NCBI RefSeq assembly: GCF_024323335.1
Contig: NC_066580.1
Coordinates: forward strand, 89,017,391 to 89,081,390
Reading direction: 5' to 3'
Length of the DNA stretch: 64,000 bases
Origin: Lathyrus oleraceus
Lineage: Eukaryota; Streptophyta; Magnoliopsida; Fabales; Fabaceae
Shown: positions 1 through 64,000 of the stretch, piece by piece
How the letters are laid out: each line of letters begins with the position of its first letter
Position numbering within the stretch: position 1 is the stretch's first letter
The notes under the pieces: model-generated
What the model was told of the DNA's origin: nothing
What the model saw: only the letters and a program-made list of their open reading frames with translations
The model's database searches: none
Made by a program: the position numbers and the translations under genes

Positions 1-730
1 TAACGTAAGGTTAAATCCGGTATAAAGTTGCACAATAGTTTCCGGTGTAGAAACTATTATGCGAAAAATATCTAAAAGCTAAAACGGGAAAGGTAAATTT
101 GCAAGGGAAAAAGAATGTAAAGCTTGCAAAAGAAATAAATAAAATAAACAATGCTGGAAAAGAAAAATAAGCAAAAGCTAAAACAGAAGGTTTGAAAAGC
201 TTCGGCAGAGTAGACGGCAAAAGAGGGGAGAGGAAGCGGAACCCTTTTAGGTTTCTAATGTAGCTATTTATAGTAGTGCTTCTAACTGCTTTTTGTTTCC
301 CACGAGTCTTCAGCATGGCTAAATACACGGCGTGGGCATAGGACACGAACTCTCTCAACGTCTCTTCAATTCTTCTGAGGGCGTGACTTGCGCCAAAAAG
401 CTAGTGGAATGGTGTGACGCTCGTCACACCATGTGTGACGCTCGTCACAGGGGTGCTTTTAGTGTGACGCTCGTCACAACCCTTGTGACGCCCGTCACAG
501 GCACAACGTGCGCTTTCTTTGGGCTGGGCTTGGTCTTTGATATTTGTTTCCTTTTTACTCCTTTCTACACCTCCTTTCTTCCCTTTTTCACTTTTGCTTC
601 AAAATGGATACCTGACATAAATAGCAAGGAAATACTGCATAATATCTGATAAAATGAGATAAACTAAAGTAAATGATAATCTAATCTAATTGAATTAAGT
701 CTTAAAATGTGATATAATTTCGTGTTATCA
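1..730 (-). repeat. 3' LTR of the Athila element (partial)
   Basis: Position 1 aligns with 11924 and the two copies run together to the terminal TATCA at 730 and 12654. It carries the LTR TATA box (265-272, read on minus) and four TGACG-type palindromes (411-499). Short ORFs across it on both strands are chance readings of LTR sequence. Confidence 0.95.
411..499 (-). promoter_or_regulatory. array of four TGACG-N2-CGTCA palindromes in the LTR
   Basis: Four inverted repeats built on TGTGACG-NN-CGTCACA lie at 413-428 (extended to a 20-bp palindrome, 411-430), 434-449, 463-478 and 484-499. TGACG is the core of as-1-type sites bound by TGA bZIP factors, and here two cores face each other across 2 nt. 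The array lies upstream of the LTR TATA box on the minus strand. The role as enhancer is inferred. Confidence 0.6.
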
Positions 731-748
731 AACTCCCCCATACTTAAA
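731..748 (-). other. polypurine tract of the Athila element
   Basis: On the minus strand this reads TTTAAGTATGGGGGAGTT and directly abuts the 3' LTR, as expected for the plus-strand DNA primer. It is preceded by the TTGAGGACAA-type box seen at the same place in Athila-like elements. Confidence 0.9.
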
Positions 749-1029
749 TCTTTGCTTGTCCTCAAGCAAAATTCAGTATAGAACTTGTTAAAAGATTTAG
801 CCAGATGAAATTTCAAAGCACACATCAATTCGTACTAGGTTGCAAATGGATTTTTGTTTAGGAGGACTTGAGTTTAATCTTGACATCAACAACTACCGTT
901 ACAACTTAGATAACCCTACCTTATGCAAATCAGTTCAAGTACCCTATGATAGCTATCCTGGTTCCTTTAGTCTTATTTTACCTGTTTTCATTCTAGCGAA
1001 ATCACATTAAGCCCTTTATCTTTTCGCGC

Positions 1030-1195
1030 ACGTAGTGGAGTAACCGGTTAGTGATTATGATCCGCTTTTAGCTAGAAGTTCTGGTACATAAGTCGGATAA
1101 CTTCATTATTCAGTCCATTGCAAATTGCGGGGGATCGAACCGTAGTCCGCCCTACCAAGTTCAGTACCAGATTCCTACTGAACCAACTCATAATG
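1030..1195 (-). repeat. tRNA-derived SINE-like block inside the Athila 3' UTR
   Basis: On the minus strand an A-box-like TGGTTCAGTAGG (1174-1185) is followed by a B-box GGTTCGATCC (1132-1141). Their starts are 44 nt apart, as in tRNA-type pol III promoters. The surrounding text (ACTTGGTAGGG, then GGTTCGATCCCCCGCAA) resembles the head of Fabaceae SINEs as I remember them, and the downstream ACCAGAAC and AACCGG words fit their body loosely. It is not a functional tRNA gene. The family assignment needs an alignment. Confidence 0.5.
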
Positions 1196-1650
1196 GATCT
1201 TTCGTATTGTGCTTTTGCATGATCTGCAACCTTTAGATTAAATGATCTGGTAAGGATCACCTAATTTAATTAGTGCATTTCTTGATATATTTATATATCT
1301 TAGGTTACTTTGGGGATCATTCACTTATATTCATCGGCTCTCCACGTAGTTTGCTATTAAGATGGTGCTGACTTCTGTATAAACTACTTGGGGTTGCCAT
1401 AGAACTAAAAGTTCAATGAATCGGTATAATAGGTACTTATCCTGATCTAACATATTGAGGTTCTCAGAGCGTTGTTATGGTAATGATTTTGTTTTGATTT
1501 CACTCAAATTTTATAAAGTAAGCGACCTTTATATTTATTGGGTGTGTTAAAAAATTTTTTTTTTTTTTTTTTTTTTGATATGGCTCAAGAAAATTGAGGG
1601 AGTAGATAATAGAAATATTTCACACTAGGGACTTAACTTAAAATAAAAAT

Positions 1651-1681
<31 letters not shown>

Positions 1682-1754
1682 CATAATAAGAAAGGGAAAT
1701 AACAATGAAAGGGAAGGTAACATACTTGAAAAATGGAAATAGGAAGAATATTGT

Positions 1755-1800
1755 TTGCCCCCCCCATACTTAAACTAAACATTGTCCTCAATGTTTTAAG
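1755..1800 (-). repeat. second PPT-like module
   Basis: Reads on minus as a TTGAGGACAAT box followed by TTTAAGTATGGGGGGGGCAAA. This repeats the order of elements next to the true PPT (731-775). It lies just downstream of the last ORF, about 1 kb from the LTR. Confidence 0.55.
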
Positions 1801-1839
1801 GGAAAGAAATACAAAATGGAAATGCAAAGAAAATAACAA

Positions 1840-3141
1840 CTAAGGCTGCCTTCCGCCTCTGGTTCTTGGACCTGGTGATCTTTGACGTATGTCTAAGTTG
1901 TCGAACCTGCTAAACAACTCAGTAAACCGCTGGTCGGTTATGGCATTCCGAGCATCCTGTTGCTGTTGCATTTGACGCATCATCTGCATCATCTCTGCAT
2001 TCTGTGCCTGCATACCATCGATAGCATCCATAATGTCGTCGTTGGTTGCAAGCCTTCTTCGTCGACGACGTTGGGAGGATGGGCCAGTTGTATTGCCGGA
2101 AGGGTTGAGCGGGACTGACTGTTGTGTAGGCGGATGATCACCTTGTTCCATTTCTTCAAACTCATCTGTTTGTGGGTTTGTTTGTAAAGGCTCGGTGGTT
2201 TCAGGAGCGTTTAGATCATAGAGGTGGCGGTCGGGGTTTGTGACATCAGTGAGGCCAGTATTTGGTAGAACAACGCTTGGGACTGCCTGGTTGTTCACCA
2301 TAAGATAATATCCTCCGCCTACTCTGTTTTTAATCAGGCGGCTGGAGCGGCAATAGCTGATATCCATAGACAGGGGAGGTAGGGATTCTAAAGTTTGGAG
2401 TTTATCCCCTAGGTTCAGGCCAAGTGCTATGGATGTTATTAATCCACCAATTATAAAGGGTTGCCGGCCTCTAGCACATAAGGTGCGGATATGATGAAAG
2501 AGAAAAGAGGCGGCGTTTACCTGAGTATCCGGTTCGAAAACGCACTGGAGGAAAAATAACTCCTTTGAGTTGACCTTACTGTTGTTTGGTCTTCCAAAAA
2601 GTGTGTTTTGCAGGATACGGAGAAAATAACGGATGGTGGGGTTATGTATATGGGAGAGAAGGAGTTCTTCCCAGTTGTAGGTCTCGATACCGGAAATTTT
2701 CTTAAAAAGGCCAAAAACGCCAACTGTGTTCCAGTTTGAGGTTGGAGGGATTCTGGCATGAAGCAGACCTTCTGTGGGAAAATGTAGCATGGTACTCAAT
2801 TGGCGTTGGGTTAAGGAGTACTCGGTGTTCAACATACGGAAGGTTGCGGTACCGGTCAGAAATTCATCCTCACCGGCGGGAGTGGTGTAGTCGTAAGAAC
2901 TTAGGAATTCTAAGGTTAGGGAAGGGTAGGTGGGTTGGTTATGAGTGCAAAGGAAGGTTAAATCGGCTTTACGGAGCATCCACTCGATACCTTGGAGTAA
3001 GCCTAATTGTTGCAAGCAAGGTAAATCGGGGTACCTGGTGGAAACGACGCCTCGCTGCTGGAAGCGCTCGAATTGCTCTTGCTGATAGTTGTCATCTCCG
3101 GATCGGAAGATGATATTTCCGAAATTTTGATTTCCCGCCAT
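1840..3141 (-). CDS. ATHILA-type ORF protein, second copy in env position
   Basis: An open 433-codon frame downstream of gag-pol. It resembles the family known as ATHILA ORF-1 (function unknown), placed where envelope-like genes sit in Athila elements. I see no signal peptide or transmembrane segment, so an envelope function is not supported. The conserved core (residues about 70-270) includes LTLEFLSS, FRMLNTEY, HNPTIRYF and IIGGLITS words shared with the neighbouring ORF at 3815-5152, so the pair looks like an old tandem duplication. The C-terminus has a run of arginines after SSQ, a possible nuclear localisation signal, then a Met/Gln-rich predicted coiled coil. Upstream are a TATA box 96-103 bp before the ATG and TGACG palindromes, suggesting a separate promoter. 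Confidence 0.8.
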   Translation of the reverse strand: MAGNQNFGNIIFRSGDDNYQQEQFERFQQRGVVSTRYPDLPCLQQLGLLQGIEWMLRKADLTFLCTHNQPTYPSLTLEFLSSYDYTTPAGEDEFLTGTATFRMLNTEYSLTQRQLSTMLHFPTEGLLHARIPPTSNWNTVGVFGLFKKISGIETYNWEELLLSHIHNPTIRYFLRILQNTLFGRPNNSKVNSKELFFLQCVFEPDTQVNAASFLFHHIRTLCARGRQPFIIGGLITSIALGLNLGDKLQTLESLPPLSMDISYCRSSRLIKNRVGGGYYLMVNNQAVPSVVLPNTGLTDVTNPDRHLYDLNAPETTEPLQTNPQTDEFEEMEQGDHPPTQQSVPLNPSGNTTGPSSQRRRRRRLATNDDIMDAIDGMQAQNAEMMQMMRQMQQQQDARNAITDQRFTELFSRFDNLDIRQRSPGPRTRGGRQP

Positions 3142-3814
3142 TGTGATGAATTTTGAAGGAGTGATTTGGAGTGGAAAAGAATTGTATATTTGATATGAGA
3201 GAATTGTTTGTGGTGAATGAAGGAGGTTTTGGTAGGTATTTATAGGAGAAGGATTGGAAGATAGAAAGAAAAAGTGGTTGAAGAGTAATTAAGTGTGGTT
3301 AAATGAAAAGTGAATGGGGAATGTAAAAAGGTAAGGGGTGTAACGTTCGTCTCCAACGGCTCCCTAACGTTCACATGTCTGAGGGGCGTTACGCTCGTCA
3401 CAAGGGTGTGACGTTCGTAACAGGAGTTATGCGTGCCGTTCGTCATGGAGTGTGTGACGCTCGTCACACAGTTATTTTGGCAGGGCATTCAGCAGCGCTT
3501 CACATAATTAATCTGGAGATGAATTTATTTTGATTATTTTGTTTTATTTGGTTTTTAGATTGTTCTATTTAATTTAGCTAATTAATTTGTGTTGCATGCT
3601 ATTCTATTTCACATAATAATAATTCATTCTGAGTAACAGTAGAACAGTAGAGAACATAGCCATTGCATAAATTAAATAAAAGCTTTAATAAAATTAACAT
3701 AATGTAATACAGGAAGGGAAAATAATGAAATGAAAGGAAAATAAATGCGAACATGAATTCAAATAACATTAATGAAAAATCTAGCCTAAAACTAAATAAC
3801 TTAGAAAGAAATAA
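3142..3814 (-). other. spacer between the two ATHILA-type ORFs
   Basis: The part nearest the downstream ORF (3142-3490) holds the candidate promoter. The rest (about 3491-3814) is AT-rich and I see no gene or repeat in it. Confidence 0.7.
3237..3470 (-). promoter_or_regulatory. candidate internal promoter for the 1840-3141 ORF
   Basis: A TATAAATA box (plus-strand tatttata, 3237-3244) lies about 95 bp before the start codon. Upstream of it on the minus strand are diverged copies of the LTR palindrome at about 3337-3352, 3388-3401, 3407-3422 and 3434-3447, and a perfect 20-bp copy at 3451-3470. In the 5' LTR the same TATAAATA (12188-12195) has its palindromes at nearly the same distance. Promoter function is inferred from this matching layout. 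Confidence 0.55.
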
Positions 3815-5152
3815 CTAAATTCCATCTATCTTCGGATCTCTGGCCGGAGGAGCAAAAGAGTTAACACGATGCCGCAACATACGTAACTGACTTGCCGTGC
3901 TGCTCATGTATTCTAGGACTGCATGCCTCAAGTTGTGGAAATCTTCCCTGAGGGCGTGATGCTCTGACATCAAGGCTTCAATGACGGTTTTAATATCTGT
4001 TCCTGGCATATGATGTCGGAGATCAGGCATGGCTGATTCTTCGGTCAGGACAGGCTGAGGAGGAGGATCAAAATCATAGTAGCCGGAAGGTGTCTGAGGG
4101 TCAGATTCAGCATGAGAGATATGGTCAACATAGTGCTCATAGTCATCACAAATCTCATAGTCCTGGATGGATTCAGTGGATCTAGCAGGAGTAGGGGTTT
4201 CGTTCAGGTTGTAAAGCCAGTTACTGCTGTTATGAACGCTAGTCCTAGGATCGGGCATGGTGAATAAGCAAAGAACCTGGTTATCAATCATAAGCTCAAA
4301 CTCATCAGACCCTAAGTTCGCTATGAACATAGTGTTGAAGAGGAAGGGTATACTCATAGTAGTAATGCCACAAAAAGGGTTCAGGTCAAGCATAGGCTGA
4401 CGCAATCCAATAGCATTACCTATCATGGTTATCAAACCGCCTATTCTAATGGGTGCTCGCTCATCCTGGATAAGGTGGTCCAAATTAGCTAACATAAAAG
4501 TAGCGCCGTTTACTGGACGGTTCTGGGAAGCACAAAATATGATGAAGAGTTCATCACGTGAAACTGAAGTACTATTTGGCTTCTTCCCAAATAAAGTGTG
4601 GGTCAGGATCTTATGGAAATAGCGAAAAGCCGGGTTATGTATGTTTCCAGAGAGAAACTCATGTTCTTCAGGCTCATCATTTCCAGTCAGCTTACCCCAA
4701 AAGTGTTCAAGCTCTCTATATTCAAAAAGTTCTTCCTGGCTTACAGTGAATGTATCAAGGGAGGTAGGAAAACCCAAAAGGTTGGTAAAGTCTCTAATAT
4801 TAAATTGGTACTCCATGTTGAACATTCTGAACTGAATAAAACCTCTGCTAATTCCTTTTCCATGGCTGGGTAGATAGATTAGTGAACTAAGGAATTCTAG
4901 TGTGAGTCTCCGGTAGGTGGTGAAATGTCTCAGGATAGGGGATGTCTCCCATCCTATCTGACTCAGCAAATACAGGACACTCTGTCTCAGTCCAAGGGCA
5001 GTCATAGCCCAATCATCAGCATATAAACTAGGTAGCATCTCTCTAGCGGCTAATTCTTCAAACTTTTGTTTCTGAGCCATTCCTCTGAACTTGATACCCA
5101 TACGATCAATATGTCCCATCTGGTTAGTGCTAGCTAGAGAAAAAGAAGACAT
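3815..5152 (-). CDS. ATHILA-type ORF protein, first copy in env position
   Basis: An open 445-codon frame following gag-pol. It shares the ATHILA ORF-type core with the ORF at 1840-3141: LTLEFLSS, FRMFNMEY, HNPAFRYF, a TLFGKK segment and IRIGGLIT appear in the same order. Overall similarity is low, so the copies split long ago. The acidic, Pro-rich linker (about residues 315-375) is followed by a His/Leu-rich helix likely to form a coiled coil near the C-terminus. No membrane segment is visible. The function of this family is unknown. It may be expressed from a spliced or read-through transcript of the LTR, since I see no clear TATA box directly in front of it. Confidence 0.8.
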   Translation of the reverse strand: MSSFSLASTNQMGHIDRMGIKFRGMAQKQKFEELAAREMLPSLYADDWAMTALGLRQSVLYLLSQIGWETSPILRHFTTYRRLTLEFLSSLIYLPSHGKGISRGFIQFRMFNMEYQFNIRDFTNLLGFPTSLDTFTVSQEELFEYRELEHFWGKLTGNDEPEEHEFLSGNIHNPAFRYFHKILTHTLFGKKPNSTSVSRDELFIIFCASQNRPVNGATFMLANLDHLIQDERAPIRIGGLITMIGNAIGLRQPMLDLNPFCGITTMSIPFLFNTMFIANLGSDEFELMIDNQVLCLFTMPDPRTSVHNSSNWLYNLNETPTPARSTESIQDYEICDDYEHYVDHISHAESDPQTPSGYYDFDPPPQPVLTEESAMPDLRHHMPGTDIKTVIEALMSEHHALREDFHNLRHAVLEYMSSTASQLRMLRHRVNSFAPPARDPKIDGI

Positions 5153-5383
5153 GAGTTTAAGTCAGGATTTGGCCAAATGCCGAAAGAAAGAAAAATTATT
5201 ATTATTATATTTTTTTATATTTTTGAATAAATAAAGAATGAATACTAAACAAAAAATTAAAAGAATAATTAAGAAAGAAAATAGTGAAATGATAATAATA
5301 GAATAAGAAAATAGCAAACTAATTAGTGGGTTGTCTCCCACCAAGCGCTTTGTTTACACGTCGCAAGCTCGACAAAGAAACTG
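5153..5383 (-). other. AT-rich spacer with hairpin, after gag-pol
   Basis: Next to the pol stop is a perfect stem-loop at 5326-5341 (minus GTGGG-AGACAA-CCCAC). The rest is AT-rich. A 60-codon hydrophobic frame here is compositional. Confidence 0.6.
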
Positions 5384-8300
5384 TTAAATATAATTGATGG
5401 GTCCTGGGGGCGTTTCGTCTAAGTGTAGAATTTGCGAATCCTCGTTGGTTTCCGCATAGTGATAATGTTTCAGACGTTGCCCGTTTACGGTGAACGGTTC
5501 TGTAGATTGTCCTTTTATTTCTACCGCTCCACTGGGAAAGATTTTAGTGATATGAAAAGGTCCTGACCATCTGGATCGTAGTTTTCCCGGGAATAACTTT
5601 AGTCTAGAGTTAAATAAAAGTACTGTGTCGCCTTGCTTGAAGATTTTCCTTGATATACGCTTGTCATGCCATTGTTTTGTTCTTTCTTTATAGATTTTGG
5701 CATTTTCATAGGCGTCTCTTCTGAGTTCCTCTAATTCGTTTATGTCAAGGATTCTCTTTTCACCGGCGGCTTTATAATTCAAATTTAAATTTCTAATAGC
5801 CCAATAGGCTTTATGTTCTAATTCTACCGGGAGGTGACAGGATTTTCCATAAATGAGCTTAAATGGGGTCGTCCCTATGGGGGTTTTATAAGCAGTTCGG
5901 TATGCCCACAAAGCTTCTGGTAATTTCAATGACCAATCTTTCCTTGAAGTGGCGACCGTTTTTTCTAGTATTTGCTTGATTTCGCTGTTAGACACTTCCA
6001 CTTGTCCACTGGTTTGAGGGTGGTAAGGTGTTGCTATCCTATGTCTCACTCCATATTTAAGTAGTAGTTTTTCGAGTACCTTGGATATAAAGTGCGATCC
6101 ACCATCACTGACTACTATTCTTGGGATGCCAAATCTCGGAAATATTATATTTTTAAAGAGTCTAGTTACTACTCGGGTGTCATTTGTTGGAGAAGCTATA
6201 GCTTCGATCCACTTTGATACGTAGTCAACTGCCACAAGTATGTATTTGTTACCGAAAGAGGATGGGAAAGGTCCCATGAAGTCTATCCCCCACACGTCGA
6301 AAATCTCTACTTCCAAAATACCTTTTTGTGGCATCTCGTCACGTCTAGATATGTTTCCCGTGCGTTGACATCTGTCACACTCCTTAATAGCCGTATGCAC
6401 GTCCTTCCAAATAGTTGGCCAATAAAAGCCAGCTTGTAGGATTTTAGAGCAGGTCTTGGATGTACTTGTGTGTCCACCATAAGGAGCGGAGTGACAGTGT
6501 TGGATTATATTTTCTACCTCTTCTTCGGGTATACATCGACGGAAAATACCATCGGGGCCTCTTTTGAAAAGTAAGGGATCATCCCAGTAATAGTGTTTTA
6601 TGTCGTGGAAGAATCGTTTCTTCTGCTGGTAAGATAAAGTAGGTGGAACTATTCCGGCAGCTAAATAATTGACTAGAGCAGCGTACCATGGTGTGACAGA
6701 TATAGCTAAGGTGGTTTCTACTTGCATGTCGGAGTTGTTCTCTTCCAAAGTAGCTATGAGTTTATCATACGAGAAATCATCATTAATTGATGTTCTTTCC
6801 GGTTCAAGGTTCTCAAGTCTAGAGAGGTGGTCTGCTACTACGTTTTCAGTTCCTTTCTTGTCCTTGATTTCTAAGTCGAATTCTTGTAGTAACAAGATCC
6901 ATCTTAGGAGTCTAGGTTTAGCATCTTTTTTTGTTAAAAGGTACCTGATAGCAGCGTGATCGGTGTAAACTATTATTTTGGCTCCTACCAAGTAAGAACG
7001 AAATTTATCTAGCGCAAATACCACTGCTAGGAGTTCTTTCTCGGTTGTGGCATAATTCATCTGTGCTTCATCCAGGGTTCTGCTAGCGTAATATATAACG
7101 TGAAGCTTTTTATCCTTTCTTTGTCCTAGAACAGCACCTACAGCATAATCACTGGCATCGCACATTATTTCGAATGGTTCATTCCAGTCTGGTGTCTGCA
7201 TAATGGGTGCGGAGATCAATGCTTGTTTAAGAGTTTGAAATGCTTTTAAACAGTTATCGTCGAATATGAATTCAGCATCTTTCATCAACAGTCCGGTTAA
7301 GGGTTTAGTTATCTTAGAGAAGTCTTTGATGAATCGTCGGTAAAAACCGGCGTGTCCTAAAAAGCTTCGTACTTCTCTCACGGTTCTTGGGGGTTGAAGA
7401 TTTTCGATTACCTCTATTTTGGCCTTGTCTACTTCAATTCCTCTGTTCGAGATGATGTGTCCTAAAACAATTCCTTCTTGTACCATAAAGTGGCACTTTT
7501 CCCAATTAAGTACTAAGTTTACTTTTACACATCGCTCAAGAACTCTTTCCAGGTTTTCAAGGCATTCTTCGAAACTTTGTCCGTATACAGAAAAGTCATC
7601 CATAAATACTTCCATGATGTTTTCGAGAAAGTCGGCGAAAATCGCCATCATGCATCTTTGAAAAGTTGCAGGGGCATTACATAGACCAAACGGCATTCGT
7701 CTATAAGCGAAAGTACCAAAAGGGCATGTGAATGTTGTCTTTTCTTGGTCATCAGGGTGAATTGGTATTTGAAAGAAGCCTGAATAACCGTCTAAATAAC
7801 AGAAATGTGAATGTTTAGCTAATCGTTCTAACATTTGGTCAATGAATGGTAAAGGGAAATGATCTTTTCGGGTTGCTTTGTTTAGTTTCCTATAATCAAT
7901 GCACATTCTCCATCCCGATTCGATTCGTTTAGTTATAGTTTCTCCTTTTTCGTTTTCAATAACGGTTATGCCTCCTTTCTTTGGTACAACGTGTACAGGA
8001 CTAACCCATTTGCTATCAGATATAGGATATATAATACCTGCTTCCAATAACTTGGTTATTTCTTTCTTTACTACCTCACTTAGGATCGGATTTAGTCTTC
8101 TCTGGTGTTCCCTAGAGGTTTTACAGTCTTCTTCTAACATGATGCGGTGCATACAAATAGAAGGGCTTATTCCTTTAAGATCGGTTATGTGGTATCCTAG
8201 TGCGGTTGGGTATTTTCTTAAGATATGTAGGAGTTTTTCTGTTGCGAGTCTTCCTAGATCGGCATTAACTATCACAGGTCGTTCAAGTTCTAAGTCTAGG

Positions 8301-10615
8301 AATTCATATCTCAGATTTTTGGGAAGTGTTTTCAAATCAGGGGTTGGTTTGTTAAGACACTGCGTAGGGTCCGGTGTTATTGCTAAACATTGTTTAGATT
8401 TGTCCTCTAAAAGATAGTCTGATGATTTGTCTTCTCCTGACTTTGCTTCTTTTATGCATTCATCGATGATATCCATGAAGTAACATGTATCTTCTATTGT
8501 AGGTGCTTTCAAGAATTGGGAAAGAATGAATTCAATTTTCTCTTCACCTACTTCGAAGGTGAGTCGTCCTCGTTTTACGTCTATGATTGCACCGGCAGTT
8601 GCTAAGAATGGTCTTCCTAGTATAATAGGTGTAGTATCATCTTCTCTAATGTCCATAATTGTGAAGTCAGTGGGAATGTAAAACTGACCTATGCGTACGG
8701 GAACGTTTTCAAGGATTCCTACAGGATATTTGATGGAACGATATGCTAATTGCACAGACATTTTGGTCGGTCTTAATTCTCCCATTTCCAGTTTCTTACA
8801 TATGGATAAAGGCATAACGCTAATTCCAGCTCCTAAATCGCATAAGGCTTTGTCGATGACAAATTTTCCTATGTGACAGGGTATAGAGAAACTACCCGGA
8901 TCCTTGAGTTTAGGTGGCATGTTTTGGATTATAGCGCTACATTCGGCAGGGAGTGTAACGGTTTCGCTATCCTCAAGTTTCCTCTTATTAGAAAGGATTT
9001 CTTTTAAGAATTTAGCATATGAGGGCATCTGCGTAATAGCTTCGGTAAACGGAATTGTAACGTTTAATTGTTTTAGGAGATCAACAAATTTTCTAAATTG
9101 GCCTACATCTTTGGTTTTAACAAGCCTTTGAGGGTAAGGTATAGGTGGTTTGTAAGGTGGTGGAGGTACATAAGGTTCCTTCTTTTCTAGGGTTTCCTTA
9201 TTACTCTCTTCCTTTTCCTTAGGTTCACTTTCCTCAGTAGATTTCTTAGGGTCTTGGTTTTCTATCCTTGGGTCAGACGGTCCTTCCACTTCCGTTCCAC
9301 TTCTTAATATAATTGCATGAGCTTGGCTTCTCGGATTGGGTTGGGGCTGTCCAGGGAATGTACCAGTTGGGGCAGCAGTAGGTGCTTGTTGTTGAGCTAC
9401 TTGAGATATTTGTGTTTCTAGCATTTTGTTATGGGTAGCCAAGGCATCTACTTTGCTTGCTAGTTGTTTAAGTTGTTCGCCAGTATGTATGTTCTGGTTT
9501 AAGAAATCTTTATTGGTTTGTTGTTGGGATGCTATAAAGTTTTCCATCATGATTTCCAAGTTGGATTTTCTAGGGGTATTATTGTTAGGATTCTGTTTCT
9601 GATATCCCGGAGGTATAGATGGGGCTTGATTTGGAGACTGTCCAGGTGCGTATAAAGCATTATTACTCTTATATGAAAAGTTTGGATGGTTCTTCCAATT
9701 TGGGTTATAGGTATTCGAATAGGGGCTTCCTTGAGCATAGTTTACTTGCTCTGCTTGGATTCCAGTCAAGAGTTGACATTCCGCAGGAGTGTGGCCTTGG
9801 ATTCCACAGACCTCGCAATTCTGAGTTATAGCAACCACGGCGGCTGGAGGTGATACATTTAAACTTTCAATTTTCTGGACCAAAGCATCCACTTTTGCAT
9901 TGACGTGATCAAGGTTACTTATCTCGTACATGCCAGTTTTCGGTTGAGGTTTTTCCACCGTTGTTCGTTCGGTTCCCCACTGATAGTGGTTTTGGGCCAT
10001 GCTCTCGATAAGCTGGTAAGCATCAGCATAGGGTTTGTTCATTAGTGCACCACCTGCAGCGGCGTCTATTGTTAACCTTGTATTGTATAAGAGACCATTA
10101 TAAAATGTGTGAATTACTAACCAGTCTTCCAAACCATGGTGTGGGCAAAGTCTCATCATGTCTTTGTATCTTTCCCATGCTTCGAAAAGAGACTCGTTGT
10201 CTTTCTGTTTAAATCCGTTTATCTGGGCTCTTAACATAGCTGTTTTGCTTGGCGGAAAATATCGGGCAAGAAAAACTTTCTTCAACTCGTTCCATGTGGT
10301 GACTGAGTTGGAAGGAAGTGATTGAAGCCATCTTCTAGCGCTATCTCTTAATGAGAAAGGAAAAAGACGAAGTCGAATTGCCTCTGAAGTGACACCATTA
10401 GCTTTAACAGTATCAGCGTATTGGACAAATACGGATAAATGAAGGTTTGGATCTTCGGTAAGATTTCCAGAGAATTGGTTTTGTTGCACAGCCTGCAACA
10501 GCGAAGGTTTAAGTTCAAAGTTGTTTGCTTCGATTGCGGGCGGAGCAATACTTGAATGCGGTTCATCTTGTGATGGAGCGGCGTAATCTCTAAGAGCACG
10601 AGCTGGTTCTGCCAT
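5384..10615 (-). CDS. Athila gag-pol polyprotein, intact
   Basis: An uninterrupted 1743-codon frame encodes the whole replication machinery. Gag core is at about residues 80-215. The zinc knuckle is C267-C270-H275-C280 (CX2CX4HX4C). Aspartic protease has DLGAG at 593-597, the DLG form being usual for Athila. Reverse transcriptase is at about 850-1045 with catalytic FMDD at 1004-1007. RNase H is at about 1148-1266 (D1153, the E of TEKEL, and TDH near 1220). Integrase has its HHCC zinc site near 1373-1416 and DDE residues at D1445, D1504 and E1540, with 35 residues between the last two. There is no chromodomain. The start ATG lies 252 bp after the primer site, close to the family layout. No stop or frameshift is seen, so the product is plausibly active. 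Confidence 0.95.
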
Positions 10616-10866
10616 CTCGGGTATCGAAGGAAAAATGTTTTTGAAATCAGGAAGGTCTATAGGAGGGAGATTGTTCGCAACACGATATTCCCGAATTCAT
10701 CGTAAGACTCGGAGATATAGTTCGATATCGTTGATTCGTAAATAGAGCGGTTCGCCTTGTGAGCGAGTGCGTGGCATACAAATCAACGAAAGAAAGAAAA
10801 TAGAAGAAAAAGAAACCTTAGTCTCTACAGCGTAACGGAAGAGTTACGATATCGATTGAATAAAAG
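10616..10866 (-). other. Athila leader between PBS and gag start
   Basis: Untranslated leader of the genomic RNA. Packaging signals would be expected here, but I recognise no specific one. Confidence 0.7.
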
Positions 10867-10884
10867 TCCCCGGCAACGGCGCCA
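10867..10884 (-). other. primer binding site, tRNA-Asp type
   Basis: On minus it reads TGGCGCCGTTGCCGGGGA, complementary to the 3' end of plant tRNA-Asp. It starts 6 nt after the 5' LTR, as is usual for Athila elements. Confidence 0.93.
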
Positions 10885-10890
10885 AAAACT

Positions 10891-12654
10891 TGATCGCTCG
10901 ACTGGGTGAGTCGAGAATGGGATACAAACTGCAAGTGCACAGTTCTATCGCGTAGTTTTAAAAGATATCGATCCCACAGGGACTTATGAATCGATATACC
11001 GTTATCTAAGGTTACTACGTAAATCTAAGGTGAAAATGTTTGATTGTTTGGGGAAAAACTAAGAGCTAAACTAATATCTAGATTAAATATTAATGGAACG
11101 GATATCGGTATGTAGTTCGTCAAAACTAGGGAATCAAGTCTTTGTCGGTTTCTTGGTTTTAAAATGAATCGTTTCGGTTAACTTTATTGGTTAAAGGTTT
11201 TATCTCAAACTCTCGCTCTGTTGAATAAACCATGATTTTATATTAATGTAGCTTTTCACTTATAATTAAGTCAAAAACCATATTTTGAAAACAATAAAGT
11301 TGCAGAAACTCCTTTTAAGAAAATACTGACCGTTTTAAACACCCTTATCTCAAACTCTCGCTCTGTTGACTTAGGTTATATAATCAAATCCAAATGCTTA
11401 ACTCTCGTCCTCACATTCAATCTTTAAAAATACTTTTTGGAAAAGGCCAGAATTTAATTAACTCTAAAACTTGCTCTCGCCCTGATCTAGAATTAATGCC
11501 TAACTTACACTGTCCAGTTAAAATCTCAAACTCTCGCTCTATTGATTTTAACTTCTTTATGTCTCTTACTTTTGTAAAAAATCTTGTTATTAAACCTGTA
11601 AGTTGAGACCGTAAAAAGATTGATTTTGATTTTAAGTTTAGATAGACCGACTCAGTCTTGATCCCTTATTCTGCTTACTTTACATACCGATACCTAGGCA
11701 AATTAGCCAGACATGCTAAATAAATAAGAATTTATATCATGCATAAACAGACTCATTCCAGGCAGATAATATAGATAAATAATAAAACAAAATATTAAAT
11801 AATGATTAAAGAACCTGAATGCGTAATACAATAGTCTTGAACACTCTACCACAAGCCGGTAGGATTTGTTCTTGGATTCTTCAATTAAACAGTAAATTAA
11901 ATCAAGGAAATAAAACTGGAATATAACGTAAGGTTAAATCCAGTATAAAGTTGCACAATAGTTTCCGGTGTAGAAACTATTATGCGAAAAATATCTAAAA
12001 GCTAAAACGGGAAAGGTAAATTTGCAAGGGAAAAAGAATGTAAAGCTTGCAAAAGAAATAAATAAAATAAACAATGCTGGAAAAGAAAAATAAGCAAAAG
12101 CTAAAACAGAAGGTTTGAAAAGCTTCGGCAGAGTAGACGGCAAAAGAGGGGAGAGGAAGCGGAACCATTTTAGGTTTCTAATGTAGCTATTTATAGTAGT
12201 GCTTCTAACTGCTTTTTGTTTCCCACGAGTCTTCAGCATGGCTAAATACACGGCGTGGGCATAGGACACGAACTCTCTCAACGTCTCTTCAATTCTTCTG
12301 AGGGCGTGACTTGCGCCAAAAAGCTAGTGGAATGGTGTGACGCTCGTCACACCATGTGTGACGCTCGTCACAGGGGTGCTTTTAGTGTGACGCTCGTCAC
12401 AACCCTTGTGACGCCCGTCACAGGCACAACGTGCGCTTTCTTTGGGCTGGGCTTGGTCTTTGATATTTGTTTCCTTTTTACTCCTTTCTACACCTCCTTT
12501 TCTTCCCTTTTTCACTTTTGCTTCAAAATGGATACCTGACATAAATAGCAAGGAAATACTGCATAATATCTGATAAAATGAGATAAACTAAAGTAAATGA
12601 TAATCTAATCTAATTGAATTAAGTCTTAAAATGTGATATAATTTCGTGTTATCA
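10891..12654 (-). repeat. 5' LTR of the Athila element, complete (1764 bp)
   Basis: Bounded by TGAT at 10891 and ATCA at 12654, next to the PBS on one side and broken Ogre protease on the other. It contains the TATA box and palindrome array. In its left half are three near-identical 23-bp words ATCTCAAACTCTCGCTCT(G/A)TTGA at 11202-11224, 11347-11369 and 11523-11545. No gene is present. Confidence 0.95.
12188..12423 (-). promoter_or_regulatory. LTR promoter: TATA box and TGACG palindrome array
   Basis: TATAAATA on the minus strand (12188-12195) is preceded 139-227 bp upstream by four palindromes (12334-12422), the same as those at 411-499 in the other LTR. Transcription would start roughly at 12160 and run leftward into the leader and gag-pol. 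The start site is an estimate from TATA spacing. Confidence 0.65.
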
Positions 12655-15376
12655 CGAACCATCAAAAGCTTTGATGATTACCCCACTATATCTCATAAGC
12701 TCTCCTTGGTATGATAGCTTTGACATAGTTGACTTCGGAAGAACATTCAGTGACGACCCGGTGTCAATAAGCACATTTGACAAAGCATCATATTTGCAAT
12801 TCATAGAGATATGCAAATCCAAATTATGATTCCTACCCTCCTCGGAGAGTTGTTCATCACAAAAACTAAGATTGTTGCAGGAAGTGATGTTAGCCACAAT
12901 ATGATCGAATTAATCCACTATAATATCATGTTCTACAAAAGCTTCTTCCGGAACTCTTTGTATTGTTTCTCTATGTGCTTCTGAAGTCATGAGCAGAGAT
13001 AACACTGAGATCTTTAAGGGGGTTTGGAGTAGCTGCTCCACCATATTAAACTCACTTCTTTTAGTCAAACGAAGTACCTCATCATCATCGTTGGCCTTCG
13101 CATCCCTAGATTCACCAGACTTACCGTTTGAAGCACCAACTGGATCTACAACAGGCATTTCTACCTTCTTTCCAGCAACTGATTCTTCTTTGCCCTTGGG
13201 GAACACCGACCCAAACATCTTGACCACTGCGGGTCATCTTGGTAACATCAACAATGCTCACCATTGAACTAGTCGTAGGTAACAGGACCTCTTGACAACC
13301 TTCTATCATTGTAGTATTATACCGATACGGTATAGCTTTATCAGATGAATACGGGACTGGGCCTGCTAACCGTATTACCAACGACGATACTGATTTATTG
13401 ATGACATTGTTACTATTACTGTTGTGGTACTGGATTACCAACCTCTTTGGCTGCTTGAAAACGGGCACTATGACATTGACATCGTCATCTACATGACGGG
13501 ATTGAACAATCTGAATCATGCCTTCATCCATCAGTCGCTGGATGTCCCTTTTCACAACTTCACAACCCCTCGGGTTAACACTACAAATAGCACAACCATC
13601 ATGGTCATGCTCACAATCACTTACGAAACAAACATCCTTATGCATTTGCACTAAGGACCTGCTGATATAACCCACATCAAAAACTTTAAACTCTCCAGGG
13701 CAACCATCCACCATATTCACGGAAGAGTTCCCATGAGCGGGCAAAGGATTTGCTTTCACATTCGGCGCACGATCCTCGAAGGACACCATTCCACTCTTCA
13801 TCAGCTTTTGAACCTCATACTTGAGTGGGTAGCAGTTTTCGATATCATGCCTAAGTGCTCCTTGATGGAAAGCACAACGGAGCTCAGGCTTGTACCACCA
13901 AGGAAGTGGTTCTGGAATCTGTGGCGGGTTTCTTGATTGGATTAGATTCTTGAGAACCAAGGAATGATATAATTCTGCATAAGACATAGGAATTGGGTCA
14001 AAAGAGACCTTTTTCCTCTCAAAGTTCTGTTGATGATGATTGTTGTTGGTATTGTTGTTGTTGTAGGTGTTCGTTCGTTGTTGCGATTGTTGTTGACGTT
14101 GTGGTTGTTGAACTGGTGTTGATTGTTGATTAGAAAATACCGGGATAGCGGAAGATACTTGATGATGATGATGACGGGATGATTCATTCCTTCTGATCTG
14201 AGGCCTCCTCTGCCTCCCACTACTTATTGCATTCGCTTCATTGTCCTTCTTCTTGCTAAAACTACTACCATATGTCTTACCCGTTGATGCCTCATCCTTC
14301 GATAAACGTCCCTCTCGGACTCCTTCCTTAAGCCTCATCCCCATGTTTACCATTTTGGTAAAGTCACTAGGGGAACTAGCAATCATTCGTTCATAATAAA
14401 ATGAACTCGGGGTTTTCAGAAAGATCTTTGTCATCTCTTTTTCCTGCAAAGGAAGAGTGATCTGGGAAGCCAACTCCCTCCATCTCTGCGCATACTCTTA
14501 AAATGTCTCCTTATCTTTCTGAGACATAGACCTCAGTTGGTCTCTATCATGCGCCATGTCCATGTTGTACTTATACTACTTGACAAAAGCCTCTCCCAGG
14601 TCATTGAAAGTACGAATGCTGGCACTATCCAACCCCATATACCAATGGAGTGCAGCACCGGTCAGTCTGTCTTAGAAATAATGAATCAACAATTGATCAT
14701 TATCAGTCTGAGTAGACATCTTGCGAGCATACATCACTAGATGACTGAGCGGACAAGTATTCCCCTTATACTTTTCAAAGTCAGGTGCTTTGAACTTCTT
14801 TTGGATCTTGATGTTGGGCACTAAACACAACTCAGCAGCACTCTTTCCAAACAAATCCTTACCACTTAGCGTCTTCAATTCCTTGCACAGCTCAAGAAAC
14901 TGATCCTTCATTTCATCCATTTTCTCGTAGACATCCGGACCCTCAGACAGCTCAGAGTGATAAATGGTGTCCTCTACACGAGGTAAGGTGTGCACAACGG
15001 GAGGTGGCACGGACATGACCGGGATAGATGCCAGCATGGAAGCAATAGTAGGCGCAAAGCCTTCAGGCATGAAGTAGGACGACATTTCCCACGGGAATCC
15101 GGTAGGCATAGTGGGCGCAAAATGAGTGGTAGCAGCAGGCATGGTAGAGGTTGCCACCTCTAAAATAACCATCCTCGCAGGAGGAGTTGCAGGCGTCGGA
15201 GAAGCTTGACTCTGAGCAGCAAGAACTGACTCCATCATGGCAGTCAGGCGGGCGATCTCGTCTTTCATCTCTCTATTCTCTTGCTCTAGATGCTCCATAA
15301 TTTTGAGATGATTAGCGCGGGTGTTGTACTGATGAGACAACTTGGCTAAAGAACAGAAGAAACACCAATGAGACAT
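12655..15376 (-). pseudogene. Ogre E1 gag-pro, decayed and cut
   Basis: N-terminal coiled coil (EHLEQENREMKDEI) is followed by a Gag core (LHWYMGLDSAS, then AQRWRELASQI). Next come a Gln/Asn/His-rich linker, a CX2HX5HX4C motif (CAFHQGALRHDIENC), a second Cys/His-rich stretch (CEHDHDGCAICSVNPRGC) and the aspartic protease site DTGSS near 12770. Several stops (for example after IHYF, after FVK and after ETF in the Gag core) and a frameshift near 13200 break the frame. The protease ends at KAFDGS where Athila entered; the E3 copy at 38717-42075 shows what followed. Gag would form the particle and protease would process it, but this copy cannot. Confidence 0.85.
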
Positions 15377-15469
15377 CTGGCGATAGAGAAACCTGCTTAT
15401 GCAAATGATGCATGAAATGTAATGCTTGATTATTTATTTTTGTTTTCAAGGAACTTACTATATCATTTG

Positions 15470-15510
<41 letters not shown>

Positions 15511-15567
15511 ACAATTGCAATAATCACCAAAAAATGAAAAATATAAGAGAAAAGGAGACTAGTCATC
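15377..15567 (-). other. spacer between Ogre E1 ORF1 and gag
   Basis: Short non-coding gap containing the (AT)18 microsatellite. The matching E3 spacer has only a short AT run. Confidence 0.6.
15473..15508. repeat. (AT)18 microsatellite
   Basis: Thirty-six bases of perfect alternating AT, in the ORF1-gag spacer. Confidence 0.97.
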
Positions 15568-17067
15568 CTAAGGATCTCTAACAACGTCAGAAGATCTGGC
15601 TGAAGGCGCGTACTTCCTTAGAATGCAACGGATCTCGGTCTCAAAAGAAGCCATCATTTGAGTCTTCTCGAGGACAAGCTGATCAAAAATCTTCTTCCAA
15701 GCAACGGAAGGCTGAGGCATGATAAAAGATGAAACCTATGGCTCTCTTTGTCTCTTCGTTACTCGGTATTCAAGTAGCTCAATGAGTGCATCTTTGTCCT
15801 TAGACTCCAACCGCAACTCCTCATGCTTCTTTCTTAAAGCACAGAAACGCTCTTCCCGTATGTCCTTCTCTTGCTTCATCTTGGCGAGCACGTCTTCCAA
15901 CTCCTCTACATATTGGTTAGGGAGAGTTAATGGCTCAACCATAACCATAGACATAGGTCTTTCACAAGGATAAGGCATCTTCAACTCAAAAGCTCTCTTC
16001 TTCACCCAAAGAGTGTAAGCTTCCAAAGCTACACAATTGCACGGACCAAGCTCGGATCTTCCTTTCCTATGCACATTATGCCAAGCATGCATAATCTTCT
16101 GCTTCAAATGTTGGGGATCTTTACCCTCTTGATAGAAAAGACCTTCTAACAAAGTGTTATTAGGTTTGTCTCTCAAGGGGAACCCAAGTTGACGACGAAC
16201 CAAAGCAGGGTTGTAATTAATTCCTCCTTGTGTACCAATGAGAGGCACATTAGAGAATTCACCACAACTATCAATAATCTCCAAACTGCTTAAAGACGGA
16301 TCATACCAAACCATATCATCATTAGTGAGAGACATAAGTCTGTGAGACCACCTTAGACATTGTTTGTTCTCCACAAAAGCAGGTGTCTGAGGCAAGTGTG
16401 AAATAAACCACTTGTACAAAAGAGGAATGCAACATACGATAGTTCCACCACCCTTAGAGTTACTTATATGCAAAGAGAAACAAATATCACCCAATAAAGT
16501 AGGCACATGATTCCCAATCAAGAAAATTCTAATGGCGTTAACATCAAAAAAACCGTCAATGTTAGGGAACAAAGCTAATCCATAAATGAGCAACACAAGG
16601 ATAGCTTCAAAAGCATCCACACTACCAGCTTGAGCAAAAGTAGTAGCTTCCTTGATGAGAAAATTATATGGAAACCCAAACAATCCTCCTTTCTTCACTC
16701 AATAAGCCTTTATCTCAGACTTCTTCAAGTGAAGAGCTTCAACAATAATACTAGATCGGGGAATCTCCTCCAATCCACTAAAAGGCACTCGACTAGAAAT
16801 AGGTATCCCCAAAAGATGAGAATACTCCTCCAAGGTAGGCACAAGCTGAAAATTTGGGAAAGTGAAACAGCGGTAAAGAGGATCATAGAACCGCACCAAT
16901 ACACTCAGAAGTCCTTCAACCACATCAGTAGATAAGATAGACAAAAGCTTCCCATGACGTTGTTTGAAGTCCAAGGGATCTAATACAAAAGATGCTAACT
17001 TCCTTAACTCTTTCAAGTCGGGGCATCTAAAACTGTACTTCTTAGTGTTCCTTCGTCCACAATCCAT
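15568..17067 (-). pseudogene. Ogre E1 ORF1, two in-frame stops
   Basis: Extra ORF found before gag in Ogre elements, function unknown. Automatic annotation often labels such proteins as a plant domain of unknown function (DUF7745, from memory). It starts at ATG 17067 (MDCGRRNTKKYSFR) and contains FYDPLYRCFTFPNFQLVPTLEEY, LLIYGLALFPNIDGF and PLLYKWFISHLPQT regions, then a C-terminal coiled coil. One stop at 16699-16701 replaces the Trp seen in the E3 copy (TGG to TGA). A second, UAG at 15736-15738 after REP, is also present in E3. The frame then stays open 56 codons to 15568. A TTTTCAG acceptor-like word lies just before the ATG. Confidence 0.8.
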
Positions 17068-17910
17068 GGTCTGAAAATATTTGCAAATAATACCTTAGTT
17101 CCTTGAATTTTTCGTGTGATGAATGCTATGATGCGCATGAATGCATGAATGCAAAAATCACAAATAAGGGATCACATACAAGGCAAGAAAAGGTCAAGGG
17201 ATGAATCATGTCATTGTCAAGATCAATCATCCATTTTGGTGGATTATGTTTTGCACCTTATCAACACCCAAGTTCCATTGATATTGACAAGACTTGATTG
17301 GATCAACCAAGAATCAAGGGTTTTTTGCGAGTCAAGAGCATGGAGTCTGGGTAAGAACAACCCCAAAGGAGTTAACTAAGGATAAATAACCTGTATATCA
17401 TGTTCTAAAAAGTTCCCGGAGTCTTAATTCCATCTATCGGATATTACATGTTAAGATGATTGACTCATCGACCCATAATATTCTCAAGAGAAACTCGTCT
17501 GAGTGTAGTATCGCGTAACAACTATTATCAAGTTTACACTTGAACAGTTTCCGCGCTACGTCCTAAATAGGCCAAGAGGGGGTAAATGTTCTATGGTCCT
17601 CAGCTTCTCAGACCCAAATTAGAGATAGTAATTCCTAACCACAAATACTTGTGTGACATTTCCAAATCCAAAAGAGTCTCCATTGAGCAGATGGATCTCA
17701 AGCCAACTTATTAAGGACTACTCCACACAAGTTGAACATGACTATACAATCTTCCTATCTTAATTGCACTCAAGTTCGGGTTATAACTTATCTCACCACT
17801 CAGAGATCACCAAGCACAACAAGCAGATTATATCACACTACATATATACAAACATCACATATATAAAAATATATACACACAAAAAGTAGGCTAAACTCAC
17901 TGGAGACTAC
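17068..17910 (-). other. Ogre E1 leader
   Basis: Untranslated leader between PBS and ORF1. Blocks such as the ATGCATTCATGCAT-type words and CATCCATTTTGGTGGATTATG match the leader of the plus-strand Ogre (50391-51284) in the same order, confirming the assignment. No gene seen. Confidence 0.75.
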
Positions 17911-17928
17911 TCCCCAGTAGAGTCGCCA
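17911..17928 (-). other. primer binding site, tRNA-Arg type (Ogre E1)
   Basis: Minus strand TGGCGACTCTACTGGGGA, the Ogre primer site complementary to tRNA-Arg, 9 nt from the LTR end. Confidence 0.9.
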
Positions 17929-17937
17929 CTTAATTTC

Positions 17938-20900
17938 TGTAGCGGAAAATTCATGATCATCAAGCTATGGGTAAGCTAAAGATCAAATAACAAGAGTCAG
18001 CACTGCGCCTTTATTGTTTCCAAGGGAAAAGGGAAAAAGTACGAACAAAACCCAAAAAGTAAGAAGTTTTCAAATCAAAACTAATAAAATGTCAGAGATT
18101 ACAGGTAAGGGGGTTGGTTACACAGAGGGAAGGTGTTAGCACCCAAAGTGTCCTAGGTACTCCTAGGGAGCCCTTTTTGTATGCATATGTATTTGGTACA
18201 AAATGATGTTTACAAACAAATAGAATGGGAGGATGAGAAAAGAATTCATAAATTATATTTTTTTGTTTGGCAAGACCTTCGGTCTTGTGCCTACATACCA
18301 ACATAAAAATGAGGGATCAAAACCTCGTAGTTCGTGATACAAATTTCAAAGAGGATGCATTGCTTTTAACAAAAATTAAGTTTGAAAGGCACAAAGGCCT
18401 AAAAATGGTTTGAATGAGTTTGTTCTTTTTGGCTTTTTAAAATTTTAAGGCAAGTATTGTTAAGTTTATTTACAAATTTGATTTAAGAAAAGAAGTTTGA
18501 AAATGGAATGGCATAAGGCAAAAGTTTCTAAATTTGTGCAAAGTGGTCAAAGTTTGGAACAAAATAAGTTCAAACAAAGAAGATTTTGAAAAGGGAGGGA
18601 GAGATTTTGAAATTAAAGAAATGGGGAGAAGATGAAGAGACTAATCCTATGCACAAAATTAAAAGTTAAGAGTTGAAAAGATTTGACCAAATGGATAGCA
18701 ATCCAATAGACAAGAGTGTCAATAGAAAACCCAGAATTCCCTTAGACATTTAGAATAAAGCAACACACAAATGCACAATTATATTATCTTGAAGAGCAAA
18801 GACATCAAATAAAGATAGCCACATCCAAGCTTTAGCCATTCCATGATGTTCTTCAAATTAGCCCATGTAACAGATGAATTCCACAAGTCACTGGTTCAAA
18901 ATAAGAGCTTCACAATGATCATGTTGTAGATGAACTCAGAGGGATCTTGAATGATAGGTCAGATGAAGTTCTCAAATTGCAAGCACTTGGTTTCTTAATA
19001 AGTTGGCATTGGCCAAGTCCTTTAGCATAGGAATGTTGCCTAAGTTCTAAGTCCATTTGTCCAAGATCAAGCCAACAGTCCACACAAAAGTTTTTTAGGG
19101 TTTTTTGTTTTTATTATGTACATTAATGGTCAACAACAACACAAGCAAGCAAAGTATACACAAACAAAAGATATCACACAATATGGTCCAAGTGGACAAA
19201 GTGAAAATTGCATTAACATAAAAATTAGAATGGTATGAACAATGGAAAATGAATAAAGGAAAGAATTAAATGACATCAAAATAAATGGCTTGAAATTAAA
19301 AGTTAGTTGTTAATGAGTTAGAAGTTAGTATTGTTTTGCTTTTGCTATTCATTTTAAGACATTCTTTGGAGAACACTCAACCCACTTATCACAAGCATGG
19401 ATCCTTGAGCCAAGACATCTTCCAAAGGAAGGAAAAAAGTCCAAGTTTCCACATAATACCATGAAAGAGGGGAGACTTACAATCTCACTAACTAGAATGC
19501 TTATGTCTATTATGTCACAAATTTAGCGCTATGTTAAGCAATCGTAATTGGACTTATGTATAAGTCACAACTATTTGAGGTCGGGCAATAGAATTTTGGT
19601 GTTAATGCATGTTAGAGAAATGGTATTATGGACTATGCTCATGAAACATACGACACACAAAAAGAATATGCAAAAGGTGTGGCCTAATCTCATCCACACT
19701 CATGTTAATTTTTCAATCAACTAGTTTTAGGATTTTGAGATATCATAGGCCAAATGAGATGAATGCATAAAGAAGGGGAAGTAGATGAAGAGGGAGGGGA
19801 ATGTATCATAACTCAAATTGATCAAAGGAGGACTTTCACCAAATTAATATCATCCATTCATTTTGGGAGATGGAATGTACTTTCCATCAATCCCCTAAAT
19901 CCAATGATATTAACTTGACAAAGTCAAATCAACCTTGACCAAGACCCAACAACAAGAGTCAAACACAAACAAGTCATCACAATTGGTCAACAAAATTATT
20001 TCGCATTTATTCAAATTAAAAATTCTAAAATAAGGCATTTAAATTAAATATGGTTTGTCAAATTCCTAACACCTCATCAAAAAACCAAATAAATGGCTAT
20101 AAGATTTATCATAGGTCAAACAAGATCAAAGGACCTTGGAGAAAATATTTCAGAATTTTTAAAGACTTAAAAGTATTTTTTAAACAATTAAAAACAAATG
20201 CAAAATCAATTAAATCATGAAAAATATTAATAATGATCCAAAAAATATTTTTAGTTCAGAATATGAAAGAGGAAATTATTTGAAAATTTTTGCTGAAGCT
20301 CTCATATTTTATGGATCAATATTAAAATTGATATGAATTAATGAAAATCAAAGGAATAAAAATTAAAATCAAAAAATCAAAAAAACGTGGACCACTTGAT
20401 CTCCCTCATTAATTGAGGTGGCATATCAATTGGCCAGAAGCGCGCGTTCCATGGTGGACTGCAGTCAACGCGGCATAGGCTTGGTATTTAAAAGCAATGC
20501 ACGAGATTAGATCATTTTAAATGGATCCTATGGTTGGAGACGTGCGAACACACGGTCGGAGCTGCAGCTCCGGTCTTCTTCTCCGATGGACCTCACCGGA
20601 CTGGTCCACCTTCAACCATCCCCAAAATAAAGAAGGAGGACATGATCTCAAAGAAAAAATGGCGTAGAGCATGAATCTGACCTCAATTTTAACTAACTCC
20701 ACATATATAGAAAGATATGAGGAGTTGAATTTTGAGGTGTGTCAATTGAGTTGCTTCGATTTGACCTCTAAGTAACTCAATCTTCTTGCCTACATTGGTA
20801 GGACTCCAGACAACCCAAGATCCAAGAGAATTGAGTAGAATTGAGAGAGAATCAAAGAGTTGAAATTTTCTAGAAAATACCTTCAATGCAGGTCTGGAAT

Positions 20901-22617
20901 CACTTGTTCTCGCTTTGGCTCGTGCTTGATCTTGCTCAGGATGCTTGCAGAATTAGATTAGAATGCATAAAAGGTCTTGGATCTCAGGAGTTTTGAATCT
21001 CAAAACAGTGAGAATTCAACTCAATTTCCAAAGGAAGTTCTCAGGATTATCCTCTCAAATGGAAGGGTTAGATGGTTGGGATCAAAGCTGGCGTGAAAGG
21101 GTCCTCAATACTGAGCATATGGAGCTCTATTTATAGTTGGATCAAGTGATATTTGCACCTTCCAAATGACTTTCCAAAATTGGCAATGAGTGATGCATGT
21201 GTGCATGGGCATCTACAGGCCCATGAAATTATTCCATTTGATCCATAATTGAGTGTGAGTAAGTCTGAAATCAACTTGGGATGCAAGGCAAATGTATATG
21301 AAGACTTAAAGTTTGATCTTTGCCAATTGATGATGCAATCTTCATGCCATGTGCGGCCCTAGCAATTCTTGTCCAAAATGGATGAAATTGGACTTTTTGG
21401 AAAGGTTAGATCAAGAGGAACAACTTTCATGTTCAACACTTTTTCATTTGGAGTTTGGATCATGAAGAATTTTGAGATGGAAGTGTCAAGCCATATATCT
21501 CAATATTCCACCTTGCTTAACTTTTTATGTGAGCTTCAAATGAGAAAAGTGTTTTTATCAAAGTTGTCGATATTTCAAAGAACTTCAAAATGGTCACAAA
21601 GTTCATGTTATTTGGATTTTAAATGATAGAGTTATGCATTTTTGAAGTTTGGAAAAATCACTTGCTCAATGGTATAGGTCAAAAGTGACCTATAATGTAA
21701 CCTCATATCATATGCTCAAAAAAGTTGAATTAGCTCTCACTCCAAACATCAAAGTTGAAGTAGACTCCTTGAATTTGATTTTGAAATTTGTAAATATTTC
21801 ATCTCATAAAAATTGAGCAAGTTATGGCTTTGGGAAGTTGACTTTCAAATTAGGGTTAAGACAAAATGACCTATAAGGTTTCAACATAGAAAATGATTTT
21901 CCAAGAAAAACAATCTCTAGGTGTCTACATGAAAGTTGTCTGGAATGTCATTTAGAATAACGTTTCTCTTATAATAATTTTCATATGGTGAAAATTGTAG
22001 GAGATAGGATCTAGGGAGACCCGATTTTGATCAGATGAATTCATCTTGCCAACCACCCTCAACCAACTTGCTAACCTTCAATTCTCTTGACTTTCTTGGC
22101 TCATGGTAGATCATATATGCATAATATGATGAATTTTGAAGTGTTCCTTGATAAATTTGATCAATTGGTGAGATAGCTTATTGGAGAAGTTACTCAAGAT
22201 ACCCAGTCAAACTAGGGTTTTCAAGGCAAATCACCCTCAAACTCTTGAAGAAAACTTGATCATTATAACATGTAGGAATCAATGGAACTCATATATGATT
22301 CTTATAAGCATTCTTGGTTCAATTCATGGTTGTGCTCTTTGTCATGAGGGTCTAAAACCCTAGATATCAACTTGATAGATCAATGGAGATCCTGCCCTAC
22401 CTACAAAAGAGTTAGGCAAATGCAAAGACATATTTTTGTATTTTGGTTAGTAAAAATAATAATATACAAGTATGATACAATCACAAAGTGTTTGATGATC
22501 TCTCCCAAAACAAACCCAATGAAGGAGGGGTAAGGAGGATGCCAAGGTATGATCCTTATGCTAATGCTTATGATGAAATTGCATGAGGGATCTTAGGGTC
22601 AAAATTGGGGTCTTACA
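17938..22617 (-). repeat. Ogre LTR, 4680 bp, joined to two internal regions
   Basis: Runs from TGTAGCGG (17938) to GGGTCTTACA (22617); in element direction it begins TGTAAGACCCC and ends CCGCTACA. It aligns along its whole length with the E3 LTR (27493-32098). It has a PBS on its left and a PPT on its right. Inside are a TATA box (21128-21135) and the CCTAGG-TACT-CCTAGG inverted repeat (18152-18167). I see no gene; short ORFs are not shared in frame with the other LTR. Confidence 0.92.
21128..21135 (-). promoter_or_regulatory. TATA box of the Ogre E1 LTR
   Basis: CTATAAATAG on minus, about 1.48 kb into the LTR. The E3 LTR has the same box at 30574-30581. Confidence 0.65.
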
Positions 22618-23167
22618 GTTGCCCCTATTTAAGAACATTCTAACTGAGGAGGCGAAGTTTAAAATCTTCATGTCGACTCAGTAGAATGGGCTTAAATAAC
22701 AACACATAGAAACAAATTTTGGTCCCTAAGAGACCTCATGATGCAAATGATATGAATGTAAAAGTTAATGCTCTGTGGGGAAATATAGCCATAAAGGAAA
22801 AGAAATCAGAGAGACCAAAAATCCACAGGAGTATAATGCATTCCACAAGGAAAACTTACTAGGGAGACATAGACTCTGGGGGATAAAGGAGTTTTGTGCA
22901 GGCCAGGCTACTGCTTAAAACTACTGGGGGACTCGAGGAATTCAATACAAACATGGAAAGCCTCCACCGGGGAAACAACAACATCTGCAGGGGATACGAG
23001 TAAGTCAGGATAAAACTGAAGTACTTGAATCATGCAGGAAAAAGCGATTTCACTACGGAAATGTGCACTTAACTCAACTGGAGAAGCAATAAACTTCAAC
23101 ACAGGAGGAGCAGAAATCTATTATCTACTACCTGTTACTGGGTGAGGAGATAATAAAGATCTTACAG

Positions 23168-23960
23168 AGAGAACATCCGTCATCGGTTAGGATGAACATA
23201 TCAAGGATGACCCACTAAGAACCCATAGGAGGGAGTATTCAATACCGGTTACTGGGTAAGAATAACCTTGTTGGGGAAAACTGCAGAAAATAAGATTGAC
23301 AACTACCAGTTAGTGGGCAGAAGACCAAGGGTGAGAATATCTGTAATCGGTTAGGATGAATATATCAAGGATAAACTCGATAGGGAAGAAAATCTGTCAT
23401 CGGTAAAGATGAACATATCAAGGATAGACTTGCCTGGGAATGTCAAGGAGGATACCTGTCATCGATTAAGATTAAAATAACAAGGATAAACCAACTGAAC
23501 AAAAAGTAGGAATTACATCTATCGACTGCTGGACAGAAGACCATCAAAGAGAAAATCTATCACCGGTTAAGATGAAGATATCAAGGATAGACTCTAAGAG
23601 GGGAGAAAATAGGAACTACATCTATCGGTTATTGGATAGAATACCATGGGAGAGAATCCGTCACTACTTAAAGTGAAAATATGAAGGATAAACTCTACGA
23701 AGGGGACAAAAATAGGATTTACAACTACTGGTTCTTGGGTAGAAAACCGCAAAGAGAAGAAAACATGTCATCAGTTAGGATGAACATATCAAGGATTAAC
23801 TCTCTGGGAAACAAGAATAGGGATTACAACTACCTTTTTACTGGGTAGAGTACCAAAGGTGAGAATATCTGTCATTGGTTAGGATGAACATATCAAGGAT
23901 AAACTCAAGCAAGGGAGAGAAAAATATTTGTCACCGGTTAGGGTGAACATATCAAGTATA
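23168..23960. repeat. array of diverged 3' UTR repeats (Ogre E2)
   Basis: At least nine copies of a word close to TCATCGGTTAGGATGAACAT plus ATCAAGGATA begin near 23168, 23339, 23391, 23453, 23555, 23655, 23763, 23866 and 23926. They alternate with words like TACTGGTTACTGGGTAGAA. Spacing is about 50-60 or 100-108 bp, with one gap of 171. E3 has the matching array at 32650-33290. Confidence 0.75.
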
Positions 23961-25366
23961 TACTTCTTGGGAAATAGATCCACTGGGGACTCTACTGCTG
24001 GGAAAACTGGGATACTTTTGTCGGGTATTGGGCAAGAAGTAACAAACTGCACACTAAGAAAAATATTACCAGTTAGTGGGCATAGATTCTTAGGAGACTC
24101 AAAGCATCTATCTAGGTAAGAGCTAGAAAGAAACAGTCAACTAAGACTCAACCCAATAAGGATATAACTCAAGGGGAGTGATTCCATCCAAATAAACAAC
24201 TGGAAAGGAAGTTGAAGTAATAATCATCCACGAGGAACAACTCAGTGGGGAAGAGGAGAAAGTATAAAGTCTTTTTGCTTAAGGGGGCTGGCGCTCTACA
24301 ATTGAGGGAGGACAGACACCGAAACTTGTATGGGGATAAAGTACCACCATACAAAGAATGAGAATCTCAAATTGACAAATCAAACCAATGTGATGGTGTC
24401 AATATGCAATTATGAAGTTATATGGATGTATATGTATATGATGATTATGCTGACAAAATGATCACACAGGATACAAAGGTGTCTCAAAGAATTTGAATCA
24501 TCGGTACAATCCCCGGTCAATCCACAAAAGGAGGTAATTGCTGGAGAACAGAGAAATTACAAACCAAAGGCTCAACCCTAGTCAAGGGAGGAGATCTGCT
24601 GAGGAGAGAAGAAGTTTTCCAGTCTGCAAGGAATTTTAGGTCAAGACCATGTCAAATGGGAGACAACCATGCAGAAGATAAACACAAATAGCTGCTCAAA
24701 AACCAGGAGGAAACTCTGCTGAAGATCAACCCTGTTGGGGAATACAGAAACACCATCGGGGAAAAAACACACTGCAATGTACTGAATCAACCAACTTAGC
24801 TGGGAAAAAGGATCGGGACTCCGCTAGGGAACTAACACTCCGTAGGGGAACCAGAACAAGACAAACAACTAGGAACACCCGAAGGGTTAACTGCTTGGGG
24901 AACCTCTGATGCTTAGCACTGAAGGACTTGCTGCTCTTGAAGTGTTGTTGATATTGCTTTGAAAAATTCTTGTTTTTATATGTTTTTGAGAAAAAAATGA
25001 TTTTGATGAAAAAAATTAAAAATTTCAAAATGATTATAATAAAATTTAAACTATTGGCTGAAGTAAATAAGAGTGGAAACAATTGAATAAAAGCTCAACT
25101 TTATTTAATGGGATGGTAGTCTGTAAATGACAAGACTCCATGGATTTTTACAAATTTGAAAATGGTAATTTACATGGAAATGGGCTACATTAAATACAAA
25201 TGATTCTTAATCCTTCTACCAACTCTTGATATCCACTGTGCTCTTGACCGCTGTTGGGATGATGAATTGACGTCAACCCTTGTACTCAACAAAGTTCTTC
25301 GAAATTTGGGCGATCAGCAGAATGCAGTTACTTTCCATAATCCCAAATTTTTGCATAAGTTGCCCC

Positions 25367-25490
25367 ATGGTGGGGTACTCAACTTATCGGGAATTTCTTT
25401 TTGTTTTTATGTCTCTAATTTTTGCCTGGATTGCCCTTTCAGGTTTTCAATCCACCGAGACGCTCATTTTTGCCTAAGTCGCCCTTTCGG
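25367..25490 (-). other. tandem hairpins after the pol stop (Ogre E2)
   Basis: On minus: CCGAAAGGG (25482-25490) and CCTGAAAGGG (25434-25443), starts 48 nt apart, then CCCC-ACCAT-GGGG about 65 nt further. Each lies in a module that starts TTGA and ends in GGCAAAAA or a close variant. Confidence 0.55.
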
Positions 25491-25520
25491 TTTTCAACTT
25501 AGCGAGTTGTTCCTTTCTTC

Positions 25521-26040
25521 TTAGGCAAAATATTTCTTGATTGCATTTGCGTTCACAGGATGAGTGAACTCTTCACCATCCATAGTTATAAGAATCAAAG
25601 CACCGCCTGAAAAGGATCTCTTAACAACATATAGGCTTTCATAATTGGGAGTCCATTTTCCCCTAGAATCTGGTTTGAACGATAGAATCTTCTTGAGCAC
25701 AAGGTCACCTTCTCTGAACACACGTGGTCTGACCTTCTTATCAAAAGCTTCCTTCATTCTCTGCTGATATAACTGACCATGACAAATAGCAGTCAATCTT
25801 TTCTCTTCAATCAAATTCAACTGGTCAAACTTGGTCTGACACCATTCAGGCTCAGTCAACTTGGCTTCCATGAGCACACGCAATGAAGGAATCTCAACCT
25901 CTACAAGGAGTACTGCTTCCATACCATACACAAGAGAGAAAGGGGTTTCCCTTGTTGAAGTGCGGACGGATGTACGATACCCATACAAAGCAAACGGGAG
26001 CATCTCGTGCCAATCCTTGTACATGACAAACATCTTCTGA
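25521..26040 (-). pseudogene. Ogre E2 integrase C-terminal fragment
   Basis: Encodes YKDWHEMLPFALYGYRTS through to the terminal KKYFA stop, matching the ends of the E3 and plus-strand Ogre integrases. The catalytic DDE core is missing because the copy is truncated at 26040 by an inversion junction. The open frame continues to 26147 only by reading inverted 3' UTR. It is not functional. Confidence 0.85.
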
Positions 26041-27492
26041 ATGTTCATCCTAACCGGTGACATATATTCTCTTTTTGGCATTCTATCCAGTAACTGATAG
26101 ATATAATTCATATTTCTTCCCTCTGAGTCCATCCTTGATATGATCATCCTAACCGATGACGAATATTCTCTTCTGATATTCTATCCAACATTTGATAGAT
26201 GTAATTCCTACTTTTTTCAGGCAGTATATCCTTGATACGTTCATCCTAACCGGTGACAGATATCCTCCTTGATTTCCCCAGGAAAGTTTAATCCTTGATA
26301 TGTTCATCCTAACCGATGACAAATTTTCTTTCCTTTGAGTCTATCCTTGATATGTTCACTTTAACCAGTGACGGATATTCTCTCTCTTTGGTCTGCTTCC
26401 CAGTAACCGGTAGTTATAAATCCTATTTTTTGGTTTTCCCCAGCAGTCTATTCTTACCCCAGTAATCGGTAACGAATACACCTCCAAGTTGCCCTCAGCG
26501 AGTCATCCTTGATATGTTTACCCTAACTGGTAACGGATGTCCTCTCTGCCAGATTTTGTTATCCTCCTTACCCAGTAACTGGTAATGGATAATGGACTTA
26601 TGCTCCTCCTGTGTTCAAGATCCTTTCTTCCCCAGTTGAGTTTGAGTGCGTATTTCCTTAGTGAAATCGTTGATTTCCTGCTTGGCTCGAGTATTTCAGC
26701 TTGTTCTGATCTACTCGTTTCCCCTGCAGATGTCCTTCTATCCCCGGCTGAGTCTTCCCCAGTTGAGTTTGAGTGCGTATTTCCTAAGGGAATGCATTAT
26801 ACTCCTGCGGACTTTCGGTGTCTCTGAATTCTTTCCTTTGTGGCAACATTCCCCACAAGGATTTATTTTAACATTCATATCATATGCATCATGAGGTCTC
26901 TTAGGGACCAAAATTTATTTCTATATGTTGTTATTCAAGCTCATTTTATTGAGTCGATGCGAGGATTTTAACCTTCATCTCCTCAGTTAGAACATCCTTA
27001 AATAGGGGTAGCTGTAAGACCCCAATTTTGACCCTAAGATCCCTCATGATATCTCATCATATGCAATGGCCTTAGGATCACATCTTGGCATCCTCCTTAC
27101 CCCTCATGCATTGGGTTTGCATTGGGAGAGATCACCAAGCATCATGTAATTGTATCATACTTTGTATTTTATCATCTTTATTAACCAAAATACCAAAAAT
27201 ATGTCTTTGCATTTTGTCTAACTCTTTTGTAGGTAGTACACATGCTCACCTTTGATCTATCAAGCTCACATATAGGGTTTAAGACCCTAAATGCAAGGAG
27301 TTCAATCAAGGTTGGTCTACTATGGCTCTATACATCATATATGAATCCCCATGATCTTCACATGATTTGTTTGATTAAGAAATCTTCAAGGGTTTGGAAT
27401 TGGGTTGCCTTGGAAACCCTAATTCATCTGGGTATCTTGTGTAACTTCTCCAATAAGACTCTTCAACAATTGATCAAATAATTCAAGGGATA
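26041..27492 (+). mobile_element. inverted Ogre end: 3' UTR, PPT and first 480 bp of an LTR
   Basis: Plus-oriented 3' UTR with GTTCATCCTAACCGGTGAC repeats, then the conserved block CATGAGGTCTCTTAGGGACC. The PPT TTAAATAGGGGTAGC is at 26998-27012 and an LTR start TGTAAGACCCC at 27013. The LTR stops at 27492 where element E3 begins; its remainder should lie beyond the far end of E3, outside the window. I see no gene. Confidence 0.85.
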
Positions 27493-30400
27493 TGTAGCGG
27501 GAAATTCATGATCATCAGGCTATTGATAAGCTAGAGATCAACTAACAAGAGTCGCCACCGCGCTTTTATTGTTTCCAAGGGAAAAGGGAAAAAGTACGAA
27601 CAAAACCCAAAAAGTAAGAAGTTTTCAAATAAAAACTAATAAAAGTCAGAGATCACAGGTAAGGGGGTTGGTTACACAGAGGGAAGGTGTTAGCACCCAA
27701 AGTGTCTTAGGTACTTCTAGGGAGCCCTTTTTGTGTGCATGTGTATTTTGTACAAAGTGATATTTACAAACAAATAGAATGGGGGGATGAGAAAAGAATT
27801 CACTAATTATATTTTTGTGTTTGACAAGACCTTCGGTCTTGTGCCTACGTACCAACATAAAAATGAGGGATCAAAACCTCGTAGTTCATGCTATAAATTT
27901 AAAAATGAGTGTGTTGGTTTTAACAAAATTTAAGTTTGAAAGGCACAGAGGCCTAAAATGGTTTGAATGAGTTAGTTCTTTTTGGCTTTTTGAAAGTTTA
28001 AGTCAAGTATGGTTAGGTTTATTCACAAGTTTGATTTAAGAAAATAAGTTTGAAAATGCAATGGCATAAGGCCAAAGTTTCTATCTTTTTACAAAAATGG
28101 TCAAAGTTTAGAACAAAAATAATTCACACAAAGAAGATTTTGAAATGGATGGAGAGATTTTGCAATTAAAGAAATTGGGAGAAGATGAAGAGGCTACCCT
28201 ATGCACAAAATTTAAAAAGTTTAAAGTTGAAAAGATCTGACCAAGTGGGTAGCAATCCTATAGACAAGTATGTCAATAGAAACCCAGAATTCCCTTGGAC
28301 TTTTTAGAATCAAGCAACACACAAATGCACAATTATATCAATCTTGAAGAGCAAAGGCATCAAATAAAGATGGCCCCATCCAAGCTTATCTACTTCTATG
28401 ATCTTCTTCAGAAATAGCCCATGTACAGATGAATTCCACAAGTCACGGGTTCAACATAACATCTTAGCAATGATCAATGTTGAAGATGAATCTTGGAGAG
28501 ATCTTCAAAGATGTATCAAATGAATTCAAATTGCAAGTACTTGGTTCTTCATAAATTGGCATTGGCCAAGTCCATTAGCAAAGGAATGTTGCGTAATTTC
28601 TAAGTCCAATTGGGCAGGATCAAACCAACAGTCCACTTAAAAGTCTTTTAGGGTTTTTGTTATTATTATGTGCGATAATGATCAAAGACCAAACAAGCAA
28701 ACAAAGTGGCACAAAACAAAATATATCACACAATATGGTCCAAATGGACAAAGTAAAAATTACATAAACATAAACAATTAGAATGATATGTATAATGGCA
28801 AATGAAATAAAGGGCTAAAAGTAAGTTGCATTAAAGTAAAGGCTTGAAGTTAAAAGTTAATAGTTAATAAGTTAGTAGTTAGTTTTGTTTTGCTTTTGAT
28901 TTCAAGACATTCTTTGGAGAACACTCAACCCACTTGCCACAAGCATGAATCCTTGAACCAAAACATCTTCCAAAGGAAGGAAAGAAGGCCAAGTTTCCAC
29001 ACAATTGGACTTATGTAGAAGTCACAACTATTTGAGGTCGGGCAATAAACTTTTGGTGTTATCGCATGTTGGAGACATAGTATTAAGAACTATGCTCATT
29101 AAACATACCACACACAAAAATATGCAAAAGGTGTGACCTATTCTCATCCATACTCATGTTAATCTTTCAATCAACTAGCATTAGGGGTTTGAGATGCCAT
29201 TGGCCAAATGGAAATGAAAGAATGAAGAAGGGGAAATAGATGAAGAGGGAAAGGGATGAATGAGATCACAAATTGGTCAAAGGAGGACTTTTACCAAATT
29301 AATATCATTCATTCATTTTGGGAGATGGAATGTACATTCTATCAATCCCCTAAATCCAATTATATTAACTTGACAAAGTCAAATCAACCTTGACCAAGGC
29401 CCAACAACAAACAATCAAACTCAATTAAGTCAATACAAATGGTCAACACATTAAAAATGGCATTTATTCAATTAAAAATAATAAAATAGTGCATTAAATT
29501 CAAATATGTTTTTTTCCAAATCCTAAAATCTCATCAAAACACCAAAGAAATGGCCATGAGATTTATCATAGGTCAAACAAGGTCAAAGGACCTTGGAGAA
29601 AAAAACTTTAGAATTTTTGGACATTTAAAAATATTTTAAACAAATGAAAAATCAATTAATTCATGAAAAATATTAATAATGATCCAAAAAATAATTTTAA
29701 TTCAGAATATGAAAGAGAAAAATATTTGAAAAGTTTTGGTGAAAGTCCCATATTTTTTGGATCAATATTGAATTTAATATGAATTATTGAAGAAAATGCA
29801 ATTAAAATAAAAATCAGAAAATCCAAAAATACGTGGACCATCAGATCTCCCTCATTAATTGAGGTGGCAGCTTTGATGATCCAAAAATAGCGTTCCACAA
29901 AGGCCTGAGTCAACCGCGTGGCACAAATGGTATTTACAAGGAACAGTTAAGATTAAAACGTGAAACATGGATCATGTGGCTCAGACTCAAGACACATGAT
30001 CACCGGAGCCAGAGCTCCGGTTGTCTTCTTCGGTGAGCTCCACTGGACTGGTCAACATGAACCATCACCAAAATAACAAACAGGGACATGATCTTAAAGA
30101 AAAAACATCACTGAGCACGAATATGACCTCCAATTCCTCCAATCCCAAATATATTGAGAGATATGTGGAATTGAAAAATGAGGTACATGATCTGAGTTGC
30201 TTCGATTTGGCCTCAAAGCAACTCAATCTTCTCGCCTACATTGGTAGGACTTCAGACAACTCAATAATCAATGGAATTGAGCAACAATTTAAGTGAATCG
30301 AAGAGTTTAAAATTTCTGCAAATTACCTTCAATGGAGGTCTGAACACGATGGATCTTGATCTGAATTGTGCTTGGCTTCACTTCAATTGCTTGCAGGAGA

Positions 30401-32098
30401 GGAATGGAAAGGTTTAGAAGCAATGGACTCCTGGAGAATTGAATTCCAAAACAGTGGAGATTCAAGCTCAAATTCAAAGGAATTTATCAGGGTTATCCTA
30501 TGAGAGTGAAGGGTTTTCAATAGAGATTCAAAGATGGCATAATGTATGTGTGATTTTTGAGTAAATGCAGCTGTATTTATAGCCAAATCCATGTGATATT
30601 TGCACACTCTTTTCAACCTTCCAAATTTGGCAAATGATGATAACATGGTGCATAGGCGCGCATAGGCCCATGAACTGATAGCTTGAATTCCAAAATTAAT
30701 GATCAGGTCTGTTGAAGCAAGCTTGGAATGCAAGGCAATTGAACATTGTTGTTTGAAGTTGGATCCATGCCAAATGATGTCAGCCTGTTTAAGCCATGCG
30801 CAGCCTATGCATTTCCAGTCCAAAATGAATAAATTTGAGCTCTTTGGAAATTTGAGATCAATAGGAACAAGTTTGATGTTGATTACTTTTTCATTTAGAT
30901 CTTAGAACTTGGAGAAATTTAAGGTGGAAGTTTGGAAAATTTGACATATCAAAAATTTTCTAAGTGTCAAGCCATATGTCTCAATATTCCACCTTGCTTA
31001 ACTTTTTATAGGGGTTTCAAATGAGAAAAGTGTATTCATAAAAGTTGTAGCCCTCTTAAAAACCTTAAAAATGGTCACCAATTTCATGTCATTTGGATTT
31101 GAAATGATAGAGTTATGAATTTTTGAAGTTGGGAAAAATCACTTGATCAATGGTATAGGTCAAAAGTGACCTATAATGTATCCTCATATGACATGCTCAA
31201 AATAGTTGAATTAGCTCCCACTCCAAACATCAAAGTTAGAGTAGACTCATTGAATTTGATTTTTCAACTTGGAAATCTTTCATCTCATAAAAATTGAGCA
31301 AGTTATGACCTTGGGAAGTTGACTTTCAAATTAGGGTTTAAACAAAATGACCTATAATGTTTTAACATAGGAAATGATTTTCCATGCAAAACTAGCTCTA
31401 GGTATTAACATGAAAGTTGTTTTTAATGTCATTTAGAGTATGTTTTCTCTTGGAATCATTTTCATATGATGAAATTTGTAGGAGATAGGGTCTAGGGAGA
31501 CCCAATTTTGATCAGATGAATTCATCTGGCCAACCACCATCAACCAACTTGCTAATTTCCAATTCTCTTGACTTTCTTGGCTCATGGTAGATCATATATG
31601 CATACTATGATGAATTTTGAAGTGTCCCTTGAGAAATTTGATCAATTGGTGAGATATCTTGTTGGAGAAGTTACTTAAGATACCCAGTCAAACTAGGATT
31701 TCCAAGGCAAATCACCCTCAAAATCTTGAAGAAAACTTGATAAATATAACATGTGGGAATCAATGGAACTCATATTTGATGCCCATAACCATTCTTGTAT
31801 CAATTAAATGGTTGTGTTCTTTGTCATGAGGGTCTCAAACCCTTTATGTGATCAATGAATCAATGAGATCATGCCCTACCTACAAAAGAGTTAGGCAAAT
31901 GCAAAGACATATTTTTTGGTATTTTGGTTAGTAAAAATTATAAAATACAAGTATGATACAATCACAAAGTGCTTGGTGATCTCTCCCCAAACAAACCCAA
32001 TGAAGGAGGGGTAAGGAGGATGCCAAGGTATGATCCCTATGCTAATGCTTATGATGAAATTTCATGAGGGATCTTAGGGTCAAAATTGGGGTCTTACA
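27493..32098 (-). repeat. 3' LTR of Ogre E3 (4606 bp)
   Basis: From TGTAGCGG to GGGTCTTACA, aligning throughout with 17938-22617 but with many substitutions and indels, so they are different insertions. TATA box at 30574-30581. The CCTAGG inverted repeat is degraded here (27706-27721). No gene; a 146-codon frame at 30383-30823 is treated as chance. Confidence 0.92.
30574..30581 (-). promoter_or_regulatory. TATA box of the Ogre E3 LTR
   Basis: TATAAATA on minus within GGCTATAAATACAG, at the position matching 21128-21135. Confidence 0.62.
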
Positions 32099-32115
32099 GC
32101 TGCACCTATTTAAGG
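32099..32115 (-). other. degenerate PPT of Ogre E3
   Basis: Minus reads CCTTAAATAGGTGCAGC. Compared with the E2 tract, one G of the GGGG run is replaced by T. Confidence 0.75.
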
Positions 32116-32649
32116 AAATTCTAACTGAGGAGGAAAAGGTTAAAATCTTCATGTTGACTCAGTAGAATGGGCTTAAATAACAAGATATAGAAACAAATTT
32201 TGGTCCCTAAGAGACCTCATGATGCATATGATTTGAATGTAAAAGTTAATGCTCTGTGGGGAAATATTGCCACAAAGGAAAAAGAAATCAGAGAGACCGA
32301 AAATCCGTAGGAGTATAATGCATTCCATAAGGAAAACTCGCTGGGGAGACAGACACTCTGGGGAATAAAAGAAGTTATGCGTAGGCCAGGCTACGACTTA
32401 AAACTGTTGGGGGACTAGAGGGAATCCATACAAAATGGAAAGACTCAGAAGGGGAAATAAACATCATCTGTAGGGAATACGAATAAGTTAGGATAAAACT
32501 GAAGTACTCGACTTGTGCACGGGAAAGTGATTTCACTAAGGAAAAACGTACTCAACTCAACTGGGGAGAAACAAAAATTCCAACACAGGAGGAGCAGAAA
32601 TCCATTATCGACTACCTGTTACTGGGTAAGGAGATAATAAAGGCCTGAC

Positions 32650-33290
32650 GGAGAGACCATCCGTCATCGGTTAGGATGAACATATCAAGGATGACTCGTT
32701 GGGAACCGTCAAGAGGAAGTATTCATTACCGGTTACTGGGTAAGAGTAGCCTTGCTGGGGAAAACTGCAAACAAGAATAGGATTTATAACTACCAGTTAC
32801 TGGGCAGAAAACCAAGGGTGAGAGTATCCGTCATCGGTTAGGATGAACATATCAAGGATAAAGTCGACAGGGAAGAAAATCCGTCACCGGTTAGACTAAA
32901 CATATCAAGGATAGACTTTCCTGGGGATGTTAAGGAGGATACCTGTCATCGGTTAGGATGAACATGTCAAGGATATACCAACAAAGGAGGAATTACATCT
33001 ATCAAAACTGGATAGAAAACCGTCAGAGAGAGAATCCGTCACCGGTTAGGATGAACATATCAAAGATTAACTCTTCGAGGGGACAAAGTAGGATTTACAA
33101 CTACCGGTTACTGGGTAGAATACTGATCAAAGAGAAAATCCGTCACCGGTTAAGATGAACATATCAAGGATAGACTCTGAAAGGGGAGAAAATATAGGGA
33201 TTACATCTCTCAAAACTAGATAGAATACCAAAGGCGAGAAGATCCGTCACTTGTTAAAGTGAACATATCAAGGATAGACTCCTGCGGGGA
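32650..33290. repeat. 3' UTR repeat array (Ogre E3)
   Basis: Repeated CCGTCATCGGTTAGGATGAAC-type words followed by ATATCAAGGATA, alternating with ACCGGTTACTGGGTAGAA-type words. This is the same scheme as 23168-23960 but with a different number and spacing of copies. Confidence 0.72.
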
Positions 33291-34861
33291 ATAGATCCAC
33301 TGAGGGATACTGCTGAGGAGAAAAAGAGTACTTTTGTCGGGTATTGGGCAAAAAGTAACACACTGCAAGCTAAGAAGAATATTACCAGTTACTGGGTAAT
33401 AGACTTTTAGGGGACCAAAATATCTATCTAGGTAAGAGCTAGAAAGAAAACGGTCAATCAAGACTCCACCCAATGAGGACATAACTTAAGGGGAGTAATT
33501 TCATCCAGAGAATTTGCTGGAGAGGAAACAAAAATAAAAATCATCCACGAGGAAACAAACTCAGTAGGGAAACAGAGAAAGGTTAAACTCTTTCTGCTTA
33601 AGGGGCTAACACTCTACAATTGGAAGAGGACAGACACCCGATTTGGTATGAGGATAAAGTACCACCATAACAGAGAATGAGAATCTCAAACAAATCAAAT
33701 AAGAAGATGCGAGATATGCAAATTATGAAATTATATGAATGTATATGTATATGTATATGTATATATGACGGTTATGCTGACAAAATGATCACAAAGGATA
33801 CAGAGGTGTCGCAAAGAAATTGAACCACCGGTACAACCCTGGTCAATCCCCAAAATATGGAGACAAACTGTTGGAGAACAGAGAGATCAACATCTCACGG
33901 GCTCAACCTTGGCTGAGGAAAGAGGAGATCTACTGATAATGGAACAACATCAATTCTGTGGGGAATTTTAGGTCAACACCATAAAATGGGAGACAACCCT
34001 ACAGAGGAAATATCAACAAATGCTGCTCAGAAACCAGGAGGAAACTCTGACTGGGAGCAAAGATATAGCGATTGGTGGGGACACCAAGCGATCTACTGGG
34101 GAAATATCAAATATCTATGATGAAGATCCTCCTACTGAGGAAACATGAACTCCGTTGGAGAAGGCTGAAACTCTGATGGGGATGGAGAAAGAAACTTCAC
34201 TGGGATGTACAAACATCCTGGCGACTTCACTGGGGGAAATAATACGCCACAGAGTATCTGAATCAATCAACTCAGCTGGGGAAGAAGAAAGAAGCTCCGT
34301 TGGGGATCAAACACTCCACCGGGGAACTGAATCCGTTAGCTGAGGAAATGAATCAACATTAAATGTCTAGGGATACCCGAAGAGTTACTGCTTGGGGAAC
34401 CTCTGATGCTTCACACTTAAAAACTTGCTTTTCACTGAAATGCTGTTGATATTACTGTTACTTGCTTTGGAAAAGTTCTTGTTTTTATATTTTAAAGAAA
34501 ACTCGATTTCTATTTAAAACTTTAATTTTAAAATGATCATAATAAAATTTAAAACTATTGGTTGAAGTAAATAAGAGTAGAAACAATTGGATAAAAGCTC
34601 AACTTTATTTAATAGGATGGTAGGCTGTAAATGACAAGACTCCATAGATTTTACAAAGTTGAAAATGGTAATTTTCATGGAAAAGATTACATTGAATACA
34701 AATGATCCTTAATCCTTCTACAAAATCTTGATATCCACTGCGTTCTTGGCCGCTGCTGGAGATGAACCGATGTCAACCCTTGTGCTCAAACAAGCCTTCA
34801 AAACACTGAAGATCAACAGAATGCAGTTACTTGCCATAATCCCTAATTTTTGCATAAGTTT

Positions 34862-34990
34862 CCCCAAGGTGGGGTACTCAACTTATCGGGAAATTCTTTC
34901 TGTTTTTATGTCTCTAATTTTTGCCTGGATCGCCCTTTCGGGTTTTCAATCCACCTAGACGCTCATTTTTTCCTAAGCCGCCCTTTCGGG
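34862..34990 (-). other. tandem hairpins after the pol stop (Ogre E3)
   Basis: On minus two perfect CCC-GAAA-GGG hairpins at 34981-34990 and 34933-34942, starts 48 nt apart, then CCCC-ACCTT-GGGG at 34862-34874. Confidence 0.6.
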
Positions 34991-35024
34991 TTTTCAACTT
35001 AGCGATCTTGTTCTTTTATTTTTT

Positions 35025-38000
35025 TTAGGCAAAGTATTTCTTGACTGCATCTGCATTCACGGGACGAGTGAACTCTTCATCATCCATAGTTGTAAGAATC
35101 AGGGCATCGCCTGAAAAAGCTCTCTTAACAACATATGGGCCTTCATAATTAGGAGTCCAATTTCCTCTGGAATCTGGCTTGAATGATAAATTCTTCTTGA
35201 GCACGAGGTCACCTTCTCTAAACACCCGAGGTTTGACCTTCTTATCAAAAGCTTTCTTCATTCTCTGTTGATATAACTAACCATGACACATGGCAGTTAA
35301 CCTCTTTTCTTCAATTAAATTCAACTGGTCAAACCTGGTCTGACACCATTCAGCTTCAGTCAACTTGGCTTCCATGAGCACAGGCAATGAAGGAATCTCA
35401 ACCTCTACGGGGAGTACTGCTTCCATACCATATACAAGGGAGAAAGGGGTTGCCCCTATTGAAGTGCGGAAGGATGTATGATACCCATGTAAAGAAAATG
35501 GGAGCATCTCATGCCAATCCTTGTACGTAACAACCATCTTCTGGATAATCTTCTTGCTGTTCTTATTCGCAGCTTCAACAACCCCATTCATCTTGGGTCT
35601 GTAGGGATAAGAATTATGATGTGCAATCTTGAAGTCTATGCAAAGAGCTTCCACCATATTATTATTCAAGTTTGATCCATTATCAGTAATGATCTTACTT
35701 GGCACACCATAACGGCATATGATTTGATTCTTGATAAACCATACAACAACTTGCTTGGTTACATTCGCCTACGATGCCGCTTCAACCTATTTTGTGAAGT
35801 AATCAATTGCCACTAAAATGGAACGATGTCTATTCGAAGCTTTGGGCTCAATCATCCCAATGATATCAATTCCCAACATGGAGAAGGGCCATGGGGAAGA
35901 GATAATATTTAATAGTGTCGGAGGAACATGAATCTTATCAGCATAAATTTGACACTTGTGGCATTTCTTCACAAATTTTCAACAGTCAGATTCCATTGTC
36001 AACCAATAGTAACCTGCTCGCAACATCTTCTTTGCCATTGCATGTCCATTGGAATGAGTACCAAAAGAACCTTCATGCACTTCGGTCATCAACAAGTCTG
36101 CTTCGTGTCTATCCACACATCTGAGCAAAACCATGTTGAAGTTTCTCTTGTACAGTATATCACCATTCAAGTAGAAATTACCGGCTAATCTTCTCAAAGT
36201 GTTCTTATCTTTCAAAGATGTCCCAGGTGGGTAAATCTGACTTTGGAGGAAACATTTGATGTCGTAATACCACGGCCTCTCATCTTTACTTTCTTCAACA
36301 GCAAACACATGAGTTGGCCTATCAAGACGCATCACAGATAAATTGGGAACTTCATTCCAATACTTCACTACAATCATTGATGCCAATGTTGCAAGAGCAT
36401 CTGCCATTCGGTTCTCATCTCGAGGAATATGATGGAATTCAACCTTTGTAAAGAAAGTTGAAATCCTCCTCGCATAATCTCTACATGGTATCAAACCGGG
36501 TTGATTCATCTCCCATTCTCCTTTGATTTGATTCACAACCAAAGCCGAATCACCGAAGACATCCAAATATTTGATTCTGATATTCATGCCCTCTTCGAGC
36601 CCCATGATGCAAGCTTCATATTTTGCCATGTTGTTTGTACACCTGAAAGTCAATCTAGCTATAAATGGTAGATATGTGCCTTGAGGATTAATAATCATTG
36701 CACCAATTCCATTTCCATATTGATTAACAGCTCCATCAAATACCATGCCCCAACGGGAACCAGGTTCTGGCCCTTCTTCAAGCAATGGTTCATCGTAATC
36801 TTTCATTTTCAAGTACAAAGTCTCTTGATCAGGAAAGTCATACTACACTGACTGATAATCTTCAATTGGTTGGTGATCCAAATGGTCAGCCAAGATATTA
36901 CCCTTGATCGTTTTTTGAGATCGGTATTCTATATCATACTCTGATAACAACATCTCCCAACAGGTAATCCTCCCAGTTAACGCAGGCTTCTCAAATATAT
37001 ACTTGATTGGATCCATTTTGGATATCAACCAAGTGGTATGATTCAACACATACGGACGCAAACGCTTAGCTGCCCAAGCCAATGCGCAACAAGCCTTCTC
37101 AAGCATTGAATACCGAGTCTCACAGTCGGTGAACTTCTTACTGAGGTAGTAAATTGCAAATTCTTTCATCCTAGACTCATCTTCCTGACCAAGAACAGAA
37201 CCCATACTATCTTCTAGCACAGTAAAATACATGATCAACGGTCTTCCTTCTACAGGTGGAGACAAAATCGGAGGTTCAAGCAGATATTCCTTGATACTAT
37301 CAAATGCTTTCTGGCAACCTTCGGTCCAATTACAAGACTAGTCTTTCCTAAGAAGCTTGAATATAGGCGCACATGTGGCAGTCATGTGGGAAATGAATCT
37401 GGAAATATAATTCAAACGACCAAGAGAACCTCTGACTTGCTTCTCAGTTTTGGGCGCAGGAATCTCTTGTATTGCTTTGACCTTGGCAGGATCAACTTCA
37501 ATACCCTTCTCGCTGACAATAAAGCCCAACAACTTACCAGAACGAACACCAAAAGTACACTTATTGAGATTCAAGCGGAGTTTGTACTTCCTCAAACGCT
37601 GGAATAGCTCCAACAAATGCTCAACATGTTCCTTTTTATCAATTGATTTAGCAATCATGTCATCGACATATACTTCAATCTCTTTATGCATCATATCATG
37701 AAAAAGAGTATTCATTGCTCTCTGGTAAGTTGCACCAGCATTCTTTACACCGAAAGGCATCACTCTATAACAGAATGTTCCCTAGGGTGTAATGAATGTG
37801 GTCTTCTCCATATCCTCGGGTGCCATCTTGATTTGATTATATCCGGAAAATCCATCCATAAATGAAAAGACTTTGAATTTAGCAGTATTGTCTACCAGCA
37901 TATCAATGTGTGGCAGAGGGAAATCATCTTTCGGACTGGCTCTCTTCAAATCTCTATAGTCAACACACATGCGGACTTTTCCATCTTTCTTCGGCACAGG

Positions 38001-38466
38001 CACAATATTGGCCACCCATTGCGGATACTCAGCAGTTACAAGGAAATCGACATCAATCTGCTTCTGCACTTCCTCTTTAATCTTCACCACCATATTTTGA
38101 TGTGTTCTTCTCAACTTCTGCTTGACTGGCAGGCATTCTGGTTTCAATGGCAATCTATGCTCCACAATATCAGAATAAGACCAAGCAAACACATCTGAAT
38201 ATTCTCGAAGAAGATCAATTAACCCCTTCTTAGCATCTAGACACGGTCGAGACCCAATCTTGACTTCCTTCACATCATCTTCGGAACTCAAGTTGACTAG
38301 CTCAATCTTCTCTTCAAACGGCTGAATAATCTTTTCATCTTGCTCAAGAAGAAGAGACAATTGCTCACTCACTTCAACATCACTTTCCTCCTCGGCTTCA
38401 AACACAGGGAACTCAAAATTTGGAGAAGGAGAAGGATCATTGTATTCAAGGGGTTTAGGAACCAAC
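35025..38466 (-). pseudogene. Ogre E3 pol (RT, two RNase H, integrase), seven in-frame stops
   Basis: Pol exon after the intron, read from 38466. RT has FMDGFSGYNQIKMAPED and an intact YVDDMI motif near 37650. The first RNase H (YYLSKKFTDCETRYSMLEK) is followed by a second one (MVFDGAVNQYGNGIGAM, YEACIMGL, FGDSALVV, ADALATL), the dual arrangement known for Tat elements. The integrase zinc region, catalytic core (TDNGSNLN, VEAANKN) and C-terminus follow. All parts are in one frame. Stops at 37782, 37338, 36843, 35979, 35787, 35769 and 35277 replace Trp, Gln, Gln, Cys, Trp, Tyr and Gln. There is no frameshift, so decay was by point mutation only. Confidence 0.9.
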
Positions 38467-38716
38467 CTGCATAATGATTTAATATTTTGGTTTTAGAGAA
38501 GTGAATTTGTGATCAAATATTATGCAGATGGACAATTATTTTGTTTATTTATGTTTTTTGTGATTACCACTTTCAGAATAAAGCAAAATGTAAAAATAAA
38601 CATCAAAGATGTGGATGAATAGAATTAATTTTATTAATGATCAATTTAAAAACCCAAACAATGTTCACTTCTCCCTTAGGCATAGGAGAAGGATTTTAAA
38701 ATATAAAAACAATTAC
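38467..38716 (-). other. Ogre intron between pro and RT (E3)
   Basis: Bounded by GTAATT after CTAA (38716) and TTATGCAG before GTTGGTTCC (38467). It contains stops in frame and joins the protease tail to the RT exon if removed. The same acceptor word ATTATGCAG-GTT is present in the plus-strand Ogre. Ogre elements are known to remove an intron here; the donor position is my inference. Confidence 0.65.
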
Positions 38717-41700
38717 TTAGATTGATGCAAAATAATAGGAATATCAACAGCAGTCCAATTGTTGCATGTCTTTCCATGCGTCACAAAGTTGGTGCAGTCT
38801 TCCTCTTCACTATCCTCTAGCACAGCAGCTAAGTGTTGTTAATTCTCATGAATGAACCCTCCGCTACGGAAGTTGAGTTGCATCTCTTCAGATCTAACAG
38901 CCGACGAGCCCTTCTGGAACCCCAAACCAGTTCTTCCTTTATTCTCGGCGACCTCTACCACGCGCCCCCACTGATCGACAGAACCTTCTTCAACAATCTT
39001 CTGAGCATCTTTTAGAGAGGATATAGGTGCCCTAACTCTCTTCTCAATAGAAATAGATAAGGCTTGGAGTGGACTTCCAACCTCATCCTCAACTTCCACA
39101 TAGGAGAAAGATGACAAATGGCTAACCAACAACGCTTTCTCCCCTCCAACAATCACTAACTTGCCATTCTTGACAAATATGAGCTTCTGGTGCAGAGTAG
39201 AAGTAACGACCCCTGCCTCATGAATCCATGGCCTTCCCAATAAGCAGCTGTAGGTTGGGTGAATATCCATTATCTGGAAAGTAATCTGAAAATCACTCGG
39301 ACCTATCTTGACTGGAAGGTCCACTTCTCCAATAGCCATCTTGCGCGAGCCATCGAAAGCTTTGACAATTACTCCATTGTACCTCATGGGAGCTCCTTGA
39401 TAAGATAACTTTGACAATGTTGACTTTGGAAGTACATTGAGTGACGAACCGGTGTCAACGAGCACATTTGACAAAGCATCTTCTTTGCAATTCATCGAAA
39501 TATGCAAAGCCAGATTGTGATTTCTTCCCTCCTCAGGGAGTTCTTCATCGCAAAAGCTCAAATTATTGCATGAAGTGATGTTAGCCACGATATGATCAAA
39601 CTGATCCACAGTAACATCCTAATCCACATATACCTGTTCAAGAACTCTCTAGAGTGCTTCTCTGTGCGCTTTAGAATTCAAAAGCAGAGACAACCCGGAA
39701 ATCTTTGAGGGGGTCTGGAGCAACTGCTCAACCACATTAAATTCACTCCTTTTAATCAGTCGGAGTACCTCATCATCATCATTGGCTTTCAAGTTGCTGG
39801 ATTCACCAGACTCATCTTTTGAACAGCCAACTGGATCTACATTAGGCACCTCCGCCTTCTTACCAACAACTGTTTCTTCTTTACTTTCTGGGACCACTGG
39901 CCCAAATACTCGACCACTGCGGGTCACCTTCGTTACATCTGCAATGCTCACCACTGAACTGGTCGTAGGTAACGGGACCTCTTGACCTTTCTCTATCATC
40001 GTAGCATTGTATTGATACAGTACAGCCTTATCAAATGCATACAGGACTGGACCCGCTAACCGTATTACCAACGGAGAAAGTGATCTACTTCTGACGATCT
40101 TGCTATTGCTGCTATCATACTGAATCACCAACCGCTCAGGCTTCTTGAAAACGGGCACTATGACATTGACATCGTCATCTACATGACGGGATTGAACAAT
40201 CTGGATCATACCTTCATCCATCAGACGCTGGATGTCCCTTTTCACCACAATACAACCCCTTGGGTTCACACTACAAATATCACAACCATCGTGATCATGT
40301 TCACAGTCACTCACCAAACAGATATCTTTGTGCATCTGCACCAAAGATCATCGGATAAAGCGGACATCAAAAACCTTGAATTCACCAGGACAGCCGTCCA
40401 CCATATTCATTGAGGTGTTCCCATGAGCGGGCAAAGGATTAGCTTTCACATTAGGCGCGCGGTCTTCAAAAGACACCATGCTACTCTTCATAAGCTTTTG
40501 CACCTCGTACTTCAACGGGTAACAATTTTCAATATCATACTCAGGTGCACCCTGGTGAAAAGCACAGCGAAGCTCGGGTTTATACCACCAAGGAAGTGGT
40601 TTTGGGAATTGCGGTGGGTTCCTTGTTTGAATCAAGTTTTTGAGGACCAGGGATGGATACAGTTCTGCATATGACATAGGAATAGGGTCAAAAGAGACCT
40701 TCTTCCTCTTAAAATTCTGTTGCTGGTGATGATTGTTGTTGGAATTGTTGTTGTTGTTGTAGGTGTTCGTTCTTTGTTGCGGTTGTTGTTGTTGACGTTG
40801 AGTTTGATATTGATGTTGTTGTTGTTGAATTGGTATTGTTTGCTGATTTGAAAAGACTGGAATAAAGGAAGATACTTCATGATGATGATGATGTTGACGG
40901 GGTGGTGGATTTCTTCTTGCTTAAGGCCTGCTCTGGCTCCCACTGGAAATTGCGTTGGTCTCATTATCCTTCCTCTTGTTGAAACTACTGCCATACTTCT
41001 TACTCGTTGATGCCTCATCTTTTGACAATCGTCCTTCACGGACCCCCTCTTCAAGTCTCATCCCCATATTTACAATTTCGGTAAAATCACTGGGGGCACT
41101 GGCGATCATACATTCATAGTAAAATGAACTTAGGGTTTTCAGAAAGATTTTTGTCATCTCCTTCTCCTCCAAAGGAGGAGTGATCTGGGAAGCCAACTCC
41201 CTCCATCACTACGCATACTCTTTGAATGTCTCCTTATCTTTCTGAGACATGGACCTCAGTTGGTCCCTATCTGGCGCCATATCCACGTTGTACTTGTATT
41301 GCTTCAAAAAAGCCTCGCCTAGGTCATTGAAAGTGCGGATGCTTGCACTATCTATCCCCATATACCAATGGAGTGCAACACCTGTCAGACTATCCTGGAA
41401 ATAGTGAATCATTAATTGGTCATTATCTGTCTGGCTTGACATCTTGCGAGCATACATCACAAGATGACTGAGTCGACAGCAATTCCCTTTATACTTCTCA
41501 AAAGTCAGGCACTTTGAATTTTACTGGGATTTTCACATTGGGCACTAAGCACAGTTCAGCAGCACTCTTCCCAAACAGATCTTTGCCTCTCAGCATTTTC
41601 AGTTCCTTGCGCAACTCAAGGAATTGGTCTTTCATCTCGTCCATCTTCTCATAGACGTTCGGACCCTTAGAGGGCTCGAAATGACAGAATGTGTCCTCTA

Positions 41701-42075
41701 CACGAGGCAAAGTATGCACAACTAAAGGTGGAACGGACATGATCGGGTTAGATGCCGGCATGGAATCGAAAGTAGGAGAGAAGCCTTCTGGCACAAAATT
41801 AGGCGGCGTTCCCCACAGGAATCCGGTAGGCAGGTTTGGCGCGAAGTGGGCGGTGGCAGCAGGCATAGTAGAGGTAACCAATTCAGAAATAACTGTCCTC
41901 GCATGAGCAGTTGCAGGTGTAGGAGAAGCTTGACTTTGGGCAACAAGAACTGTCTCCATCATGGCAGTCAGTCGGGTAATCTCCTCTTTCAAATCTCATT
42001 TCTCTTGCTCAAGGTGATCAATGATTCTTGGACGATTAGCTCTAGTGTTGTACCGGTGAGTCAGCTTGGCTAAAG
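38717..42075 (-). pseudogene. Ogre E3 gag-pro, decayed
   Basis: More complete than the E1 copy: coiled coil (DHLEQEK), Gag core (ALHWYMGIDSAS, WRELASQITPP), a Gln/Asn/His-rich linker and CAFHQGAPEYDIENC. These are followed by CEHDHDGCDICSVNPRGC, then protease with DTGSSLNVLP near 39440 and ILGR-like LLGRPW, and a tail ending in CNNWTAVDIP. Stops occur near 41993, at 41209 (two in a row where E1 has Gln-Arg), 40921, about 40345, near 39620 and 38839 (Gln to stop), with one frameshift near 41490. Gag and protease are non-functional here. Confidence 0.85.
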
Positions 42076-42330
42076 CACAGAAGAACACCAATCAAACACC
42101 TGGCAAAAACTGGCTTATGCAAATGATGCATGAAATGCAATGCTTGATTATTTTTTATTTCTAAGGAACTTACTATATCATTTACAAATATATATAATAT
42201 TGAAATGGCAATTTCAATAATATGATATGACCAAAAATCTCTTTTTATTTATATAAATTGGAAGGATTACACTGAGTACATTTTCAGAAACCAAAATAAA
42301 AAGATACAAGAGAAAAGGAGACTAGTCATC
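42076..42330 (-). other. spacer between Ogre E3 ORF1 and gag
   Basis: Matches the E1 spacer (15377-15567) but with a short AT run. Nothing else seen. Confidence 0.6.
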
Positions 42331-43267
42331 CTAAGGATCCCTAACAACAATGTCAGAAGATCTGGATGAAGGCGCGTACTTCCTTTGAATGCGACGAATC
42401 TCAGTCTCAAAAGAAGCCTTCATCTGAGTCTTCTCGAGGATAATTTAGTCAACAATCTTCTTCCAAGCAACGGAAGGCTGAGGTATGCTAGAAGATGAAA
42501 CCTATGGCTCTCTCTGTCTCTTCGTCACTCGGTCTTCAAGTAGCTCAATCAATGCATCTTTGTCCTTAGACTCCAATAGCAACTCTTCATGCTTCTTGCT
42601 CAAAGCATGGAAACACTCTTCCCACATATTCTTCTCTTGCTTCATCTTGATGAGTGCGTCTTCCAACTCCTCTATATCTTGGTTAGGGAGATTTAATGGC
42701 TCAACCACAACCATAGACATAGGTCTTTCACAAGGATAAGGCATCTTCAACTCCATAGCTCTCTTCTTCACCCAAAGAGTGTACGCTTCTAAAGCCACAC
42801 AATTGCACGAACCAAGCTCGGATCTTCCTTTCATATACACGTTATGCCAAGCATGCACAATCTTCTGCTTCAAATGTTGGGGATCTTTACCCTTTTGATA
42901 TAAAAGACCTTTTAACAACATGTTATTGGGCTTGTCTCTCAAAGGGAACCCAAGTTGACAACGAGTCAAAGCAGAGTTGTAGCTAATTCCTCCTTGTGTA
43001 CCAATGAGAGGCACATTAGAGAACTCACCGCAACCATCAATAATCTCAAAAATGCTTAAATATGGGTCATACCAAACTATATCATCATTAGTGAAAGACA
43101 TAAGTCTCTGAGACCACCTTTGACATTGTTTGTTCTCCACAAAAGCAGGCGTCTGAGGCAAGTGCGAAATAAACCACTTGTACAGAAGAGGAATGCAAAA
43201 GACAATAGTTCCACCACTCTTAGAATTCCTTAGATGAAAATAGAAATACATATCACCCAACAAAGTA
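42331..43267 (-). pseudogene. Ogre E3 ORF1, C-terminal part
   Basis: Codes from LLGDMYFYFHLRNSKSGGT through PLLYKWFISHLPQT and the C-terminal coiled coil to REP, where it has the same UAG (42502-42504) as E1. It is then open but for one further stop to a shared end at 42331. Its N-terminal half lies at 63763-64000, displaced by the copia insertion (duplicated AAGTA at 43263-43267). Confidence 0.85.
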
Positions 43268-44447
43268 TGTGGAGACATGACTTCTCATATATTTTGATGA
43301 CGACAAACCTGGCTTCATAGCTAAAGTCGGATTAACAAAAAGATTGATCAAGGTTAAAGCTCGTGTATGAAGTTTCCAACAAATGATCAAGTCTTGGTGG
43401 ATCACATGAAGATTCGGCTTTCACATGGATTAAGGTAACACTTGAACTCTATATAGTTATACAAGTGTTCACAACATGTTGCATTCATATCACAATCATT
43501 GAAAATAATTTTATGCATCCACAAACCACCACACTTCATTTTTTTCAAGTTATTTTTCAAAACTGTGTTAGAGTAACCAGTTATCACTTTTAGAGTAACC
43601 GATTACTCTGAGTAATTTTCAAACATTTTTGTAACGTTGGAACCATGTAGCTGGTTATCCAGTTTAAGGTAACCGGTTACCTCAAGCAAATTTCCAATTA
43701 TTTTGTAACGTTGAATGCATATATCCGGTTACCCTATTTAAGGTAACCGATTACCACTGATCCAGAATGAAAAATATTTACATCTTTTCATGAAAACTCC
43801 TATGGTCTCTTCATCATGAAACATGGCATCTTTTGGATTATTGCATTCATCTGAGGAGGTGTTTTAGACATTATATAAACATCATTTTTTAGATTTCAAG
43901 ACAACCTCCTTGCAAAAATTTAAATCATTTACACACATTCTCTCAATCTTTCTAAGTGTTCATCCACATTTTCTTAAGAGTGAAACTTTGCATAAACCTT
44001 CATTTTTCAGCATCATAGTTTCATTCCAATTCAAGAACACTTGTATAATTACTGTGAGATTTGAGTGTTACAAAGGAGAAGATCAATTATTTAATTGATA
44101 TACTTCAATTTTCATCTATCTCATCTTATATAAATTATTCAGAATTATATTCTTTGATTACAACTTATTCTTAGGATTGTTAAGGATAAGTTTGTAAGGT
44201 TTATCCTTGTTATCCGGTGTGTGGATACAAGAGGTCCATCTGTGAGAAATTCAGTCTCGATTGGACTTTAAACATTGTAAATCCAAGAGGATTGTTCTTG
44301 GTGTGTTAGATGAGATAGTAACTTAGAAAGTAAAAGTCATAAATACCTAGAAAGTAAAAGTCATAAATACTCAAAAATCCGGAAAATACTCTAAGTGCCT
44401 CATTCACCCCCCCCCCCCCCCCCTCTAAGGCATTCCTTAAACTTACA
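43268..44447 (+). repeat. 5' LTR of the copia element (1180 bp)
   Basis: TGTGGAGACATG to TTACA, about 95% like the 3' LTR. It has three inverted pairs of GTAACC/GGTTAC-type half sites (43570-43760), TATATAAA at 43872-43879 and 17 Cs at 44407-44423. It lacks about 160 bp present in the 3' LTR and has a small duplication of AGAAAGTAAAAGTCATAAAT instead. Confidence 0.93.
43872..43879 (+). promoter_or_regulatory. TATA box of the copia 5' LTR
   Basis: TATATAAA. The matching site in the 3' LTR has decayed to TTATTTAAAAAT. Confidence 0.6.
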
Positions 44448-44449
44448 AT

Positions 44450-44467
44450 TGGCATCAAAGCAGGTTA
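44450..44467 (+). other. primer binding site of the copia element, tRNA-Met type
   Basis: TGGCATCAAAGCAGGTTA, close to the usual TGGTATCAGAGC of initiator tRNA-Met primer sites, 2 nt after the LTR. Confidence 0.8.
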
Positions 44468-44494
44468 TAGGTAACCTGTTCCTAAAAGATCTGC

Positions 44495-46225
44495 ATGGCT
44501 TCCGCAAGCACGAATCCGGTTTTTAAAGACGGTGGAAGTAGTAACAAACTACCACTATTCTCTAGAGAATATTTTGATTTTTGGAAGATCCGTATGAAGG
44601 CACATCTAGAAGCCAAAGGAGAAGGCATATGGGAAGCCGTTGAAAATGGCCCATATAATCCTACGAGTGTGATCAATGGCGTTGGTACTCCAAAGATAAA
44701 GAGTTCGTACGATGAAGATGATAAGAAAAAAATATTAAATGAAAAGAAAGCAGTAAACATTCTTCAAAGTGCTTTAAGCATGGATGAGTTCTTCCGCATA
44801 TCTCATTGCAAGTCGGCAAAAGAAATATGGGACACCTTAGTGGAGACACATGAAGGCACCGCCGAAGTAAAGAGATCAAGGTTGAATACATTAAGTCAAG
44901 AATATGAGATGTTTAGAATGCTTCCCGGAGAATCCATTGTGGCGCTACAAAAGTGATTTGTTCACTTGACAAACCATTTGATTGCTCTCGGAAAAACATT
45001 CACAAATGACGATCTCAATCTTAAAGTACTAAGATCATTGACTAGAGAATGGCAACCGAAGGTGACGGCTATCTCCGAAAAGAAAAGTCTTTCAACAATG
45101 ATGTCCGCATCACTCTTTGGCAAACTTCAAGAACATGAGTTAGAACTCGGTAGGCTTGAGAAACATGAAAGCCAAGAAAAGAAATCTAAAGGGATTGCCT
45201 TGAAGGTAGACGCAAAAGAAGATAAAGATGATGACGCATTGGAGGAAGATGAGAATTTCATGCTCCTCGTTAAAAGGCTCGGTAAGTTCTTTAACAAAAA
45301 TGATAAATACTTTAACACTAAAAAGAATAGACATTTCAGGAAGAAGGAGGCCACCATATCTACGCAAGATGTAACATGCTACGAATGTGGAAAACAAGGC
45401 CATATAAAGTCAGAATGTCCTAAACTTTCAAAGAAAGGAGGATTCAAGAGCAAGAAGGACTTCAAGAATAAAAAGGCATATCTTGCATGGGAGGACAATG
45501 AAATTAGTTCTTCATCTGGATCGGATAGCGAGGAATGTGCAAACTTGGCGCTAATGGCTTCACATCATTCCGATGATGAAGAAGAGGTTAGTAATAATTT
45601 TTCTATTTTTGATGATGATGCACAAGATGCAATTAATGAATTGTTAAATGAGTGCAAAATTCTTTATAAAACTATATCATCTCAAAAGAAACAAATTTCT
45701 TCCTTGGAAGAAAAGATTAAAGTTTTTGAAAATAAGAAACAAGAGATGATTAGTCAAAAGAAGAATTTTGTATGTCTAGAGTGTGAGTCTCTCTCCTTCC
45801 AAATTGTCCAACTGAAAAGAGTCCTTGAAAGATATGAAAAAGGACAAATTGGTTTGGAAGGGGTTCTTAGCCATCAAAGGTACTCAAATGACAAAACTGG
45901 ACTTGGTTACTCCAAATTTTCTAAACCAAGTACAAGTAAAACTATCTTTGTAAGGCCTAAGGATCAACCTCCAAAAGAAAGAGACAACACACCAAAAGTA
46001 GTGCATCAACATCCTAAAAAGAAAAAGTTTATCAAGAAAAAGTCTTTCGTTCCTAGATACAAAAGCAATTTTGAACCAACCTGTTTTTATTATGGTATTA
46101 TTGGCCATACACCTAATGCTTGCTACATTAGAAATTTTAGTGTAGCAAAAGGGCATTATGTATGGGTTGAAAAAGGAACTAATTATAAAGGACCCAAAGC
46201 AATTTGGGTACCTAACAAAACTTAA
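44495..46225 (+). pseudogene. copia gag, one in-frame stop
   Basis: Gag begins MASASTNPVFKDGG after the PBS, with the copia Gag core FDFWKIRMKAHLEA, then KEIWDTLVETHEG, and LKVLRSLTREWQPKVTAI. A CCHC knuckle (CYECGKQGHIKSEC) lies near 45380. A second knuckle near 46080 has Tyr in place of its second Cys (CFYYGIIGHTPNAC). A long predicted coiled coil separates them. TGA at 44954-44956 breaks the frame, probably from CGA. The frame ends at 46225 and protease continues in another frame. Confidence 0.85.
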
Positions 46226-46238
46226 CTTTGTTTTGTAG

Positions 46239-48545
46239 GTTTGCTTGAAGGCCACAACAAATATTTGGTATTTGGATAGTGGGTGCTCCAAGCATATGAC
46301 CGGTGATGTGCACAATTTTTTAGATCTAAAGCTTAAGGCCAAGGGTTATGTTACTTATGGAGATAACAACAAAGGAAGAATTCTTGGCATAGGCAAAGTA
46401 GGTGCACCAAATTTCATATCCATCGAAGATGTGCTATATGTCGAAGGACTAAAGCACAATCTCTTAAGCATAAGCCAACTTTGTGACAAATGATTCAAAA
46501 TAAGGTTCACAAAAGATGAATGCTTAATCGAAGACGAAGTCACACAAGAGGTAATGCTTATAGGTAAGCGAATTAATAATATTTTCATGATTTCCCTTAA
46601 CGGTGTCTCTTTGAAGGTTAAATGCCTTGTGGCAAATGACAGCGACTCATGGTTATGGCATAAGAGATTTGCTCACATTTACATGGAGCACTTGAATAAG
46701 TTAGTAAAACATGACCTTGTCATTGGATTGCCAAAGATAAAATTCATCAAAGATAGGCTTTGCGATGCATGTCAAAAGGGGAAGCAAACCAAGTCAACTT
46801 TCACATCCAAATATGTGGTGTTCACTTCTATGCCACTACAACTGTTACACATGGACTTATTTGGTCCATCAGGAACAAGAAGTTTCGGAGCTAACTTATA
46901 TGCTTTAGTTATTGTTCTAGATATATTTGGACTTTCTTTTTAGTGCAGAAAAGTGATGCATTCAAAGCATTCAAGAAGTATGCAAAACAGATTCAAAATG
47001 AGAAATCATTAACAATTGCCTCCATAAGAAGCGATCATGGTGGAGAATTCCAGAATACCTCCTTTGAAGATTTTTGCGAAGATCAAGGAATATTTCACAA
47101 CTTCTCGACTCCAAGGACTCCACAACAAAATGGAGTAGTTGAAAGAAAGAATAGGTCATTGGTGGAACTTGCAAGAACAATGCTTAGCGCCTCAAATCTT
47201 CCTAAGTATTTTTAGGCAGATGCGGTTAGCACGGAGTGTTTTGTTAGCAATAGAGTTAACATAAGAACTATCCTAAAGAAGACTCCATATGAACTCTTCA
47301 AAGGAAGGAAACCCAACATCTCTTTCTTTCACATCTTTGGATGCAAGTGCTTTGTCCTAAACAATGACAAAGACTACCTTGGTAAGTTCGACGAAAAATC
47401 GGATGAAGGTATCTTTATTGGTTATTCTCTTATAAGTAAGGCATACAGAATTTATAATAAAAGAATTTTAAATATAGAAGAATCCATGCATGTTAAGTTT
47501 GACTAATCTAACCCCTCGAAAGAGGAAATTATTGTTTGTGATGATGATGATTTTGTAGAAATTCCTAAAGAAGATACTTCAAACAAGGATCAAGAAGCAC
47601 CGATTCAACAAGAGTCAAATGAAAATGATCTATCTAAGGAATGGAGAACTCATAGAGATAATCCCATTGACAAAGTAATTGGTGACATTAGTCAAGGTGT
47701 CGCTACAAGATTGAATCTCAAAGATGCATGCTTAAACATGGCGTTCGTTTCGCAAATAGAACCTTCCAAAATTGATGAAGCTCTAGAAGATAATCAATGG
47801 ATCGTTGCTATGCAAGAAGAATTAAACCAATTCGAGAGAAATCAAGTTTGGGAACTTGTTCCTAGACCAAGTGATAAGCACATCATTGGAACAAGAAGGG
47901 TGTTTAAGAAAAAGCTTGATGAGAATGGAATAATTGTTCGAAACAAAGCAAGATTGGTCACTCAAGGGTACAATCAAGAAGAAGGAATCGACTTTGAGGA
48001 AACTTTCGCTTCGGTTGCAAGGTTAGAAGCTATTCGTTTATTACTTGCTTACGTATGTTCAATGAACTTTCAGCTTTTTCAAATGGACGTCAAAAGTGCC
48101 TTCTTAAACGACTACATCAACGAAGAAGTCTATGTCAAACAACCCCCGGGATTTGAAGACTTCAAGAATCCTTCACATGTACACAAATTGAAGAAAGCGC
48201 TTTATGGATTAAAATAAGCACTAAGGGTGTGGTATGATCGTCTAAGTAATTTTCTATGTGAAAAAGGTTTTGAAAAAGGCAAAGTAGACAAGACGTTATT
48301 CATCAAGAGAATAAAAGGGAATACCTTACTTGTGCAAGTCTACGTAGACGACATAATCTTCGGGTCATTCAACAACGAACTATGTGAAGAATTTATGTTG
48401 ATAATGCAAGGTGAATTTGAAATGTCTATGATGGGAAAGATGAACTACTTCCTTGGATTGCAAATCAAGCAACTAAAAGACGGAATTTTTATCAACCAAT
48501 CAAAGTATTGCAAAGAGCTGTTAAAGAGATTTGAAATGGATAGTT
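46239..48545 (+). pseudogene. copia pol part 1: protease, integrase, RT
   Basis: Protease active site WYLDSGCSKHMTG near 46265. The integrase zinc region (LWHKRFAHI, then LCDACQKGK) is followed by core residues (LHMDLFGPSG, SIRSDHGGEF, QNGVVERKN). RT has VDVK-type [11 protein letters not shown] and intact YVDDIIFGS near 48335. Decay: stop at 46491, frameshift near 46935, stops at 47213 (Trp to stop), about 47503 and about 48215 (Gln to stop). The gene is then cut at 48545 by the nested Ogre and resumes at 61087. Confidence 0.87.
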
Positions 48546-50366
48546 TGTAAGACCCCAATTTTGACCCTAAGATCCCTCATGGCATCATAACATTGCATTT
48601 GCATTGCCTCAAGGATCTTTAGCATCTTGGTTCCCTTTGCCTTTGGGTGGGTTCTATTTAGATGATCAGTCAACACAAGGGAATGGCTTGAGATACTTCC
48701 AACAGGTTCAAATGGGGTCTATTCGTCAGTCAAAACGTTAATCTTGAAGGAGCAAAAGTTTGTTCATGAACTGTCATGCTCGCTAGGCGAAGCCCACGTG
48801 TTTAAAAAAAAAAGAACGAAAAAAAAAAACCAAAAAAAAAATAAATAAATAAGTAAATAAATAAATAAAATATAACAGAAAATTTTTGGACTTGGGCCTC
48901 TCTCATTTGAGCCCACAGGTCCACAAAAATCAGGTTATAAATTCAGAGTTTTAGTGAAACAAAATTCCATTCTATTCCTATTACCCTGGCAGGAAAAAGA
49001 AAGTGAGAGAAGAGCTAACAGAGTTCAGAGCAACCTCCAGAGACTGAAGGGAACTCATCGGCAAAGAACCAATTCCCTCTCATATAAACCCTAAGAGTGC
49101 ATTGCAAACCCAACCGGAAGGGTCAATTTCATTCGATCTCTCCAGTCAGGTTTGCCTTATTCCCATTACTTTATGCTTTTAATTTTATTGCTCTGAATGT
49201 ATGAGGTATTATGGGTGAATTTGATACCCTTTTGATGCATGTGTTTGACAAGAGGTTTAGGCCTCCTAGCCTTGGTTGCTTTTTGTGAATTTTAATTGCA
49301 TGATTCATGTGGTTACATTTTGATTTGGGGGCAACTCTTGATTACCCTATCTTTTTTCTCTAACCTGTTTGTTGAGTTTTTTTTGTGAGGGCTCATATGA
49401 CTCTTGCAGAGATGGCTTGCCTGGTGTGTTCCACTTTATTTGTGGGATACCACCTAGAGGTCTATTCTGATTACCTGTACTGACTCACTTTCTTTGATGG
49501 TGTTTAGCTTGGGAATCTCTGGTTTTCTTACCTCTTAAATTGTTGTTGCTTCGGATCTTTATCCGCGTGGTACTTTATTTATCCCGCATTTTACCGCTTT
49601 TTTAGCTGGAAGACCTCGATAGGAGGCAATGTTTTTGTGTGTTTACTTTATGTAGGTTCCTTCGTCCAGGACCCCTTTTGCATGTGCGTTCCTAAAACAC
49701 CCCAAACTCATTGATTTTTCTTCTCCTAAGAACACGTTATCTCCTTCTACTACAGGCGAGTAAGTCTCCAAAGGTCAAGCATCTGGTAGATTGCGTAGTA
49801 ACGTTGTCCAACCCTTAACCCGTAGTTGGTCAAACTACGTTTTGCTCTGATTCTCATTCCAGATGAGATACGTAGGCATAAGATGCGATGTCTTAGTGAG
49901 CACACTTCCCCTTTAACCCATAGGTAGCCGAGCTACGAAGACTCTGATTCTCAGATTCAAATGAGATACGTATGCAGTGGATGCGACGTCCGTGCGAGTC
50001 ATTATCTTTTGACCCTTCTTTTAGTAAGTAGTACATTAGATAAACATACACGCTTTTCTTATCCCTTCAATCATGTTTGCACAAATAAATTTTCAAAAAA
50101 AAACAACAACCTTTGCAAAAAATGTGAAAAGGGCTCCCTAGGATTACCTAGGATGTTTTGGGTGCCTAACACCTTCCCATTGCATAACCAACCCCCTTAC
50201 CCAGATCTCTGACATTTTTACTAGTTTTTGATTCGATAAAACTTTTAGGTTTTTGTTCGCTTTCTAACCATTCCTTTGGATAAATAGAAGTGCGGTGTCG
50301 ACTCGACTTGTATGATTTACCTTGGATTTAGTCAATATCTCTAATGGTAACGAATACCCCGCTACA
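48546..50366 (+). repeat. 5' LTR of the short-LTR Ogre (1821 bp)
   Basis: TGTAAGACCCC to CCCGCTACA. It contains an A-rich tract near 48806-48870, TATAAATT at 48936-48943 and the CCTAGG-ATTA-CCTAGG repeat at 50137-50152. The region around that repeat, through CCCCCTTACC and TCTCTGACATTTT, is clearly shared with the 4.6-kb Ogre LTRs. No gene. Confidence 0.93.
48936..48943 (+). promoter_or_regulatory. TATA box of the short-LTR Ogre
   Basis: TATAAATT about 390 bp into the LTR; the 3' LTR copy is at 59638-59645. Confidence 0.55.
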
Positions 50367-50372
50367 GAAAAG

Positions 50373-50390
50373 TGGCGACTCTGCTGGGGA
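50373..50390 (+). other. primer binding site, tRNA-Arg type (short-LTR Ogre)
   Basis: TGGCGACTCTGCTGGGGA, 6 nt after the LTR. Confidence 0.93.
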
Positions 50391-51284
50391 AGACCTCCTA
50401 GTGGGTTTTGCCTACTTTTTATGCTTGTTGTATTGTATTTGTTTTGTGACATATTTTTGTGCAATTTGGGATTACCGTATTATATGTAATGATTTAATTA
50501 TTTGCATATTAATTCCTTGTGTGCTTGGTGATCTTTGTGAGATGAGTTCTATACCCGAACTCGAGGGCACTTATGATAGGAGAATGGCATAGTCTTGTCG
50601 ACTTGTGTGGAGTTATTCCTTAGCAAGTTGACTTGCAAGCCCATTCACTTGGTGGAGGTCATGTTGGGATCAATAATGTCTACCAAGTAAGTTGTGGTTA
50701 GACATTACTCTTTCCAATATAGACCTTAGAAGCCAAGGACCTTAGTTTACCAAGCCCATCTTGGCCTATTCTTAGGATGTAGTACGAAAGTCGTTCAAGT
50801 GTAAGATTTGATACGATTGTTACACGATACTACACTCATAAGAGCCTTTCTTGAGAATATTTTTGGAATACGAGTAGTCGTTTCTCCGATAATATCCAAA
50901 AGATGGGATGATGACTATGGGAACCTTTTGTAGAACATGTTTGGCAGGTTTAAACCTTATTACACTCCCTTTGGGTGGTTCTTAACCTAAACTCCATGCT
51001 CGTGACTTGCAACAAACCCTTGATTCATGGTTGATCCGTTCAGGTATCCTTAATATCAATGGAACTTGGGTATTGATAAGGTGTAAACCATAATCCACCA
51101 AAATGGATGATTGATATTAAGGATAACATGATCCATCCCATGACCTTTGTTTGGTGTGCTTTGCTTGATCCTTGAGTGTGATTGTTGCATCCATGCATTC
51201 ATGCACCCATTTGCATTCATATCATCAAAATAAATAAGAAAAGTTTCAAGGAACTTAAGGGGTTTATTTGCAAAATTTTCAGAC
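50391..51284 (+). other. leader of the short-LTR Ogre
   Basis: Untranslated; shares ordered blocks with the E1 leader. It ends in TTTGCAAAATTTTCAG-ACATG, an acceptor-like word also present before ORF1 in E1. No gene seen. Confidence 0.72.
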
Positions 51285-52736
51285 ATGGAAAGACAAAGAA
51301 GGAATACAAAGAAGTACAGTTTCAGACAACCAGACTTGAAAGAGTTAAGGAATCTGACATCCTATGTATTAGACCCTTTGGGTTTCAAAGCTCGTTTTGG
51401 GAAGCTTCTTCCTCTTCTGACTACTCAGGTGGATGAAGGATTGATGAGTGTATTGGTGCAGTTTTATGATCCTTTGTACCGTTGCTTCACGTTTCCGAAT
51501 TTTCAGCTTTTGCCTACACTTGAGGAGTATGCTTATCTTGTGTGTATACCTGTTCTGGATCAGTTGCCGTTCAGTGGCTTGGAAAGGGTTCCTACTTCTC
51601 AAGAGATAGCAGACATGTTACACATAGATGAATCTCTGGTTGGTGCTCATATGACTACCAAAGGGGGAATTCAAGGTCTTCCTTCTGAGTTCCTCATTTC
51701 TCAAGCTACTATATATGGGAAGGCCATGAGTGAGGATGCCTTTGAAGCCATATTTGTACTTCTCATCTATGGATTGGTATTGTTCCCCAACATCGACAAG
51801 TTTGTGGATGTGAACGCTATTGGGATTTTCTCTACTCTTAATCCCGTTCCGACTCTGTTGGGCGATACCTATTTCTCTTTGCATATGAGGAATGAAAAGA
51901 GTGGTGGCGCCATTGTGTGTTGTTTGCCTCTGTTGTATAAGTGGCTTATTTCTCACTTACCTCAGACGGTCACTTTTAAGGAGAACAAGGAATGTCTACG
52001 GTGGTCCACGAGACTTATGTCTCTCACTAATGATGATATCTCTTGGTATAACCGTGTGTATGATGGTGTGCAGATTATTGACTCTTGTGGTGAATTCTCC
52101 AATGTGCCTCTTCTTGGTACATGTGGTGGGATTAACTACAACCCTGTTTTGGCACGTCGACAGCTTGGGTTCCCCCTAAAGGATATACCCAATAACATTC
52201 TGTTAGAGGGTGTATTCTTTCAGAATGGTAAACATCCCCAATGCTTGAAAGCTAGGATGGTCCGCGCTTGGCGCGAGATTCATAAGAAAGAAAGGAAAGA
52301 GTTGGGTCCTAAGAATTGCATCGCTTTGGAGCCTTACACTGTTTGGGTTAGGAAGAGGGCGTACGAGTATCTCATGCCTTACGAGTATCCGAGACCTACA
52401 CCTATGATTATGGATGGGCCTTCAACCCTCCCTAATCAAGGAGTAGAGGAGTTGAGAGACGAAGACCGTTCACGTGCCTGAATCCGTGAACGTGAAGAGT
52501 TGCTTCAGCAGATTAAGAAGAAGGATGTGTTGATTGAGTTTCTTGAGCATCAGGTTATTGATGACCCTGATGATGTATGGACTTCTCTACTTCCTCAGTC
52601 TTCTAAGTTCTGGAAGAGGAGGTATGATCGACTCGCCAAAGAGAAGGCCGATATGGAGGCAGCCTACGAGAGGGAGGTGAAGAGGCTTCGCGCATCTTAT
52701 CTTCCTGTGTCCCGAGCTTTAGATGATTGTTTCTAG
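51285..52736 (+). pseudogene. Ogre ORF1, one in-frame stop
   Basis: The best-preserved ORF1 in the window: 398 codons to TGA at 52479-52481 (probably CGA to TGA), then the same frame to 52736, about 483 codons in all. It starts MERQRRNTKKYSFRQPDLKE and contains FYDPLYRCFTFPNFQLLPTLEEY, LLIYGLVLFPNIDKF, PLLYKWLISHLPQT and a charged C-terminal coiled coil. The order matches the ORF1 of E1 and E3 but the C-terminal tail differs. Function of Ogre ORF1 is unknown. Confidence 0.85.
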
Positions 52737-52965
52737 GGATCCATAGGATGATTATTTTCCTTTTCTCTTGTATATGATTGACGATGCTGCACTTCTTTTC
52801 CCTGATATTATTTGATGAGATATTTCCATATGTGATAAAATGCTTAATATTTCCAGAATTTGCAAATAAAACTCTAAAGTTCCTTTGAAATAAAAAACAA
52901 ACATTGCATGCATCATATGCATAAGCAGGTTTTGTTTCCGGTCCCTTGCCCTATGGTCTAACTCT
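52737..52965 (+). other. spacer between ORF1 and gag remnant
   Basis: Non-coding; matches the ORF1-gag spacers of E1 and E3 in the GCATGCATCAT-type stretch before TAAGCAGG. Nothing else seen. Confidence 0.6.
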
Positions 52966-53150
52966 GTGTCCTTCATTTATTTTGAAGACAAGCTGACTCA
53001 CCGGTACTACACTAGAGCCAACATTTCAAGACTGATGGATCACTTAGAGCAAGAGAACCGCGAGCTGAAAAAGGATTCTGGCAATTTCATCATCCCTGGA
53101 GGGGTCTGCAACAATTGGGTCGCTGTGGATATTCCAACAGTTGTCCATAA
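52966..53150 (+). pseudogene. gag-pro remnant: Gag N-terminus fused to protease tail
   Basis: The frame reads through Gag start sequence (LTHRYYTRANISRLMDHLEQENRELK) and passes without a stop into the protease tail (CNNWVAVDIP). Compared with E3, about 3.2 kb holding the Gag core, zinc motifs and protease active site is missing. The junction is near 53073 and stays in frame. It cannot encode Gag or protease activity, so this copy would depend on another Ogre. Confidence 0.8.
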
Positions 53151-53419
53151 GTCAACATAATAATCACTTTGTTTGAAAACCCTTCTCCCATGCCAAAAGG
53201 AGGAGTGATGACATTGTTGGCGCATAAACACAATGATATTTTCATTCAATAAATTCATGTTAAATGTTTGTTTTTCCCATTTATTTTCCCTTTTTGTTTT
53301 TGCATGAAATTGGTGATCACATAAAACCTCAAAATAGAATAAAATCAATTTTTTTCATCTGCATAATGATTTGCCTTGTTTGAATCCTAAAACTTTTCAT
53401 ATCCAAAATCATTATGCAG
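53151..53419 (+). other. Ogre intron between pro and RT
   Basis: Starts GTCAAC after CATAA, ends ATTATGCAG before GTTGATTTCTAAACCC. Both ends line up with the E3 intron (38716-38467), and both flanks are coding. The interior is AT-rich with stops. Confidence 0.65.
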
Positions 53420-56400
53420 GTTGATTTCTAAACCCATTGAACATAATGACCCAACACCATCTCCCAATTTTGAATTCCCTGTATTTGAGGCAGAGGAAGA
53501 TGATGTTGAAGAGATTCCTGACGAGATTACCCGTCTACTTGAGCATGAAGAGAAGATCATTCAGCCGCATCTTGAGAATCTGGAAACAATCAACTTGGGG
53601 TCTGAAGATTGTGTGCGAGAGGTAAAGATTGAGGCACTTCTGGAAGAATCTGTTAAGAAGGGGTTGATTAAGTTGCTACGAGAATATGTTGATGTCTTTT
53701 CCTGGTCATATGAAGACATGCCTGGTCTAGATACTGATATTGTGCAACATTTCCTACCTCTAAAGCCTGAGTGCATGCCTATAAAGCAGAAGCTCAGAAG
53801 AACTCATCCTGATATGGCAGTGAAGATCAAAGAGGAAGTTAAGAAGCAAATTGATGCGGGGTTTCTGGTGACTTCTATATATCCTCAATGGGTGGCCAAT
53901 ATTGTGTCCGTGCCTAAGAAAGATGGAAAAGTCCGGATGTGTGTGGACTATAGAGATTTGAATAAAGCTAGTCCGAAAGATGATTTCCCTCTACCACATA
54001 TTGATATGTTGGTAGACAATACATCTAAATTCAATGTCTTCTCGTTTATGGATGGATTTTCCGGATATAATCGGATTAAAATGGCACCCGAGGATATGGA
54101 GAAGACAACATTCATCACACCTTGGGGAACATTCTGTTATCGAGTGATGCCCTTCGGTTTGAAGAACGCCGAAGTCACGTATCAACAAGCTATGACCACC
54201 TTGTTTCATGATATGATGCACAAGGAGATTGAGGTATATGTTAACGATATGATTACTAAGTCAAGAATAGAAGTTGAACATGTAGAGCATTTGTTGAAGC
54301 TTTTCCAGCGTTTGAAGAAATATAAGCTTCGTCTGAATCCCAACAAGTGTACATTTGGAGTCTGTTCTGGCAAGTTATTGGGCTTCATTGTTAGTGAAAG
54401 AGGTATTGAGGTTGATCCTGCAAAGGTCAAAGCAATACAAGAGATGCCTGCGCCCAAAACTGAGAAGCAAGTCCGAGGTTTTCTTGGCCGCTTGAATTAT
54501 ATCTCCAGATTCATATCCCACATGACTGCCACATGTGCTCCTATATTCAAGCTCCTCCGGAAAGATCAGTCTCATGGTTGGACCGAGGATTGCCAGAAAG
54601 CTTTTGATAGTATTAAAGAGTATCTGTCTGAGCCTCCGATTCTGTCTCCGCCTGTAGAGGGAAGACGTTTGATCATGTATCTGACTGTTCTTGAAGACTC
54701 GATGGGTTGTGTCCTTGGTCAACAAGACGAATCAGGGAAGAAGGAGTATGCTATTTACTACCTGAGTAAGAAGTTCACTGATTGTGAGTCTCGATACTCA
54801 ATGCTTGAAAAGACATGATGTGCTTTGGCTTGGGCTGCTAAGCGTTTATGCCAGTATATGATAAATCATACGACTTGGTTGATATCTAGAATGGATCCAA
54901 TCAAGTACGTCTTCGAGAAGCCTGCTTTAACAGGGAGAATTGCCCGTTGGCAGATGTTGTTATCTGAGTATGATATTGAGTATCGAGCTCAGAAGGCTAT
55001 TAAAGGTAGTATCTTGGCTGACCATTTGGCACATCAGCCTATTGAAGATTATCAGTCAGTTCAGTATGACTTCCCAGATGAGGAAATTCTGTATTTGAAA
55101 GTGAAAGATTGCGATGAGCCTACACTTGATGAAGGGCCAGAGCCTGGTTCCAGATGGAGTATGGTGTTTGATGGTGCTGTAAATCAGTATGGAAATGGTA
55201 TTGGGGCCATGATTATTACTCCTCAGGGCGCGCATATTCCTTTTACAGCAAGGCTAACTTTCAAATGTACGAATAATATGGTTGAGTATGAGGCCTGTAT
55301 TATGGGATTGGAGGAATGTATTGATCTAAGGATCAAGCATCTTGATGTATATGGTGATTCGGCCCTCGTTGTTAATCAGATTAAGGGGGAATGGGAAACG
55401 AATCAGCCTGGCCTCATTCCATACAGAGATTATGCGAGGAGGATTTCAACGTTCTTTACTGAGGTTGACTTCCATCATATTTCTCGAGATGAGAATCGGA
55501 TGGCAGATGCTCTTGCTACGCTTGCTTTAATGATTGTTGTTAAACTGTGGAATGAAGTCCCCAATATCACCGTGATGCGCTTGGACAGACCAGCTCATGT
55601 ATTTGCAGTAGAAGAAGTAAAAGATGATAAGCCGTGGTATTATGATATCAAGTGTTTCCTTCAGAGCCATATTTACCCGCCTGGGGCATCTGTAAATGAT
55701 AGGAAGACTTTGAGGAGATTGTCAGGCAGTTTCTACCTCAATGGTGATGTACTGTACAAGAGAAATTTTGACATGGTTCTGCTCAGATGCGTGGATAGAC
55801 ATGAAGCAGACCTGTTGATGACTGAGGTCCATGAGGGTTCATTTGGTACTCATTCCAATGGACATGCCATGGCCAGAAAGATGTTGAGAGCAGGCTACTA
55901 TTGGCTGACAATGGAGTCTGACTACTGCAAGTATGTGAAGAAATGCCATAAGTGACAAATTTACGCGGATAAGATTCATATTCCCCCGACACTTTTGAAT
56001 GTGATTTCATCACCATGGCCTTTTTCCATGTGGGGAATTGACATGATTGGCATGATAGAGCCGAAAGCGTCCAATGGACACAGATTTATTCTCGTAGCAA
56101 TCGATTACTTCACCAAGTGGGTTGAAGCGGCGTCGTATGCAAATGTGACCAGGCAGGTGGTCGTGAAGTTTATCAAGAATCAACTCATATGCCGATATGG
56201 TGTGCCAGATAAGATCATTACTGATAATGGATCTAACTTGAATAACAAGATGATGAAAGAGCTGTGTAGTGAGTTCAAGATTGTACATCATAATTCTTCT
56301 CCGTACATACCCAAGATGAATGGGGCTGTTGAAGCTGCTAACAAGAATATCAAGAAAATTATCCAGAAGATGGTTGTTACGTACAAAGATTGGCATGAGA

Positions 56401-56882
56401 TGCTACCATTCGCTTTGCATGGCTATCGTACATCTGTCCGCACTTCAACAGGGGCAACCCCTTTCTCTCTTGTTTATGGCATAGAGGATGTACTCCCAGT
56501 AGAGGTGGAGATCCCATCAATGAGTGTCTTGATGGAGGCCAAGTTGACTGATGCTGAATGGGTTCAGAGTCGTTATGACCAGCTGAACTTGATAGAAGAG
56601 AAGAGATTGACTGCCATGTGCCATGGTCAGTTATATCAGCAGAGAATGAAGAAAGCTTTTGATAAGAAGGTCAAGCCTCGTGTGTTCTGAGAAGGTGACC
56701 TTTTGCTCAAGAAAGTCTTGTCTTTCGCGCCCGATTCCAGGGGCAAGTGGACTCCAAACTATGAAGGTCCATATATTGTTAAGAGAGCCTTTTCAGGCGG
56801 TGCTTTGATACTTACAACTATGGATGGGGAGGATTTCACTCGTCCTGTGAATTCAGATGCAGTCAAGAAATACTTCGCCTAA
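53420..56882 (+). pseudogene. Ogre pol (RT, two RNase H, integrase), three stops and a mutated RT site
   Basis: One continuous frame broken by TGA at 54816, 55953 and 56688. RT has FMDGFSGYNRIKMAPED, but the catalytic box reads YVND instead of YVDD (near 54240). First RNase H about 54600-54990; the second, archaeal-like one has MVFDGAVNQYGNGIG, YEACIMGL, YGDSALVV and ADALATL. Integrase has HHCC-type residues near 55830-55955, then WGIDMIG, TDNGSNL and VEAANKN giving the DDE triad. It ends KKYFA-stop at 56882. Even with the stops ignored, the Asp-to-Asn change should kill RT. Confidence 0.9.
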
Positions 56883-59546
56883 AAAATAAAAACTGAATAG
56901 GTCTCTAAGTTGAAAACCCGAAAGGGAGGCTTAGGCAAAAATGAGCGTCTCGGTGGATTGAAAACCCGAAAGGGCGGTCCAGGCAAAAGTTAGAGACATG
57001 AAAAATGAATATAGGTATCCCGCTAGATTGAGTACCTCATCCTGGGGAAATCTAGGCAAAAATTAGGGATTTGGCAAGTAACTGCATCCTGACAAGACTT
57101 TGTTCTACAACTGTCGTCCGTCAGAGATCCTTGCTCATTATCAGCCAAAGCTTCAAATACATCGGATTCAGAATTGGTGGAGAAATGGTCATTATGTTCA
57201 ATGTAGCCTTTTTTCCAATATATATCACCAATTTCAAATTTGTAAAGATCTATGGAGTCTTGCCATTCGCAAACTACCATTCTATCAAATAAATTTGAGC
57301 CTTTTATCCAATTATTGGCACTCTTATTTGTTTCTATTCAACAAATGTTTTGCATGTTTTGAGTAAGAAAATATCATTGTTTCAAACAATCAAACTTTTT
57401 ATAATTTATTTTTAAACAAAGTGAACATTCACAATGACGAAAGGATACTTAGGAGATCCTCAGTGCTCTCCCAAGGGTGGTACGATCCCCAACAGGGTAA
57501 GATTTTGTCCATATTCCTGGCATGACTGTATCTCCTCCCTCCGGAACCTTTTGTGGTTTATCCTACCAAGTGGATTGCTTGTTGAGAGTCACCTATCTTC
57601 CCTTCATCAGAGTAGCAATCTTTCTTTCTCAGCAGCTTAGATCTCTTTGGGCAAGAGCGGTATTTGGTGGTTGATCCTGATAAATCCTTTATCTCCTCGG
57701 ATAGATTCCCCAGTAGAGTTCTTGGTGTGGTGGACCTTGTCTATGATAACTCTCGTCCCCAGCCGGAATGATTGATGATTCATTCCCTGCAGAGTTTTGT
57801 GCTTCCTGGTATCCCTGATCCCCATCAGATTGGATTCTCTCCGTTGAACTTGGCTTTCTCTCTCTTGATGTAGTACCGGGTGGTTGATTCCTGGACCTGG
57901 TTGTGTTAGATATGTCTATCTGTCAGCATACATCATACATAAACCACATATATTCATGCATAATTATAACATTCAGATATTCATGTTGCATTCTTTGCCA
58001 TATATCGTTGTTTGTTGTCTCTTGCTATTTGGTGATATACTTCCCCAAGCAGACGTGTGTGTCTGATCTCTCCATATAGAGTCCGCCCCATAGGCAGAAA
58101 GCGTCTATCCTTTCTTCCATATTCCCCATCGGGTTATATCCTCGTGGATGTCGATTGTTTCTGTTCCTTCCCAACACATATACTGGGATGGTTTTCCCCA
58201 TTGAGTTATATCCTCACCGGGACAAGTCTTGATTTGGTGTGCCTATCTAGTTTGATCCTAGATCGGTCTCTTGAGACTCTTTTCCTGTTTCCCCGTGGTA
58301 AATGAATAATTGCTCAATAATTAGTAATTATTATCCCCGGCAGAGTCTGTGTTTCTCTACCCTCATATCGGTAGTTGTAAACCCTATTTCTTCCCTTTTT
58401 GCAGAGTTACTATTTTTGCTCATCTTTAATTGGTGACAGTTATCTTCATCCAATATTCGGTGATGATATCCCCTCATCTGCTTGGATAATTGCCCTGATT
58501 ATGCAATTTATCCCCAATGGGTCATCTCTCGTCTACCTTGTTGTTGTTGGTAACGATTGTTTCTCCCCTGAATTGGTCATCATTATATACCTAGTTTCGG
58601 TATCCCGATGCCTTTTCTTTTCGGTCGATTTATCCTTTATTAACCCAGTAACCGGTTGTGGATAATCGTCCATGCGAGTATATTATCTACGTTCTGACGC
58701 TAATATATAGTATATCTCATGCACTCTCGGGTCTGAAGCCTTTTGTTCTTCCCCAGTTGAGTAAGATTCACATCCCCTTTGTGGAGTCGAATATCCATCC
58801 TATAATCGAGTTTGCTTTTAGCCCTCTTTTGGGTGATGAGTGTTTTGGGAATATTCCCCAATTCACGCCTTGGTTGGTCACCTATTATATGCCCAGTAAC
58901 CGGTATCTCTGGTGTTCCTTCCTCTCTGCTCCCTATTATGACTTTTTGTCCCCTGTGGAGTCAGAATCCCTGAGTTGAAGTATACCTTTTAGGTTTTCCT
59001 CAGACGTTTTGAAGTTTTGATATCTCTCACCCTTATATCGGTCTTGGATATTCATCTCTTCCTGAGCATGTTGTATCTCTCACCCTCATACCTGGCATTC
59101 AGATCACATGTCTCCTTGAGCTTATTACCCAGTAACCGGTAATACCTCGTCCCGCTGCTTCCCCAGGAGTGTCCTTGTGGACATCCCCAGCGAAGTCCCT
59201 TAGTGGATTGTTTTCATCCGGGTTTTATCCGAAGTACCCGTTGTGGATAGTTTTTTGCTGGATTGGCATATTCCCCAATACATGCATCTTCGAGTCAGCT
59301 CGAGTCTTTCCATTGCATCTTTTCCCTTTGGAATTCTGTTCCCCACGCTTTGAGTCGCGACCTGCTCGCGCATTTTTATCCCTTTTCTATCCCTAGGAGA
59401 GTCCCCAGGGTCTTGGTCCCGTGGAGTGAATTGCTCATATGGATTATCAGTGGCTTCTGATTTCTTTGCTTTTGTGGACACATATCTCCACAAAGTGCTA
59501 CCATTTTTCATACCTACATTGGCATCATGAGGTCTCTTAGGGACCA
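56883..59546 (+). other. 3' UTR of the short-LTR Ogre
   Basis: Begins with tandem hairpins (56917-56974). Further on are scattered CCCAGTAACCGGTAA-type words (for example near 58640, 58890 and 59130), remnants of the Ogre 3' UTR repeat. It ends in CATGAGGTCTCTTAGGGACC, fused to the middle of the LTR, with the PPT missing. Short ORFs are not conserved. No gene. Confidence 0.75.
56917..56974 (+). other. tandem GAAA-loop hairpins after the pol stop
   Basis: CCCGAAAGGG at 56917-56926 and 56965-56974, starts 48 nt apart, each inside TTGAAAACCCGAAAGGG then a GGCAAAA end. The third hairpin seen in E2 and E3 is decayed here (near 57035). Confidence 0.6.
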
Positions 59547-61081
59547 AAAAATAAGTAAATAAATAAATAAAATATAACAGAAAAATTTTGGACTTGGGCC
59601 TCTCTCATTTGAGCCCACAAGTCCACAAAAATCAGGTTATAAATTCAGAGTTTCAGTGAAACAAAAATTCCATTCTATTCCTATTACTCTGGCAAGAAAA
59701 AGAAAGTGAGAGAAGAGCTAACAGAGTTCAGAGCAACCTCCAGAGACTGAAGGGAACTCATCGGCAAAGAATCAATTCCCTCTCATATAAACCCTAAGAG
59801 TGCATTGCAAACCCAACCGGACAAGTCAATTTCATTCGATCTCTCCAATCAGGTTTGCCTTATTCCCATTACTTTATGCTTTTAATTTGAATGCTCTGAA
59901 TGTATAAGGTATTATGGGTGAATTTGATACCCTTTTGATGCATGTGTTTGACAAGAGGTTTAGGCCTCCTAGCCTTGGTTGCTTTTTGTGAGCTTTTTGT
60001 GAATTTTAATGGCATGATTCATGTGGTTACATTTTGATTTGGGGGCAACTCTTGATTACCCTATCTTTTTTCTCTAACCTGTTTGTTGAGTTTTTTTTAA
60101 GAGGGCTCATATGACTCTTGCAGAGATGGATTGCCTGGTGTGTTCCACTTTATTTGTGGGATACCACCTGGAGGTCTATTCTGATTACCTATACTGACTC
60201 ACTTTCTTTGATGGTGTTTAGCTTGGGAATCTCTGGTTTTCTTACCTCTTAAATTGTTGTTGCTTCGGATCTTTATCTGCATGGTACTTTATTTTTCCCG
60301 CATTTTACCGCTTTTTTAGCTGGAAGACCTCGATAGGAGGCAATGTTTTTGTGTGTTTACTTTATGCAGATTCCTTCATCCAGGACCCCTTTTGCATGTG
60401 CATTCCTAAAACACCTCAAACTCATTGATTTTTCTTCTCCTAAGAACACGTTATCTCCTTCTACTACAGGCGAGTAAGTCTTCAAAGGTCAAGCATCCGG
60501 TAGATTGCGTAGTAACGTTGTCCAACCCTTAACCCGTAGTTGGTCGAACTACGTTTTGCTCTGATTATCATTCCAGATGAGATACGTAGGCATAAGATGC
60601 GATGTCTTACCGAGATCACTTCCCCTTTAACCCATAGGTAGCCGAGCTACGAAGACTCTGATTCTCAGATTCAGATGAGATGCGTATGCAGTGGATGCGA
60701 CGTCCGTGCGAGTCATTTTCTTTTGACCCTTCTTTTAGTAAGTAGTACATTAGATAAACATACACGCTTTTCTCATCCCTTCAATCATGTTTGCACAAAT
60801 AAATTTTCAAAAAAAAAACAACAACCTTTGCAACAAATGTGAAAAGGACTCCCTAGGAGTACCTAGGATGTTTTGGGTGCCTAACACCTTCCCATTGCAT
60901 AACCAACCCCCTTACCCTGATCTCTGACATTTTTACTAGTTTTTGATTCGATAAAACTTTTAGGTCTTTGTTCGCTTTCTAACCATTCTTTTGGATAAAT
61001 AGAAGTGTGGTGGCGACTCGACTTGTATGATTTACCTTGGATTTAGTCAATATCTCTAATGGTAACAAATACCCCGCTACA
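59547..61081 (+). repeat. 3' LTR of the short-LTR Ogre, 5' end deleted
   Basis: Starts inside the A-rich tract and aligns with about 48845-50366 to the end CCCGCTACA. The first ~300 bp of the LTR and the PPT are missing. CCTAGG-AGTA-CCTAGG at 60852-60867. It has a duplicated GAGCTTTTTGT-type insertion near 59990 relative to the 5' LTR. Confidence 0.9.
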
Positions 61082-61086
61082 TAGTT

Positions 61087-61832
61087 GTAAAGCAATGTCA
61101 ACACCAATGGGCTCTGGAACTTATGTTGATCAAGACGAATCGGATGTGTCAATTGATATCACGAAGTATCGAGGTATGATTGGTTCTTTATTGTATTTGA
61201 CGGCAAGCCATCCTGACATAATGTTTAGCGTGTGTTTATGTGCTCGCTTCCAAGCAAATCCTAAGGAGCCACATCTCACGGCGGTCAAGAGAATCATGAA
61301 GTACCTCAAGGGAACAACCAACGTTGGATTATGGTATCCTAAAGGTAGTGTTTGTAAGTTAATTGGTTATTCTGACGCGGATTATGCAGGTTGTAAAACA
61401 GATAGAAAATGTACTAGTGGAACGTGTCACATCCTTGGTAATACTCTAGTCTCATGGTCCTATAAGAAACAAGTGTGTGTTGCTCTTAGTACGGCTGAAG
61501 CAGAATACATAGCAGCAGGCAGTTGTTGTGCCCAAAATCTTTGGCTTAAGCAACAATTAAGTGACTATGGAATCGATCTTGGATGCATACCACTCCGATG
61601 CGACAACACAAGTGTGATTAATATAACAAAGAATCTGGTCATGCACTCAAGGACCAAACACAAAGACATTCGACACCATTTCCTTCACGATCATGTGCTT
61701 AAAGGCGATGTCGAAGTTACCTTTGTCGATACTCATAACCAACTGACGGATATCTTCACAAAGTCGCTCACAAAAGAACCATTCTATAAGATTCGAAGAG
61801 AACTTAGCATTCTGGATGAAGGTGACATATAA
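61087..61832 (+). pseudogene. copia pol part 2: end of RT and RNase H
   Basis: Continues the RT cut at 48545, with CKAMSTPMG, YRGMIGSLLYLTASHPD and a copia RNase H: YSDADYAGC, ALSTAEAEYIAA, LRCDNTSVI and RTKHKDIRHHF. The frame is open to the stop at 61832. Alone it lacks the catalytic RT half. The open frame reaches back to 61059 only by reading the end of the Ogre LTR. Confidence 0.9.
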
Positions 61833-62429
61833 CTATTTCAAAATTATTCACTACATAAGGCCAAGGTACACAAGTTCCCAACCCTTCTTAATTTTTGTGA
61901 AATTTTTTCTTTGTTTAAATTTTTTTGTGTATATGTGCTTTTTGCCACTGTGTAACCGGTTACTTTACTTTGGAGAACTGGTTACCCTGCTCATTTTTTC
62001 CGAATTCACGAAATTTCACTATGTGTAACCGGTTACTCACATTTGGATAATCGGTTACCTTGTTGTTTTTTGTCAAAAAAATCACATTTTCACTCTATGT
62101 AACCGGTTACTTCCTTTTGGATAATCGGTTACCCTTTAATTTTTTGAATTTTCTTGTTATGTTTGAAATTTTCTTGTGTGGTATATGATGCTTAGTCCAT
62201 TCTATTTACATGCTTGATATTTTTTTCACCCTTTTTGTTAATGACAAAGGGGGAGAAGAAAAGAAATTATTTCTATGATATTTCCTTGCTGGTTGTGTCT
62301 CTCTAACAAATATGCAGGATTCAAAGTCTCCTTAATTCATCAATTAAGGGGGATCATAGTTTAAGGGGGAGTTGTTGATAGAGAAACACCACGGGATCAC
62401 ATCTTCATGTTTTTTGGGTTGTCATCATC
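61833..62429 (+). other. 3' UTR of the copia element
   Basis: Has three GTAACCGGTTAC palindromes in tandem (61952-62135) and several purine tracts resembling the PPT (near 62247-62268, 62346-62352 and 62361-62371). No env-like gene seen. Confidence 0.75.
61952..62135. repeat. three ~74-bp tandem repeats with GTAACCGGTTAC palindromes
   Basis: Perfect 12-bp palindromes start at 61952, 62025 and 62099. Each is followed about 20 bp later by a half site (CTGGTTACC or TCGGTTACC), mostly after TTTGGATAA. Confidence 0.8.
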
Positions 62430-62443
62430 AAAAAGGGGGAGAT
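62430..62443 (+). other. polypurine tract of the copia element
   Basis: AAAAAGGGGGAGAT directly before the 3' LTR. Confidence 0.88.
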
Positions 62444-63757
62444 TATGGAGACATGACATCTCAGATATTTTGATGACGACAAGCCTTGCTTCATAGCTAA
62501 AGTCAGATTAACAAAAAGATTGATCAAGGTTAAAGCTCGTGTATGAAGTTTCCAACAAATGATCAAGTCTTGGTGGATCACATGAAGATTCGGCTTTCAC
62601 ATGGATTAAGGTAACACTTGAACTCTAGATAGTTATAGAAGTGTTCACAACATGTTGCATTCATATCACAATCATTGAAAATAATTTTATGCATCAACAA
62701 ACCACCACACTTCATTTTTTTCAAGTTATTTTTCAAAACTGTGTTAGAGTAACCGGTTATCACTTTTAGAGTAACCGATTACTCTTAGTAATTTTCAAAC
62801 ATTTTTGTAACGTTGGAACCATGTAACCGGTTATCCAATTTAAGGTAACCGGTTACCTCAAGCAAATTTCAAATTATTTTCTAACGTTGAATGCATATAA
62901 ACGGTTACCCTATTTAAGGTAACTGATTACCACTGATCTAGAATGAAAAATATTTGCATCTTTTCATGAAAACACGTATGGTCTCTTCATCATGAAACAT
63001 GGCATCTTTTGGATTATTGCATTCATCTGAGGAGGTGGTTTAGACATTATTTAAAAATCAGTTTTTAGATTTCAAGACAACCTCCTTGCAAAATTTTAAA
63101 TCATTTAGACACATTCTCTCAATCTTTCTAAGTGTTCATCCACATTTTCTTAAGAGTGAAACTTTGCATAAACCTTCATTTTTCAGCATCATAGTTTCAT
63201 TCCAATTCAAGAACACTTGTATAATTATTGTGAGATTTGAGTGTTACAAAGGAGAAGATCAAATATTTAATTAATATACTTCAATTTTCATCTATCTCAT
63301 CTTATACAAATTATTCAGAATTATATTCTTTGATTACAACTTATTCTTAGGATTGTTAAGGATAAGTTTGTAAGGTTTATCCTTGTTATCCTGTGTGTGG
63401 ATACAAGAGGTCCATCTGTGAGAAATTCAGTCTCAATTGGACTTTAAACATTGTAAATCCAAGAGGATTGTTCTTGGTGTGTTAGAATAGATAGAAAGAC
63501 CTTAAGGTGTCTTGTCTAGGAATATAACATTTTAGTGTTATTCTCTATCGTGTTGAAAGGGGAGTGGAGTACTCTCAATCTGTGAGGGGAACCACTATAA
63601 ATCTCGGTGTCATTTACTTTCCGCACTTAACCGCTTTTACATCACTTAAGCAACTCAGAAAGTAAAAGTCATAAATACTCAAAAATCCGGAAAATACTCT
63701 AAGTGCCTCATTCACCCCCCCCCCCCCCCCCCCTCTAAGGCACTTCTTAAACTTACA
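62444..63757 (+). repeat. 3' LTR of the copia element (1314 bp)
   Basis: TATGGAGACATG (first G of the 5' LTR changed to A) to TTACA. It carries GTAACCGGTTA-type sites at 62749, 62823 and 62845, and 19 Cs at 63715-63733. A segment at about 63485-63655, missing from the 5' LTR, is retained here. Confidence 0.93.
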
Positions 63758-63762
63758 AAGTA

Positions 63763-64000
63763 GGCACAAGATTCCCAATCAAGAAAAGTCTAATGGCATT
63801 AACATCAACAAAACCATCAATGTTAGGGAACAAAGCTAATCCATAGATGAGCAACACAAAGATAGCTTCAAAAGCGTCCACACTACCAGCTTGAGCAAAA
63901 GTGGTGGCTTCCTTGATGAGGAAAATAAATGGCAACCCAAATAACCCTCCTTTCTTCACCCAATGAGCCTCTATCTCAGACTTCTTCAAGTGAAGAACTT
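63763..64000 (-). pseudogene. Ogre E3 ORF1, N-terminal part, runs off the window
   Basis: Codes EIEAHWVKKGGLFGLPFIFLIKEATTFAQ and LLIYGLALFPNIDGFVDVN, continuing into the part at 43267 after removal of the copia insertion. It keeps the Trp codon that is a stop in E1. The ORF1 start, leader, PBS and 5' LTR of E3 lie beyond the right edge. Confidence 0.85.

Follow-up and report, generated by a model that had tools for sequence, protein, structure and literature searches.

The pea retrotransposon described here carries the same arrangement of palindromes and TATA box twice, in its LTR and again ahead of an open reading frame (ORF3) in its 3' part. It lies at one end of the window that was analysed, 64,000 nt of Lathyrus oleraceus (GCF_024323335.1, NC_066580.1:89,017,391-89,081,390, forward strand). 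This layout is real and above chance. The reading that we favour, with a probability of about 0.55, is that the region 3140-3470 on the minus strand would be an internal RNA polymerase II promoter of this Athila-type element, one that serves ORF3 and shares its palindromes with the LTR. Taken separately, an own promoter for ORF3 appears likely, and a function of the palindromes in both promoters appears probable, with somewhat less assurance. What was computed directly comprises the layout of the sequence, the leader free of G, the paralogy of the two ORFs, and the predicted folds with their match.

The palindromes and the internal TATA box sit within an LTR retrotransposon on the minus strand, whose main parts are the following.

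10891-12654, minus strand: 5' LTR, its lower end set from the TGAT...ATCA ends adjoining the primer-binding site
10867-10884, minus strand: primer-binding site, opening with TGGCGCCGTTGCCGGGGA
5384-10615, minus strand: gag-pol (gag, RT, RNase H, integrase) in a single open reading frame of 1743 codons
3815-5152, minus strand: ORF2, 445 aa, ATHILA ORF-1 family (PF03078, E 1.7e-19)
1840-3141, minus strand: ORF3, 433 aa, ATHILA ORF-1 family (PF03078, E 6.6e-24)
1-730, minus strand: 3' LTR, starting at 730 and clipped by the window edge

The two LTRs are 99.59% identical over 731 nt (2 mismatches, 1 gap), and the insertion is therefore young. The full element would be about 13.7 kb long, provided that the 3' LTR equals the 5' LTR in length. 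We take the primer-binding site to be of the tRNA-Asp type. This typing also leans on a figure legend covering Diaspora and Calypso (PMC1142308). The Pfam domains along the 1743-codon frame come as RT, RNase H and integrase, in the Ty3/gypsy order, and an extra ORF with the ATHILA ORF-1 domain is present in the 3' part; that domain is given as occurring in 16% of Athila elements (PMC6317226). Judged by its domain order and its ATHILA ORF-1 domain, the element is an Athila-type Ty3/gypsy retrotransposon. Compared by description only, it agrees in host, lineage and length with PIGY, a pea element assigned to the Athila lineage (PMC3059260) and tabulated at 13,600 bp (PMC2206039). The earlier description of PIGY may already include both 3' ORFs.

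Around the element, broken gag-pol pieces are found on both strands (12655-64000), with DUF7745 at 15736-16335, and some of these pieces are presumably Ogre-like. An Rfam match to snoR71 (RF00097; 46.8 bits, cut-off 40) lies at 10131-10230 on the plus strand, antisense to gag, and may be false or retroelement-derived.

The two promoter regions contain the following features, the transcription start being a putative one.

12336-12422, minus strand: LTR palindromes, four copies of TGTGACGARCGTCACA preceding the TATA box of the LTR
12188-12195, minus strand: LTR TATA box TATAAATA, located by octamer scan, with its 3' LTR counterpart at 265-272
3339-3468, minus strand: internal palindrome cluster of five copies, one perfect and four degenerate
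3140-3343, minus strand: G-free stretch of 204 nt (68 C, 61 A and 75 T on the sense strand), containing the TATA box and the ORF3 leader
3237-3244, minus strand: internal TATAAATA, 95 nt before the ORF3 ATG
3211-3214, minus strand: putative transcription start, at CA steps 31 and 34 nt from the TATA start

That palindromes and a TATA box recur in this order in the LTR and internally was pointed out in the initial annotation, and motif counts against shuffles bear this out; the coordinates and distances given there are right within 2 bases. With up to 3 mismatches allowed, the pattern of the 16-base palindrome is matched 21 times on the two strands of the window, versus 0.15 expected from 100 shuffles (maximum 2), and all 21 fall in the two LTR copies or in 3387-3468. 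The core ACGANCGT occurs 10 times on the sense strand of the element (3 + 4 + 3) and is absent from either strand of the other 51 kb. Relative to TGTGACGARCGTCACA, the four copies in each LTR have 0, 0, 0 and 1 mismatches, and the internal ones have 0 (3453-3468), 4 (3432-3447), 1 (3407-3422), 2 (3387-3402) and 3 (3339-3354). When 9-mers are counted in the non-coding DNA of the element, with one LTR copy and with words of fewer than three letter types excluded, those seen at least four times are pieces of the palindrome, with the exception of AAGAAAATA. The internal cluster (3337-3470) has a CpG observed/expected ratio of 1.38 and a G+C content of 0.55, compared to 0.80 and 0.39 for the whole element; the palindromic boxes of Sireviruses are described in a similar CpG-island-like setting (PMC2829016).

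Outside the palindromes, the similarity between the internal region and the LTR is not beyond chance. The best ungapped match, 15 of 17 bases around the TATA box, has a score that is equalled by 7 of 60 shuffled pairs. This means that either the palindromes spread alone or they alone were kept, and the earlier argument that the intervening sequence is dissimilar, so that a simple LTR copy does not explain the layout, stands. Another option considered was that the repeats act as RNA hairpins in place of DNA sites. This is disfavoured because most changes in the degenerate internal copies break pairs: these copies keep 5, 6, 5 and 4 of the 7 dyad pairs. By eye, the copy at 3432-3447 has one outer pair altered on both sides yet still paired, and all remaining changes in the four copies break pairs.

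The palindrome was also looked for in other DNA. The exact 16-mer is present in 28 viral contigs with one match each, which we take as chance. Searches for relatives of the promoter DNA, from which records of the window's own genome may be omitted, returned pattern matches and no confirmed relative: 8 in viral contigs with ORF3 as the query, 36 stretches in viral contigs with an alignment of ORF2 relatives and three ORF3 rows, and 14 stretches in genome contigs with ORF3 as the query. In the 5' LTR, downstream of the TATA box, a 25-mer with the sense core AGAGCGAGAGTTTGAGAT and no palindromy is found three times (11200-11224, 11345-11369 and 11521-11545); it could be a candidate target for the second paralogue.

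We now turn to the TATA box and the leader. TATAAATA is found 7 times on the two strands of the window versus 3.8 expected, with at least 7 in 8 of 100 shuffles, and the octamer by itself therefore means little. At its internal position it is unusual: when the 300 nt preceding the ORF3 ATG are shuffled with dinucleotides kept, 5 of 5000 shuffles have the octamer at -200 to -40 from the ATG, and shuffles of the G-free tract itself have it in 18 of 5000 cases. Among the seven sites, the internal one alone has a long ORF within 200 nt (433 codons versus at most 57), the site at 272 being too close to the window edge for this measure. At a further TATAAATA site in the element (1288-1295), palindromes and a long ORF are both lacking.

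The G-free stretch spans the distance from the last palindrome to the ORF3 ATG. The second-longest G-free run in the 64 kb, on either strand, is 65 nt, and the longest in 2000 shuffles of the ORF2-ORF3 spacer is 94 nt. Upstream of the ATG, whose context is CATCACAATGGCG, AG is absent over 209 nt and a further ATG over 235 nt. The stretch has a minimum free energy of 0.0 with no predicted pairing, compared to a median of -37.5 for the 204-nt windows of the element. A leader without G thus lacks AUG codons and splice acceptors and is predicted to be unstructured, which argues against a spliced message and for a short mRNA of its own with ORF3 at the first AUG. G-poor leaders are known to act as strong plant translation leaders, the classic case being the omega leader of tobacco mosaic virus. 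It is important to note that G is also missing from some 100 nt that precede the internal TATA box, and the leader role gives no account of these.

Two further explanations of the G-free run found no support. Escape from CG/CHG methylation does not single it out, since CG/CHG-free stretches of 200 bp or more number 17 across the window, with the G-free one among them. G-to-A hypermutation is rejected, as the base counts given above show no excess of A.

The proteins encoded downstream of pol bear on what such a promoter would serve. The length of 433 codons earlier assigned to ORF3 is correct (1840-3141). ORF2, which is located between pol and ORF3, had been overlooked; the two are paralogues with 31% identity over 337 aligned columns. 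No palindromes are found upstream of ORF2 in the pattern scan of the window; a TATAAAA-like run lies in AT-rich sequence ahead of it. ORF3 consists of a globular domain at about 5-310, a run of six arginines at 358-363 and a long C-terminal helix at 367-419. By simple hydropathy, for which the customary cut is 1.6, neither protein has a segment resembling a membrane span or a signal: the 19-residue maximum is 1.37 for ORF3 and 1.48 for ORF2, and the N-terminal maximum is -0.74 and -0.06, respectively. The interpretation in the initial annotation is thus retained in part. An internal ORF3 promoter with sites shared with the LTR is still the best reading, to which the G-free leader without AG or AUG adds, and the label 'env' is not supported: ORF3 belongs to the ATHILA ORF-1 family, has no membrane-span-like or signal-like segment by this simple measure, and its predicted fold points to a DNA-binding transposon protein.

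Close protein relatives are annotated in Lathyrus oleraceus itself. A tree of 46 sequences was built from 20 of the 21 proteins of the ORF3 search, 24 of the 38 of the ORF2 search and both ORFs of the window; P0021, which is without the ATHILA domain, was excluded. It contains a 21-row group with ORF3, a 24-row group with ORF2, and P0020 apart on a long branch. Support for the ORF3 group is 88/51 with P0017 and 98/98 without it, and that for the ORF2 group is 98/92. Because the two groups each hold other legume genera (one Vicia villosa row with ORF3, three Trifolium pratense rows with ORF2), the duplication looks older than the split of the sampled legumes, with the caution that the root is a midpoint drawing and that several long branches meet. 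The pea locus tags KIW84_050721 and KIW84_050722, ORF3-like and ORF2-like, are consecutive, which suggests the ORF pair of another element copy. Runs of at least four K/R are found in 15 of the 21 ORF3-group rows, some of the six others being fragments; the 24 ORF2-group rows and P0020 have no such run. A sunflower Athila ORF with the same Pfam relation is predicted to be nuclear (PMC11728184).

The minus strand has two copies of a short hairpin with a GAGGACAA loop, each with a polypurine tract behind it: one lies just past ORF3 (1758-1789) and the other beside the 3' LTR (735-763). The stems of the two copies differ yet pair (AACATTG..CAATGTT and TTGCTTG..CAAGCAA), and an additional polypurine tract has been described for Athila4 and Calypso (PMC2829016).

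Among the families listed by the fold comparison, the predicted structure of the ORF3 globular domain picks out one solved fold, namely the VANC21-DNA crystal, that is, a DNA-binding transposon protein. The predicted fold of ORF2, whose model was built from 27 of 38 relatives, also appears to resemble this crystal. At a Foldseek E of 0.001 or better, ORF3 has no match in PDB or BFVD and ORF2 none in PDB. DUF1985 and DUF287 are absent from the Pfam matches of ORF2 and ORF3 up to E 1, and from the 25 families listed out of 40 for the 46 relatives. NCBIfam gives no matches for either ORF. A profile search for a sequence bridge to VANC, with 7996 candidates scored, returned 36 proteins at E of 1 or below, labelled PF03078, PF20167 or not at all. 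The predicted link of ORF3 to VANC is thus best called suggestive, and no publication connecting Athila ORFs with VANC turned up in a limited literature search.

VANC21 is described as binding the 9-mer YAGTATTAY, a motif that recurs in the non-coding DNA of VANDAL21, the introns of its genes included, and as triggering loss of methylation; VANC6 uses other motifs (PMC5735166, PMC10398659). VANC-DNA structures were shown, unpublished, at a meeting in September 2025 (PMC12859917). The pea element resembles this system in encoding a protein whose predicted fold may be similar (ORF3, and ORF2 as well), and in having a short motif repeated in its own non-coding DNA, which includes an intron of the VANC gene there and the ORF3 promoter here. 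Unlike the pea proteins, VANC comes from a DNA transposon; YAGTATTAY is non-palindromic, and in the pea ORFs, known here from sequence and predicted fold, DUF1985 and DUF287 do not show among the Pfam matches. The step from fold to binding, and from binding to anti-silencing, would be made by analogy with VANC.

Taken together, these observations can be cast into the following scheme. A short ORF3 mRNA would begin about 30 nt past the first base of the internal TATA box. Its leader, some 70 nt long, would be free of G, and the ORF3 ATG would be the first AUG on it. The palindromes would be putative sites for a sequence-specific factor that acts on both the internal and the LTR promoter. The likeliest single candidate for this factor would be the VANC-like ORF3 protein itself (or ORF2, or both), although that the factor is encoded by the element at all is a tentative proposal. 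By binding short repeats in the non-coding DNA of the element it would hold the promoters open, and ORF3 would thereby boost both its own expression and the genomic RNA. In this scheme, the transcription start, the binding, the self-regulation and the anti-silencing are what we infer, as is the co-regulation of ORF3 and genomic RNA that had been proposed earlier.

The same internal promoter and palindromes could instead be read by a host factor, with ORF3 having a different role. Plant bZIP proteins of the TGA class bind TGACG, and a TGACG or CGTCA arm is kept in all four LTR copies and in four of the five internal ones; no new protein function would be required either. However, the half site is common, with 28 TGACG and 20 CGTCA on one strand of the remaining window, whereas the core ACGANCGT is confined to the element, so that the paired site and not the half site is the repeated unit. 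The match to the VANC21 fold, moreover, offers a candidate of the element's own, and we consider the host factor the main rival, possible but doubtful. It is improbable that ORF3 is instead expressed from spliced genomic RNA, like the env of barley Bagy-2, with TATA box and palindromes being functionless. Splicing is reported for Bagy-2 and predicted for Athila elements (PMC7264820, PMC2829016), but with no AG in the 209 nt before the ORF3 ATG a spliced leader would include the whole G-free stretch, and the palindromes and the TATA box are left unexplained.

The internal region could also be a decayed old LTR promoter left by inter-element recombination, which would account for palindromes and TATA box in the same order and at similar distance. 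As the similarity outside the palindromes is no better than in shuffles, and as a 204-nt G-free run ending at an intact ATG is unexpected for such a remnant, we regard this as quite improbable. Finally, the G-free tract could act in the full-length RNA, offering ribosomes an unstructured site at which to enter internally and translate ORF3, the TATA box being a by-product of composition. This would make use of all 204 unstructured nucleotides, also those ahead of the TATA box, for which a 70-nt leader has no use. However, TATAAATA arises in just 18 of 5000 shuffles of the tract, and the placement of LTR-shared palindromes upstream points to transcription, which makes ribosome entry very unlikely. 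The preferred reading thus remains an internal ORF3 promoter with sites shared with the LTR.

The closest known parallel in layout comes from the Sireviruses, which belong to Ty1/copia. In 13 of these elements, Bousios et al. (2010) found LTRs with palindromic repeats; the nine with env also have copies in the linker (77 of 79 upstream of env), and the four without env have none (PMC2829016). This concurrence was taken as support for an internal env promoter, which was not conclusively identified (PMC2829016). As with these boxes, the pea element has palindrome clusters ahead of both its LTR TATA box and the ORF in the env position. The core is CGG-CCG there (in all but Tnd-1) and ACGARCGT here, and the pol here is Ty3/gypsy-like. 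The pea element, unlike the Sireviruses, has an identifiable TATA box and a leader free of G; it offers a candidate internal promoter of the type that the Sirevirus authors inferred without conclusive identification.

In foamy viruses, the internal promoter serves a self-encoded transactivator. The likeness to the pea element is that a second, internal promoter exists besides the LTR promoter (PMC7828637); these are animal retroviruses with a true env, however, and the likeness is one of layout, with no sequence relation claimed. Maize Grande is likewise a plant Ty3/gypsy element, and the accessory gene23 in its 3' part has a promoter of its own (PMC7264820); the title of a 2013 paper cited there speaks of a nuclear protein. 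Unlike ORF3, which is in sense orientation, gene23 is antisense to gag-pol, and no shared palindromes are reported in that description (PMC7264820).

The layout as such is thus already known from Sireviruses; what is new here is the other superfamily, an identifiable core promoter, and a new suspect for the 'env' role. The role of ORFs in the env position of plant retrotransposons is stated to be an open question (PMC7264820). A study from January 2026 describes a sunflower Athila clade with a drop in LTR methylation, and asks, and leaves open, whether Athila ORFs modulate their own epigenetic state (PMC12844716). One can speculate, as an unlikely but far-reaching possibility, that the Athila 'env' ORFs encode no envelope protein and instead form a branch of sequence-specific anti-silencing proteins with the VANC fold. 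In this pea family, the promoter of one paralogue would carry the palindromic target of the LTR and so form a self-reinforcing anti-silencing switch, and Sireviruses, with their linked palindromes and env genes, would have arrived at this strategy independently. The pea element supplies a predicted fold that may be VANC-like, a 16-bp candidate target and two promoters that bear this target, by which the question becomes one for a binding assay.
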